From the IMG/VR virus record IMGVR_UViG_3300023082_000012, positions 1 through 54,294 of that record: a stretch of DNA of 54,294 nucleotides; one strand, written 5' to 3'. Numbering within the stretch: the stretch's first letter is position 1; each line of letters starts with the position of its first letter. Source of the DNA: a virus. The notes under the pieces are model-generated. The model saw nothing but the letters and a program-made list of their open reading frames with translations, was not told the origin of the DNA and did no database searches. A program made the translations under genes and the position numbers. Shown here one piece after another: positions 1-54,294 of this stretch.

Positions 1-2
1 CA

Positions 3-1133
3 TATCGTATGCCCGTAAAAAAATTAGAAAAATCATATTCCGAATTTTTAGGGGTTGAATCCAAAGCATTATCTAAAATAAAGATAAAGGTAACGGATTG
101 GGTAAGTGCAACCACTTGGATAAGAAAAGAGATAGATGAGCAGAAAGATGATGCCGCCCGAATAAAAACAAGGATGTATTACCCTACATGTACGGAGGAC
201 TGTTTTTTAACGGAATCTTCGAACCCATTCAACGTTAATAGGGCTGCCGTTACATTAGGAAAAATAAAATCCAATCCTACTTACAGGTTAATGGAATTTG
301 ACTTGGGTGACAATGGAAAGGTAAATTACAGACTGACACCTGAAAAACCGATAGCGGGAAGAGAATACGAAAATAAGGATATAGACGCACCTTTTATGGT
401 GTTTGGAGAAATACCTGATAAAAGGCCCCCAAAACACACAAACATATCTGGTTTTGATGATTACAAGACGACCACGGCCATAGAGGCAAAGTCTTTGGGT
501 GCTTTCTACATATTAGGCAGGAGGAGCATTGAACTTGATCAACCTATAGAAAAAATCAGGTTAAGTTATGTAGCAAGACCACATTCAAGCCATAATACGC
601 TTTACTCAAACATAGTAAAGGCTACCAACGTTTACGCCGCTACATGTAACATGGAGAGCATTGATGTTGGTTACGCAGGGTATCTTGAGACACTTGGATA
701 CCCAATGTACGATTTTCTAGGTCCAAACCTAAGCCCTGGTAATGAGACTATAAGTATAGGAGGAAAGAACCTTAATTCAAAATTTGGCACTTACCCGACA
801 GGTCCTAACAAAGAGTATATGATGAACCTCGTAATCTCTTACACGGAGGAGGAGGTAACCATAGGATTTACTGAGGACGGTCACCCCATAACCAAATTTG
901 GTATGGAATTTATAGAGGATCCTTGGCTACTTGAAGAAATGATAAGCTACACACCAGGAAAAGGTAACTATGACCGTATAATAGCATTCGGATGGGCTTT
1001 GGTATACGCTAGGGCCTTGGACAAAAATAACGTACGACCAAAAGAAGAAAAACCAAAAAGTACAGCCAAGAAGTCTGCCAAAGGTTTTGTCAATTTTGCG
1101 GGAAAGGGTTTCAAAAATTTTGGGCTCAGATAG
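3..1133 (+). CDS. terL: Terminase large subunit, C-terminal nuclease part (cut by left edge)
   Basis: Probably the nuclease half of the DNA-packaging motor, which cuts concatemeric phage DNA. The frame is open to the left edge, so the first ATG at base 9 is likely internal and the ATPase domain lies outside the window. Counting from that ATG, residues about 56-76 (YYPTCTEDCFLTESSNPFN) resemble the linker between ATPase and nuclease in large terminases. Candidate RNase H-like acidic residues are D150/D151 in GFDDYKTT, the acidic residues in CNMESID and D in YDRIIAFGWALVYAR near residue 320. The tail is lysine-rich. It ends TAG TAA, 71 bases before the portal gene, the usual neighbour. Homology is inferred from motif layout; the nuclease half alone could also be a separate gene if a start exists at base 9. 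Confidence 0.75.
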   Translation, partial: YRMPVKKLEKSYSEFLGVESKALSKIKIKVTDWVSATTWIRKEIDEQKDDAARIKTRMYYPTCTEDCFLTESSNPFNVNRAAVTLGKIKSNPTYRLMEFDLGDNGKVNYRLTPEKPIAGREYENKDIDAPFMVFGEIPDKRPPKHTNISGFDDYKTTTAIEAKSLGAFYILGRRSIELDQPIEKIRLSYVARPHSSHNTLYSNIVKATNVYAATCNMESIDVGYAGYLETLGYPMYDFLGPNLSPGNETISIGGKNLNSKFGTYPTGPNKEYMMNLVISYTEEEVTIGFTEDGHPITKFGMEFIEDPWLLEEMISYTPGKGNYDRIIAFGWALVYARALDKNNVRPKEEKPKSTAKKSAKGFVNFAGKGFKNFGLR

Positions 1134-1167
1134 TAAAAATAATTCAATATTAGAAAACTTTAATATA

Positions 1168-1199
1168 TTTTTAACTATAAATAGTTTTTAATATATTTG
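1168..1199 (+). promoter_or_regulatory. Bacteroidota-type promoter before portal gene
   Basis: TATATTTG at 1192-1199 matches the Bacteroidota -7 element TAnnTTTG. The -33 position holds only a T-run (about 1168-1172), so that half is weak. The ATG follows after 5 bases, so the transcript would be nearly leaderless. AACTAT and ATAGTT (1173-1186) form an inverted repeat between the two elements. Confidence 0.5.
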
Positions 1200-1204
1200 T
1201 TGCC

Positions 1205-3943
1205 ATGCAATATTACCACCAAGGAGGCGTACTGGACGAGTTACCCCCGTTGATATTTGACAAATCGACAAGGGACAACAAAAAATTCAGGGAATCGGTA
1301 CTCAACGCATTTGAAAACATAGCCTTACAACAGTTCAGGTACAACATAGAGGAGTTCGACGACTTTTATAAGATGTATGACGGATCCCTTTCCCACAAGG
1401 AACTGAAACTCATGGCTCCCCAGTTTGAACACATGGCGGATCTGCTTGACAAAGCCGAACTTCCTTCAAACGTGAGGCATTGGGACATACTGGGTGCCAT
1501 CATAAACACTTTGGTCGGTAAACTCATAATGATGCAGGATAAGTTCGTCGCCACCGACACCGGTGAGATTGCGGAGAATGAATTCCTTGAGCAGTTGAAC
1601 ACACAGTTCAGGAGAAGCCTTGAAGAGGTGATAAACAACAAGATTCGGTTGGGACTGGCCGAAAAAGGCATAAACCCCGAAACCATGGGCAACATGGGAC
1701 CCGAAGAGCAACAGCAGTATCTCCAGATGGTGGAGGCCGAGAAAAGGAAAATTGTATCCGACCAACAACAAAGGTTGGCTGAAACCGCAAAATACAAAAC
1801 ACAGGGAGTAATATGGTCGGAGGCCACCCTGGAAAAAGACAAGGAAGAACTGGCCTTTGAAAAACAATACAGGGAACTGTTTAAACAGTATCTTTTATCT
1901 GGCGTATGTGCCAAGGTGGTAAAGATCGTCTATGACACATACAAACCTTTCGTGTGGGACAGTAGATCTGTTTTCCACTCAAAAGACTTCGGAAAAGAAT
2001 ACCTACAGGACTTCCAATATGCGGGAAGGTTACACTACCAGACACCCGCACAGGTAATAGAGGAATATGGGATGTATATAAATCCCAAAGTACAGAAGGA
2101 ACTATTGCAGGGAGACGAAACCTGGAAAACCCTGATCGACATACAGAATCCGAGGGCGGGTTTTCAGTCGATGTTGGACAAAAATTTTCACCAAGGTTTC
2201 ACCGTACCCTATCTGGGATACGACAATATGCTTTTCCATAAAAGGATAGAGGAATTGTCCGGACTTCCCATGGGTGAGATAATAGCTTACGACGAAAACC
2301 ATAACCTAAGGGCTTACACAGACTACATACCAAGGGACGGACTAAACACCTATTTCAAGTGGGGAGCCCAATACCTTGAGGACAGGTTCATGCTGTCAAC
2401 CCAGATATGTCAGGTAACGGAGGTTTATTTCAGGGCCATGGAATACGTGGGGTGGCTGACCTATCCGACTGAATATGGCGATTACGTAACGGTCGAGGTC
2501 ACGGAGGATATCCTTCCCGAATTTCTGGCCGAAAACAACATAAAAAGGACCTACAAGGAATCCTATGACGACATGGTGAAGGAATTCAAGCCTGACACCC
2601 TTGTTTGGCAGTTAAGGCCGGTCGTCGGTTGGGGAGTAAAGATTTCTTCCGGTAACAAAGTTGATCCTATATTTATAGGAGTGGAACCCATGGAAGTTCA
2701 GATAAAAGGGGCCAACGAATACGATGTAAAACTTCCGGTGACCGGTATGGTCGGACGTTCATTGGCAAAGAAAATAAGTCCTTGGCAGGAAATGTTTAAT
2801 TATGCCTGGAACCAGATCAGGACACTGCTTGAAAAAGAATTGGGCATGTTCTTTATGATGCCCGTCGAAAACATACCTTCCATGTTCTCCGAAAACGGCG
2901 ACGCAAGGGAAGCGTTCATGGACATGAGGAACTACGCCAAAAACGTGGGGCTCATGCCTATAGCGACCGACGCGGAAAACGTGAACAGACAGTTTAACCA
3001 GTTTGCCACCTACAACGTAAGCCATGGTTCCGAGATACAATCAAGGTACCAATTGGCCAACATTTGTAAACAGGAAGCCTATCTTGCCATAGGGGTAAAT
3101 CCGATGGAAGGCGTACAACCACAGCAATATGCCACAAACGAGGGGATAAAGGTCAGCCAGGAGGCAATGCAACAGCAGATAGCATACATATATGAAGATT
3201 TTAACGGCTTCATAAAAAATGACTTGATACACCACCTTTCAGTCGCACAGTACGCACAGTCCAACAATATGGATAAAAGCCTTTACTACACAAAAAGTGA
3301 TGCATCCATACAATGGCTGAAAAACGTGGATCCTAACCTCCCTTTGAGACGGTTGGGCATAACGGTAACTGACAACAACAAGAAACGTAAGGAAATTGAG
3401 GCCATAAGACAATTCCTCATACAACAGGGTAATACCATGCAGATGGACAGTCAGGAAGCCATAAGGCTATTCACGGGTGACACCATGAGGGAACTGTTTT
3501 CCATAGCCGAAGAGGAAAGGGCATTACGTCAGGAACGTGAGCAGATAGCCCATGACAGGCAGATGCAACAGATTGAGGCACAAAACCAAGGAAAATTACA
3601 GGCAGACCAACAGGCATGGTTATTACAGGAAGAGACCAACAAACTTGAAAGACAGAACAGGTTGGACGTAAAAACCATAGACGCCATAGGAAGGGCTGCC
3701 GACAAGGACGGAAATGCAGAGGATTTCGATATGATTATCAAGACCTCGGATTCTTTAAGGGCTGACAAGAAGGTACAGTTTGACCAAGAGGCAAGACTAA
3801 AGGAAATCGAAATCCGAATGGAAGACAACAGACTAAGGATGGAACAGCTTCTGACAAGCAACGAGCTCAAAAGAAAAGATCAACAGTTAAAGGAAAAGGA
3901 CATAAATTCAAAAGAAAGAATTGCCTTATACAATAAGAATTAG
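1205..3943 (+). CDS. Portal protein
   Basis: Probable portal, the dodecameric ring at one capsid vertex through which DNA enters and leaves. At 912 residues it is long, as in crAss-like phages. Between terminase and capsid genes this is the expected portal position. The N-terminus has a YYHQGGV motif, residues about 165-225 are charged and helical, and residues about 768-912 form a Q- and E-rich coiled coil (ALRQEREQIAHDRQMQQIEA), as expected of a portal barrel or crown extension. The middle has aromatic-rich alpha/beta sequence consistent with clip and wing regions. Start is the ATG 5 bases after a promoter -7 element; stop is TAG. The call rests on position, size and overall character, not on a single diagnostic motif. 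Confidence 0.8.
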   Translation: MQYYHQGGVLDELPPLIFDKSTRDNKKFRESVLNAFENIALQQFRYNIEEFDDFYKMYDGSLSHKELKLMAPQFEHMADLLDKAELPSNVRHWDILGAIINTLVGKLIMMQDKFVATDTGEIAENEFLEQLNTQFRRSLEEVINNKIRLGLAEKGINPETMGNMGPEEQQQYLQMVEAEKRKIVSDQQQRLAETAKYKTQGVIWSEATLEKDKEELAFEKQYRELFKQYLLSGVCAKVVKIVYDTYKPFVWDSRSVFHSKDFGKEYLQDFQYAGRLHYQTPAQVIEEYGMYINPKVQKELLQGDETWKTLIDIQNPRAGFQSMLDKNFHQGFTVPYLGYDNMLFHKRIEELSGLPMGEIIAYDENHNLRAYTDYIPRDGLNTYFKWGAQYLEDRFMLSTQICQVTEVYFRAMEYVGWLTYPTEYGDYVTVEVTEDILPEFLAENNIKRTYKESYDDMVKEFKPDTLVWQLRPVVGWGVKISSGNKVDPIFIGVEPMEVQIKGANEYDVKLPVTGMVGRSLAKKISPWQEMFNYAWNQIRTLLEKELGMFFMMPVENIPSMFSENGDAREAFMDMRNYAKNVGLMPIATDAENVNRQFNQFATYNVSHGSEIQSRYQLANICKQEAYLAIGVNPMEGVQPQQYATNEGIKVSQEAMQQQIAYIYEDFNGFIKNDLIHHLSVAQYAQSNNMDKSLYYTKSDASIQWLKNVDPNLPLRRLGITVTDNNKKRKEIEAIRQFLIQQGNTMQMDSQEAIRLFTGDTMRELFSIAEEERALRQEREQIAHDRQMQQIEAQNQGKLQADQQAWLLQEETNKLERQNRLDVKTIDAIGRAADKDGNAEDFDMIIKTSDSLRADKKVQFDQEARLKEIEIRMEDNRLRMEQLLTSNELKRKDQQLKEKDINSKERIALYNKN

Positions 3944-4007
3944 AAAAAATTAATATTAAAATTTTCCAATAAACCAATATTAGAAAATAGTAATAATGTT
4001 AAGAAAG

Positions 4008-4038
4008 TTGTAAAATTGAATAAACTAAAATAAATTTG
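4008..4038 (+). promoter_or_regulatory. Promoter touching the start codon of the scaffold gene
   Basis: TTG (4008-4010), 20 bases, TAAATTTG (4031-4038). This is a good match to the Bacteroidota consensus. The ATG begins at 4040, one base after the -7 element, so the mRNA would have to be leaderless. A 13-base sequence CAATATTAGAAAA lies upstream at 3975-3987 and also at 1145-1157 before the portal promoter. Confidence 0.65.
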
Positions 4039-4039
4039 C

Positions 4040-5173
4040 ATGGTCGAAAAGGATGTAGCAACGTTCTCACTTGGTGATTTTTCAAAACCACCTATAGAGG
4101 AAGTTAAGCCAAATAAATTAGGCGACATAGAAATAGAGGGTATCCCACCTACAATAGATGAGGATCCGAAAGAAGGGGACGTCAATAATGGCATACCCCC
4201 AGTCACTTTAACTACTGAGGAAGAGGACAAGACAGAGACTCCTCCCGTACAGACTGGAGGACAGACTTACTTACGGGACATATTAAAGCAGTTCGGAATA
4301 GAAAGCTTTGAAATCGACGGCGAGAATGAAGGAGAAGTAGTCGAGGTAAACGTTGACGAGGCGGAACTTACCTTAGGACAGGTCCAGGAACTTGTAAAAA
4401 TGAAGTCCACTTCCGAATTGGAAGAACTAAAAAAAGGAAGTGTATCCCTAAAGGAACTTTCCGAAGAGAGAAAGACCGTAATCAACTTCATAGCAAAAGG
4501 CGGCGATCCCCGTGAATTGATAAAGATTCACGAACAGCAGTCCAACTTAAGGGAATATAACCTTGACCTTGAAGAAGATCAGATAGATATACTAAAGGAA
4601 TATTACAAGGTAAAGGGTACGGACCCGGAAGAAGCCGAAATGACCCTTGAAGGTCTGAAGGTGAAGGGTAAGATAGCCGAATCTGCGGAAAAGGCGGCCA
4701 CCCAGTTAGAGAAGTATTTCAAGGATGCGGAGGATGCACAGATAAAAGCCCTCGACGAAGCCAGAAAAGTACAGAAGGACGCCTTGGACAAATATTCCAA
4801 GGAGTTTAAGGGAAAAGCCAAAAACGAATTTCCTGATTTCGACGAAAAGGCAATCAAGACGCTTTCGGAATTTGCCTCAAAGAAAATCAAGACTGATACG
4901 GAAGGCGAGTTTTATGAAATGGACAAGGTCTACCAACAAAAAAGATCGCATCCCGATTTCGCTCCGGAATTGGCATTGTACTTAAAGGACAGGGAAAAAT
5001 TCATAGAGTATATCACCAAAAAGAAGGTGACGGAAGTTAAGCTTGACGCCGCAAAAAAAATAGGTGTTTTAAGGCTTACAAACGGATCCAACTCAAAAAT
5101 AAACGATAAGACAAAGTTTGAAAAAAACAACTCCAACGAGATAGGTCTTGACGAATTTCAAAAAAGAGGTTAA
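4040..5173 (+). CDS. Scaffold-like protein
   Basis: A 377-residue, strongly charged protein. The first ~85 residues are acidic and proline-rich (probably disordered), followed by long helical segments rich in E and K (about 125-300) and a lysine-rich C-terminus. This composition, and the position between portal and major capsid protein, fits an internal scaffolding protein that shapes the procapsid and then leaves. No protease motif is visible. The ATG at 4040 is the only reasonable start because the next Met is more than 100 residues in. It lies one base from a promoter -7 element. The capsid gene follows after 17 bases. Function is inferred from place and composition only. Confidence 0.6.
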   Translation: MVEKDVATFSLGDFSKPPIEEVKPNKLGDIEIEGIPPTIDEDPKEGDVNNGIPPVTLTTEEEDKTETPPVQTGGQTYLRDILKQFGIESFEIDGENEGEVVEVNVDEAELTLGQVQELVKMKSTSELEELKKGSVSLKELSEERKTVINFIAKGGDPRELIKIHEQQSNLREYNLDLEEDQIDILKEYYKVKGTDPEEAEMTLEGLKVKGKIAESAEKAATQLEKYFKDAEDAQIKALDEARKVQKDALDKYSKEFKGKAKNEFPDFDEKAIKTLSEFASKKIKTDTEGEFYEMDKVYQQKRSHPDFAPELALYLKDREKFIEYITKKKVTEVKLDAAKKIGVLRLTNGSNSKINDKTKFEKNNSNEIGLDEFQKRG

Positions 5174-5190
5174 AAACAAAATAAAAGATA

Positions 5191-6954
5191 ATGATTCAAA
5201 CAATCCAGAACGATAATTTCCTCTCATTATATGGAGGAGGAACCATAAACGGCGACAACGTCGTAGGCTTCACTTCCCCTGCGGCACTGAAGCGTATGAT
5301 AGGTGGATATCAGGATAAGGCAAGCGTTTTGTCCAATATGTTCAGCCCTGACGACGAAAAGGCCCACGATACATATCTGGGAGTGGTAAATTTGATGGCC
5401 ACTACAACCAAGGTGGACCTTCCGTTATTGACGGACATGTTGAGTGAACGTAAAGTATTGAAGATTAAGCCAGAGGGTAGGGTAACTTATGATTTGCCCA
5501 TACCAAAGGATGCCAACGAAGCTGCCATGGTAACGGTGGATACTTCACAACAGGCCGCAAAAGGTACGTTGGGTGTGGAAAACGTTCCTTTCTATATTAT
5601 ATTGGATACGCCTTACACAAGCGGTGACTTCCTTAAACCAGATCCTACGGGACCTTATATGGTTAGGGTGAGTACGGAGACACCCGTAGAGCCTTACGGT
5701 GACTATTACAAGCACTGGGTGTCTTATACGGGTAACGGTAAAAGTAGGGATTTTCCTTCACAATACCTTAAATCCGGTAACAGATGGTACAAAATCGGTC
5801 ACAAGAACGGCGAGTACGGAACAGAATTTAGCACAATCACCTCAAAATACAATGCACCGGGATTCATCCGTATGCAATGGACACCTTCTTCTGTAAGAAC
5901 GGTAGAGGTTGCCTACACACGCCAGGCTGGTCGTATTTCTTCCAATGCCGCTTACCAATTGAAACAGTCTACGGTTGAAAGCTTGAATGACAAGTTGTTT
6001 GACATGGGAGGCTTTGACGAAAAAGGCGCGATGTTCTCAGGTACTTATAATGCCGAGAAAAAGAGTTTGCAGGTAGCCCGTGTGGACTCGACTTTGGAGT
6101 ATTTGGCTATGGTGGAGCTTACAAAGATGGAAGCTTGGGAATTGATGTTTGCCGAACTTTTTGAAGAAAAAGGTGCGGAAGGCAACATCAAAATGAACGA
6201 AGGTCTGTGGAGACAATACCGTAGAGGTAAAATCATCACTTACTCGCGTCCTGGTGGTTTGACTTTAGCCCACTTACAGGAAGCTGCCTCTTACTACTTC
6301 AAGAATGACAATACCCCTTTACAGAACAGGTACATCACCTTCAAAGGTGGATTACAGGTCGTAAACAATGGTGTAGCCTTATTGAACAACTACGCAGTAA
6401 ACCAGTTGAGCGCATTACCTGTATCCTTGATGGGACAGACAACAGTATTGACGGGCAACGACCAAAAAGTAGTGACCGGACCGGTTGGTGACATGACTTT
6501 GCGTAGGACTAACTTCACGGAAGTATTCTTGCCTAACATAGGCTACGTTAAATTTGTACACGATCCCGCATTTGACTTTAACTTTGGAACAAGCGATCCA
6601 AGGGTTTCAGGCTACGAAGGTATGGGCGTAAACAGGAATACCTACACTTTGGTTGTGGATACAATCAGTACGAGGGGTTCAAACGATGCCTACAAAAGTA
6701 TCAACGGTGCCAGATTGGTTAACGGTGGTAAAGAAAACAGCCCTGTGTACTATGTTACCCCTGAAGGACAGAGCCACGTAACCTGGGGTCGTTCAAACGG
6801 ACGTGCACCAGGTGCGGGACAGATCCAGACAAACATCAGCTCCGCATTGAAATATATGGGAACGGAATTCTGGTGTTACTCTGAGTCGGATGTAATCTTG
6901 CTTGACACGACACGTTGTGTGGTAATCGAGTTACAGGATACTTACGCATCCTAA
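5191..6954 (+). CDS. Major capsid protein
   Basis: Probable HK97-fold capsid protein of 587 residues that forms the icosahedral shell. It sits where the capsid gene is expected, after the portal and scaffold-like genes. The sequence is rich in beta structure, glycine and aromatics and lacks membrane segments. Residues about 20-130 look like an N-terminal arm and helix region. Residues about 165-235 (from EPYGDYYKHW on) look like an inserted, glycine-rich domain. Residues 260-370 are helical (SLNDKLFDMGGFDEKG, MVELTKMEAWELMFAELFEE), as in the spine of HK97 folds. It is longer than the roughly 500 residues common for crAss-like capsid proteins, which the insertion could explain. A hairpin follows the stop. 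Confidence 0.8.
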   Translation: MIQTIQNDNFLSLYGGGTINGDNVVGFTSPAALKRMIGGYQDKASVLSNMFSPDDEKAHDTYLGVVNLMATTTKVDLPLLTDMLSERKVLKIKPEGRVTYDLPIPKDANEAAMVTVDTSQQAAKGTLGVENVPFYIILDTPYTSGDFLKPDPTGPYMVRVSTETPVEPYGDYYKHWVSYTGNGKSRDFPSQYLKSGNRWYKIGHKNGEYGTEFSTITSKYNAPGFIRMQWTPSSVRTVEVAYTRQAGRISSNAAYQLKQSTVESLNDKLFDMGGFDEKGAMFSGTYNAEKKSLQVARVDSTLEYLAMVELTKMEAWELMFAELFEEKGAEGNIKMNEGLWRQYRRGKIITYSRPGGLTLAHLQEAASYYFKNDNTPLQNRYITFKGGLQVVNNGVALLNNYAVNQLSALPVSLMGQTTVLTGNDQKVVTGPVGDMTLRRTNFTEVFLPNIGYVKFVHDPAFDFNFGTSDPRVSGYEGMGVNRNTYTLVVDTISTRGSNDAYKSINGARLVNGGKENSPVYYVTPEGQSHVTWGRSNGRAPGAGQIQTNISSALKYMGTEFWCYSESDVILLDTTRCVVIELQDTYAS

Positions 6955-6971
6955 AAAACAAAAGATAAAAC

Positions 6972-6996
6972 TGGGGGAGTCGTAAGGATTCCCCCA
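6972..6996 (+). terminator. Hairpin after capsid gene, possible terminator
   Basis: TGGGGGA (6972-6978) pairs with TCCCCCA (6990-6996), extended by a G-T and a T-A pair. An AT-rich tail follows instead of a clean T-run, so it may be a weak terminator or an mRNA 3'-end stabiliser for the highly expressed capsid message. Confidence 0.5.
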
Positions 6997-7018
6997 ATAT
7001 TATAAAAATATTATATAG

Positions 7019-7049
7019 TTGCTAAACCCCTATGCTTTAAGTAATTTTG
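7019..7049 (+). promoter_or_regulatory. Bacteroidota-type promoter after capsid gene
   Basis: TTG (7019-7021), 20 bases, TAATTTTG (7042-7049). It is placed between the capsid hairpin and the next ATG at 7068 and probably restarts transcription for the following head genes. Confidence 0.6.
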
Positions 7050-7067
7050 GGGAATAAATATAGCAAT

Positions 7068-8036
7068 ATGGCAAAGAAACAAGACAAAGGCAAAAAACTA
7101 CTTTTTTCGGTTGACGGATTCGAGGTTTATTCGGATTCAGAGTACAGGGTAGAAAAAAAGATAGACAGGTCTGCACCGGCAGAATTGGTCAAGCTTGGAT
7201 CGGGAAAATATCCCGGGGCGACAGACACCGTAGTGTGTCCATTTAACCAACATGGTGGTGTTTATGATACGGGATTTTACGATGCGTCGCCAATGTATTT
7301 TGATACTGACGTAAACGATACATCCGAGACTGTAAAGGCCCGAGTGGAAAACGTGTTGAAACCTTTTTTAAGGATTCGCGGATTTAGCCACAACGATAAA
7401 TTTACACCAAGTGACTGGGTAAGTTGGGACAGCTTTTTGATAGAGCTTAGAGAACTTGATGTTTTCAATACAAGAAACCCTGACGACGTGATGAAATTAT
7501 ATATTGCGTTGGTAGGAAAAAAATTGTCACCACCAGATTTTGAGGAAAGTTCCGAGTACGCTTCCGCAAACTTCAAGGTAATCAACCTAAACGAGAATGT
7601 CGAGAAGAAAAGCACACACAGCCTTAAATTAAAAGAGGCAGACGGTATCTTCATAACATTGCTTAGGAATGACAGGGATAAATTGATGGACGTTCTTTCT
7701 TACATAGAAAGGGTAAATGTCCCGGACAGCCCTTCGGATCACACTTTGGATGTTATATTTGAAGAATTTGTAAAACCAAGTACAAACAGTCTTGACAAAT
7801 TTTTTGAAGTATATGAGAAAACAGCTACGGAAGATGGCGCAACGGAGATAAAACTCCACAGGATTATCCAGGTAGCATTAAGGTTAAAGGATAAGGATTA
7901 TACCTCATTGAGGGGATCCATTTCCTATAAAGGAAAAGAGATAGGAAAATCGGCCAAGGACGCAGCCTCCAATCTCGTAAAATTAAAGGAACTTTCGGAC
8001 ACGTCGGATGAAATCATCTTAAGTAAACGTAAATAA
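7068..8036 (+). CDS. Unknown virion-region protein (322 residues)
   Basis: I do not recognise a family. The ATG at 7068 (MAKKQDKGKK) is preferred to a TTG at 7047 because the TTG overlaps the promoter -7 element. The protein is soluble, mixed alpha/beta and charged. Its last ~90 residues are helical and lysine-rich (IALHRIIQVAL-like helices, then SAKDAASNLVKLKELSD). The next gene starts within its stop codon (TAATG), which suggests translational coupling and a joint role. Its place directly after the capsid gene suggests a head or head-tail connector part, but this is inference. Confidence 0.6.
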   Translation: MAKKQDKGKKLLFSVDGFEVYSDSEYRVEKKIDRSAPAELVKLGSGKYPGATDTVVCPFNQHGGVYDTGFYDASPMYFDTDVNDTSETVKARVENVLKPFLRIRGFSHNDKFTPSDWVSWDSFLIELRELDVFNTRNPDDVMKLYIALVGKKLSPPDFEESSEYASANFKVINLNENVEKKSTHSLKLKEADGIFITLLRNDRDKLMDVLSYIERVNVPDSPSDHTLDVIFEEFVKPSTNSLDKFFEVYEKTATEDGATEIKLHRIIQVALRLKDKDYTSLRGSISYKGKEIGKSAKDAASNLVKLKELSDTSDEIILSKRK

Positions 8037-8701
8037 TGACAAACGAGGAGTTATACATAGCCGTACAGGACTTGGTAAACCAAAACTCCACGAACAATAA
8101 CATAGCACTCGACAAGCCCCGTTTTATAGATTTGTACAACACATTTGTACCAAAATATATAAAGTACACGCTAGCGAAAGCCAACCAGAGCGACATAAGG
8201 AACATATCTTTTCTGTTGGAACGAAAGAACCTACAGAAGGTAGATGAAACCGAAAGGTACAATTCCTACTCAAGACCGGACGATTACTTTGATTTTTCAA
8301 ACATATTCCCGGTATTTTCTTCGGAAGGGTGCAAGCTGGATTGTGAAGTGGCGAGGGAGGTAAGGTCGGATGAAGTTGACCTGTATTATTCGGACAAATA
8401 CAATGAACCGAATTTCAAGGTTGCGGAAACGATTTATCACCAGAGCGCAAAAGGCTGGGATATCTACAAAAAAGGGTTCGAGATCGTAAAAGTAGAACTG
8501 CTTTACTACAAAGTTCCCACAAAGATTGATATTCCGGGTTGGATACACGAGGACGGAACACAGTCTACGGACATACAGAACGACCTTCCCGAAAACATAA
8601 TATTTGACGTGGCTCTAATGTTGGCAAAAATATTCGCGGGAAGCAGGGAAGAAATGCAAAAGTATAACATACTAAGTAACGAGTTAAATTCTAAAAAATA
8701 A
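8036..8701 (+). CDS. Probable head-tail connector protein (221 residues)
   Basis: Small soluble protein that starts inside the stop of the gene before it. The N-terminal ~60 residues are helical (MTNEELYIAVQDLVNQ; FIDLYNTFVPKYIKYTLAKA), the middle is beta-rich with many Tyr and Asp, and the C-terminus is helical (NIIFDVALMLAKIFAGSREE). Helix, beta domain, helix is a common shape for head-completion or connector proteins, and the gene sits between capsid and a large structural gene. No diagnostic motif was found, so the role is inferred from position and shape. Confidence 0.55.
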   Translation: MTNEELYIAVQDLVNQNSTNNNIALDKPRFIDLYNTFVPKYIKYTLAKANQSDIRNISFLLERKNLQKVDETERYNSYSRPDDYFDFSNIFPVFSSEGCKLDCEVAREVRSDEVDLYYSDKYNEPNFKVAETIYHQSAKGWDIYKKGFEIVKVELLYYKVPTKIDIPGWIHEDGTQSTDIQNDLPENIIFDVALMLAKIFAGSREEMQKYNILSNELNSKK

Positions 8702-8715
8702 AATAAAGAAAAAAT

Positions 8716-10989
8716 ATGATTAACGGAAGCAAACATCACTTTTTGTTCAGCATAAATGGTAATGTCAAAACATCCGGCGGTACAGGTTCACTGACTAAAG
8801 GTGAGTTTATGATTGCTGACATGAGTGTGGGGGGAACCGACGGAGCCCAGGCTGCACTGAACATACAAGCTGCAAAGAAAAATGCCAAGATATTCAAGAT
8901 CCTCATGGGAGAGGAAAAACGTCTAAATTTGGGACGATCCAAAGCATTCGGCCCTTCAAACACGTTTCCCTTCTCGTTGGATCAGGTAAAGGATATCAGG
9001 GTAAAAGCCCCACAACATCTCGAACCAAAGGTTGATGAATTGATTTTGGGCTACAACGGTCACGATGCTTCGACATCATTAAGTCTTAAGGTGGGTTCCA
9101 ATCCTTTGAACATCCGGGTGATGATCCAGGGAATCCCCACATCTTATGGTGGCGGAGGCAACAACTATGAGGTGTTGGATTTATCTTACCCTTCAAGCCA
9201 GGTATTACCTTTCGCAAGTTGTTCCGAATTGGATCCTTGTACGGTAATCCCTTGCCAAGATTATATCTATGATATCGTTGAGGAGTTACGCAGACGTGAA
9301 ATGTCCGGCGGACGTAAATGGGGTGACGTATTAGAAATCACTCCGATAGTAAGTTGCGCTACCGCAGAAATTGAAGAGGAGTATACTTATTGGACATTGA
9401 GCGTGTGTGACACGGGAGATTCCGTCGCAAAAGCATTGATTGAGGCACAATACCCTGACTATCCTGTATTGAGGTTGTCAAGAAAAGGTAGCGTGACCAC
9501 TTACCAGATTTTGATTCCAGAGGGTGTCACACCTGACGATTACGAATACTCAAGGATTTCCATCCTAAAAACTTGTGATGCATGTCCGGCAGGATATGAT
9601 ACAATCGTGGGTGGATATGTCTATTCTATCACGGTGGAGGATGACGGCACAACGGTAGCGGCTGGTTTACAGGCTGCAATACCTAATGCGGTAGCTGCAT
9701 CTGTCGTAAGGCAGGGAATCGAATCAGGAACCGGTACGGGTATATACATAGCCTTGACTGCAACCGTATTGACGCCTGCAAACGTGGGAACAATCGTAGC
9801 GGCCTACCCTACCGCAACAGTTACTTTCGTAGCTGAAAAAGAAGCGTTCTGTTCTGACGACGTAGTAGAAGAAATTGCATGGGTAGAGGGTGATACTTGT
9901 GGTGCAAGTTTAGAACAGTACCGTATCACTTTACCCGACAACGACTGTGGAGAGACAAGATTGGCCGAATTGCAGGCAGCTTATCCGGACGCAGCCGCCA
10001 TCAGGATCGTAAACTCCGCGAACTCTACACGTACCATTACATTAACCGGTACCTCTGGTACTGCAAACGTAAACATTACGGCAGCCGCTGTGGCAACCGA
10101 CTACTTGGCAACATTCGCCACAAACTTGACCACTACCGCAAATAACTTCGTAACCGCACACGCAGCCACGATTTTATCTGCCAAAGGTGTAACAGTGACG
10201 GCTAATGCAGGTGTGTTTACATTCTCCGGACCTAACGCTGTGATAGCGAGTATCACGATCACAAACGCCACTACCAACTTAGCAGGTACTTTGGGTGCGG
10301 TCGTACCTATCCCCGCAAACGGCGGATGTATGACAACTTACGAAATGGACGTCATCACAAACATGGTCTGCGAAGAGTGTGACCCAGTGTTTGAAGACTA
10401 CTACGTATCGGAGGCACCTATTCCTTACGACGGGGTAAAATGGGCATTGTTTGCCGAAGCCCAGGAATTTGCCGGTACATGTTACTGCGGTATCAAATTC
10501 AAGGCTAAACTATTCACTGTTGATGCAGGTGAAATCCTCAGATACAAATACCCTTTCATCGAAGACTCAGTGGAGATATTCGTGACTGCCGGTTACACGA
10601 ACGGGGTTGACTTACTTACGAGCGGCGTGGATCCAATCGAACCCATCAACGTACAGTACATCAACCGTAAACAGAATCGTGACCTATTGGGTGGACACCT
10701 GTTGGGATTGGTAAAAGAGAAAAACGTACACTTTCAGGGCGATACCGGAGGTTGGGACTTTGTTTCGGCCAACATGTTGGGACTGGGCAGCGACGTGGTT
10801 GACTTAGGCGCACAATATGTACAGTACTCTATTGACATCAAGGACGAGAATATCCGCCAAGGTTTATCCGGCAGCGACGGTGTGACACACACTTATGATA
10901 TCTTCGTGGAGTACGGAAGACACCTTGCTTTGGAAGCAGCCATCAACAAATTGGCATCCGCTTCGGGTAACAGTGTGGTACAGGCATAA
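8716..10989 (+). CDS. Large modular structural protein
   Basis: A 757-residue protein starting 14 bases after the previous gene. The N-terminal ~190 residues and C-terminal ~190 residues look like one conserved core (C-terminal end: LVKEKNVHFQGDTGGWDF, then EYGRHLALEAAI). Between them lies a cysteine-dotted stretch of about 200 residues with three similar modules, each with a motif like LQAAYPDAAAIRIV (near residues 240, 320 and 415). A Thr/Ala-rich domain follows (about 442-525; LTGTSGTANVNI) and recurs in the muzzle protein at 20684-26878. The repeats suggest a surface-exposed head or collar protein. Function is unproven. A strong terminator follows. Confidence 0.6.
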   Translation: MINGSKHHFLFSINGNVKTSGGTGSLTKGEFMIADMSVGGTDGAQAALNIQAAKKNAKIFKILMGEEKRLNLGRSKAFGPSNTFPFSLDQVKDIRVKAPQHLEPKVDELILGYNGHDASTSLSLKVGSNPLNIRVMIQGIPTSYGGGGNNYEVLDLSYPSSQVLPFASCSELDPCTVIPCQDYIYDIVEELRRREMSGGRKWGDVLEITPIVSCATAEIEEEYTYWTLSVCDTGDSVAKALIEAQYPDYPVLRLSRKGSVTTYQILIPEGVTPDDYEYSRISILKTCDACPAGYDTIVGGYVYSITVEDDGTTVAAGLQAAIPNAVAASVVRQGIESGTGTGIYIALTATVLTPANVGTIVAAYPTATVTFVAEKEAFCSDDVVEEIAWVEGDTCGASLEQYRITLPDNDCGETRLAELQAAYPDAAAIRIVNSANSTRTITLTGTSGTANVNITAAAVATDYLATFATNLTTTANNFVTAHAATILSAKGVTVTANAGVFTFSGPNAVIASITITNATTNLAGTLGAVVPIPANGGCMTTYEMDVITNMVCEECDPVFEDYYVSEAPIPYDGVKWALFAEAQEFAGTCYCGIKFKAKLFTVDAGEILRYKYPFIEDSVEIFVTAGYTNGVDLLTSGVDPIEPINVQYINRKQNRDLLGGHLLGLVKEKNVHFQGDTGGWDFVSANMLGLGSDVVDLGAQYVQYSIDIKDENIRQGLSGSDGVTHTYDIFVEYGRHLALEAAINKLASASGNSVVQA

Positions 10990-11052
10990 AAAGTTAACAC
11001 TTTAATCCAGACCACGGAAACATAAAATAAGTGTTGCTATAGATATAAAACG

Positions 11053-11090
11053 AAAAGGCTTCGGGTGGTTTAATTGCCCGAAGCCTTTTT
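11053..11090 (+). terminator. Intrinsic terminator
   Basis: A perfect 13-base-pair stem (11053-11065 with 11077-11089; arms AAAAGGCTTCGGG and CCCGAAGCCTTTT) with an 11-base loop and T-rich right end. It is symmetrical enough to work on both strands. It ends the head gene block. Confidence 0.9.
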
Positions 11091-11130
11091 CAATTAGAAA
11101 TTTCCCATCATAGGAAATAGAGATATGAAG

Positions 11131-11161
11131 TTGCGTGGTAAACAATAATTAATTATTTTTG
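11131..11161 (+). promoter_or_regulatory. Promoter for the small-protein and fibre block
   Basis: TTG (11131-11133), 20 bases, TATTTTTG (11154-11161). The next ATG is only 4 bases on (11166), so a leaderless or near-leaderless mRNA is predicted. Confidence 0.6.
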
Positions 11162-11165
11162 AAGA

Positions 11166-11681
11166 ATGTTAAAAACTACTAACGTAGACTTTTCCGTAAG
11201 CAGCGACATATACAACCTTTATATCACGGATATGTCCTGTTGGGGCGTTTCTCAGGACTTCCCCGCCGTGATAGAGATATTGGTACCGGGTTTTTTAAAC
11301 CCCTACAAACAATATTTTAACAAACAGGATACTTCCTATAATTCAATAGCCCTTGAACTTAATTGCGGAACGGACTGTGACGAGGTAGAACTACCTGACG
11401 GAATCTACAATGTACTGATAAAGGCTTCCCCTTCCACTTTTTTCAAGGAACTAAATTACCTAAAAAGTGACCAGTTGCAAATGAAATTGGATCTGGCTTA
11501 CGTGGATGCATTGAGGGAAGACTGTGGAGGCTGCGTCAAAAAAGGCATATTGGAAGGAAGATTCCTGATACTTGCCTCGGAATCTCACGTAAGAAGAGGC
11601 GACATAAAAACGGCTGCTTACCTATTTAAGGAAGCACAGAAAATCGTGGACAGAATCAATAAATGTAAAAATTGTAGATAA
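11166..11681 (+). CDS. Unknown protein, fibre/lysis block (171 residues)
   Basis: Not recognised. The first ~85 residues are beta-rich (DFSVSSDIYNLYITDMSCWG), followed by a helical C-terminal part with CxxC pairs at CGGC and CKNC near the end. The repeated CxxC layout could bind a metal or be structural. The start is the ATG four bases after the promoter -7 element. It is the first of three short genes joined by one-base or short overlaps, so they are probably co-translated. Likely a virion or assembly protein by position only. Confidence 0.55.
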   Translation: MLKTTNVDFSVSSDIYNLYITDMSCWGVSQDFPAVIEILVPGFLNPYKQYFNKQDTSYNSIALELNCGTDCDEVELPDGIYNVLIKASPSTFFKELNYLKSDQLQMKLDLAYVDALREDCGGCVKKGILEGRFLILASESHVRRGDIKTAAYLFKEAQKIVDRINKCKNCR

Positions 11682-11902
11682 TGTGTTGCGGAAACGCTAC
11701 CATAAGCCAGAGACTGTCGAAAAGATGTACGGATAATAGGTCAAGGCTTATGCGAATAAAAAGGAAAATGAAAACGGCCTACAACATGAATAAGAGGCCC
11801 GAAGACCTTGAAGCCTGGAAAACAACAAAGACTGCGCTAACCGACAAAACTTATTGTCCTGGCCTAAATGAACTCAACCAATTGGAAATGATTTATGGAT
11901 AA
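11681..11902 (+). CDS. Small basic protein (73 residues)
   Basis: Starts within the stop codon of the previous gene (TAATG). Begins MCCGNATISQRL, is rich in Lys and Arg and mainly helical (RLMRIKRKMKTAYNMNKR). No family recognised. Overlaps the next gene by 8 bases. The conserved-looking packing of this trio argues that it is a real gene. Confidence 0.5.
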   Translation: MCCGNATISQRLSKRCTDNRSRLMRIKRKMKTAYNMNKRPEDLEAWKTTKTALTDKTYCPGLNELNQLEMIYG

Positions 11903-12134
11903 GGTTAAAAACGTGGTAGACTATTCGGTCGATGAAGTGCTTAACGGTATTATCATAGATGCTGCCATTGACTACATAAAAGACAAAAAGTACAAAGTCG
12001 GGTGCGGGATAAGCGAATGCAGGATGGAAGAGATAATTTACCTAAAGGAGTTGGTCTGTAATCCTCCATGTTACTTTGGTCCAAAAGAAAATACACAGAT
12101 AAACGAATATGTATACTATCTTAATAAAAGATAA
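11895..12134 (+). CDS. Small cysteine-containing protein (79 residues)
   Basis: Not recognised. It has an amphipathic helical first half (VVDYSVDEVLNGIIIDAAID) and four cysteines in the second half (VGCGISECR and LVCNPPCYFG), which could form a metal site or disulphides. The next gene starts within its stop codon (TAATG). Confidence 0.5.
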   Translation: MDKVKNVVDYSVDEVLNGIIIDAAIDYIKDKKYKVGCGISECRMEEIIYLKELVCNPPCYFGPKENTQINEYVYYLNKR

Positions 12135-12895
12135 TGGCAAAAAGGAAAATTGTAATAAAAAAGAATTGTGGCGCGACCATTTCTGACACATGCGGCAGTA
12201 TAACGCCACTTACTTGCACAAAATATGAAGGCGATCTTCCCGTAGGATCCGAATATGACGATGACAGTTGTATTACGGGTGTAGAAATCATTGAGGATAT
12301 CATTACTATCCTTGACGAACACACGGAACAACTGGATTTCACGGAATTTGATACACAGTGTCTTGAAGCTGAAGCTTCGGACGTCGATGAAGGCATAACA
12401 CTGAAAGACGTCATTACAGATATTATTACAGAGGTTTGTGATATCAAGGACAGGCTAAAGGAAGGATGTAACGAAACCTGTACGGACTGTGAGGATGGTT
12501 GTGAAGAAGAAGGGTGTTGCAATGTAATGGAGTATTACGATAGCTCTTCTGATACGGTAACGGTAACCTCAGCCATGGCAGCGTTTACGGCAGTCTATCC
12601 CACAATAAAGCATAAAACACTAAAAGGGGGTAAATACAAGGCTACAATAGATTTAAGGATAAATACCCTACCAACCACACCCGGAAGCACTTTCTTTATA
12701 GGAATATCGCAGGACGGACTAATACCCGACACAAGTATATTTACACAGGAAGAAATAAAGGTGGGAGGCTACAGGGAAACGGTACACTTCGTATTCAAGG
12801 TACTCCCCAAAACGGAAATTACGCTCATGTTTAAGGATGGGACAGGTTCCGATGTAGCGATTACGGGAATAAAAGTAATGATAGAAAAAGTATAG
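12134..12895 (+). CDS. Cysteine-rich fibre-like protein (253 residues)
   Basis: Three parts are visible. A beta-rich, acidic N-terminus is followed by a helical segment (TLKDVITDIITEVCDIKDRL) of the kind that trimerises fibres. A compact cysteine cluster follows at about residues 116-132 (GCNETCTDCEDGCEEEGCC). The C-terminal ~120 residues form a predicted beta sandwich (YKATIDLRINTLPTTPGSTF). This layout of anchor, coil and beta head suggests a virion fibre or decoration protein. Ends TAG, 2 bases before the next ATG. Confidence 0.5.
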   Translation: MAKRKIVIKKNCGATISDTCGSITPLTCTKYEGDLPVGSEYDDDSCITGVEIIEDIITILDEHTEQLDFTEFDTQCLEAEASDVDEGITLKDVITDIITEVCDIKDRLKEGCNETCTDCEDGCEEEGCCNVMEYYDSSSDTVTVTSAMAAFTAVYPTIKHKTLKGGKYKATIDLRINTLPTTPGSTFFIGISQDGLIPDTSIFTQEEIKVGGYRETVHFVFKVLPKTEITLMFKDGTGSDVAITGIKVMIEKV

Positions 12896-12897
12896 TT

Positions 12898-13221
12898 ATG
12901 AAAGCACAGGGATGTAAAACGGGATGTGACGAGGCGGAAGTGGATGAAACCGGCATTGATTGTGGGGGGCAGTTCTATTCTTCCGATTGTGTGGTGGTCA
13001 CCGAAAACGTGTATTTTAATATACCCGAGGTAGGGACAAAACTTACCGATCTGGTAACGGTATTGGCTACAAAATTCAAACAAGTGTTTACGCTATTGAA
13101 CAGAAAGATAGACTGGACGGCTTTACCCGTATACGTTAACGATGCTGCGGCGGCGGCAGACGGACTGCAACAGAACAGACCATACAAGACACCCACCGGA
13201 GAAGTCAGGGTTAAAATATAA
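12898..13221 (+). CDS. Small virion-type protein with fibre C-terminus (107 residues)
   Basis: Cysteine-rich at the start (QGCKTGCDEAE; CGGQFYSSDC), a hydrophobic helical middle (TKLTDLVTVLATKFKQVFTL), and a C-terminus (NDAAAAADGLQQNRPYKTP, then TGEVRVKI) of a kind I know from the ends of many Bacteroidota phage structural proteins. Probably a fibre-associated protein. The small size suggests an accessory subunit. Confidence 0.5.
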   Translation: MKAQGCKTGCDEAEVDETGIDCGGQFYSSDCVVVTENVYFNIPEVGTKLTDLVTVLATKFKQVFTLLNRKIDWTALPVYVNDAAAAADGLQQNRPYKTPTGEVRVKI

Positions 13222-13229
13222 TTATCACT

Positions 13230-13523
13230 ATGGAGTTTGTACAGGTAGCGTATATAATAATAGGTATAGTGGTGGCCGTCTTAGGTTTTTTGATTAAAAA
13301 CTTGATAGATACCATAAAAACGGATGTGGTAAGACTAAAGGCTGATTTTGATGAAATAGAAAAAAAATCAAATTTGTCCGACTCAAAAATAGTTGAGATG
13401 GTTGCAAAAGTAAACCACTTGGACAATACCATAACAAGGGAGTTGGACCACATGAAGAAATTGCAGGAAGTAAGGCACGAATATATCAAGACCGCATTGG
13501 AAGACATTAAAGAAAAAAGATAA
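13230..13523 (+). CDS. Membrane-anchored coiled-coil protein, possible lysis accessory
   Basis: 97 residues. One N-terminal transmembrane helix (about residues 6-24; VAYIIIGIVVAVLGFLIKNL) is followed by a long coiled coil to the end. This topology suits a holin accessory, spanin-like or haemolysin-type lysis protein, and a holin-like gene and an amidase lie about 2.4 kb downstream. There is no lipobox or catalytic motif. A structural role in the particle is also possible. Ends 3 bases before the next ATG. Confidence 0.45.
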   Translation: MEFVQVAYIIIGIVVAVLGFLIKNLIDTIKTDVVRLKADFDEIEKKSNLSDSKIVEMVAKVNHLDNTITRELDHMKKLQEVRHEYIKTALEDIKEKR

Positions 13524-13526
13524 TAT

Positions 13527-14159
13527 ATGCCTATAGAATTATGTAATTACATTGATCCTTGTAGTAAAGGCAACAGTTTAAAAATCTGCATAGACGTAGA
13601 CTCTTTGGGAATAGAGGTAGGAGACAATTACACCACCGTCATAAACAAGATAGCACAGGCAATACAATCAGGCGGCACACAAGATTTGCAGCAGACACTG
13701 GACAACGGGTATACCGCCACATCGGGTGCGACAACTTTTGAACTTAGTTTGGATGACGTATGGTTTTCCATATTTAATTCCGATACCGCCAGTAAAACCA
13801 GTTATGAAAACGGGGTCATAAATTTTTACGACACGGCTACATCGGGAAGCGTGTCACTCAAAGTTTCATACCCCATACCAAATCCAAATAACGTGCTAAC
13901 CTTACCGCAAGTCAGTGGCACCGTCTTGGTGGGTACGAGGGGTAAACAAAACCTAATTTTAGGAGGAAACGTTACCGCAGTAGTAATTCCACACGGATGC
14001 CTGACCGAACCGGAATCGATATACATAAATTTTAGCAACAACAACGATGCCGAACTGCAAAATTATTCAAGTACTGTCGATGCCACCAATATAACCGTAA
14101 CGTTCCCTACAGCCCCCAGCATAGCTTCGACAATTGTTTATTGGGGTGCCTTTGTTTAA
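13527..14159 (+). CDS. Fibre-like protein (210 residues)
   Basis: The N-terminal ~50 residues (LCNYIDPCSKGNSLKICIDV) end in a helical stretch like the anchors of other fibres in this block. The rest is Ser/Thr/Asn-rich beta sequence, including YPIPNPNNVLTLPQVSGT, a motif typical of phage fibre shafts. It ends in a hydrophobic beta tip (STIVYWGAFV). Probably a tail or head fibre. The gene before the signal-peptide fibre. Confidence 0.5.
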   Translation: MPIELCNYIDPCSKGNSLKICIDVDSLGIEVGDNYTTVINKIAQAIQSGGTQDLQQTLDNGYTATSGATTFELSLDDVWFSIFNSDTASKTSYENGVINFYDTATSGSVSLKVSYPIPNPNNVLTLPQVSGTVLVGTRGKQNLILGGNVTAVVIPHGCLTEPESIYINFSNNNDAELQNYSSTVDATNITVTFPTAPSIASTIVYWGAFV

Positions 14160-14184
14160 ACTTAAAAAATAGAATACAATATAA

Positions 14185-15948
14185 ATGAAAAACCTTTTAG
14201 TAATAATCTTTTCTTTAATTTCGCTCAATGTACTTGCACAAACGACCATACAAAGCCAGATAATGTTTGGCAACAACTCGGCCCCAACGGGGGGAGGGTA
14301 TGCGAGGGGAGAATGGTTCCAACCAGCCACACCGACCAATAACCAAAATAACAGGTTTGTGGTAGGACACATGTCCGGTAACTATATAGTAAGTTTTGAC
14401 GCATCCATATTCAGGGTAAAAGGTTTGTGGGACAGCACCAAAGTTGAAAATAATCCGTTGTGGACAATCACCACGGATAATACCGGAAGGCTATGGAAAT
14501 ACAGATCCGATTCATTGAAGATACACCCATACCAATTGGCTTCCCCCGTATCTGTCTCAAAGGGAGGTACTGGGTTGTCGAATTCGGGAACTGCCGGGCA
14601 GGTTGTCATGTCCAACGGATCGGGTTTCACAATGACAAACCCCGTATGGCAAAAATATTCCGATACCTTAACTTGGGATGCCACTAAAAATTGGGTGCTT
14701 TCCAAAAATTACCTAACGTCTTTTTCTGAAATTGACCCGATCTGGAACGTACAGAAATCGGATTACCTTAAAAAATTGGATAGTAGTTCATATGCCACAA
14801 GATTTTATTTGATAAACAACCATTATACAAAGGGACAGTCTGATGCGAGATATCTACAGTCCTATACCGAGTCTGATCCTATTTGGTCAGGAGTGGCAGC
14901 TAGTTATAGAACCAAGACACAAAATGATTTATTATACTACCCACTATCAGGAAACCCAAGCGAATTCTTAACCTCATTTACGGAAACTGATCCTTCGGTC
15001 CCCGCCTATTCAAAAACCCTAAACGGCTTTTCTGTAATAAAAACTTCTACGGATGCACTATACCAGCCATTAGGTTCTTATATTACCGTTGAGGTAGATG
15101 GTAGCGTCACTAATGAATTACAGACCGTCTCAGGTTCAAACAGGACATTTACCCTATCAAACAGCGGAGGTTCCGTAACGATAAGAAGAGAAAATTTTGA
15201 TTCACTGGATAATAAGCCCGTAACTTTGATTGGCTATGGTATAACTGATGCCCAAAACACTTTGGTGTCAGGTACAAATATTAAAACAATCGAAACACAA
15301 TCCTTGATGGGTTCGGGTAATATAGACCTGAATAAATCCGATGTAGGATTAACCAATGTTGATAATACATCGGATGCGAATAAACCCATTTCCACGGCCA
15401 CACAGACAGCCTTAAATACAAAACAAAATATCCTCAGCTTGACCACAACAGGCACGACGGGTGCAGCGACACTTACAGGAAATACAATAAACATACCTAA
15501 TTACTCAGCTTCTGGCGCAGTGGGTGCAGATAGTAGGGCAGGTTACGGAACTGGTACCGTATATTCATTGACGGGAAGTTCGGCTAAAATAACCATGGGA
15601 ACCACAAGCCCTACCGTAACCTTACCTAATCCCGGTACCTACATGATAATATCAAACCTAAAACTTGATTACGCAGGATTGACGACCCTAGGGATAAGTA
15701 CGGCTTCATTTAAGCTCAGAAGGACAAACAACACAGCCACGGATTTGCCAAACGCAACCGCATCATTTACCAGTCCCATAGTTACGTTACTGACAGGACC
15801 GGCAGGCGACGCAGATTTACAGGGAGTCTTATATACAACCTCCACATCAGGGGATATAATCGAAATGTGGGGTAATAGGGGAGCCAGTATATCCTTGGGA
15901 AACATAAACGTGAGTGAGGCTTGGATAATGGCGATCAGAATTTATTAG
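14185..15948 (+). CDS. Tail-fibre-like protein with an N-terminal signal peptide
   Basis: 587 residues. Residues 1-19 (MKNLLVIIFSLISLNVLAQ) read as a typical Bacteroidota Sec signal peptide with cleavage after LA or LAQ. The body has short shaft motifs repeated (ESDPIW, ETDPS, AYSKTLNGFSV) and a fibre motif near residue 380-410 (LTNVDNTSDANKPISTATQT) well known from phage tail fibres. The C-terminus looks like a beta-rich tip. A signal peptide makes no sense for a protein assembled in the cytoplasm, so it may be a relic of a bacterial or prophage surface protein, or the protein may truly be exported. Ends TAG. Confidence 0.6.
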   Translation: MKNLLVIIFSLISLNVLAQTTIQSQIMFGNNSAPTGGGYARGEWFQPATPTNNQNNRFVVGHMSGNYIVSFDASIFRVKGLWDSTKVENNPLWTITTDNTGRLWKYRSDSLKIHPYQLASPVSVSKGGTGLSNSGTAGQVVMSNGSGFTMTNPVWQKYSDTLTWDATKNWVLSKNYLTSFSEIDPIWNVQKSDYLKKLDSSSYATRFYLINNHYTKGQSDARYLQSYTESDPIWSGVAASYRTKTQNDLLYYPLSGNPSEFLTSFTETDPSVPAYSKTLNGFSVIKTSTDALYQPLGSYITVEVDGSVTNELQTVSGSNRTFTLSNSGGSVTIRRENFDSLDNKPVTLIGYGITDAQNTLVSGTNIKTIETQSLMGSGNIDLNKSDVGLTNVDNTSDANKPISTATQTALNTKQNILSLTTTGTTGAATLTGNTINIPNYSASGAVGADSRAGYGTGTVYSLTGSSAKITMGTTSPTVTLPNPGTYMIISNLKLDYAGLTTLGISTASFKLRRTNNTATDLPNATASFTSPIVTLLTGPAGDADLQGVLYTTSTSGDIIEMWGNRGASISLGNINVSEAWIMAIRIY

Positions 15949-15953
15949 GATAT

Positions 15954-16250
15954 ATGATAAAGAATTTTTTTAGGGACATTTATAATATGTTCTGTGGGGA
16001 AGACGGAAGACTTTCCTTAAGAAGGATAATGTCTGCATCAATATTTGCGGGAATAATCAGGGTAGTGGAAGCCATAATAAGCGGATTACCCATTCCTGAA
16101 TACGTGTTGGGGTCTCTTATAATGTTTTGCTTGGTACTCATAGGAATAGTATCGGCCCCCGCATTCGTAAGGTCCATTACGGAAAAGAGTTCCAAGAAAA
16201 CACAGATAAAATCTGAGACGGTAATAGAAGAACCACTAAAAGAAGATTAA
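15954..16250 (+). CDS. Holin-like membrane protein
   Basis: 98 residues from the ATG at 15954; a longer TTG start at 15921 would overlap the fibre gene and is not preferred. Two hydrophobic helices (about residues 25-45, MSASIFAGIIRVVEAIISGL, and 50-70, VLGSLIMFCLVLIGIVSAPA) separated by a short turn, then a charged C-terminal tail. Size, two-helix topology and position 2 bases before an amidase gene match a phage holin, which makes the inner membrane permeable at lysis. No sequence-specific holin motif exists, so the call depends on context. Confidence 0.7.
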   Translation: MIKNFFRDIYNMFCGEDGRLSLRRIMSASIFAGIIRVVEAIISGLPIPEYVLGSLIMFCLVLIGIVSAPAFVRSITEKSSKKTQIKSETVIEEPLKED

Positions 16251-16252
16251 AA

Positions 16253-16864
16253 ATGGGTAAACATCTGTATTGTATTGATTCGGGACACGCCGAGGAAACA
16301 CCGGGAAAAAGAAGCCCGAAATTTGAGGACGGTAGCAGGCTGTTTGAATTTGAATTTAATAGGAGTATAGTAGAAAAACTCACAAAAAGGTTAAAGGCTG
16401 CAAACATCGACTATTTCATAGTGACACCCGAACGTGTTAAAGACATAGGACTTACGGTCAGGGCGAAACGTGTAAACGAGCTGAAGACAGACAAGAAAAA
16501 GATACTGATTTCAATACATGCAAATGCGCATGGAATGGGACAGGAATGGACGGATGCGAATGGCTGGGAAGTCTACACAACTCCTGGTGTGACCAAATCT
16601 GACCAGATTGCCGAACTTTTGTTTCTGGCTCACAAAAATGAGTTTCCCGAGTTTAAGATGAGAAGCGACAAGACAGACGGGGACAATGACAAGGAAGCTA
16701 AATTTACTATCATACAGCAAGCAAATTGTCCGGCCGTATTGACTGAAAATTTCTTCTATACAAACAAAAAAGAGGCTGCCTTACTCAAGGACGATTTTTT
16801 CAGGGAAAGAATAGCCGAAGCACATTTTAGGGCCATACTGGCCATTGAAAAATTAAAATTATAA
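16253..16864 (+). CDS. N-acetylmuramoyl-L-alanine amidase (Amidase_3 type endolysin)
   Basis: 203 residues. Cleaves the bond between muramic acid and the stem peptide to lyse the host. Motifs of zinc amidases of the Amidase_3 family are in order: DSGH (H12), FEFEFN (E32), SIHANA (H89) and LTENFF (E165). H12, E32 and H89 would bind zinc and E165 would be catalytic. There is no signal peptide and no cell-wall binding domain, so export must depend on the holin encoded 2 bases upstream. Length is that of a bare catalytic domain. Confidence 0.9.
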   Translation: MGKHLYCIDSGHAEETPGKRSPKFEDGSRLFEFEFNRSIVEKLTKRLKAANIDYFIVTPERVKDIGLTVRAKRVNELKTDKKKILISIHANAHGMGQEWTDANGWEVYTTPGVTKSDQIAELLFLAHKNEFPEFKMRSDKTDGDNDKEAKFTIIQQANCPAVLTENFFYTNKKEAALLKDDFFRERIAEAHFRAILAIEKLKL

Positions 16865-16870
16865 ACATAG

Positions 16871-17761
16871 ATGGGATATACCAGTGATGATTGTGGTTGC
16901 GGTGGAAGGCAACATGGCACAAATAGTAGGACAAGGGGCTGTGGAAAGACTTGTGACCCTTGTTGTGACCAACATAAGATATATTATTGTGGAAAGAACA
17001 TAAATTGCCTTGATGTGGAGAGGGGAGACGACATCCATGAGGTCATAGGGACCATGGGGGAGAAGATATGTCAAATGATTACCGGGGGGAGTATAGAAAA
17101 TCCATACATAAATATAATAGACGCCACCGAAGAACAATGCCCCGAAGGAGGTTACGTAATTCAACTCATAGACCCAATCACAGGAGAAATTTTACAACAG
17201 GCCATCGTATGTAACGGATCGGGAGGATGTTGCAACGGAATCATAGATACTAAGGTATTGGTATCCAATATAACGGTGGATACGTCAACAAAAGTAGGTG
17301 CCATAATAGAAGTTCCTGCAAGCACTGTGATACAGAACAAGGATGGACTAAATGTATACTTTACCGTAGATAATGTAGAACAACCACCAACCGAAGATTT
17401 TAAATTATCTTTATGGATAGGTGCTTCAGTACAGAATATCGGTGATGTGGTAACGGGGGAAAAGTTATGTGAGTACACCAGTACACAAGAGAATGACGAT
17501 ACTTTCAGGGGTTTTTTAAATATCACAAGAGTTTCCGCCACGTCTGTCATTTGTGAAGGAACCCTAAGTATGTACAAAAAATCGGGGACTAACACCAAGT
17601 TTGACACCAACAGGGGAACGGGTTGTACCATGGTAAACGATACGGCTATAACTACGCCCGACCTATCTGATAATTTTTACTTAAAGTTGGCTATGTCGGA
17701 TAACTCTTCAAGACCTATGAATGTCAAGTTTTTCTCAGTAGAATATAAAAATAAAAAATAG
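16871..17761 (+). CDS. Fibre protein, paralogue 1 (296 residues)
   Basis: The first ~120 residues are shared with the next gene: a Cys/Gly start (DDCGCGGRQHG), then YCGKNINCLDVERGDDIHE and EEQCPEGGYVIQLIDPITG. Modules of this kind anchor fibres in Bacteroidota phages. The C-terminal ~170 residues are beta-rich and unrelated to the paralogue, as expected for a variable tip that meets the host surface. Possibly a receptor-binding or decoration protein. The conserved anchor with different tips suggests duplication followed by tip swapping. Ends TAG, 2 bases before the next ATG. Confidence 0.6.
   Translation: MGYTSDDCGCGGRQHGTNSRTRGCGKTCDPCCDQHKIYYCGKNINCLDVERGDDIHEVIGTMGEKICQMITGGSIENPYINIIDATEEQCPEGGYVIQLIDPITGEILQQAIVCNGSGGCCNGIIDTKVLVSNITVDTSTKVGAIIEVPASTVIQNKDGLNVYFTVDNVEQPPTEDFKLSLWIGASVQNIGDVVTGEKLCEYTSTQENDDTFRGFLNITRVSATSVICEGTLSMYKKSGTNTKFDTNRGTGCTMVNDTAITTPDLSDNFYLKLAMSDNSSRPMNVKFFSVEYKNKK
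16986..17013 (+). repeat. 28-base direct repeat, copy 1
   Basis: A 28-base identical sequence beginning ATTGTGGAAAGAACATAAAT occurs here and at 17819-17846, in the anchor modules of the two fibre paralogues. Identity at DNA level points to recent duplication or gene conversion. Confidence 0.85.
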
Positions 17762-17763
17762 TT

Positions 17764-18576
17764 ATGTGTAAAAAAGGATGTGGATGTGAAAATTGTTGTA
17801 CCCAGTCAAACATAATATATTGTGGAAAGAACATAAATTGCCTTGACATAAAAAAGGGGGATGAAATACATTCCACGATTAAAAAACTAGGAGATGCAAT
17901 TTGTCAAATAATTGGAGATCCGTCCACGGGAAATTATATAAATATAATAGAAGCTTCCGAAGATCAATGCCCAGAGGGCGGGTATGTGATCCAGGCCATA
18001 GATTCTGTTACTGGGGTAGTTCTGAATAGCGTACCTGTGTGTGATATAGAAGATTTAACATTCTTTAATGGAGTATCAAAAACTAGCGGTCAAGTCGGAT
18101 TAGGGGGATCTTTATCTGAAAATACGGTCATAGAAGGTGATGGGAAGAGTTTCGTCTTGCAAAACAGTAATTCAATAACTTTTATAGCAGTGCAGGGCAA
18201 CAACACATTCTATATGAATGCGGGTGGAGCGGGTGGCATGGATTTTATAGTAGTATCCACCAACGGCGTAACTGGTATAGATGTAAGCATAGACACTTAT
18301 GTAGCTACAAAAGTAGCGGGAGGGGCATTTTCTGGTAACAGCATACTAGCTGTGAAAAATGGATTAGTAGGTATAGGACGGGTAGGTAGCACCTTACCAG
18401 TACGTCCTTTAGATGTATTTACTGGAGGAGACCCCATAAGGTTTAGAGACTTACCTTCCTATGACGACGACACTTCCGCAGGAGTGGCAGGATTAACCAC
18501 TGGAGACTGTTATCAAACTACAGGTTCCGGGGCAGCCCCTTTAAACGTTGCAGGGATATTAATGGCCAAACAATAA
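17764..18576 (+). CDS. Fibre protein, paralogue 2 (270 residues)
   Basis: Shares its N-terminal anchor with the preceding gene (CGKNINCLDIKKGDEIHS; EDQCPEGGYVIQAIDSVTG). The C-terminal half differs: a Gly/Ser/Asn-rich beta helix-like region, the motif NGLVGIGRVGSTLPVRPLDV, and an ending (TTGDCYQTTGSGAAPLNVAG, then ILMAKQ) known from the tips of many phage tail fibres. Probably a tail fibre or receptor-binding protein. It is the last gene before a terminator. Confidence 0.65.
   Translation: MCKKGCGCENCCTQSNIIYCGKNINCLDIKKGDEIHSTIKKLGDAICQIIGDPSTGNYINIIEASEDQCPEGGYVIQAIDSVTGVVLNSVPVCDIEDLTFFNGVSKTSGQVGLGGSLSENTVIEGDGKSFVLQNSNSITFIAVQGNNTFYMNAGGAGGMDFIVVSTNGVTGIDVSIDTYVATKVAGGAFSGNSILAVKNGLVGIGRVGSTLPVRPLDVFTGGDPIRFRDLPSYDDDTSAGVAGLTTGDCYQTTGSGAAPLNVAGILMAKQ
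17819..17846 (+). repeat. 28-base direct repeat, copy 2
   Basis: Second copy of the identical repeat at 16986-17013. The spacing (833 bases) is close to one gene length, so recombination between the copies would delete or fuse one fibre gene. Confidence 0.85.
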
Positions 18577-18580
18577 AATT

Positions 18581-18611
18581 AAACCCCTGTCTCAAAAAGT
18601 CAGGGGTTTTT
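18581..18611 (+). terminator. Intrinsic terminator after fibre block
   Basis: AAACCCCTG (18581-18589) pairs with CAGGGGTTT (18601-18609) around an 11-base loop, followed by TT. It begins 4 bases after the fibre stop codon. Confidence 0.85.
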
Positions 18612-18655
18612 CATGTCTAAAATCTTATATATTTTTTATATAAGAACTAAACACC

Positions 18656-18663
18656 TAATTTTG
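18656..18663 (+). promoter_or_regulatory. Promoter -7 element before tail block
   Basis: TAATTTTG at 18656-18663 matches TAnnTTTG. The -33 region is only T-rich (about 18632-18637). The ATG lies 17 bases further on. It probably starts the tail assembly operon. Confidence 0.5.
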
Positions 18664-18680
18664 TAAAAATTTCATACCCA

Positions 18681-19373
18681 ATGACAAACGGAGAATTCGT
18701 AAGCGGTATATTGAACGATGCAAAGGCACTCAATAAGGACACTTACATACCAAGAAGACATATATTGGAGAAAGCCCGTTCTGTCGTGGAAACTTATGTG
18801 GCCCAAAGGTTGGACAGCTTTGACCTTACATTCCAGTATGACGTGGTTACCACGGTGGCATGTTTTGAACTGGAATCCGTGGATTACATAAAATGTGGGA
18901 TGGTGGAACTGAAAAACTGCCCTTCCGTAATGAAATCAAAAAAATGTTTACCAAAAACCATCAATGGCAGGATATCTTCCGGTGTATTAAGGATAACTTC
19001 CATGGACGGAAATTATGAATTCAGGTTAATTTCCCCAAACAGGTATTCTGCAAAAAAGAATAACAAGTATGTAAGGGACCTTGAAAAATTCGCCATAATA
19101 AAAGACGGACACCTTATCCTACCCAACTCCGAAGTTGAAACTGTCACCCTTGAATTGTTGACCTTTGACAGATCCGAAGCCGAGGATTGCGATTGCAACA
19201 GTGATAAAAAGAACTGCAAAACGCTTTGGGATGAAGACTTTGTATGTCCCTCCAACATATTCGTTATGGTAAGGGACAAGACCATGGGCGACATAGCTTC
19301 CACATATTTACAGATAAGAAAAGACGAAAACCCCAACCTTGATGAAAACATCAGAAGCCAAACAGTCGCCTAA
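18681..19373 (+). CDS. Tail adaptor protein (connector below portal)
   Basis: 230 residues. The N-terminal helices (FVSGILNDAKALNKDTYIPR; EKARSVVETYVAQRLDS) and beta middle resemble the crAss-like adaptor / P22 gp4-T7 gp8 type protein that forms the first ring under the portal. A cysteine cluster (CDCNSDKKNC) is near residue 170. The C-terminal segment (NIFVMVRDKTMGDIASTYLQ) looks like a helix that docks on a neighbour. It opens the tail block, followed by an HU-like protein, a tubular protein and the muzzle, the order I know from crAss-like phages. Assignment is by order and shape. Confidence 0.65.
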   Translation: MTNGEFVSGILNDAKALNKDTYIPRRHILEKARSVVETYVAQRLDSFDLTFQYDVVTTVACFELESVDYIKCGMVELKNCPSVMKSKKCLPKTINGRISSGVLRITSMDGNYEFRLISPNRYSAKKNNKYVRDLEKFAIIKDGHLILPNSEVETVTLELLTFDRSEAEDCDCNSDKKNCKTLWDEDFVCPSNIFVMVRDKTMGDIASTYLQIRKDENPNLDENIRSQTVA

Positions 19374-19383
19374 GATTGCCCTG

Positions 19384-19809
19384 ATGACATCCAAACCCGA
19401 GTATACTGAGTATAGGTCACGTGTGGACGTAAAACATAGGGTGGTAGGCAGGGATAAGTGGTTCAAGTTTATGCAGATATATTTCGAGACCATAGCGGAA
19501 ATGTTGACGGAGTATGAAGGGGGAGTATGTATAGAGAAGACATTCTACCTTTTTTACTTCATGATGCCCCAAAGGAAGATTATCAAGCAGCTTGTGGATG
19601 GTGGGCAGAGAGTGAAAAAATTCTATAACGAACACACCGATTCCTACATATATACTCCCACGATAGTATTTCCGGATAGGTTAAATTTTTGGTCTTTTTC
19701 ACAACGGGGGTCCGCGAAGAACTTGAGAAAATCATTGCACCGGTTACTTACGGCAGGACACAAGCCCAAAAATCACTACAGCATATTGAAAATGAACCAT
19801 AAAATTTAA
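19384..19809 (+). CDS. HU/IHF-fold protein of the tail block
   Basis: 141 residues from ATG 19384; an ATG at 19339 would overlap the previous gene by 35 bases. The pattern FKFMQIYFETIAEMLTEYEG then GGVCIEKTFYLFYFM, a basic loop and YIYTPTIVFPDRLNFWSFS resembles the helix-helix-beta arm layout of HU/IHF proteins (F-TI-E-L, G-V-I---F-F). Proteins of this type are known in the conserved tail block of crAss-like phages and may be virion parts rather than DNA-bending proteins. The similarity is remote, so the fold should be checked. Confidence 0.6.
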   Translation: MTSKPEYTEYRSRVDVKHRVVGRDKWFKFMQIYFETIAEMLTEYEGGVCIEKTFYLFYFMMPQRKIIKQLVDGGQRVKKFYNEHTDSYIYTPTIVFPDRLNFWSFSQRGSAKNLRKSLHRLLTAGHKPKNHYSILKMNHKI

Positions 19810-19812
19810 GGG

Positions 19813-20682
19813 ATGAACAACATAGAAAGTATAATGTCCGTAGTGAGGGGCAAGCTATCCATTTATGATATAGGAAACGTGCTTGACGAGGACGACATGT
19901 ACAGGACCATAATCCTTTCCCTGAGATCTTTTGGAAACGATGCCACGGAAATGCACGAGGATGTGGTGCGTATAAGGAACGGTAAGGGAAAATTACCAAA
20001 AAATTATTACAGGCTGTACGAGGCAAGATTATGTTGCCCCATAAATTATGATAAACACGGCAAGAACATCGAGATCCATAACGTCCTTGACACGCAGTAC
20101 CTAAGCCTTATCCATGAACTAAAGACCACTTGGGATTCTTGCGACCACTGTTGCACCCAGGACGAAGCCAAGGTCTATAAAAAGGAACTTATCTACAAGG
20201 AAAACCATAAGGTAACCTGCAACTACGAAAAAGGAAAATACATCAGGATGGTAAGGGGATTCGTAAAGAATGACTGTGCCGCCGAATGTCTGGCCCTGAA
20301 AAGAAATGATTGCGTGGAAGAAGTGAGCGTGATGCAGGACATGATGTATGCCAACTTTAACGAGGGTGACGTATACATAAAATACAAAGGCTTCCTTATG
20401 GATGAAAAAGGTGGGCTTGAACTTATAGACACGCCAAACGGGAACATGGAGAGGTTCATAGAATATGAACTACTTTCGGAAATGTCCGAAAAGCTCATGG
20501 TCAATAAGGAAGCGCAGTCCGCATTGGGACAACTCTTACCGTTATGGATGCAGAAGAGGGATAAATACAGGCATAATGCTTCCACGGAACTGAAGATGAA
20601 ATCCTTGCAGCCTAAACAATTGGCCAAGGAAATACAGATGGAAAACAGAAGATACTTCGACAGAAACAGCCTGAGACGCTAA
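19813..20682 (+). CDS. Tail tubular-type ring protein
   Basis: 289 residues. The first ~25 residues are helical (MNNIESIMSVVRGKLSIYDI), the middle is beta-rich with a Cys pair segment (WDSCDHCCTQDE), and the last ~80 residues are helical, basic and Q/K-rich. Placed between the HU-like gene and the muzzle gene, it fits the tubular ring protein (T7 gp11-like) that joins adaptor and nozzle. The call is based on synteny and size. The muzzle ATG follows after one base. Confidence 0.6.
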   Translation: MNNIESIMSVVRGKLSIYDIGNVLDEDDMYRTIILSLRSFGNDATEMHEDVVRIRNGKGKLPKNYYRLYEARLCCPINYDKHGKNIEIHNVLDTQYLSLIHELKTTWDSCDHCCTQDEAKVYKKELIYKENHKVTCNYEKGKYIRMVRGFVKNDCAAECLALKRNDCVEEVSVMQDMMYANFNEGDVYIKYKGFLMDEKGGLELIDTPNGNMERFIEYELLSEMSEKLMVNKEAQSALGQLLPLWMQKRDKYRHNASTELKMKSLQPKQLAKEIQMENRRYFDRNSLRR

Positions 20683-20683
20683 T

Positions 20684-23600
20684 ATGAATAAATCAGAAAA
20701 AAGGATGCCTAGAAAAGGCATGAACAGGCACACCCATCCTTCGGAACTCCAGCAGAACGAATATTCTTTTGCCTACAACGCAAACATTCAGGATGAACAC
20801 GGTGACGGGGATTATATTCTGCTGAATGAGCCTTCCAACCTGAAATGTTCGGGATTTAAGGAAGGTTTTGTCGTTCTGAAACATAAGTATGACAACGTCA
20901 ACAACGTAATATATTTCTTTCTGGTCAACCCTTTAACGGGATGTTCGGAGATAGGGAGCATTTCCGCCTCTGAAAACTTTGAACCAAACCAAGTGGTGGA
21001 GAGGCTCTGCAAGTGTGATGCTTTTGCAGTGGAAGAAACGCCATTGGAAGATGTTTTGCAGGAAGACCTATGTGAATATACCACGATAATTTCCGATTAC
21101 TGCGAACTGACCGATCCTCCTTCCTGTACGGGATGCCTTAACTTTTCAACGAAATTTCCCATACTTGACGTCCAGATAAGGCACTCGGCGTTGGGTACGG
21201 AAATCTATTGGAATGACGCAAACAATCCTGACAGATACATAAAACTTTACGATCTGGACAATTATGTTCAGGACGTTGATGATTGTTCTGGTGAAATTAC
21301 GCCCACATGTTTGCAATGCGACAAGTTGGACGTATTCAATAAATACGGCTTCCCATGCCTACGTGCAGAAAGCGTAGACGGAGGAGGCAACCTTCGTATG
21401 GGTATATACGAGATAGACATAACATATTCTGACGTTGACGGTACGGAACTTTCCGACCACTTCCCCGCCGTAAACCCGGTATCCATATTTGACAGGAACA
21501 ATACCATATTGGACCAAACACAGTTGGATTCCTACACTAACCAATCTATCCGTGTGGAAGTGTCAAATCTGGATCAGGACTACGATTATTATAAGGTAAC
21601 CGTATTTTTCAGGTCGGGCAACAACCCGAACTTCCAATACAGGACTTACGCCGTCTACCCCATAAGCCAGACCAGTTTCACCATTTCGGAAATGTCCAAG
21701 GTGGAAGAGAGTAATTCCGATATGGTTGAGTCAAGCAACAGGGTAAACGAGTTTGACATACTGAACCAAAGGCCGTTCTACATGAATTCCGGCATCATGT
21801 CCACCATAAACGGACACATGTTTCTGGGGGACATAACGGCAAGGAGGGAAATAAACCTTCAACCCGTGGTAAACCTTATGGGTTTTGCGGCCAGATGGGG
21901 AACGGTACTTGCCAAGGAAAGGTTATACAGGGATGGTTCAAGCGTATCAAACTATAAAGGTTACATGCGTGACGAGGTGGTCCCTTATGGCATAGTTTTC
22001 CAGTTTGACGGAGGTTGGAGAAGCGCATTGTTTCCCATAATACCAAGACCCCCCTTGGATTCGGAAATAGCCACGATGCCGGACGATACAAACAAGCTTT
22101 CCATAGACGAATACATAGATGAATGTTCCGATAACCCAAGGACACAGGTCTGGCAATATCTTAACACGGGTACGGTCATAGGCGAGTGCCCCGGTTCCCC
22201 ATCCGGCGATGGTGTACCGATAGAGGTTGAAAGTTCCAACACCTGTATAACCGAAACGGAGATAACGGTAGGACCCGGTGTTATACCTTTCGATTTTGAG
22301 CAGACCATTGGGGAATGGGTGTTGGATCCTGCCAATTACGCCACCATACAGGATCCCGCAAACACGGATTTGGTTGATATAGCGGACGCGATAGACAATA
22401 CCGACTATGCACAGTATGGGGATTGTACCGTTGACGTAGGTGATACATGTACCGACCCCGTTCTGGTTTCCGAAGAAATAGTTATACTTTCGGTGTTGGG
22501 TGAAGCCGTGGGGCAGGTGAGCATACCACAGAATCAGTATGATCCCGTCCAACCTGCGGACAGTTGTGAATTTTTGGTGGAACCCGATACGCATGACGTA
22601 CCGGTGGAAACGGTTTTGGGACCGGGAAGTACGGTTTGGCTCAAGACGCCCATAACAAACACCACATGTTCATTGGCTGAATCGACCTTTGACTTCCTGC
22701 CTGGACAAGGTGGACCGGGTTGGCATCTTGTCGATATGTCCACCACTGGACCTATTTCCGACCTTTATGATACTTCCATACCCGTGAGCCAAACGGGACC
22801 GGGATATTTTCCTTTTCTTCACGATAACGCCGCTTGGTTCAAGGGGTCGTTCATAGCTTCGGAAAGGATTATATTTGAACTTAGTCCCATAGAATGTGTC
22901 AGGACAGACGACAATACAAACAATTCCGTCAGGGTAAGCGTTTTCTATGGATGTCCCAATTTGGTTGAAGTGCCTGTTTACAGCAGGATAATCACTGACA
23001 TGACCACGCCGAATGACCCCCAGAAATTTTTTGACTTTTCCATAGCGGATTTTCCGGGACAGTCTCCCATGGTTTACATAGCCATAGATTCGCCCATGTA
23101 TTCAAATTATGTGGTGCAGGTAACTTTCAGCGGGACTTCGGGAACGGGTAACGTCGTGATAGAAGGTGTTAACTACCCCGCCGTATTCAATACGGACGCC
23201 ACCACAACGGCTTCCGATTTCTTTACCGTAAACTCGGCGGCTTTATCTTTGGCAGGAATGACTCCCGCATTTGGTGGAGGTGTCCTTACGATTGCCATGA
23301 ATTTTGAGCAATATGATTCCTTGGAATGGAACAATCTCACGGGGGACCTAAACGCTACGTTCACTTTGGTAAGTCAGGGACACACCCTTCAACCCCCGTG
23401 CGGGTGTTTTGCCGTATATAAACGGGAAGTGGTGCTCAGGACGATAAAAGTTTACGACAGCATAACATTCGCCAAAAGACAGTTATATGAATACACCTGT
23501 ACCTACATAAAGATAAAAGTGACGGATTGTGATCCCGCACCGGATCAATACGGGCTTTTCTCCTATTGGCAATCCGAACTTAAATATCCGTGTAACCCTG

Positions 23601-26600
23601 AACTTTTTGATTCCACTACTTTAACTATAGGGATAGACGATATACCTTTGGAGTACAGGGATGAGTTTGAAGATTACTACGTGACCGGTACTGCCGGAGG
23701 TAACTATGTGCTTGGTACATCTGCCAACTTCATGGACCAGCCCATAAGGCACTTCAAGTATCCGGACAGTTCGGTGATACCGTTCATGGAAGCTTCCGAC
23801 ACAAATTTCAATGACCTTAAGGATACCGATGCATTTATTCGTCCGATAGGTTTTATGTTGGATAATGACATAATAAACACTTTCCTTGATGTAGCCGTTA
23901 AATCCGGACTACTTACACAGGAGGAAAGGGATAGCATAACGGGTTACGAAATATTCAGGGGCGACAGGGCCAACGAGAGAAGCATAGTGGCAAAGGGTCT
24001 GATAAACGATATGCGTTTTTATGACGATAAATCAAGGGAAGGTTTTGAGGATACGACGACTTATTATCCTAACTATCCCCTCAACGACCAATCGGCAATT
24101 GATAACCTGAATGGTGCGGGAGGTAAGGTGGACATGAGTTTCTTCAGTTTCCATTCTCCCGACACGAGTTTTAATTTCCCTTCCCTTCCTTATGAGATGG
24201 GAGTGGAAGGCTACCAATTCGGGGTATCGCTGAATAAATTTTCCTACGTGGAAGATCACGTTGAGTGGATACTATTGGGCAAAAAGGCCAGAAATTTGGC
24301 CATGGGACTTGCTGCGGCAGAATTTGCCTTTGAACTACTCATGAACATATCCGACGTGTTGGTATTGGCCGGTACGGGCGGCATATCCGTAATCGTGGCG
24401 GCGGTTTTGGCGGCGGTGGCGGTTATAGGCATAGCATTCACGGCCCCTTACAGGATAGGTAAATATAAATATGAGTGGTTGACCATATTTGAAAATTTTG
24501 GTACACCCATGAACTTTGCCTACTATGGCATAGCCGAAGGGATATACAAGAGTTTCCAACCAAACGACGTAGCTAATTCCAAGCTAAGGGGATTGTCTTT
24601 GAGCCATTACATAAAATCTGGCAGATTGACCGTTTTGGATGAAAAGATAGGTGAAACATTATATGTAAACAATTACAAACGTGAAAATTCCGTGCTTGTC
24701 AGGATGGGGGAGGCATTTAAACTTACACCAGTCACAGGTTACGCAGGCTACGACAATAGTGCATTCAACATCCCCACAAAACAGACGGGTATATTGGGAG
24801 ACTACACGAATAAGGCTGCAAGTCCTTATGTTTCATTAAAGCGTTACAGACCCAACCAATATGGATCAATAAATTCCGTGGACTGGTTACCTACGGGATA
24901 CTGTGGCAGGTTGGATGAGGACAATACGTGTTCCATAGTATTTGGTGGTGATACCTTCATTTCAAGGTTTTCTCCCAAGATAAAGATGCCGTTCTTTACG
25001 GACATAGCCATAAACTTGCCACCTGGGACGCCTTACAAATACTCTTCCAAGTTCAACCTTAACAATGGTAACAGGGACAGTAGGGGCTATCTTGACTACA
25101 AGACTTCCGACGATAACATGTTGGCGGGTTATTTCCAGATACCGGAAAACAAAAGTGAATATACCCTGTGGAACGGAAATTCTTGGGTAGATGGCGACAT
25201 AAACCAATTCTACGTCAAGGACGAGTATAAATTCTTGGTGGGGTACTACGGATTCCCTTATTTTTTGGTAGAATCCGAATATAATTGTAACAACCGCTAC
25301 GCAAAAAGGGAACTGTTCGAAAATTTTTACCCTAATGTAGGTGACGTCATAGAATATACACAGGAGACAAACGTCCCCATGAGCAAGGAACACCTTTTCC
25401 TTTATAACGGTGTATATTCGGCACGTCCACACAAAAGGGCTTACAGGTTGTTGCCGATAAATTTTTCAAGGATTGTTGCCGATAAACAGAACGATTACAG
25501 CAACGCCTTGGCATACTCGGATCAGGACGACAGTTCCTCGGCCCGAACGAGAAGCCCCTGGTTAAATTTCAGGCCGGGTAACGTACACGTATTCAATAAA
25601 GAGTACGGCAGTCTCGTAGACGCAAGGGGAATAGAGAACGAACTAATATGGGTAAGGTTTACCAACGGATATGAGATATATAACTCCGTGGATCCCTTAA
25701 GGGAAAGGCTGACCGAAAACAACAGGCGTGTAGGGTTGGGGGGCATATTCAACAACAGGGCATTAAGTTTCAACAAGACCACATTAGGCTACAACGGCAC
25801 CCAGCATAAAGCTTCCATAAGCACGGAATTCGGACATTACAGCGTTGACGCCATGAGGGGAAAGGTATTTGAGATGCAGCCAGGCGGAAAAGGTGTGAAC
25901 GAAATATCCCTTTCCATGGACAAATGGTTCAAGGAGCAACTGCCATTCAAACTTTTAAAGTATTTTCCTGACGTAAAAATTGATGATGCTTACAATGGTT
26001 TGGGAATTTCTATGGGATGGGACGACCGTACCAAAAGACTTTTCCTGACTAAGTTGGACTACATACCAAAATCGGGGTTAGGCATACAATGGAGCGAGGA
26101 AGATGGATTCTATATAACGGAAGGCGAAGAATTGATTCCTATATCCTTGACCGACACAGATTACTTTGACAAGGCACACTGGACGGTGGCTTATAGTCCG
26201 TTGACGAAGAGTTGGATATCCTATTATGCTTTCCATCCTTTCTACTATATAAGCCTTGATGACCACTTCAAGACGGGGCTTAATATTTTAGGGGATACCA
26301 AGCATGGGCTTTGGAGTCATTATCCTTTGGTCAGTTCCTACCAAGTGTTTTACGGGGAAAGACATCCTTTCATCGTGGAATTTTCTACTGGAAGCATTTT
26401 TGAAAGGGGTAAGATGAACTCCTTGGCTTTCTGGTTGGACTCAAGAAAGTATACCAATTTATATGATTTTTCTGATAAAGTTGGAACAGGTTTCGATAAA
26501 TTGTATATTTACAACAATTTCCAGAACTCGGGAAAACTTAACCTAATTTTCAACAAGTATAATGACAGAAGGTTAAGTCTCAAATATCCTAAGTTCAATA

Positions 26601-26878
26601 GTGACAGCATAGACATCACCCAAACCGAGTATGAAGGTAAGTGGCAGATAAACCAGTTCTGGAACATCGTAAAGAACGAAAAATCTGGTTTGCCTATCTG
26701 GTTGAACGACAATGTTAACGTATTGAAAACATTGAACCCACCCACGTTGGACTATAGGGCCACAAGGAAAGACATGTTGTTGGGGGATTACTTCCTGAAC
26801 AGGTTGGAAAACACTTTGGAGTCAAGATACAGGATGATGTTCAGGGTAGCGGATTTTGAAAGGAGCAATTACAGCTAA
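20684..26878 (+). CDS. Giant muzzle / tail stabilisation protein
   Basis: 2064 residues. The N-terminus (PRKGMNRHTHPSELQQNEYS, FAYNANIQDEHGDG) matches the start of nozzle proteins of the P22 gp10/T7 gp12 kind: GMNRD-like, then Y--N-NI and a loop ending in LLNEPSN. It probably forms the end of the short tail and holds DNA in until ejection. Residues about 480-900 look like an insertion of Cys-dotted beta domains, including a Thr/Ala-rich domain at about 812-875 shared with the 8716-10989 protein. Residues about 1205-1255 are very hydrophobic (GISVIVAAVLAAVAVIGIAF). The C-terminal ~700 residues are beta-propeller-like. It is longer than expected for the family, mainly through the insertion. Confidence 0.75.
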   Translation: MNKSEKRMPRKGMNRHTHPSELQQNEYSFAYNANIQDEHGDGDYILLNEPSNLKCSGFKEGFVVLKHKYDNVNNVIYFFLVNPLTGCSEIGSISASENFEPNQVVERLCKCDAFAVEETPLEDVLQEDLCEYTTIISDYCELTDPPSCTGCLNFSTKFPILDVQIRHSALGTEIYWNDANNPDRYIKLYDLDNYVQDVDDCSGEITPTCLQCDKLDVFNKYGFPCLRAESVDGGGNLRMGIYEIDITYSDVDGTELSDHFPAVNPVSIFDRNNTILDQTQLDSYTNQSIRVEVSNLDQDYDYYKVTVFFRSGNNPNFQYRTYAVYPISQTSFTISEMSKVEESNSDMVESSNRVNEFDILNQRPFYMNSGIMSTINGHMFLGDITARREINLQPVVNLMGFAARWGTVLAKERLYRDGSSVSNYKGYMRDEVVPYGIVFQFDGGWRSALFPIIPRPPLDSEIATMPDDTNKLSIDEYIDECSDNPRTQVWQYLNTGTVIGECPGSPSGDGVPIEVESSNTCITETEITVGPGVIPFDFEQTIGEWVLDPANYATIQDPANTDLVDIADAIDNTDYAQYGDCTVDVGDTCTDPVLVSEEIVILSVLGEAVGQVSIPQNQYDPVQPADSCEFLVEPDTHDVPVETVLGPGSTVWLKTPITNTTCSLAESTFDFLPGQGGPGWHLVDMSTTGPISDLYDTSIPVSQTGPGYFPFLHDNAAWFKGSFIASERIIFELSPIECVRTDDNTNNSVRVSVFYGCPNLVEVPVYSRIITDMTTPNDPQKFFDFSIADFPGQSPMVYIAIDSPMYSNYVVQVTFSGTSGTGNVVIEGVNYPAVFNTDATTTASDFFTVNSAALSLAGMTPAFGGGVLTIAMNFEQYDSLEWNNLTGDLNATFTLVSQGHTLQPPCGCFAVYKREVVLRTIKVYDSITFAKRQLYEYTCTYIKIKVTDCDPAPDQYGLFSYWQSELKYPCNPELFDSTTLTIGIDDIPLEYRDEFEDYYVTGTAGGNYVLGTSANFMDQPIRHFKYPDSSVIPFMEASDTNFNDLKDTDAFIRPIGFMLDNDIINTFLDVAVKSGLLTQEERDSITGYEIFRGDRANERSIVAKGLINDMRFYDDKSREGFEDTTTYYPNYPLNDQSAIDNLNGAGGKVDMSFFSFHSPDTSFNFPSLPYEMGVEGYQFGVSLNKFSYVEDHVEWILLGKKARNLAMGLAAAEFAFELLMNISDVLVLAGTGGISVIVAAVLAAVAVIGIAFTAPYRIGKYKYEWLTIFENFGTPMNFAYYGIAEGIYKSFQPNDVANSKLRGLSLSHYIKSGRLTVLDEKIGETLYVNNYKRENSVLVRMGEAFKLTPVTGYAGYDNSAFNIPTKQTGILGDYTNKAASPYVSLKRYRPNQYGSINSVDWLPTGYCGRLDEDNTCSIVFGGDTFISRFSPKIKMPFFTDIAINLPPGTPYKYSSKFNLNNGNRDSRGYLDYKTSDDNMLAGYFQIPENKSEYTLWNGNSWVDGDINQFYVKDEYKFLVGYYGFPYFLVESEYNCNNRYAKRELFENFYPNVGDVIEYTQETNVPMSKEHLFLYNGVYSARPHKRAYRLLPINFSRIVADKQNDYSNALAYSDQDDSSSARTRSPWLNFRPGNVHVFNKEYGSLVDARGIENELIWVRFTNGYEIYNSVDPLRERLTENNRRVGLGGIFNNRALSFNKTTLGYNGTQHKASISTEFGHYSVDAMRGKVFEMQPGGKGVNEISLSMDKWFKEQLPFKLLKYFPDVKIDDAYNGLGISMGWDDRTKRLFLTKLDYIPKSGLGIQWSEEDGFYITEGEELIPISLTDTDYFDKAHWTVAYSPLTKSWISYYAFHPFYYISLDDHFKTGLNILGDTKHGLWSHYPLVSSYQVFYGERHPFIVEFSTGSIFERGKMNSLAFWLDSRKYTNLYDFSDKVGTGFDKLYIYNNFQNSGKLNLIFNKYNDRRLSLKYPKFNSDSIDITQTEYEGKWQINQFWNIVKNEKSGLPIWLNDNVNVLKTLNPPTLDYRATRKDMLLGDYFLNRLENTLESRYRMMFRVADFERSNYS

Positions 26879-27711
26879 TGGCAACGAAACCAAATACAGG
26901 CCCCGGACCTAACCCCCGCATAAAGGACATGGACAAGGAGTCCTATGCTTACTACAACACTTTAAGCCAAAACACAAAAGGCTTCATAGACGAGTATTAT
27001 GAAAAGACGGGCAGGACGTTTAACATCACTTCGGGGGCGAGACCAAAAGGTAAGACCACTTCCCACCACCATATAGGGGATGCATTTGACGTAAAGGCTA
27101 TCCACACGGTAGATTACGATTACTTACTTAACACTAAGGAAGGATTGGGCCTTTTGAATAAATACGGTCTGGGGGTAATAGACGAAACCGATCCCGTAAT
27201 GATGGAGAAAACAGGTGCAACGGGACCACATTTCCATATAGGGAAGGACAGCAAGTGGACGTCCAAGGTAAAGGAGAGGTATGACAATTTTGATGTTGCA
27301 CCAAAAGTTGTGGCTTACAACGAGTGGGTAAACACTGGAAACAACCCAGGTGACTTCACGCCTTTCCTCGAATTGGAAGGTCATAAAGGACACACGGACG
27401 AAGCTGCACAGAAAGCCTACGTACCATACAAGGATTATGTGGGGGCTACGATCGACACAAGGGTGGCCGAAAAGGAAATAATCAAGACGGTGAAAGAGGA
27501 GCAGGACGATGACAGAAAAGCATTGGCCGACGCAACAAAAGCAGAAAACGAATACAAGGCTTCCATACTCTCACAGTACCAGAACCATCTGTCCACCGTA
27601 AATAACGACCCACTACAAAAATATCAGGACCAGGGCAACAGGACTGTACAGTTACCCAATCCCGAATTTCAATTGCAGGACTATAACCTAAACATTTTTA
27701 ACGCAGGATAA
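26878..27711 (+). CDS. M15-type D,D-/L,D-peptidase, probably virion-bound
   Basis: 277 residues, starting in the stop codon of the muzzle gene (TAATG). Residues 62-71 match SxHxxGxAxD (SHHHIGDAFD; zinc ligands H64 and D71) and HFH at 118-120 supplies the third ligand, as in peptidase family M15 (VanY/endolysin-like peptidoglycan peptidases). The C-terminal ~130 residues are charged and helical and end in an Asn/Gln-rich tail, perhaps a docking part. There is no signal peptide. Coupled to the muzzle gene, it more likely opens the host wall during entry than at lysis, which the amidase at 16253 serves. Confidence 0.75.
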   Translation: MATKPNTGPGPNPRIKDMDKESYAYYNTLSQNTKGFIDEYYEKTGRTFNITSGARPKGKTTSHHHIGDAFDVKAIHTVDYDYLLNTKEGLGLLNKYGLGVIDETDPVMMEKTGATGPHFHIGKDSKWTSKVKERYDNFDVAPKVVAYNEWVNTGNNPGDFTPFLELEGHKGHTDEAAQKAYVPYKDYVGATIDTRVAEKEIIKTVKEEQDDDRKALADATKAENEYKASILSQYQNHLSTVNNDPLQKYQDQGNRTVQLPNPEFQLQDYNLNIFNAG

Positions 27712-27716
27712 ACGAC

Positions 27717-28439
27717 ATGAACGAAAGACAGATTTACATAGATATGCTCATAGCACAGGGCAGAACCCCACAACAGGCCCAGGAACTTGCGGACTTTAAG
27801 TTTGGGTCGGCGGGAACTTCCATGAATTCGGGCCAGCCTGCACAAAACCCTATGGACGCACTGTTTCCCCTGAACGAATCTTACAGGTTTGGAAATCCCG
27901 ATCAATCGCAGGCCACCAACGCAAACCCTTTCCCAAATGCACAACAATTGCCGTCAGGCTACACACAGAGTGCATATACGAGATTAGGGACCACTTACGC
28001 GGGAGGAAGCGATGCAAACAGTATGGACCAAATGACGGGACTGCCCATCCCCGCCGAAACGGAGGTAGCACCTACGGACCCGTTGAGCCAGATATCACAG
28101 TATGCGGAGCTTTTCAACCCCTATGGCACGGACGTGGAAACCGAGCTTTACAGTTTGGGACAACAGGTAGGTGCAAACCCTACCACTACGGAAGGAAAAG
28201 TGGCACAAGGACTGGGTATAGCAGGTGCGGCAGGTGCGGCATTGTTTGGAAGTGCAAGGGGATTTTTGTCGGGACTGTCAAATTCCAACGCCACACAAAG
28301 ATATTGGGAGTGGATGCAAAAACAGAAGCAACAACAAAATTACACCCCCGCATCACAAACGTTGAACACATCCTCTGATAATAGGGGCGGTGTAACAACA
28401 TTCAAAAACGGCGGAAGGTTTATTAAACTTAATTTTTAA
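27717..28439 (+). CDS. Unknown structural-region protein with hydrophobic helix (240 residues)
   Basis: The N-terminus is a short helix (MNERQIYIDMLIAQGRTPQQ), followed by ~120 residues rich in N, Q, P, S and G that are probably unfolded. Near residues 160-185 is a glycine/alanine-rich hydrophobic segment (QGLGIAGAAGAALFGSARGF) that could enter a membrane. The end carries FKNGGRFIKLNF; the next protein has a similar ENGGRIF. Composition suggests an ejected or internal virion protein. No family recognised. Confidence 0.5.
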   Translation: MNERQIYIDMLIAQGRTPQQAQELADFKFGSAGTSMNSGQPAQNPMDALFPLNESYRFGNPDQSQATNANPFPNAQQLPSGYTQSAYTRLGTTYAGGSDANSMDQMTGLPIPAETEVAPTDPLSQISQYAELFNPYGTDVETELYSLGQQVGANPTTTEGKVAQGLGIAGAAGAALFGSARGFLSGLSNSNATQRYWEWMQKQKQQQNYTPASQTLNTSSDNRGGVTTFKNGGRFIKLNF

Positions 28440-28444
28440 GACCC

Positions 28445-30958
28445 ATGGTAAGTAAATACCAAGAAGGGGGGGTATCGCAACCCGATCCAAGGAAACCCAT
28501 AGATTGGGCAAGGTACAGGGATCCAAACTTTTTTCAAAATCCCGCCTTGTACAGTATACCCCCACAGGATTTGGTGAACATAGTAAGGACTAACGATTCC
28601 TTACGGGTGGACCAAGACTATTTTATACAGAATTACAACAGATATAAAGACCAGTATAACAAACAGAATCCCACATTGTTCAGGACAAATTCTATGTCAC
28701 GGGACAAGCAATCATACCTGACGGGATATACCGGAATGGATTTTACGAAACTTGCCACAGATAACGTGGTTACCAGAGAGAACGGTGGAAGGATATTTCA
28801 GATGGGTGGGACTTCAAACGGAACGGGGCAGACAACATCAGAGAAAAAACAAGGCTACACCCCAACCATACCCGAAGTGGTATCGGGCGCATTCCTTACG
28901 GGGGTGGATCCAAAACAGGGAATGGAGCCCAATGCGGAGCTGGAACATGGTGAACAGGTAAGGTTTCCTGACGGCAGTATTGCCAAAGTTTTGGGGGAAA
29001 GCCATAAAAACGGCGGGGTGAACCTTATCCTGCCCGATATGACCGAAGTCCTGTCCAACACCAAGGACTTGACTTTGACCCGTGCCGACATAAAAATGTT
29101 GGAGAAAGAATATGGACTTAAAAACCTTACCACCAAGGATACCTATTCCAAGGCGGTAGATAAGTACGCCCGTAAGACAGGGTATAATAAAAACTTACAG
29201 GAGGAACTTGATATATTGGAAAAGATTGCCGACGTAACAAAAAAATCTATGTCCGAAGGCTCCTCCCAAGTAAACAATGCCTACATGGCAGAAAAATACC
29301 GTAAGAATCAGGAGGCAAGAAAACCTTTGCAGGATATGTTGTCCAATTTTTACACCAAGGTGTTTGACAGACAGCAGGCACAAAAGCAGTCCAACGGTAT
29401 GGAGACCGAAGAGCAGTTAGCCCAACAGGGAGAAGCCCCATACAACGCGGACATAGCTTCTGACCTTACGCAAGAGGAGGTTTTTGAACTTGGGGGTACT
29501 TATGGTTTCGTAAAAGGACAGGCTTCAAAATATGGCAAGACCGAACGTGAGGTCTATAATTTTCTGAAGGACGGGGGACACATAAAAAAACGTGTTTATG
29601 AAACAGGAGGCCCCACCGGAGGAATCTACACCATATCTAAAAATAAAAATGTAAATTCAGAAAGGGACAGGCCAAAACTACAACCGGAAGTTGCACAAGG
29701 CTACGGAAGCGTTTCAAGTGCCGAGGATGCACTGACCGAGCTGTACAAAAACTTTCCCCTCATATTCAACAAGGAAGAATACAAGAAATATTTTACCATA
29801 GAGGATGGAGCCGTAAAACTTAAGCCTAACGTAAACCCCAAGGAGAAAACTTTATACAGCCAATTACAGAAGGACATGGACGGGCAGATGCGTTCCACGG
29901 CCCAATATATAATTGACGACAAGACCAACAGGTTTGGGGAGGAAGATAAAAAAACAGCCCAACAGTATCTTGAAAACGAAACCTTTGCCACGGGAAAGGA
30001 TGCAAGGGAATTTGACTCCAAGTTGGGAAACTTTACTTCGGGCAGGTTCTCATTAAGGACAAACCTTGTCACACCTAAAGAACAAGAGTTACTAAATGAC
30101 CAAGGCATATTCACCTATAAACAGCTACAAAATTCTGACGTAGAATTATCGGAAGCTACCAAGGAACGCATTAAAAACTTTTCCGAAGGTATTCCCAACA
30201 ACGCCGACTTTGGTATTGATACCTATACACCTGTTGGTACTCCAGCATCAGAACAAAAAGCTGCCGAAGAAGCACAAGGCACACCCGTAAACGAAAACGG
30301 ACTAACACCAACAGACCCAAGGACAAGAGGAAACCGCATGTTCCAGATGCCCGACCAAAGGTATTTACCACCGTTGGCATTACAGGCTGAGAGTCTTTAC
30401 ACTTCCGAACTGGGCAGGATTGATCCCATAAAAATCGGAATAGAGGACACCCTAAAACAGAATTCCGACAACCTACAATTTATAGCGGGGCAGGTGCAGA
30501 ACCTACCACCTTCACAGGCCGCTTCGGTGATGGCCGCCGCCATAGCACAGAACCAGAAATCTGAAGGACAGGCCATAACGGCTGCAAACACCTATAACGC
30601 ACAGGCTGAGGCACAGGCTGAAATGTTTAACATAGGGCAGTCCGACAGGGAAACCACGGGTAACCAGGCCGCAAGGTTGAACTATGAGCAACGTGCATTG
30701 TTGGGACTTTCAAAAACCGACCAAGACATACGTAACTGGTACAACGCCAACAGGGAAGTGCTGATTAACAATTTTCAAGAGCAGCAGTACATGAATACCA
30801 TGAACAATCTCTTCCCTAAATTCGCGATTGACCCGACAGCCACGGGAACCTATTTTGATCCGCTCACAAATACCTACGTGTACAGGTCCAACTCAGAATA
30901 TCAGTCGGCGGTGTCCTTGACGAACCAACCAAAGACGGCAACAAAGGCAACGACTTAA
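28445..30958 (+). CDS. Large virion-associated protein (837 residues), cargo-type
   Basis: Starts 5 bases after the previous gene (MVSKYQEGGVSQ). Short GG motifs recur in the first half: YQEGGV, ENGGRIFQMGG, DGGHIKKRVYETGGPTGG. Residues about 160-215 form a compact domain (PNAELEHGEQVRFPDGSIAK; GESHKNGGVNLILPD) seen in other Bacteroidota phage structural proteins. The last ~200 residues are Ala/Gln-rich helices (ASVMAAAIAQNQKSEGQ, AITAANTYNAQAEAQ). Probably an internal cargo or tail-associated protein. I cannot assign an activity. Confidence 0.5.
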   Translation: MVSKYQEGGVSQPDPRKPIDWARYRDPNFFQNPALYSIPPQDLVNIVRTNDSLRVDQDYFIQNYNRYKDQYNKQNPTLFRTNSMSRDKQSYLTGYTGMDFTKLATDNVVTRENGGRIFQMGGTSNGTGQTTSEKKQGYTPTIPEVVSGAFLTGVDPKQGMEPNAELEHGEQVRFPDGSIAKVLGESHKNGGVNLILPDMTEVLSNTKDLTLTRADIKMLEKEYGLKNLTTKDTYSKAVDKYARKTGYNKNLQEELDILEKIADVTKKSMSEGSSQVNNAYMAEKYRKNQEARKPLQDMLSNFYTKVFDRQQAQKQSNGMETEEQLAQQGEAPYNADIASDLTQEEVFELGGTYGFVKGQASKYGKTEREVYNFLKDGGHIKKRVYETGGPTGGIYTISKNKNVNSERDRPKLQPEVAQGYGSVSSAEDALTELYKNFPLIFNKEEYKKYFTIEDGAVKLKPNVNPKEKTLYSQLQKDMDGQMRSTAQYIIDDKTNRFGEEDKKTAQQYLENETFATGKDAREFDSKLGNFTSGRFSLRTNLVTPKEQELLNDQGIFTYKQLQNSDVELSEATKERIKNFSEGIPNNADFGIDTYTPVGTPASEQKAAEEAQGTPVNENGLTPTDPRTRGNRMFQMPDQRYLPPLALQAESLYTSELGRIDPIKIGIEDTLKQNSDNLQFIAGQVQNLPPSQAASVMAAAIAQNQKSEGQAITAANTYNAQAEAQAEMFNIGQSDRETTGNQAARLNYEQRALLGLSKTDQDIRNWYNANREVLINNFQEQQYMNTMNNLFPKFAIDPTATGTYFDPLTNTYVYRSNSEYQSAVSLTNQPKTATKATT

Positions 30959-30972
30959 AGTTAAGTTAAATA

Positions 30973-31004
30973 TTTGGTTAATCAGTTTTATCAAATTAAT
31001 TTTG
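30973..31004 (+). promoter_or_regulatory. Strong-consensus promoter, first of a tandem pair
   Basis: TTTG (30973-30976), 20 bases, TAATTTTG (30997-31004): both elements agree with the Bacteroidota consensus. The predicted start near 31008-31010 is at the base of a hairpin (31007-31038). No gene starts until 31122. Confidence 0.7.
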
Positions 31005-31006
31005 TG

Positions 31007-31038
31007 AAAGCGGCAATTCAGTAATGGGTTGTCGCTTT
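31007..31038 (+). other. Hairpin at the 5' end of the cargo transcript
   Basis: AAAGCGGCAA (31007-31016) pairs with TTGTCGCTTT (31029-31038), ten pairs including one G-U, with a 12-base loop. It sits directly after a promoter and lacks a long T-run. It may be an mRNA-stabilising 5' hairpin, part of a small RNA, or a weak terminator for the preceding gene. Confidence 0.5.
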
Positions 31039-31059
31039 GTTGTGTAAAATCCTATTATT

Positions 31060-31090
31060 TTTGTTGTTAAGTCTTTATAACCTAAATTTG
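31060..31090 (+). promoter_or_regulatory. Second tandem promoter before cargo genes
   Basis: TTTG (31060-31063), 19 bases, TAAATTTG (31083-31090). The ATG is at 31122, leaving a leader of about 27 bases. It probably drives the cargo operon together with the promoter at 30973. Confidence 0.65.
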
Positions 31091-31121
31091 CATTATATAA
31101 AGCAAAAAATAGGTATAGCTT

Positions 31122-34019
31122 ATGGCAAGTAGCGTCAGTATCGCGAACAATTATAATGGTTCAACGTTTAAATTCACCAACAAAGATTTGTTACTCAAGT
31201 CTTTGATGATGAAACAGGGACAATATGACACTAACGTGGCAAGATTGCAGAACGCCGTAGACCAGATTGCCGTATTTGACGTGGCAAAGCAGCAGGATCA
31301 GGATTATATCAACCAACGCCTTGACCAGACTTTGTCCATTGTAAATAAATACACGAACCAGTATGATATGTCCGACCCCAACCTTTCCACACAGCTTATA
31401 GGCAAAATGGAAGAAGTAGTGGATGACAAGGTACTGAACGCGGTAAGTTCGACGGCCATAAGAAGAAGGGAAGAATCCACTTGGAAGGCCGCAAGGGAAA
31501 AGAATGACGGAACCTATAGTGACCTAAACTTTATGTACCAAAAACAGAATTGGGATTCTTACCTTAATAACGACAAGGTCGGTGATGTTTACTCAGGTAA
31601 CGGAGGTTTCGTGAAATATGTGGACGTAAACAAGATCTACACAAGCAAAGAGTTTACCCAATATCTGAAAGATAACAACATAAACGCGGAATATATCCAA
31701 TCGGGAGAGGGAACCGGCTACTTTAACCGTATCAACACAATGAACGGAACCATGGATGAACAAAGGTTGCAGCAGGCCATACAGGCGTTTGGGGGTCAGG
31801 AAGCATCCAGACAGATTGGCATAAATGCTTGGGGCCAATATGGAAACGGTGATAACCCAGAGGCAGTCGAAAGGTTTAGGGTGGATTATGAAACTTACAG
31901 GACCGACAAACTTAACGGAGGCAAGGAAAGACTTTCGGCCATAGATAAATTGATGTCCGACCCCAATACACCCCAAGGCAGTAAAGTCCGTCTACAGGCA
32001 GAAAAAGAATCAATCCAGAAGGGTGTGTCGACCTTATCCGACAACAGTTTTGAAAATGTCGTCATGAGGGGAACGGAGCCCGACAAGGCTGCCTACAAAA
32101 ACCTTTACACACAATACTATGCAAACAAAACCAATGAGGACCTGTTTGCCCTAAGTTATACTACCCCTTACGTAACGGATACCCAGATAGACGATGTCCA
32201 ATACAAGACAAAGCTTTTTGAACTTAATGAAAAGGAATTTGCCCTATCCCAACAAAAATTCCAGTTGGATGTATTGAGGGAGCAAAGGCTTTCGGGCCTA
32301 AATCCAGATGGCACGACCACGACCTCTACGGCAAATGTCATCCAAGACGTGGCAAGGACGGGAGGCGCGGGTGAAGACGGAAACCTAAGCGACAAACAGG
32401 TTTTCGAGGCTGCCGCAAAGGAGTGGACTGATGCACAGGCTTCCGTGAGAAATTATGTGCCGGAAGGGCTTACGGACTCGGAAATGAACCAGTTGATGAC
32501 CACTTTGACCACTTCGGAAGATCCTTTCGGAGGTAATTCCACGATAAGGGTAGGTAATAAGGAAATTCCCGTAAACCCTTCGACCATATCCTCCCTGTTA
32601 AGGCTAAAGAATACCGCGATGGGCGAGGGAGGTTTGACCAAGGTCACAAGTGATTTCTTGGCCGGGGAGGCGTTGGATAAATCTTTGGACGTAACAATAG
32701 GATCAATGTATAACGTACCTGAAGTAGAGTACAACGCTTCAAAGACAAGCAATTTCTATTATAAGCCCATAGGAAACGGTCAATATGAATTTACTACGGG
32801 AGCCATGCCTGGTATGGAGAAAGAAGGAGCAAAAAGTAATTATGAATACCTTCTCAAAAAAGCAAAAATTTTAGGTAAAGATAGATTGTTGCCTGAAGAG
32901 GCAGGAACATTATTAGCTTATCAGTCACAACAACTATTGGTAAATGATGAATCCTTACAAGATTTTGACAAAAAAGCATTATACCAAGGTTTTTTGCAAC
33001 GAACAAAAAATCTGTTGGGAACAAAAGCTGCCAACACAACTCCCACATATACAAGTGCCATAAGTACAGGATATTCCTCCCCGATTAGAGAGTATGATAA
33101 CCTTAATTCTACAAGATTTATTAATTATTCCACAGGAAGTATAGGTAACGTAATAGGAAAAGAAAGTTTTTTTGAATCGACTTCAGGTGCTATTTTTGGG
33201 GACAACGTAAACTCCACCTTGGTACACAAAGAAAATAAGAAGCTGTTGGATGAAACAAGAAAAAATATAGTCGACAATATAGCCGTACAAAGCAAGAGGG
33301 GTATAAAAATAGTTTCGGGCGGGGCTGAAGCGGAGCAGTTAAAAAAAATATTACCCAACGTGGCATCCACTTACAAAGGCGACTTCTCCATAGAAAGATC
33401 GGACTCGGATCCAAATCTGGTTAACGTCTTCAAGGTTTACGAGGATAACGTGAAGGATGAAAACAAAAACACCGTCACGAAAACTTTTAAGGAGCCGTTA
33501 TTGGGGGAAGATGGAAAGACGCAGGTAAGCATACCCGTATCAACACTTCCAAAAACCATAAACCTGGCCCCCACCGAAAAGACGCCTTGGGACGTGACAT
33601 CACCAAATCCACAGATATTATCCTTGGGAAAATCGGCTTACCTTAAAGGATCTGCCGGCGACATAACAAACGTAAAGGTTTCGGATGCCGCCTCAAGCCT
33701 TTATGATAACATGAGCCGAAGTATCCTGACAGGAAAAACAAACCTTAATGAAGCTCAACGAAACGCCCTAAAGGCTGACGTGGACAAAAAGATAGCGGAT
33801 TATAAGGCGGGTCAGGTAGAGTTCAATCTGGCCCCAATCAATAACCAGTCCACTTATGGGGTAGTGGTAAAATTGTCGGACGGTCTGACGGTACCGGTAC
33901 AGGACACAAAACTAAAAAGATTGCAATACGAAGACGTTGCGATGTATTACAATAATTTACAGGGAAACAAGGAACAACTGTTTGCCAATTATCTCAGGAA
34001 TTATATAGACGCATGGTAG
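31122..34019 (+). CDS. Large cargo/ejection-type protein (965 residues)
   Basis: Mostly helical N-terminus (FTNKDLLLKSLMMKQGQYDT, QDYINQRLDQTLSIVNKY), then mixed sequence without membrane spans. Size, position downstream of the muzzle gene and the giant genes that follow fit the internal cargo proteins of crAss-like phages, which leave the capsid with the DNA. No enzyme motif was seen. Bases about 32.83-33.3 kb are clearly more AT-rich than the flanks (hand count 17 G+C of 60 at 32941 against 31 of 60 at 32401), suggesting a replaced segment. Ends TAG, overlapping the next ATG by 7 bases. Confidence 0.55.
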   Translation: MASSVSIANNYNGSTFKFTNKDLLLKSLMMKQGQYDTNVARLQNAVDQIAVFDVAKQQDQDYINQRLDQTLSIVNKYTNQYDMSDPNLSTQLIGKMEEVVDDKVLNAVSSTAIRRREESTWKAAREKNDGTYSDLNFMYQKQNWDSYLNNDKVGDVYSGNGGFVKYVDVNKIYTSKEFTQYLKDNNINAEYIQSGEGTGYFNRINTMNGTMDEQRLQQAIQAFGGQEASRQIGINAWGQYGNGDNPEAVERFRVDYETYRTDKLNGGKERLSAIDKLMSDPNTPQGSKVRLQAEKESIQKGVSTLSDNSFENVVMRGTEPDKAAYKNLYTQYYANKTNEDLFALSYTTPYVTDTQIDDVQYKTKLFELNEKEFALSQQKFQLDVLREQRLSGLNPDGTTTTSTANVIQDVARTGGAGEDGNLSDKQVFEAAAKEWTDAQASVRNYVPEGLTDSEMNQLMTTLTTSEDPFGGNSTIRVGNKEIPVNPSTISSLLRLKNTAMGEGGLTKVTSDFLAGEALDKSLDVTIGSMYNVPEVEYNASKTSNFYYKPIGNGQYEFTTGAMPGMEKEGAKSNYEYLLKKAKILGKDRLLPEEAGTLLAYQSQQLLVNDESLQDFDKKALYQGFLQRTKNLLGTKAANTTPTYTSAISTGYSSPIREYDNLNSTRFINYSTGSIGNVIGKESFFESTSGAIFGDNVNSTLVHKENKKLLDETRKNIVDNIAVQSKRGIKIVSGGAEAEQLKKILPNVASTYKGDFSIERSDSDPNLVNVFKVYEDNVKDENKNTVTKTFKEPLLGEDGKTQVSIPVSTLPKTINLAPTEKTPWDVTSPNPQILSLGKSAYLKGSAGDITNVKVSDAASSLYDNMSRSILTGKTNLNEAQRNALKADVDKKIADYKAGQVEFNLAPINNQSTYGVVVKLSDGLTVPVQDTKLKRLQYEDVAMYYNNLQGNKEQLFANYLRNYIDAW

Positions 34020-37000
34020 AAAACGTAGGACAGATAAAGAACGAAATACTAGCCAAAAAGGAATCGACGGCTGCACAAGCCAATTTTGACTCTCAGATAG
34101 CAGGGTTGGGTAACCTTCCCACGTTTGAACCACGCATGCAGGACATCAACTACGATGTCAGGATGGGTGACGTTTATGACGTAAACAACGAAGGACTTGC
34201 CACCCCTAAATTCAAGGATTATTATGGGGCCACCGGAAATGAGGACAGGCTTGCACAGGAACAATCCTCTTGGGACAAGATAGCAAACGGTCTCACAAAA
34301 TCCGTGGCAAAAACGGGAATATATGCGGCTGACAGCATAAATATGTTCACCTATGGACTCTACTCTGCCGTAAAGGATGGAAAGATGAGCTCGCTATGGG
34401 ATAATTCCGTTTCAAACGTCTTGGACGATTACGCGAAAGATTTGGACAGGGAATTGCCCAATTATTATAATGCCGAGGAGCAGTCAAACAATTTTCTTGA
34501 AAATCTTGGTACGGTAAACTTTTGGGCAAACGATTTCACTGGCGGTATGGCATTTGTGGCGGGAGCCCTTTTACCCGAAGCTGCCCTAGGATATTTTACG
34601 GGCGGATACAGTGTCGGTGCAAGCATAGGTAAATGGAGCGCGAGGGCAGGGGCTTCGTTGACCAAAGCCCATTCAAGAAAATTAGGAATGGCGGCCCTGC
34701 GTGAAGGGGCACGTTACGGTAGGACGGCGGGAGAGCTCATAAACACGGGAAGGTTCGTTGCACAGACCACGTTCTTTGAGGCGGGGATGGAAGCCAGACA
34801 TAATTTCCACGATAACGTAGAAAATTTTGGTAACGAGTTCTACGCGGAAAACGGCAGGATACCCACCACGGAAGAATTGGGTAAATACATGGAAGGCGCA
34901 AAAGCATCCTCCGATGCCGTGTTCCTTTCAAATGCAGCCCTTTTGTCCGTAACCAACGCGGCCATGTTTGGAAAGGCTTTTGGATTGTCGGGTTTCAAGA
35001 ATCCCCTATCAAAGGAATTTAACAAGGCACTGGGACTTGGCGTAACTACGGGAGAAAAAGGCACCTTGGCAGCACTGAATCCGACAAAACTTCAGAAAGT
35101 ATTGGGAAATGCTTACTACATAGGAAGAAAACCTCTTTCGGAAGGTATAATAGAAGAAGGCGGACAAGGCGTGATTTCAAAGATCAGCACACAATATGCC
35201 GATTCAAAATATAAGGATGACAGTTCATTCCAGTTTATGTCAAGCCTTGGTGAGGCAATACAGGAACAATACGCCACCAAGGAAGGGTGGAAGGAGATAG
35301 GCATAGGTATGTTGGTGGGTGCCCTGGGAGGAAACGTCGGAGGAAACTTCGGGATAGAGGGTGTCATAGGTAATACCGAAACTTATGGCAAGACCAGAAA
35401 AAATATAGCCAACACCATAGAGACCAGCAACAAGTTCAACAACTCGTTCAGAAACATGAACCGTGCCAATTCCGTAATGAATACACAAGAGGACGGAACG
35501 GAGGCAACCCTGTATCAAGATACGGTTTCAAGTTACAACTACATAATGGCCAACAGGTCTTTGATGGATTACACGGATCTGGAAGCCAACTATGACACAA
35601 TGGTCGATAGCCTGGACATATCCGAAGACCAAATGCAGGAAATTGGTTTTAAGGGAGACATGGAGACCTACAAGGCAAAACTAAAAACAGATTTCAGGAA
35701 AGATTACGATTCTTACTCCAAGGCAAGGGATTTGGTGGAAGACTTGGGCATCCCTTCAAAGGTAGAACTGACTAAAGGTCAATACCTTGAATTGGGGGAT
35801 TCTTTGACGGCCACGTTCATGATGGCGGAGCGTTCTTCCCAAGAATCGGGTGCCATAGCGGAAAATATTGAATCGGTAGTGGGTGAAACGGGCCTTTATA
35901 GTGCCATGAAATTCATAGCCGACATGAATACCACACAGGAGGCATCCGTGGCCCGATTGGAAACAGAAAAGGAAAATCAGGCAAGGTTACAGGAAGAAAT
36001 AGTAAACATCCAATCCCAGATAGAAACGGCCAAAGCCGGCACCACCGAAGATTCAACCCAAAGGGCCAAGGAACTTTCCAAAAAATATGTGGTGGCCACG
36101 CAGCAGATGGCCAAACTTGAAAAAAACAGGCAAGTAATAGAGACTTCCCTAAACGAGCAGGTAAAAAGCCTTAACACGGGTCTGTCATTGGAAGGCAACC
36201 CCACTTTTGAAAACATTGACACGGTCCTTGAAAAAGTAAATTCCGTAAGGGCTTACGTGGATGCCCTAGGCAAGGCAGGCAAGACAAAAGAAGCTGCCGA
36301 ACTGAACAGGAAAATAGACCAGTTTGACATAATGGTGGGAGCACAGCTTGAAGGAGAGAACACCATAAGAAGAATGATGTCCTCGAACTACTTCAGTTCC
36401 AACGAAGGTAAAGGATTGTTATCTTCGATACTAGGCTCCGAATACACACCTTCCGAAGAGTTCCTAAAAGAACTGCGTGAAAACGAGACACAGGTGTTGG
36501 AAATATTCAACAGATTGGGAATGCCGGTAGGCAGTGTGGATGAATTGGTGAACGATTACATAAAAGCGAACCCCGAAGTTTCTGAGAGGGAGAAATTTAA
36601 GGTTGAGAGTGTCTTGAGAACAATCCTTGCCGCTGGAAGGGTTCAGGGTACAGTAGATGTTTTGACTAGGGATTACGTGACAAACCTGACCGCCATAGAA
36701 GAAGTAGGTACAATGACCGACACTTCCATAACGGCTCCCAACATCAAAGGTGACACAGTAAACTTATTAATAACCACGGAAGCCCGGGAAGTCACCAATG
36801 TTGAAACATTATCCAAGCTTATCAACGAAATAGGTATGCAAATTGACTCGTTGACCAGCAAACCTACGGCGGAAGCATTGGATGAAATCAATGGACTAAG
36901 ACAAAGGTTAAATACATTAAACGAAGAGTTAAACACTTTAAAATCAAGTACAGATGAGCCCCTTTCGCAGCAAAGCACAGCAGAAATATCTGTGGGCGAA

Positions 37001-39421
37001 CAACCCCAAAATAGCCAAGGAATTTCAGAAGGAAACCCCCAAGAACAAGAAATTACCCAACAAGGTGAAGCAACCGAAGAAGAAATAACTTCACAAATTC
37101 AACCACCTACGACAGAACTTTCAGTAGAAGAAAAAGAGACTTTGGTTGACAGTATTTTTGATGAAACAGATTTCATAACTGACAACATACAGCTTCTTGA
37201 GGAAGCCTTACAGGAAGAACTACAAAGGGAGACAGTAGATGAACCTTACGTATCGCAATTAGAATTTGAAATACAGAATTTAAGAAATGAACAAGCAGAC
37301 GGAAGAAATAATGTCACAGTGGATGACGGAACGGCAGTTGGACCAAATGAAAGGGCTGCCCAAGGAGAAACAGTGGCAAATATTGAACAAGCTCCGGATT
37401 TTGTCGAACAGCCCACATTTGACAAGGCTGCTAGGACGCAGGAGATTGAAGGAGAAATTGCCGAAATAGAAAAAGAGATAACGGAACTTGAAAAACCGTT
37501 TCAATTCACGGATAGCCCGACCTACAGAAAGTATCAGACACTCCTTACAAAAGAAGCTTCCGACACACCACTGACCGACGAAGAGCAGATATTGAAGGAG
37601 CAGTACAGACGCGACATAGACAACTGGATGTGGATAATGGGTATAGAAACGGGAGGTTTCAGTTTTTCCGACCTGATAACCCAGTTGGTCACCCTGAAGA
37701 CGACCCCCATAGAAAACGTGGTGGCCACGGAAGAATTTTCGGAGGCCCAGTTGGACAGGGATTTGGCCGCAGTGGACAAAAACAACCAACAAAACCTTAC
37801 CACGGGCTTGAACTTCAATGCCGTGACTAGTATAAGGAAAGAAGTTGACGGAGTTGTCTATACACAGGTGTCAAACATTTCCCCCGAAGAACTATCCCTT
37901 TCATCAGGAATAAACGTCATGTCCTTGGAAGGTGTCTACATGGTTCCCGTGACTAGGGCCATAATGTTACCCCAAGCCGCAGTGGAGTCCATAAATTCCG
38001 CAGGCAGGGTAAATATCTCAAATGCCGCCACCGAAGCAGGCAGCAGATACAACATCGTGACGACCGTCATAACAAATTTGGACGGTTCACAGTTCTTCAT
38101 ACCAATGGAGTCGGATTACGAAAAAGAGTATCAGGAAGCCATGGTGGACGACGGGGCCGTATACGAAACAAGAAACGGACAATCGGTGAGGATAGCCATA
38201 GACCCCAACGATCCATGGAACCAAGCTTTACTGCAACGGGTAGCACAGGAAACGGGTGCAAGGAGAAAACCTACCGAAAAGGAGATAGAGGAAGAAACTG
38301 CCGTAATGTTGGCCGAGACCATGAGAACCGACGGTACCATAACAAGGCTCCAACAGACCGTGATGTCAGGTAAGACCAGGGAAATAAGGGACAGGGCCTC
38401 GGAAAAACTCTTTGACAGGGTAAACGTGATGAAGGAACGCATCAGGGAAAAACTTTCCAGAAGCCCCAAAACGGGCAGAAAAATATCCCAGACATTAAAG
38501 GACAGCCTAAACAAGGGCCTAAAGATAATGGTTACCGACCCACAGGGAAGAAACATTTCCGTAATGAAAGGTTTAAGGGAAGTGGGAATGAGTGAAGCCA
38601 AGGCACTGAAACAATTGGAGGCTTTCAGGGCCGTATACGCAAACGACATAGATTTATTGGTCGATCTGGTGGAAACGGGAATACCCTTTGAGGCCGAATC
38701 CGTATTGAAAGTGGAGAAAGTCTACATGGGCCATCCAAACTTCAACCTACAGGGAGACGGTAGCACGATGCTGAGGGTCTCGAAACCCATAACGGCAGAA
38801 ATGGTTGACAACATATCGGACACGGGATACATACAGAACGGTAAAGTCTTTGCCAGGGGCGACGCTTCAAAGATTGACCAGACGTTCATACAAAGCCAGA
38901 TTAACAACAAGACGTCCAAAAAAATACCCATAGTGGTATTGAACGTGGGCGGGCGTAGGATAGCTTGGCCTGTCAGGGTGGCACAGGAGACCGTTCCGGT
39001 GGATATAGCCCAGATGACGGACATTTTCAACAGTGAACTTACTCCCACGGAAAAAGCCAATAAACTTAACCCCATAATGGCACAGGCCGGCATAGATATA
39101 AAGATACCTGGCAACGCTTTCATGGTGGTGCAAAACAATAACCTGAGCCCTGAATTTTTTCAACAGAAAGTTGCACAGATACAAAACAATGTTTATCTTC
39201 GCAGCGTGGACGATTTCATAGACAAAAAGAAGACGTTACAGGAAATCCTTCTTAACAACGCTTCCATAAACATCAACTTGTCAAGACCGTTTATCTCTCC
39301 AAAGATAAAATTTGATATGTCGGGTGTTCAGGTGACCATGGAAAACGATGGCAAAAAAGAAAAATCAAAAAGCGATAGCCTGCATAAGGTTTCAAACTTA
39401 AAAAGAGATGTATGCGAATAA
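34013..39421 (+). CDS. Giant ejection-type protein with hydrophobic N-terminal third (1802 residues)
   Basis: Residues about 95-360 hold several hydrophobic, Gly/Ala-rich stretches (GGMAFVAGALLPEAALGYFT; AVFLSNAALLSVTNAAMFGK), and another follows at about 430-450 (EIGIGMLVGALGGNVGGNFG). These could insert in the host membrane during ejection. A long coiled coil follows at about 630-720 (ARLETEKENQARLQEEIVNI). Residues about 980-1110 are Glu/Gln-rich and probably unfolded. The C-terminal ~500 residues are mixed alpha/beta. This resembles large pore- or conduit-forming ejection proteins by architecture only. It overlaps genes on both sides by 7 and 10 bases, so the cargo genes form one translation-coupled unit. 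Confidence 0.55.
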   Translation: MVENVGQIKNEILAKKESTAAQANFDSQIAGLGNLPTFEPRMQDINYDVRMGDVYDVNNEGLATPKFKDYYGATGNEDRLAQEQSSWDKIANGLTKSVAKTGIYAADSINMFTYGLYSAVKDGKMSSLWDNSVSNVLDDYAKDLDRELPNYYNAEEQSNNFLENLGTVNFWANDFTGGMAFVAGALLPEAALGYFTGGYSVGASIGKWSARAGASLTKAHSRKLGMAALREGARYGRTAGELINTGRFVAQTTFFEAGMEARHNFHDNVENFGNEFYAENGRIPTTEELGKYMEGAKASSDAVFLSNAALLSVTNAAMFGKAFGLSGFKNPLSKEFNKALGLGVTTGEKGTLAALNPTKLQKVLGNAYYIGRKPLSEGIIEEGGQGVISKISTQYADSKYKDDSSFQFMSSLGEAIQEQYATKEGWKEIGIGMLVGALGGNVGGNFGIEGVIGNTETYGKTRKNIANTIETSNKFNNSFRNMNRANSVMNTQEDGTEATLYQDTVSSYNYIMANRSLMDYTDLEANYDTMVDSLDISEDQMQEIGFKGDMETYKAKLKTDFRKDYDSYSKARDLVEDLGIPSKVELTKGQYLELGDSLTATFMMAERSSQESGAIAENIESVVGETGLYSAMKFIADMNTTQEASVARLETEKENQARLQEEIVNIQSQIETAKAGTTEDSTQRAKELSKKYVVATQQMAKLEKNRQVIETSLNEQVKSLNTGLSLEGNPTFENIDTVLEKVNSVRAYVDALGKAGKTKEAAELNRKIDQFDIMVGAQLEGENTIRRMMSSNYFSSNEGKGLLSSILGSEYTPSEEFLKELRENETQVLEIFNRLGMPVGSVDELVNDYIKANPEVSEREKFKVESVLRTILAAGRVQGTVDVLTRDYVTNLTAIEEVGTMTDTSITAPNIKGDTVNLLITTEAREVTNVETLSKLINEIGMQIDSLTSKPTAEALDEINGLRQRLNTLNEELNTLKSSTDEPLSQQSTAEISVGEQPQNSQGISEGNPQEQEITQQGEATEEEITSQIQPPTTELSVEEKETLVDSIFDETDFITDNIQLLEEALQEELQRETVDEPYVSQLEFEIQNLRNEQADGRNNVTVDDGTAVGPNERAAQGETVANIEQAPDFVEQPTFDKAARTQEIEGEIAEIEKEITELEKPFQFTDSPTYRKYQTLLTKEASDTPLTDEEQILKEQYRRDIDNWMWIMGIETGGFSFSDLITQLVTLKTTPIENVVATEEFSEAQLDRDLAAVDKNNQQNLTTGLNFNAVTSIRKEVDGVVYTQVSNISPEELSLSSGINVMSLEGVYMVPVTRAIMLPQAAVESINSAGRVNISNAATEAGSRYNIVTTVITNLDGSQFFIPMESDYEKEYQEAMVDDGAVYETRNGQSVRIAIDPNDPWNQALLQRVAQETGARRKPTEKEIEEETAVMLAETMRTDGTITRLQQTVMSGKTREIRDRASEKLFDRVNVMKERIREKLSRSPKTGRKISQTLKDSLNKGLKIMVTDPQGRNISVMKGLREVGMSEAKALKQLEAFRAVYANDIDLLVDLVETGIPFEAESVLKVEKVYMGHPNFNLQGDGSTMLRVSKPITAEMVDNISDTGYIQNGKVFARGDASKIDQTFIQSQINNKTSKKIPIVVLNVGGRRIAWPVRVAQETVPVDIAQMTDIFNSELTPTEKANKLNPIMAQAGIDIKIPGNAFMVVQNNNLSPEFFQQKVAQIQNNVYLRSVDDFIDKKKTLQEILLNNASININLSRPFISPKIKFDMSGVQVTMENDGKKEKSKSDSLHKVSNLKRDVCE

Positions 39422-42400
39422 GCGCAGGATGTAAAGTAGTCTACAGTGGAGGGGTTGCAGGTGTCTTTGACGAGAACGGCAATCCTTCCGTCTTGTATGG
39501 AGATTTATTGACCTACTACGGTAACCAGGAAGACGCATTGGAAGCCTGGAGCCTTACCTACACTGACGAATACTCTGAGGTGGTGGGCAAAACGGATAGT
39601 GAATCCTCCATGGAAGACGTGCTTCGCTTCGCCACGGAATACCCGACCGTTGAAAGTCCCGTCTTAAGCGAAACGGATTTGAACCAAGTCACCACCCTTA
39701 TGTCCACAATGGGGATGTCATCCCTTGATGATTTCACCAAAGAGATGAACAGGCTTTTCAAACCCAACGGCATTTTTGAAGTGGATGCCAACCGTCTGTT
39801 TAAAAGTGGTGTGTATTCAATGGACGAAATTGACAGCTTACCCGTGGCAGAAATAAAAGGCTTCCTAGACAAGCTGAACAATTCAAATGTACTGACCGAA
39901 CAGTACTCCGTACCAAACAAACCTACGGTAAGGATAAAGAACCCCATGGGGGAAAAGACCATAATGGGGACTTATAAAACGGTTTCCGAAGATGATCTGG
40001 TGGAATATTTGGTACGAAACTCGGAGGGACCCACAGACACGGATTATGACCTGACTTTCAACAATTCCGATTATTCAGGTATAACGGACGTAGGGATAAG
40101 AGCCAGAATTTACGAGAAGGCAAGGACGCTCAGAGCCATACCGAAAGTATTCTTTGACGGTACTTCCTTCACCACGCAAAACGTTTCCACCGCCAACACC
40201 TTGAAAAACGTCTTGATGGCAGGCGTGGACCCCATCGAACTATACTCCGACGTGGAAGTTTTGGAAGACATATCCCCGACCGTGTGGGAAGCAAACCTTG
40301 ATCGTGTAGGCCGAGTTTTGGAGGGGGTGGAAAAAACCCTTATGAAGTATAACGTGGATGCAATAGGTATATCAGAAATCACCGACAGGGATACCGTAAT
40401 AAACATCCTCCATGCCGCAGAGGACATGATAGCCGTACCGACTTTGGAAAGCATCCAAACATTCGCGACCTTGAAAGATAGCTTCGTGGAACCTGCCAGC
40501 CCAAGCGTGGTAATGGAGATCGACCCCATATACGCGAACCGCGATATACGATATTTTGAATCCGGTATCTCACCTGACGAGGTATTCAGCCTATCGGAAA
40601 TGGTAAAGGTGGGGGATAATCTGTACCATGCCGTAGACATCAACGTAGACGAAACCTACAATTACCTTTCACAGCAGTACAGGGAAGGTATTTTGGGAAT
40701 CCCTGTGGGGTATATTGCGGAAGGTTCTCCAAGCGAAGGACAAATTTTGGAGGGAATAAAAAACTTCATAAACACGAGGGACGTAGGTTTCCGCGTTTCA
40801 AGTGCAGAGAACCAGGAGAAAATATCTTTGGCGCAGGTAGCCTTCAGGCATGCAAGGTTACAAGAAAAGATGACTCCCCCACCCGTTGAAAATACAGGTT
40901 ACCTTACGACAGATTTTGTGGGGGATTTCTACAGATTCATACTAGAGGAAAAGCAGAAGAACAGTGATTTATACGACAAGACCCTAAAATACTTCAGCAT
41001 AGGCGACGGCGACATAAACCTTAACTCGCTTACCTTACCCGACATCACGGGAATGAGGTTCGAGCAGGAATTAAGAAACTACGCCGCCCTAAAAAAAGAA
41101 GGCTACATAAAAAACCTTGCCCTGCCACAAACGGAAGTGAACGAGGGCATAGAGATGGTAAACGACCCTTCCAAAGCCAAGGAAATGCCCGAAGGCACGT
41201 TCATGGTCCACGACGCGGAAAACATCATAGCAAAGAACGTGGGAACGACTTACGCAAACGTGAACGGCACCCTGTTCAGGAAAGTGGTGGAAGATTTGGA
41301 CGGAAACTCTTTATTCCGCAAGGTAAATGTAAATACCGATAACGTATATTTTGACGCAAACCTTGACTTCTCCACCAATACGAGGGAAGCAAGGAGTATC
41401 CTGAAAAGCTATGCAGGCATAATTCAGACCCCTATGGAGTATGAAGCTAAAGTTGTGGGAGAGGACATCAAGATGTCTACGACAGAAGTGGCACCTGAAA
41501 TTAACGGAAGGATCATTACACAAGAAGTAATTGACAGACTTTCTGAAAACGGCTTGGCCCAAAATGTGTTCACCACTCAAGAAGAGTTAAGGGAGTATTT
41601 AAGCACCAAAGGATCAAGCAATGTAAACTTTATAATAGATGAAAATAATATACAGATAGGTCCAAAAGTCAAATTAAAGGCGTCACAATATGATATCAAG
41701 AGAGACTTTATGGAGGGAACTATGGGAATTCCCGTAGAAGACTTCCTAGATGTGACAGCCTTACAAGAATTGCAACCAGGGATAGATTTTAGCAACACAA
41801 AAATAAATTTTGAATATGTCACAATACCACTTACGAACAATATCTCAACCACCCTTGACATTGATGGGGCAAAGGTTAACAGCATTACTTTTCGTTATAA
41901 CGACATTGGAAGACAAGCTGAGACAGGATATCTCCGAAACTACGTGGCTCTCACAATTATGCACGAAGCTCAACACATCTTCGATACAAATGCTTCACGT
42001 AGTAACGGAACAACTCCTGGAAGAGTTCTCAGTCAAATATCCGGAAAGTTTGGAGATATTTCATCAAGAATTGTACCTCAGACTTACCCCACAGGAGAGA
42101 AAAGAATTGACGAAGCTTCCGGGGTTGCATACGGAATATATCTTGCAAACGATGGTGAACAACGAGCTAGAAAAAATACACTTCAAGAGTCAAAACTCCC
42201 AATAGGACTTTATAGTGTATATGAAACAAACATAGACGAGGATTTGGTATGGGAGACTTTTGACGAGATTAAGCCAGAGAATTTTCAAAGATACTATGAC
42301 CTAACAATGAAACAGTGGTTAGGTACACGAGATTTGGCAAATTACAACTTTCTAAAGACCCCCAATGGAACGGTCTACGGATTTACTACACCCGAAAATG

Positions 42401-42912
42401 ATGTCTATGTGGATTTAGAAGAAATGTCAAACAAAGATTTGGATAAGACATTTCTACATGAGTACGCCCACCTTTACATAAAAAATCTCTCACCCGAATT
42501 AAGGCAAAAAGGTCTTGATTTGGTTAGGGGCAGCATATATGAGGAAGAAGTAAAAAATAATCCCAACTACAAGGAATCGCAATTAGGAGAAGAAGCCTTA
42601 GTTAGGGCGATAGCCGACGAGGGAGTTAGGTTGAGGGATAATTTCAGGGGAAGGTTCGCCGCATGGCTAGATCAATTTTTTGATGCCATAAAAAATTCCT
42701 TGGGATTGTCTAACTATACTTCGGCCCAAGTAAAAAAAATGACTTTAAGAGATTACTCCCAAGCCGCCGCCATTGAAATGATGACGGGATTGAACTTACA
42801 AAAACCACAAGACTTTCAGATCGCCGCCGAAAACAACATAGTTATAGAGCGTAAATATACGGCTACCCAAGAAGACCAAATAAAAGATCAGTACGATGAT
42901 TGCAGGACATAA
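39412..42912 (+). CDS. Cargo-type protein with two HExxH metallopeptidase motifs (1166 residues)
   Basis: The first ~800 residues show no recognised domain. Near the C-terminus are two zinc-metallopeptidase-like sites. H851-E852-A-Q-H855 lies in a helix (VALTIMHEAQHIFDTNAS) and is followed by GEQRAR at E916, the pattern of polyvalent phage metallopeptidases with a late Glu ligand. H1016-E1017-Y-A-H1020 (FLHEYAHLYIKNL) is followed by GEEAL at E1060/E1061, a candidate third ligand. Either domain could cut viral or host proteins after ejection. Bases about 41.5-42.5 kb, which hold the first site, are more AT-rich than the part before (18 of 60 G+C at 41641 against 30 of 60 at 41221). The next gene overlaps by 17 bases. 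Confidence 0.6.
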   Translation: MRISAGCKVVYSGGVAGVFDENGNPSVLYGDLLTYYGNQEDALEAWSLTYTDEYSEVVGKTDSESSMEDVLRFATEYPTVESPVLSETDLNQVTTLMSTMGMSSLDDFTKEMNRLFKPNGIFEVDANRLFKSGVYSMDEIDSLPVAEIKGFLDKLNNSNVLTEQYSVPNKPTVRIKNPMGEKTIMGTYKTVSEDDLVEYLVRNSEGPTDTDYDLTFNNSDYSGITDVGIRARIYEKARTLRAIPKVFFDGTSFTTQNVSTANTLKNVLMAGVDPIELYSDVEVLEDISPTVWEANLDRVGRVLEGVEKTLMKYNVDAIGISEITDRDTVINILHAAEDMIAVPTLESIQTFATLKDSFVEPASPSVVMEIDPIYANRDIRYFESGISPDEVFSLSEMVKVGDNLYHAVDINVDETYNYLSQQYREGILGIPVGYIAEGSPSEGQILEGIKNFINTRDVGFRVSSAENQEKISLAQVAFRHARLQEKMTPPPVENTGYLTTDFVGDFYRFILEEKQKNSDLYDKTLKYFSIGDGDINLNSLTLPDITGMRFEQELRNYAALKKEGYIKNLALPQTEVNEGIEMVNDPSKAKEMPEGTFMVHDAENIIAKNVGTTYANVNGTLFRKVVEDLDGNSLFRKVNVNTDNVYFDANLDFSTNTREARSILKSYAGIIQTPMEYEAKVVGEDIKMSTTEVAPEINGRIITQEVIDRLSENGLAQNVFTTQEELREYLSTKGSSNVNFIIDENNIQIGPKVKLKASQYDIKRDFMEGTMGIPVEDFLDVTALQELQPGIDFSNTKINFEYVTIPLTNNISTTLDIDGAKVNSITFRYNDIGRQAETGYLRNYVALTIMHEAQHIFDTNASRSNGTTPGRVLSQISGKFGDISSRIVPQTYPTGEKRIDEASGVAYGIYLANDGEQRARKNTLQESKLPIGLYSVYETNIDEDLVWETFDEIKPENFQRYYDLTMKQWLGTRDLANYNFLKTPNGTVYGFTTPENDVYVDLEEMSNKDLDKTFLHEYAHLYIKNLSPELRQKGLDLVRGSIYEEEVKNNPNYKESQLGEEALVRAIADEGVRLRDNFRGRFAAWLDQFFDAIKNSLGLSNYTSAQVKKMTLRDYSQAAAIEMMTGLNLQKPQDFQIAAENNIVIERKYTATQEDQIKDQYDDCRT

Positions 42913-43339
42913 CGAAGATTGCCACGAAGAATCCAAAGAAGGAAAATCCTGCGGAAGGCCGGTGGATGAAAAGGAAATAGTAAAGGTATGGTCCAACGCC
43001 CACATATCAAAAGCCATATTCGATTGGAGCCTTTTCACGGCAAGCCCCACACATTCCACGGTCCTGCATCCGATATTCCGTTTTAAGGGCAAGGATTACA
43101 TAGGGGTAAGGGAAAACATCCTGAACGGGGAAGTGATAACGGTAGGTAAACTACAATTCAAATACTTTGTCTTGGGCAACAAAAAATTATTCAAGGATGG
43201 ACGCATAGCAAACAGGATAGAACGTGTAGACGGCTACTCCATGGCAAACCTTGACGTCACAAATTCCAAGGTTGGATCGTTGATACTCATAAACAGGTTA
43301 AGCGTGGACAAGATTCTGGATTTGCACAATAATATATAA
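42896..43339 (+). CDS. Unknown protein coupled to the cargo genes (147 residues)
   Basis: Not recognised. Begins with His and Cys (MIAGHNEDCHEESKEGKSCG), then a helical segment and a beta-rich C-terminal part ending in a helix (LSVDKILDLHNNI). It overlaps the metallopeptidase gene by 17 bases, so it is likely expressed with it. A structural or regulatory partner is possible, but there is no direct evidence. Confidence 0.5.
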   Translation: MIAGHNEDCHEESKEGKSCGRPVDEKEIVKVWSNAHISKAIFDWSLFTASPTHSTVLHPIFRFKGKDYIGVRENILNGEVITVGKLQFKYFVLGNKKLFKDGRIANRIERVDGYSMANLDVTNSKVGSLILINRLSVDKILDLHNNI

Positions 43340-43389
43340 TTTAACAAAACTTTAATGATAATTTCATTATAGATATGGAATAAATTAGT

Positions 43390-43397
43390 TAAGTTTG
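43390..43397 (+). promoter_or_regulatory. Promoter -7 element before small-gene patch
   Basis: TAAGTTTG (43390-43397) matches TAnnTTTG; the -33 part is weak. An inverted repeat TAATGA / TCATTA (43353-43358, 43364-43369) lies where the -33 element would be and may be an operator. ATG at 43415. Confidence 0.45.
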
Positions 43398-43414
43398 CAG
43401 AAATTAGAATTGAA

Positions 43415-43711
43415 ATGGAAAGTCAGATAAATTTTTTACAGGTAGTGCAGATGACCGACGAACAAAAATTGGAAATGTACATGAAACTATCCAAAAAAGA
43501 GTTGTCCACTATGTTGATTGAATGTAACAGGACTATAAACAATATGCAACCACAATTAGGAGGATATCTGTCCAATCCCTACAATCAATCCATAGGTAAC
43601 CAAATACCTTGCCTACACGACGGACTACCACAAAACGAACCACATTGTTTGAGTTGTCCTTGTCCAAAATGTAGTCCACAATTTATAAACATGTATGGCA
43701 CGATTAATTAA
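43415..43711 (+). CDS. Small protein with C-terminal Cys/His cluster (98 residues)
   Basis: Helical N-terminal half (MTDEQKLEMYMKLSKKELST, MLIECNRTI), a type common in small Bacteroidota phage proteins. A spacer follows and then a Cys/His cluster (CLHDGLPQNEPHCLSCPCPK, C) that could bind zinc. Probably a small regulatory or accessory protein. It overlaps the next small gene by 17 bases. Confidence 0.5.
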   Translation: MESQINFLQVVQMTDEQKLEMYMKLSKKELSTMLIECNRTINNMQPQLGGYLSNPYNQSIGNQIPCLHDGLPQNEPHCLSCPCPKCSPQFINMYGTIN

Positions 43712-43868
43712 AGAAACACCAATACTAACAGGTAAAGACGTTGAACGGTTTATATACAATATGAATAATCCTAAGAAAGTCAGCAAAGAAGAAATAGAGA
43801 GGTTAAAGGAGTCTTATCTCAAATTTAAAAATATGTTGAAAAGAAACGATTTAGAAATAACTATTTAA
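43695..43868 (+). CDS. 57-residue protein between overlapping genes
   Basis: Short gene read from ATG 43695 to TAA 43866-43868. The protein is charged and helical: MARLIKETPILTGKDVERFI, then YNMNNPKKVSKEEIERLKES. Support is its overlap with the previous gene (17 bases), the one-base TAATG overlap with the next, and a balanced, protein-like composition. Function unknown. Small proteins starting MARLIKETP are, to my recollection, common in phages of Bacteroidota. Confidence 0.65.
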   Translation: MARLIKETPILTGKDVERFIYNMNNPKKVSKEEIERLKESYLKFKNMLKRNDLEITI

Positions 43869-44134
43869 TGGAAGATATAAAATTACCAGATTACCCGTAC
43901 CCTCCAGTAAGTAAAGATATAATGGAATTAGAAGAGGTTATGTTTAATTTTAAGAGTATATCTTTAAGAAATAAGAACGAAGAAGAAATGACTACCATAC
44001 AAGTACCCAACGGAAGTTATGTAATTACCTTGGACATTATTAACAAGCTCAATAAGTCCACAGTTAAATTGACATTTAACGAATGGCTAGAAGTAATCGA
44101 GGGAGAGAATGCAGGAAGGCTTATCAAAATATAA
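43868..44134 (+). CDS. Unknown small protein (88 residues)
   Basis: Starts in the stop of the 57-residue gene. Proline/tyrosine-rich beginning (LPDYPYPPVSKDIMELEEV), then beta strands (TIQVPNGSYVITLDIINKL) and an ending like a small beta barrel (LTFNEWLEVIEGENAG). No family recognised. Part of the small AT-rich gene patch. Confidence 0.5.
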   Translation: MEDIKLPDYPYPPVSKDIMELEEVMFNFKSISLRNKNEEEMTTIQVPNGSYVITLDIINKLNKSTVKLTFNEWLEVIEGENAGRLIKI

Positions 44135-44417
44135 CCAAGCCACAAAATACACAAGGGTTGATCCAAGCATGGGCATTAAATTAAGATAATTATGAAATAT
44201 GAAAGAGATATTAATATTCACCAGCCTGAAAACATCAGGTACCTATTTTAAGGGGATGTGTAAACGAAATTTGTTTTTGTTCGGGAGAGTGCAAAAAAGT
44301 AGTTGGATATCGAGAAAAATCAGAACTAGAAAAATTACAGGATTGGAAAAATAAATCGTTTTGATAGTCATACACCCTAAAATAGATAATTTCAAGAGAT
44401 TCCAAAATAACTATGGA
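44135..44417 (+). other. Gap with fragments of a possible broken small gene
   Basis: No intact gene over 40 residues. An ATG at 44190 opens a 19-residue frame (MKYERDINIHQPENIRYLF) that ends TAA. In the -1 frame a cysteine-rich stretch (CVNEICFCSGECKKVVGY, then REKSELEKLQDWKNKSF) runs to a TGA at 44362-44364 without a start codon. Read together they look like one gene split by a frameshift. A 26-residue frame beginning MQEGLSKYNQATKYTRV starts at 44108 inside the previous gene. The HNH frame also extends left to a TTG at 44361. Confidence 0.35.
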
Positions 44418-44753
44418 ATGGAGGACAAGTTTCCCTCCATAGAAGGATTGTGCGCTTGTGGATGCGGAGAGGTTTTAACAGGGAGACAAAGGAAATGGTC
44501 CAATCCAACACATGCCCATGCAGGTTATACAGAATTGTCTATAATAAAAGGGAATACTAAAATAATTAGATACTTTCTATCCTTGCGTGAAAATAAAATA
44601 TGTAGGATGTGTGGACTACTTTGCAAAGAAAACGAATGGCATGCGGACCATATCATACCAGTACATAAAGGTGGGGGTGGATGTACATTAGATAATTTTC
44701 AGACATTGTGTATTCCTTGCCACAAGGATAAAACAAATTTAGACTTAAAGTAA
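44418..44753 (+). CDS. HNH endonuclease (free-standing)
   Basis: 111 residues from the ATG at 44418; a TTG at 44361 would add 19 residues and overlap the TGA of the fragment before. Begins with a Cys motif (CACGCGEVL) seen in phage HNH nucleases, then two CxxC-type pairs (CRMCGLLC and CIPCH). The HNH core is WHADHIIPVHKGGGG, DNFQTLCIPCHKDKT, with DH, N and H in place. Likely a small homing-type nuclease that moved into the patch between cargo genes. Target unknown. Confidence 0.8.
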   Translation: MEDKFPSIEGLCACGCGEVLTGRQRKWSNPTHAHAGYTELSIIKGNTKIIRYFLSLRENKICRMCGLLCKENEWHADHIIPVHKGGGGCTLDNFQTLCIPCHKDKTNLDLK

Positions 44754-44793
44754 ATGAAAAAACAATTTGATGCGTTGTAGTTAAATCTACAAC
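44754..44793 (+). promoter_or_regulatory. Leader peptide plus hairpin before next gene
   Basis: Directly after the HNH stop is a tiny frame (44754-44780, MKKQFDAL) whose TAG ends at the last base of the left arm of a perfect hairpin: GTTGTAG (44774-44780), 6-base loop, CTACAAC (44787-44793). The next ATG is at 44797. A ribosome stopping at this TAG would cover the left arm. This could control access to the start codon. Confidence 0.4.
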
Positions 44794-44796
44794 AAA

Positions 44797-44982
44797 ATGA
44801 GCACACACAGATTAAACAGGCAAAAAGCTAAAAATTCGACTAAAAACAGGGAGTACAACATCTATTTTCAATACCTTTTAGAAGGAAGGTGGGACGACGA
44901 TTACTATCTCAGCTTTAACAGTAACTATAGGAAGTACAGAAGCTGGAAACACAACAGAAAAACACAATGGAAACAGAATTAA
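44797..44982 (+). CDS. Small basic protein (61 residues)
   Basis: Rich in Arg, Lys, Tyr and Asn (MSTHRLNRQKAKNSTKNREY). The second half has WDDDYYLSFNSNYRKYRSW. No family recognised. The start is 3 bases after a hairpin. It overlaps the next gene by 16 bases, which supports translation. Could bind nucleic acid by charge, but this is speculation. Confidence 0.45.
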   Translation: MSTHRLNRQKAKNSTKNREYNIYFQYLLEGRWDDDYYLSFNSNYRKYRSWKHNRKTQWKQN

Positions 44983-45332
44983 AAAAGTTAAAAGAATTCA
45001 TGGAAAATTTGGATATCAAAGGTATGCCAATCCATGATTTTATTAAAATGGCTTGTTCCGATGAAGGAGAAAAATACCTGAAATTAAAAACAGAACAAAA
45101 GCTATATGTTTTTGTCAACGGTTTTGGATTAAGGCCATTCAAGGCAACGAGGGAAGAAAAATTACCTCGCTATCCCGCACAATATATTGGTAAATATAAA
45201 TTACCTAAAGGAGTAAAATTAGGGAGTGGTAGTAGGTGGGTAGATTTAGATTATTATTTTGATGAAAATCAGATTTATGTAACTAAGGAGAGTGCTTACG
45301 AACAAACACAATACAAAACTAATGGCTTGTAG
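44967..45332 (+). CDS. Unknown small protein (121 residues)
   Basis: Helical, charged N-terminal third (METELKKLKEFMENLDIKGM), then beta sequence (KLYVFVNGFGLRPFKATREE) and a C-terminal half with many Tyr and Lys. Not recognised. Overlaps the giant gene that follows by 11 bases if that gene starts at 45322, so the two are probably coupled. Ends TAG. Confidence 0.5.
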   Translation: METELKKLKEFMENLDIKGMPIHDFIKMACSDEGEKYLKLKTEQKLYVFVNGFGLRPFKATREEKLPRYPAQYIGKYKLPKGVKLGSGSRWVDLDYYFDENQIYVTKESAYEQTQYKTNGL

Positions 45333-48300
45333 CATACAAAGAAACAGCGAAGGATTGATTACGAAAGTGACGGCACCAAACGGTCAGCCGTCTCTCGCAT
45401 TTTATAAAATACACTCCACTCCCTATCTGGGAGAGGCGGACATGTCAAACCAAATTTACTCAAACCTGTACTCCCCCGAAATCCAACAAATGTTTGATGG
45501 TGTAAGTGAAGGAGTAAACGATGGTGCAAATACTTATATGGATTCAGGCGAGCCGCGTATCTACTACAAGTACGGTAACGTGTTGCCGCAGGAAACCTTG
45601 GAAGCGGGTCTCATATCCGGTGAAGCCTTGGGTATGGTTGAGATGGGTATCATAAATCCCAAAAACGGCGAGTTCATAAAACTTGCCCATTTCCAGACCA
45701 ATTCAAGCGAAAGGGCCCAAGGCATCACGGACGGAATTAGAAGTGGTCTGTTATCACCCGAGCGTGTATTGGGACAGGATGGAATCACACGTTTTCAGGG
45801 AAAAGGCGCCTACGTGCCAGACAGACGGGGAACGGCAAGATTATTCCAGGAAGATTTTCAGGCCCAGACAGGCATCGCCGCCAAGGTAAACCAAGACGGT
45901 ACCATAGAAATAGCTTCCAACCCGGATTTTGTAACGGCAGAAAAATCGGATGGTAGCACACAGGTAGTACACATTTCGGAAATAGAAGGACTGATGGACC
46001 AAAAGAACATCACCAACAAAGCCCAACTTTTGGCAGTGTCGAGCAACTTCCTTACCGCCACATTAAACAGTCCGAACGCCGTAACCACCGCCTCGGAACA
46101 AAATTATGCACGAAGGCTACAAAGCTTCCTACAGTCACTTGGAATTTCCGTAATGTCAATGGAAGACTACAACAAAGGCTCCTCCACAAGACACGGATAC
46201 GACCCCTCGGTGCAGGGATTGGTAGACCTTGACAACAGGGTACTGGCAATAGCCGAAGGGGTTGACGCAACCGACGTAATAACGGAAGAAGTGTCCCACC
46301 TGGCAATCGCCGCCTACGCGGACCAGAATTCCATAGCCGCAGCCTTGTCGGAAGTGATAGACCACCCCGAATACGCACAATGGGCCCAGATTTACAGACA
46401 AAAATATAGCGAGCAATATTCTGATCCTTTGGAACTTGAGGACGCCGTAAGAAAAGAGATTTTAGGCAAGATTTTAGCCCGTAGGATAGCACAGAGGGGA
46501 CTCAACTCCGACTCCATGAGCACTTTGTGGAACAGGTTCGTCGAGTATATCCGATCAATCTTCAAACCTTCCCACAGACGTATGTTCGACAGGCTCGTGG
46601 AGGGATTGTCGGCGGACGTCTTGGGCGGTAACTTTGCGGAGTTCGGCGGGGATTTGGGCAGAGGTACGTTTTTTAGTTTGAAGGGGGAGAGGGGAATTGA
46701 TGACATCTTAGCCCAGACTGCCGAAGAAATAAACGTCTTAGGAAGGGCCTTGAAACAAGGTAAAGCCAGAGGACTTTCAGTAGAGAGTGTACCCGGTATT
46801 ATGAGTGGCAAGCAACGATTGGACAGAATAAACGAGTTCACTAAAAAATTTGAAACCCAACTAAGAATATTACAACAAAAAGTCGATAAAGGGCAACTAT
46901 CCGCAATTGACCACGTAAGATATTTAGGTATAAGAGACTTGATTTCTAACAGGGCACCAAGTTTTGAGGAAGCATTAAAGGTAATGCAGGAAGACACAAC
47001 ACTTAAAAGGGCTGCCATAGAATTAGATAAGAGGGTAAAAAACTTATACTCCGTGAGTAATGGCATGTCCCCTAAAATGACAATCGTGTTTGACGAACTA
47101 TTCAACAGCCTTATAAATAAGGAAGTTCAGGATAGGGGTATGACAGCAGAGGAGGAACAAATGTTCAGGGACGCCTTTAACGCCACCATGCGCGACATAA
47201 ACGTTGTAGCCAGTATGTTGGGAATGATGTCGGAATCTTCAAACCCTTACCTAAGCCTTTTGGCAAAACAGGGTATAAAATTGAGGACAGAAACAACGTT
47301 AAGGTCTTCTAAAGTTGTAAACGAGTTTTTGGACAAGGCTACGGAAAAGAAATGGATTGATTCAAAGATGCAAGCATCCATTCTGGAAAAAGATGAAGAA
47401 GGTAAATTTACCGGCTACCTAGAATCTGCGGTAAATATGAATTTATACGATAAGCGCGAGAAAAAGAGGGCTACCGAAATAATTGCCCGCATACAAGAAA
47501 AAGAGGTAAGCGAGGTAGAAAAACTTTTGGAGAAGAGTTCTGCAAAGGAATTATTAAAAACAGCCGACGAATCAGCCATGTTTGACGACATGATGGATAA
47601 AGAGTTTTACAGGAACGAGCGGGGGAATTATAACACGGAAGAGGACAGAAACAAAAAAGAAGACAAGTATACTGAAGCAGGAGTTTCTCCCCAAACAATA
47701 GCCCACATTGCAAACGAGCGACGTGCCATAAACGAGATAAACGCTGCATATAGGGAGGATAATATGCCAGTAGACTTGTCCGTGATGTCAGAAGAGGACA
47801 GAATAATCTTGGAGGACGAAAACACCCGCCTACAAAACAAACGGGCCCCAATAGACCAAAACGGTATGATTCGTGACGGGTTAAAAGTGGCAAAATACGC
47901 AAACCTTTCACAAAAACAAAAAGAGGCCATGCCACTATATGGAACGGAAGACTTCAATAAAATTTTGGAGGGGTATAACGGTAATTTTATAGTGGTTGAC
48001 GATATAAGTTCAAAAGAAGATTTGGACGACGAAACAAGATATGTTTTGGATCAGTTTAACCTTAACCTTCTTAGTAGAAGAGAGTACCTTAACGCGGGGA
48101 CAAAATCAGCTTCAGACATATTCTTTGAAACCTTAAATTCAAAAACCACTCCCCAAGAAAAATTCAGGTTTAGTATAGATAACGGTAGGATAGGATTTTC
48201 GGATACCTTTTATTCAACGGCCATATTAGGGACGACATATTACGAAACAGCCCAGAAACAGGTTGACGGTATGCCCGAGGGTCCAAAGAAAAAGTCTATG

Positions 48301-51204
48301 CAGGATAGTCTGGCCCGGTTGAACCAGTTACAGATAACCCAATCGGAAATATTAAAATCTTACAGAAGCAACAAAGACGCTACCCAAATAAATGCCCAAG
48401 ACATGACCGAAACCATAAAGGCTGCCTTTAGGGATAACGAGTCGGAAATAAGGGATATAAAACGTTCTCTTAACATTGAGTATGAAACAGAGGAGAGTAC
48501 TGTTGAAATGGAGATGGGACTTAACAGGGCTTACGAAAATGACTTAATCATGAGTGGGAAAGAGGAACTCCAGTTTGCCATGGAAAACATGTCCAAAAGA
48601 AGTGTCAATGACGTAAACGAGTTTAACAGGTATTTAAGGCTTAGTGCCACCGACAGTATAGCGTACAATGAAAATTATGAGACAATCATAGAGGAAGCCT
48701 TCGATGGCGGATTAATCCGTGATACCGATAATATACAAGATAGGATAAAGGTACTCACAGTAAACTATGCCAAAAAACGTGTATCCGGTTACTATAAAAG
48801 ATGGGCACCACCACAGACAAACTTAATTCTGGCAGAAATGGAATTGGGTAATATTGACATGGAGTTTTACCATCTACTTGACACAGGGTTATCAGACGAG
48901 TCTTTACAGTCTTCCTTGAACAACCAAAAAATCCAAGACAGGATAACAAAGTACTATCGGAAGTCCAACCCTTCCATAACGGAATCACAGGCACAAACTA
49001 AATTCTTGGAAGACAGAAATAGGTTCCTCAATGAGTACCCATCTTTAAGATACATAAATATTCAACCAAGTTTTGCCTGGACAGATTTGGCGGAAAGTCG
49101 CGCCACCGGAAATAAAGGATTCAAAAAAGTACTTGGATTCAGGCAGCCGAATTGGAATTTTCAGGAGAACGGCCAATATATCTATAGAAACCAGAAATGG
49201 CTTGACGAATTTGGGCTTACTTCCGAAGATTGGGAAAATGCCGAAGATGTTACCCAGATGACACCAAGACAGAACCAAAACAAATTTGAGTTTTTGCAGG
49301 AATATTTTAAAGTAAAGAGACAGTCAGATAATCTCTATGGCGGAAATTACAACGGCTACAAGGCAATCCAACAAAGTTCGACCAGTTGGGAGAAGGCTAC
49401 CGGTACAAAAACCATAGCAGGAACTAAGTCCGCGATTCGTGATGCCGTGGGGGACGTCTTCTTTGAACGCCAGGATGAAAAACTTCATGGCGAGGTCTAT
49501 GAGGCAAAAGCGGATGGCATGGGAATCATGATACCCCCTATTTTCTTCAGGCAAAATCTTCCCGACCCAAATGCGATTACACAAAACACAATTACGGCCC
49601 TTCTGTTCGACTTCAACAAAGCAAACGAATACAAGGTAAGGGTAGAACTTGCGGGTACGGCACAGGCCATCCTAAGTAAGATAGGGGAACAAGACTTTTC
49701 GGACACCAGTATTTTAAGGGGTAACAAAAGAATTATCAAGCAGGGACAGACCTCAGAGACGTATAAGAAGGCCAAGGATTGGATAGAATACGCTTTTCTG
49801 GGTAAGAAACAGCACAGACGTATGGAGATGGACGTATTTGGACATACCGTCGATATGACCAGAGCTTTAGGAAAATTACGACAATTGTCTGTGTATCTGA
49901 ATCTTGCGGTCAACCCATTCGTCGCTGCGACAAGTGCAGCTTCGGGAGCCTACAACACTTTGTTAACGTCTTTGGTGGGAGATGCCTGGTCGGCTGACTC
50001 GGCCAAGGTAGCCTCGAAGATGTTGGGCGATATCCCTAAATATGTATTGCAGGACGGAAAACTTGACTCAAACTCGCGCCTTGGAATACTCATGGAAGCC
50101 TTTGGACTCCGTGGATTAGAAAAAAGGTATAACGAATCCTCCTCGACAAGGGCGGGGAGGCTTGCTTCGGAGTATGCATACAAGATGGATGAGGTGTCCA
50201 ACCTCTTGACTATTGCCCCTGCCTTATACGCAACCATAGCAGAACACAGGCTTATCCAACTTGAAAACGGCAAAAGCAGGCTTATGACATTCGAGGAATT
50301 CGAGGTCAACCAAAAAGTATCTGATATAAAAGACACCACGGCCATAAAAGCCTCCTGGACACAGAAACCCACTTTCTTTGAATTGATGGTAGTGGAAAAC
50401 AGGACAATAAATCCTTCACAGTTGTTCATAGATAACTTTGGCGTGGGAATGGATCAGACGGGTATAGATAATACATTTAGGGACAAGGTGAGCATGATAT
50501 CCGCAAAAGCCATACAGAACAACCAAAGACTTGATGGCACCATATCGGATAACGACAGGGTAACTTTGCAACGCGATGCCTTGGGAAACATGGTTTTGCA
50601 ACATAAGACGTGGTTAATCACTGGGTTAACAAAAATGCTTAAGGGGAAAGGGTATAATTTTAGCTCAGGAAGATGGGAGGAAGGATACATGAAAACGGGC
50701 CTAAGATTTATACAGGGCGTGATAATGAACAGGGGTAATGCCAAAGAGTTCTGGGAAACCTGGAAAAACAGTGAACCAAAAAGTATCCAAAAAAACCTGA
50801 AACGATTTGGGTTGGAAACTGCGGGGTACTTGGCAGCCTTAGTGCTCGTGCTTGCTTTGAAGGGTGCCGACGACGATGACGACCCGGTTTTGGAAGATGC
50901 AGGGAGATTGTTGTCCTACAGACTGTATGGAGAAATAAAATCTTCAAATCCGGTAGGACTTTACCACACGATGATGGAAAACTTGAATAATCCCGTAGTT
51001 TCCTTATCGGTCTTAGAAGACCAGGTAGCTCTTGGACAAGCAATACTAAGTGTGGGCAGCGACACATATAGAGAAGAGGTTTGGGAAAAATTCAGAAAAG
51101 GTACTCCGCTGAGAAGGATTAACCAAATATCGGATCTAGACGAGACAACCAAAAACTGGGTGTGGGGAAATAGAGAAAGTTTACCCGAACTATATAATAA
51201 ATAA
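45322..51204 (+). CDS. Giant ejection-type protein with membrane C-terminus (1960 residues)
   Basis: ATG 45322 (MACSIQRNSEGLITKV) is preferred to a GTG ten codons upstream because a start of the kind 'repeat of NxxG, V, APNG' is common in Bacteroidota phage giant proteins. Residues 322-326 read EEVSH in a helix (DVITEEVSHLAIAAYADQ): a metallopeptidase-like site whose first His is replaced by Glu. The middle ~1000 residues are helical and charged. Near residue 1530 is a hydrophobic stretch (LAVNPFVAATSAASGAYNTL). A transmembrane-like helix near 1840 (AGYLAALVLVLALKGADDDD) is followed by an acidic run. This fits a protein that enters the host with the DNA. The small genes and HNH nuclease separate it from the other cargo genes. 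Confidence 0.6.
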   Translation: MACSIQRNSEGLITKVTAPNGQPSLAFYKIHSTPYLGEADMSNQIYSNLYSPEIQQMFDGVSEGVNDGANTYMDSGEPRIYYKYGNVLPQETLEAGLISGEALGMVEMGIINPKNGEFIKLAHFQTNSSERAQGITDGIRSGLLSPERVLGQDGITRFQGKGAYVPDRRGTARLFQEDFQAQTGIAAKVNQDGTIEIASNPDFVTAEKSDGSTQVVHISEIEGLMDQKNITNKAQLLAVSSNFLTATLNSPNAVTTASEQNYARRLQSFLQSLGISVMSMEDYNKGSSTRHGYDPSVQGLVDLDNRVLAIAEGVDATDVITEEVSHLAIAAYADQNSIAAALSEVIDHPEYAQWAQIYRQKYSEQYSDPLELEDAVRKEILGKILARRIAQRGLNSDSMSTLWNRFVEYIRSIFKPSHRRMFDRLVEGLSADVLGGNFAEFGGDLGRGTFFSLKGERGIDDILAQTAEEINVLGRALKQGKARGLSVESVPGIMSGKQRLDRINEFTKKFETQLRILQQKVDKGQLSAIDHVRYLGIRDLISNRAPSFEEALKVMQEDTTLKRAAIELDKRVKNLYSVSNGMSPKMTIVFDELFNSLINKEVQDRGMTAEEEQMFRDAFNATMRDINVVASMLGMMSESSNPYLSLLAKQGIKLRTETTLRSSKVVNEFLDKATEKKWIDSKMQASILEKDEEGKFTGYLESAVNMNLYDKREKKRATEIIARIQEKEVSEVEKLLEKSSAKELLKTADESAMFDDMMDKEFYRNERGNYNTEEDRNKKEDKYTEAGVSPQTIAHIANERRAINEINAAYREDNMPVDLSVMSEEDRIILEDENTRLQNKRAPIDQNGMIRDGLKVAKYANLSQKQKEAMPLYGTEDFNKILEGYNGNFIVVDDISSKEDLDDETRYVLDQFNLNLLSRREYLNAGTKSASDIFFETLNSKTTPQEKFRFSIDNGRIGFSDTFYSTAILGTTYYETAQKQVDGMPEGPKKKSMQDSLARLNQLQITQSEILKSYRSNKDATQINAQDMTETIKAAFRDNESEIRDIKRSLNIEYETEESTVEMEMGLNRAYENDLIMSGKEELQFAMENMSKRSVNDVNEFNRYLRLSATDSIAYNENYETIIEEAFDGGLIRDTDNIQDRIKVLTVNYAKKRVSGYYKRWAPPQTNLILAEMELGNIDMEFYHLLDTGLSDESLQSSLNNQKIQDRITKYYRKSNPSITESQAQTKFLEDRNRFLNEYPSLRYINIQPSFAWTDLAESRATGNKGFKKVLGFRQPNWNFQENGQYIYRNQKWLDEFGLTSEDWENAEDVTQMTPRQNQNKFEFLQEYFKVKRQSDNLYGGNYNGYKAIQQSSTSWEKATGTKTIAGTKSAIRDAVGDVFFERQDEKLHGEVYEAKADGMGIMIPPIFFRQNLPDPNAITQNTITALLFDFNKANEYKVRVELAGTAQAILSKIGEQDFSDTSILRGNKRIIKQGQTSETYKKAKDWIEYAFLGKKQHRRMEMDVFGHTVDMTRALGKLRQLSVYLNLAVNPFVAATSAASGAYNTLLTSLVGDAWSADSAKVASKMLGDIPKYVLQDGKLDSNSRLGILMEAFGLRGLEKRYNESSSTRAGRLASEYAYKMDEVSNLLTIAPALYATIAEHRLIQLENGKSRLMTFEEFEVNQKVSDIKDTTAIKASWTQKPTFFELMVVENRTINPSQLFIDNFGVGMDQTGIDNTFRDKVSMISAKAIQNNQRLDGTISDNDRVTLQRDALGNMVLQHKTWLITGLTKMLKGKGYNFSSGRWEEGYMKTGLRFIQGVIMNRGNAKEFWETWKNSEPKSIQKNLKRFGLETAGYLAALVLVLALKGADDDDDPVLEDAGRLLSYRLYGEIKSSNPVGLYHTMMENLNNPVVSLSVLEDQVALGQAILSVGSDTYREEVWEKFRKGTPLRRINQISDLDETTKNWVWGNRESLPELYNK

Positions 51205-51205
51205 C

Positions 51206-51241
51206 AAAAAGCCAGAAAGATTAATTTCCTTCTGGCTTTTC
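51206..51241. terminator. Bidirectional terminator shared by convergent genes
   Basis: AAAAGCCAGAA (51207-51217) pairs with TTCTGGCTTTT (51230-51240), 12-base loop, with T-rich sequence on either side in both directions. It starts just after the giant gene stop. The stop codon of the leftward GIY-YIG gene (51221-51223) lies in the loop, so the right arm is also coding. Confidence 0.85.
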
Positions 51242-52258
51242 TTCTTTGTAGAGTTTCCAACCTTTGTAATAAGTTGCAGCACCTCGTCTCAGCCGACAAT
51301 ACCCTATAATATTTAAACCATGTTCTTTTAAAAATTGTTTAACCTCATACACTTTATGTATAACCCCAGTAGGATCAATTAATGTACAATCTAACGGAAT
51401 TATCTTTTCTTTTAAGGGGTACAGTCTCCAACCATAGGAGGATTCAAGTTGCCCTATTGAAACTCTCTGTATACCACTCCTATCAATATTATGTGTTCTT
51501 GCAAATTCACAGATATTAGATATTTTTTCAAAAATTTCACCGGTGGGGCTTATAAAAGAATAGGAGGGAAAATTAAAAGGTTTTAATTCTTGTCCTGAGT
51601 CTAAGGTCCACCCTTTATGATGAGACGTTTTGCCTACCAAAACTTTCTCCATACGTGACTTATCTAATTGATTGTCACGACAATATTTACTCAAATTAAA
51701 TATCTTTACTTTTTCTCCAAGGGGGTTCACCAAATAGTAAGTTTTAGCTTTCTTTAAAGCAATCTTTTCACCCATCTCTTTCGGACGTTTCCTTCCAGTG
51801 TGAGCCTCAGAAATTCTTCTACGGGTTTCCTCAGTGGGGGTATAACCTTTATTACTTTTTCTTTTACCAGTTGTATAAGCCCTTTTTAAACTCTCACTTA
51901 ATTTTTGCCTAGTTTCATCAGAACATTCTGGTGTTAGTTCATCTGAAGGTGTTAAGACACAATTTAGACCCTTCTCCCTGTTTAAGACATCATACTTGTC
52001 TTGGTAAAACCTTTCCCAAACATTAAGTTCTTCCATAGGACACCCTTTTTCAACTTTAAAAATATGATTATCAACACCATATTTTTGAAAAGAGTTAAAA
52101 AGTTTAGGTTGTCTTTTTGATGCGGAAGAACGGTGATATCTCCATCTATTATAGATATTTACCGCTTTTCCAATGTAGATTCGCCCGTTTGGCGCGAGAA
52201 TTGAATAAATTCCTGAAAACTTTAATTTGTGATAATCTTTAAACTGCTCTGATCCCAT
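51221..52258 (-). CDS. GIY-YIG homing-type endonuclease with NUMOD repeats
   Basis: 345 residues. GIY at 16-18 and YIG at 28-30, then R38 and H42, with the likely catalytic Glu at E82 (WERFYQDKY). Residues about 113-157 (SDETRQKLSESLKRAYTTGK; ISEAHTGRK) match NUMOD3-type DNA-binding helices. Three NUMOD1-like repeats follow at about 172-217, 230-278 and 290-338, each ending in KGW-L or YGWRLY. This is the standard make-up of free-standing phage homing nucleases. It lies alone between late and early genes, behind a hairpin leader with its own promoter. Target site not identifiable here. Confidence 0.9.
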   Translation of the reverse strand: MGSEQFKDYHKLKFSGIYSILAPNGRIYIGKAVNIYNRWRYHRSSASKRQPKLFNSFQKYGVDNHIFKVEKGCPMEELNVWERFYQDKYDVLNREKGLNCVLTPSDELTPECSDETRQKLSESLKRAYTTGKRKSNKGYTPTEETRRRISEAHTGRKRPKEMGEKIALKKAKTYYLVNPLGEKVKIFNLSKYCRDNQLDKSRMEKVLVGKTSHHKGWTLDSGQELKPFNFPSYSFISPTGEIFEKISNICEFARTHNIDRSGIQRVSIGQLESSYGWRLYPLKEKIIPLDCTLIDPTGVIHKVYEVKQFLKEHGLNIIGYCRLRRGAATYYKGWKLYKEEKPEGN

Positions 52259-52265
52259 AACTTCA

Positions 52266-52318
52266 ACAAAAAACCCACAGCGTTCAAAGGGTTACGGCCT
52301 CCTACTAACTGTGGGTTT
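52266..52318 (-). terminator. Terminator-like hairpin just before the GIY-YIG start
   Basis: On the minus strand AAACCCACAG (52318-52309) pairs with CTGTGGGTTT (52280-52271) over a 28-base loop, followed by a T-run. It ends 8-12 bases before the GIY-YIG ATG. The loop contains a sequence complementary to an element nearer the promoter (see findings). Could end a short RNA or attenuate the gene. Confidence 0.7.
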
Positions 52319-52369
52319 ATAATAAATATTTTCGTTTAAATTCGATGTAACCGTAACTTTACAACGGCA

Positions 52370-52401
52370 CAAATATAAAAAGTCTTTTTAAGATTACCAA
52401 A
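52370..52401 (-). promoter_or_regulatory. Consensus promoter on the minus strand
   Basis: On the minus strand TTTG (52401-52398), 20 bases, TATATTTG (52377-52370). Both elements match the Bacteroidota consensus. Predicted start near 52365. It drives the GIY-YIG leader and, beyond the hairpin, the gene. Confidence 0.7.
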
Positions 52402-52415
52402 TTTATGACACAATC

Positions 52416-52634
52416 TTAACATACCTCACTCAAATATAATTCATACAACTGCATACAGAGTTCCCAATTCTTTATTTGACTTCTGTAAGCCTGCAAAGAT
52501 ACACTAAAATTTGTATGGGGACAGTATAGTGTGACACCATAATTTACTATGCCACAACTCTGTCCTCCCGGTTCACGTTTTGGATAGGGTTCTATTTTTA
52601 TTTGGTTCCTATACCATTCAAAATCGGTTACCAT
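52416..52634 (-). CDS. Unknown small protein (72 residues)
   Basis: Last gene of the leftward operon. Starts MVTDFEWYRNQIKIEPYPKR, with two Cys in the middle (GGQSCGIVNYGVTLYCPHTN) and a helical end (NWELCMQLYELYLSEVC). Overlaps the gene upstream by 7 bases. No family recognised. The tight packing supports it. Confidence 0.5.
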   Translation of the reverse strand: MVTDFEWYRNQIKIEPYPKREPGGQSCGIVNYGVTLYCPHTNFSVSLQAYRSQIKNWELCMQLYELYLSEVC

Positions 52635-52957
52635 AAATCTTCACTGAATAGGTAAGATTTTAATTCATCTGTCTGACCTGCCGCAAAAGCTATCTTTCCA
52701 CCTTCTTTGCGATCAACGAAACGATTTTTGTTGGTGAGAAAACCTTGTTCAACTTCACCCATCTTGTAGCTCGGTAGCCCTGTCATCGCTACGGCTTGAT
52801 AGATGCAGTTTGCATGCCGCCATCCGCAGAAGACGATTCCACGGTCAACGTTGTAAGGAGAGATGCCTCGCATCCGTAAAGGCTCTTCTTTGCCAAAGTC
52901 TATTTTGTCATACCAAACGGCACTGCACAGTATGTACTCCTGGTTTTTATCTTTCAT
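52628..52957 (-). CDS. Conserved phage protein of unknown function (109 residues)
   Basis: Contains YILCSAVWYDK, a Cys/His region (VFCGWRHANCIYQAVAMTG) and near the end FLTNKNRFVDRKEGGKIA followed by AAGQTDEL. I know this pattern from small proteins in many phages, where the function is unknown. Its ATG overlaps the stop TGA of the preceding gene (ATGA). Probably an early gene of the leftward operon. Confidence 0.65.
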   Translation of the reverse strand: MKDKNQEYILCSAVWYDKIDFGKEEPLRMRGISPYNVDRGIVFCGWRHANCIYQAVAMTGLPSYKMGEVEQGFLTNKNRFVDRKEGGKIAFAAGQTDELKSYLFSEDLW

Positions 52958-53355
52958 AATTTAATTAATTTTAAGCCCTCCGCAAGTGCAATTTCCAAGG
53001 CTTCCTCGTAGGTATCGTTATCCATGTATACCTCATAGTTTTCAGGAACTTCCCTGTTGGTTCTGTAGATAGTGTAACTGTATTTAAGGATTTCAGAGTC
53101 TTCACTTAATACGGGTAACACGAAGATTTCAATGTTATGATAATCTCTCAACCACTTAGCCAAAAGACTTTGTGTTGTCCTAAGATATCTGTCCAGAATC
53201 ACACAATCTTCTTGTTGAAATTCAGTTTCTTCATAGTCTACTTCGTTTTCAGAATAAAAAGCTGGTACATATTCAGTGCCGTACTCAAAGTAGTCACAAA
53301 GACCTTTTTCTTTTGCTAGTTTGGCCGTTTCAAATTCTATTCTTTTATCTTCCAT
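52954..53355 (-). CDS. Conserved Bacteroidota-phage-type small protein (133 residues)
   Basis: Starts MEDKRIEFETAKLAKEKGLC; the middle is TQSLLAKWLRDYHNIEIFVL and the end EEALEIALAEGLKLIKL. This combination is familiar from Bacteroidota phages and host prophages as an unassigned small protein. Acidic. The stop is TGA and shares bases with the start of the next gene. Overlaps the upstream gene by 11 bases. Function unknown. Confidence 0.65.
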   Translation of the reverse strand: MEDKRIEFETAKLAKEKGLCDYFEYGTEYVPAFYSENEVDYEETEFQQEDCVILDRYLRTTQSLLAKWLRDYHNIEIFVLPVLSEDSEILKYSYTIYRTNREVPENYEVYMDNDTYEEALEIALAEGLKLIKL

Positions 53356-53602
53356 ATTTTTCCATTATTTCGTAACCACACTCTTTCAGCGGCCCCATGA
53401 ATTTTTTCCTGAATTGTACCTTTGACAAAGATACGTTACTTACCAGTATGTAATATATCGGTACACCGTTAAAGTTTTGTGAAAATTGTCCTTCGTCTTT
53501 ATCACTTACTTCCAGATAGTATAATTTATCTTCAATTGTAATATCGTGTAGGTGATATATTTGCCTGCCTTTTATAGCCTTTGTTCGAGTAGTAGCATGC
53601 AT
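53345..53602 (-). CDS. Unknown small protein (85 residues)
   Basis: Basic N-terminus (MHATTRTKAIKGRQIYHLHD), then beta-rich sequence (KLYYLEVSDKDEGQFSQNFN) and a helical end. Overlaps the gene upstream by 31 bases and the one downstream by 11. Not recognised. A shorter start is not evident. Confidence 0.5.
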   Translation of the reverse strand: MHATTRTKAIKGRQIYHLHDITIEDKLYYLEVSDKDEGQFSQNFNGVPIYYILVSNVSLSKVQFRKKFMGPLKECGYEIMEKYGR

Positions 53603-53943
53603 TCTTTTACGCCTTTTTCAAAAGCCTTGCTTCGTCCACCCTCTGAACGAAAAATATATGTCGGTAAGTTTGAGTTATCAAATACAAACAAACTCCCGTC
53701 TTGCATCGTATCCCGTACAAAGTCAAACCATAATCCTTCACCTTCAAGAAAGTCCACCACATTATATTTGTGGAAATGGAAATAACGTTCTGTATTGTTT
53801 ATGACGGGTATTCCGAGGTCTATTTCTAATCTTTCCAGATCGTAATCACAAAATTCGTCGTTGTTTTTGCACCACTCAAAGAACTTTACACGTGCCTTGT
53901 CACACCCTTCAAAAAGGTGATATATTCCTACTTTGTTTCCCAT
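53572..53943 (-). CDS. Unknown small protein (123 residues)
   Basis: Soluble, aromatic and acidic (GIYHLFEGCDKARVKFFEWC; VVDFLEGEGLWFDFVRDTMQ). No family recognised and no membrane segment. The start is 3 bases after the stop of the preceding gene. It is part of the leftward early-type operon. Confidence 0.5.
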   Translation of the reverse strand: MGNKVGIYHLFEGCDKARVKFFEWCKNNDEFCDYDLERLEIDLGIPVINNTERYFHFHKYNVVDFLEGEGLWFDFVRDTMQDGSLFVFDNSNLPTYIFRSEGGRSKAFEKGVKECMLLLEQRL

Positions 53944-53946
53944 AAT

Positions 53947-54153
53947 TTAAATTCTTTTTAAAACGTTAATAGGCTCCTTACCAAAACGGATCAAGGTTTT
54001 GTCAACCCAAATACCTGCATCACGCTCACTGGTTAGATCCTGTGATATTACACCACAGATTTTACCCCTAAAAATTTTGGTGCCCTTTCTGTCTTCCTAG
54101 AGATATACCCCTTTATAGGTACTACTTGTACCTCTGTAAAATGTGCTTGGCAT
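53947..54153 (-). pseudogene. Small gene interrupted by in-frame TAG
   Basis: Reading leftward from ATG at 54153, 18 residues (MPSTFYRGTSSTYKGVYL) are followed by TAG (54099-54097). The same frame then continues for 48 residues (EDRKGTKIFRGKICGVISQD; ERDAGIWVDKTLIRFGKEPI) to TAA at 53949-53947. The two parts read as one protein of about 67 residues with no later in-frame ATG. TAG ends other genes correctly here, so wholesale recoding is unlikely. This is either a nonsense mutation, a base error, or stop readthrough. Packing with the neighbours (3-base gap) suggests it was a normal operon member. Confidence 0.6.
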
Positions 54154-54201
54154 AAGTTAATTTTTAGGTGAATACAAAACTTCCCACCTACCAGTACGGG
54201 C

Positions 54202-54294
54202 TTAGGCGGCTTGCCATTCTTTCATCATGATGTTGTCCAACACATATCCGTCTTCATCTACGGGTCTTTCCAACGGATTGACGCTATACACTTC
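54202..54294 (-). CDS. Partial gene, C-terminal 30 residues, cut by right edge
   Basis: Reading leftward from the edge the frame is open and gives EVYSVNPLERPVDEDGYVLD then NIMMKEWQAA and TAA at 54204-54202. No stop on the edge side, so the gene starts outside. It is too short to assign. The spacing to the next ATG is 48 bases. Confidence 0.5.
   Translation of the reverse strand, partial: EVYSVNPLERPVDEDGYVLDNIMMKEWQAA

Follow-up and report, generated by a model that had tools for sequence, protein, structure and literature searches.

Plasmid control RNAs provide known examples of kissing loops, as in ColE1 RNA I/RNA II and pT181-type attenuation, where 7-nt loops are fully paired and the sequences diverge between plasmid types while complementarity is kept. 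In those systems it is two RNAs transcribed from opposite strands that pair, whereas in the leaders described below both loops lie on one RNA. Type III toxin-antitoxin loci, in which a ToxI RNA is followed by a terminator and the ToxN gene, display the same order of promoter, structured RNA, terminator and nuclease gene as the kissing-loop leaders. However, ToxI comprises tandem RNA repeats, which the leaders lack, and the nucleases that follow the leaders are homing DNA endonucleases of unrelated families. No tandem RNA copies were reported in the relevant region of the window (the whole stretch of DNA analysed, a virus record of 54,294 bases), and the downstream gene codes for a GIY-YIG enzyme rather than a ToxN-like RNase. 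The RT-14 RNA (RF02921), which reportedly originates from a 2017 catalogue of candidate structured RNAs, shows a weak and local likeness (a 5' hairpin, an A-rich linker and a terminal hairpin with UAGUA/GAA) that was not reported at other kissing-loop elements; membership of that family was rejected on a score of 24.9 bits against a gathering score of 48.1, with no record above the cut-off.

In homing genes of the T4 family, RNA structure located just upstream of or inside the gene holds expression down by means of hairpins and terminators (PMC2988022): leader hairpins are deployed by T4 I-TevI, segB and mobE, and in Aeromonas phage 25 a hairpin immediately precedes the ribosome-binding site of seg43 (PMC2988022). 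Since hairpins and terminators serve T4-family homing genes in this way, leader control of such genes is of a known kind. By way of contrast, the T4-family leaders are single hairpins that mostly hide the ribosome site, whereas each kissing-loop leader combines two hairpins having matched loops with a dedicated promoter and a terminator, and precedes nucleases of unrelated families. No match at the Rfam 15 gathering threshold was recorded in the window or at the elements of other loci, and neither Rfam 15 nor the open-access papers searched yielded a two-hairpin, self-kissing, code-changing architecture common to unrelated nucleases. As judged from sequence, the proposal that the kissing-loop leader RNA represents a class not in Rfam, and apparently undescribed, is well supported; the literature search covered open-access papers only, and an earlier description of the architecture may exist.

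The proposed window RNA and its genomic setting

The capsid protein encoded in the window shares about 30% identity with its counterparts in Cellulophaga phages phi17:2/phi4:1 and gut phage csAssE-Sib, and the DNA that these capsid relatives have in common with the window RNA region consists of promoter-like pieces only. A relative of the 1970-aa virion protein, located in another record (G003, 97326-100760), contains one in-frame TAG that is read through, possibly a sign that the stop codon is recoded or that the sequence has an error. On the minus strand of the window, a gap of 157 nt separates an upstream ORF (52416-52634) from the nuclease gene, and contains a promoter of the Bacteroidota type followed by two hairpins, SL1 at the 5' end and the terminator hairpin SL2, with an A/U linker between them, and then six T; the element as a whole extends from 52401 to 52268 and stops 9 nt short of the GIY-YIG ATG. 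The relevant features are as follows.

52398..52401, minus strand: -33 element TTTG of a Bacteroidota-type promoter, from sequence; the extended TTTGGTAATCT motif recurs in related phages
52370..52377, minus strand: -7 element TATATTTG, 20 nt from the -33 element; the same box precedes most related elements
52346..52363, minus strand: SL1, 5' hairpin UGUAA[AGUUACGG]UUACA, from the minimum-energy fold and aligned by model R2
52351..52357, minus strand: loop element A, GUUACGG, complementary to B and identical in L187
52319..52345, minus strand: A/U-rich linker, from sequence; GAAAAUAUU..AUUA aligns to model R2
52271..52318, minus strand: SL2 terminator hairpin, with outer stem AAACCCACAG/CUGUGGGUUU, internal loop, inner stem and apical loop; the only match to model R1 in the window
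52303-52306 and 52283-52285, minus strand: AGUA and GAA of the SL2 internal loop
52291..52297, minus strand: apical loop element B, CCGUAAC
52268..52273, minus strand: U-tract of six T, overlapping and then extending past the SL2 3' arm
51221..52258, minus strand: GIY-YIG/NUMOD3 homing endonuclease gene, 345 aa, with its ATG 9 nt past the U-tract
51206..51241, no strand assigned: bidirectional terminator that closes the nuclease unit where the two strands converge

A prior sequence-only reading of this DNA had proposed a full-consensus minus-strand promoter, and TTTG (52401-52398), a 20-nt spacer and TATATTTG (52377-52370) are indeed present. As the strict promoter pattern is found four times in the window where 1.6 would be expected, the bare pattern counts for little; however, further copies of the extended element (TTTGGTAATCT...) are present between genes in related phages and in an Elizabethkingia phage. 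Elsewhere in the window, a tandem pair of promoter-pattern matches (TTTG...TAnnTTTG) with a 10-pair hairpin between them precedes a 965-aa ORF on the plus strand (30973-31090). The ten-pair stem and T-run that had been noted before the nuclease ATG proved equally sound, AAACCCACAG/CTGTGGGTTT forming 10 Watson-Crick pairs (11 with a G-U) and being followed by six T (52318-52268). One of approximately five strong terminator-like sites in 54 kb, SL2 has the G+C-containing stem and succeeding T-run of an intrinsic terminator; in place of the customary short loop (3-8 nt), its outer stem encloses an interior of 26-28 nt that holds an inner hairpin, and it is absent from the listing of a standard terminator scan. 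Weak points of the element are the two G-U pairs in the inner stem of SL2 and an SL1 stem worth -0.8 kcal/mol on its own, while the stability of the whole-leader fold is unexceptional (z -1.72).

The complementarity claimed between leader and hairpin loop, save for two extra bases, was confirmed as GTTACGG (52357-52351) with CCGTAAC (52297-52291), giving seven contiguous pairs, a CC bulge and three more. The minimum-energy fold has AGUUACGG as the SL1 loop and exactly CCGUAAC as the SL2 apical loop, so that a 7-bp kissing pair, GUUACGG/CCGUAAC, joins the two. Because leader-to-loop runs of at least 7 occurred in 4.5% of shuffles, the window considered alone is suggestive rather than decisive and its pairing could be due to chance, although a 7-nt loop-loop match arose in only 2 of 3000 dinucleotide shuffles. 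The A-B pairing is confined to the SL2 apical loop and shares no bases with the terminator stem; since A and B can therefore pair with that stem intact, the classical antiterminator switch previously suggested is unlikely, and RNAalifold applied to the four-sequence alignments revealed no covarying alternative pairing of a riboswitch-like kind that would break the stem.

The further suggestion that the RNA sits exactly at a strand switch between early and late genes was not borne out. The plus-strand genes stop at 51204 and the switch lies at 51205-51220, beyond the nuclease gene; that gene is the last on the minus strand, and the junction is convergent. The ORF immediately upstream of the leader (52416-52634, minus strand) codes for a 72-aa product that contains a GGQ motif and matches the RF-1 (release factor) domain below threshold, and could specify a stand-alone peptidyl-hydrolase-like domain; a 33% identical relative is present in Cellulophaga phage phi14:2. 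Within the same minus-strand cluster, a phrog_12005-type protein (52954-53355) has a relative that is located, in another phage (L333 / L030), directly upstream of a kissing-loop element and a DUF723 nuclease, a hint of a shared insertion neighbourhood.

Relatives, loop matches and covariation

Exact searches of viral contigs with two 17-mers from the window RNA yielded no real relative, the matches being alike in the 17-mer only and mostly falling within one recurrent, coding-looking phage sequence. Comparison of the leader with phages by blastn returned nothing beyond promoter pieces and, in Pseudomonas phages, a match of 21 nt attributed to chance, and the route via synteny of the neighbouring gene 52628-52957 was abandoned, its family being widespread and non-syntenic. 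As the conserved feature is a loop-loop match and not the letters themselves, sequence searches and tools based on nested structure can miss such leaders.

Relatives were recognised by architecture. Three loci preceding GIY-YIG genes in records of Bacteroidota-type phages (L160, L161 and L162) each contained, in order, a 5' element, a hairpin with a complementary apical loop, a T-run and the ATG, their loop pairs (GGTCTGAA/TTCAGACC, CTACCACA/TGTGGTAG and CCGCCAAG/CTTGGCGG respectively) being unrelated in letters. A search of viral contigs by nuclease alignment then gave 80 loci, and the leader was present in many of those having an upstream gap. Across many phages, promoter, SL1, SL2, U-tract and ATG are constant in order and spacing: no more than a few nt separate the -7 box from the start of SL1, the nuclease ATG is usually 9-22 nt past SL2, and the SL2 internal loop is often either AGUA/GAA, which resembles the loop-E (bulged-G) motif, or UGAU/UGAU. 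A hand-made compilation contains 31 elements and 26 different codes, and nuclease-type genes of several unrelated families follow 27 of the elements; since selection was partly on loop complementarity, this list illustrates the architecture but does not prove it, and L023, L029 and L310 are weaker than the others. The case rests instead on the loop-blind comparison, the covariation and the model R1 matches set out below. Exceptions to the nuclease association include L207 (before an HTH_36/Phg_2220_C gene), L217 (before a DUF6291 gene) and L310 (before an ORF of unknown kind), and some members have poor U-tracts (L162, L218). Record L217 also contains two matches to the DUF805b RNA (RF02914), at 161-193 and 2126-2158, one above and one just below the gathering score, the second being immediately behind a GIY-YIG ORF.

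Many homing genes of the same family are without the element, which is consequently not required for such genes, and the leaders of 29 GIY-YIG-like genes from bacterial genomes contained it in no case. Among individual candidates, the crAss001 GIY-YIG gene follows its neighbour so directly that there is no space for a leader, Flavobacterium phage FL-1 has a terminator but unmatched loops, and two doubtful kin-scan matches (L297, L300) were excluded from the count.

Circularity was avoided by testing 19 distinct leaders chosen on promoter, outer stem and T-run alone, with the loops ignored. Loops of the same leader matched over at least 7 nt in 15 of the 19, whereas swapped pairs did so in 6.1% of cases (p = 2e-15). 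For this count L224 was scored on a pair other than the one read by eye, and L209 (5 nt plus a bulge) was left out; the loop pairs of L196, L220, L224 and L172 were read by hand. A full-architecture scanner that demands both a promoter and a downstream ORF, run on 1.3 Mb of loci of which some overlap or are near-identical, gave 28 matches with an ORF compared with 0, 0 and 1 in shuffled sequence; matches without an ORF behind them were shuffle-like and were discarded. The same scan of 749 kb of related phage genomes located further elements, mostly before nucleases.

The check for covariation in relatives that had been proposed with the sequence-only reading was carried out, and covariation was found in two alignments, none of 500 shuffles being as good. 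Each alignment contains four sequences and the counts are small, the strength of the result residing in the total lack of one-sided changes in the kissing helix. In the first alignment (A6: L177, L194, L203 and L187), 98.2% of cells were paired, 13 pairs showed double changes, no pair had changed on one side only, and none of the 500 shuffles equalled it. A covariance model (R1) built from A6 only, with the window left out, made its sole match in the 54 kb of the window at the element under study (34.2 bits, E 3.6e-4), placing SL2 correctly and SL1 loosely. Model R2 aligned SL1 and the linker as described above, with the window element its top match at E 0.017 and other terminators at E 0.06-0.4. 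The window element thus combines a loop match of at least 7 nt and the promoter, U-tract and ORF order of the proposed class with recovery by a window-free model, and the claim of a new regulatory RNA in phages, with genuine pairing between loop and leader, withstood the covariation test, the pairing being a loop-loop kiss.

In 519 kb of sequence, R1 matched only L030 and L209 beyond its own seeds, and a further 811 kb from other phages and from bacteria gave no match. Its application to other viral records retrieved four elements, all directly before nuclease-type ORFs, in which an almost unchanged SL2 scaffold (AAGCTTATGGCAAGTAGAG...CTCGAAAGCCTAAGCTT) carries four different loop pairs.

L328: GTCAGAG/CTCTGAC, HNH-type nuclease gene
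L329: GTCGAGA/TCTCGAC, GIY-YIG-type nuclease gene
L331: GTGGACG/CGTCCAC, HNH-type nuclease gene
L333: GTCGGAC/GTCCGAC, DUF723 nuclease gene

The HNH and GIY-YIG labels (L281, L328, L329, L331) were assigned by eye from motifs in the translations (HHIVP, GIVYKWTNK...WYIGSH), Pfam identifying NUMOD domains in those proteins, partly below cut-off, and nothing in that of L329. In the alignment of the four, the kissing helix is 100% paired with five of its seven pairs changed on both sides, the loops vary more than the SL2 scaffold (p = 3e-4), and RNAalifold used without a given structure predicted both hairpins and left the two covarying loops open.

Possible roles of the leader and its loop codes

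Possession of its own promoter and a U-tract, with a nuclease ATG 9-20 nt downstream, fits a free small RNA and a nuclease-controlling leader alike. The reading that we favour, with some reserve, is a promoter-driven attenuator leader that would yield an RNA of about 100 nt and permit little transcription into the nuclease gene, the loop code setting either the fold or self-recognition. Transcription would start a few nt past the -7 box; SL1 would fold first and SL2 next, its apical loop kissing that of SL1 (7-9 bp) and so helping the terminator, whose interior is unusually large, to form in time. In the U-tract the polymerase would then mostly halt and release the ~100-nt RNA, so that the nuclease ORF, some 10-20 nt further on, would be carried by read-through transcripts only, and the leader would also insulate the nuclease from read-through of the upstream minus-strand genes. 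The sequences themselves display the architecture, its covariation, its link to nucleases and the self-specific loop codes; transcription, the efficiency of termination, kissing in vivo, action in cis or in trans and the holding down of the nuclease as the purpose of the arrangement are what we infer. The leaders would form a class of structured RNA that accompanies mobile homing genes from nuclease families unrelated to one another and whose paired loops change fast while staying strictly matched. They make testable how Bacteroidota phages keep free-standing homing endonucleases quiet, and offer a natural source of orthogonal kissing-loop pairs.

The loop letters would be free to drift while mutually matched, and where several elements occupy one record their codes cross-match by at most 4 nt, compared with 6-8 nt for own pairs. 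As each copy in a genome has its own loop pair, the leaders present in one infected cell would not be expected to cross-pair. We tentatively suggest that the loops may constitute a self/non-self code by which a leader RNA recognises own-code leaders only, in cis or in trans, and so sets the expression of its nuclease; unrelated homing endonucleases, whether they belong to one phage or to phages that infect a cell together, might then be regulated independently on the same scaffold.

The strongest rival, and the more novel case, has the RNA act in trans by self-recognition: once terminated, the ~100-nt RNA would kiss nascent leaders of its own code, or dimerise or oligomerise head to tail, giving a homotypic autorepression like that of plasmid copy-control RNAs, and codes would diversify so that co-resident or co-infecting copies avoid mutual silencing. 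The highly variable loops on a kept SL2 scaffold and the low cross-matching within records are both in keeping with such a role, as is a linker in L184 that looks short for an intramolecular kiss. Self-complementarity is nevertheless explained more simply by intramolecular pairing, and we consider action in trans rather unlikely; linker length and SL2 length show a weak trend (rho 0.39, p = 0.10) that decides nothing.

Somewhat less likely still is a stand-alone small RNA with its own job, such as binding a host RNA or protein, the nuclease merely lying behind its terminator or the RNA being a homing passenger. A promoter and terminator of its own, and the few elements before non-nuclease genes, would suit such an RNA, but the placing of 27 of 31 elements 9-22 nt from the ATG of nucleases of several unrelated families would be needless for it, and freely changing loop letters argue against a fixed external target. 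Translational control in the style of the T4 homing genes, with SL2 mainly blocking ribosome access to the nuclease start, has the precedents already described and a start codon only a few nt past SL2. It is improbable nonetheless: in the window, SL2 ends 12 nt before the ATG and those bases are unpaired in the SL2 fold, the start codon and the bases immediately preceding it thus lying outside the hairpin, and in many members SL2 is followed by a long U-tract. That an ordinary terminator of the upstream minus-strand genes coincides with a chance promoter and an accidental loop match is scarcely credible, for although the window-only 7-nt leader-loop match has a p of ~0.045 and bare promoter patterns do arise by chance, the matched-loop architecture in many phages, the compensated changes and the match of a window-free model to the window contradict it.

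Certain loop codes recur despite different outer stems and, in some cases, different downstream genes (L186/L217/L331; window/L187; L162/L225; L160/L218), indicating either that apical parts have been swapped between leaders or that the set of allowed codes is limited. The GTGGACG code (L186, L217, L331) precedes nucleases of two kinds as well as a DUF6291 gene.
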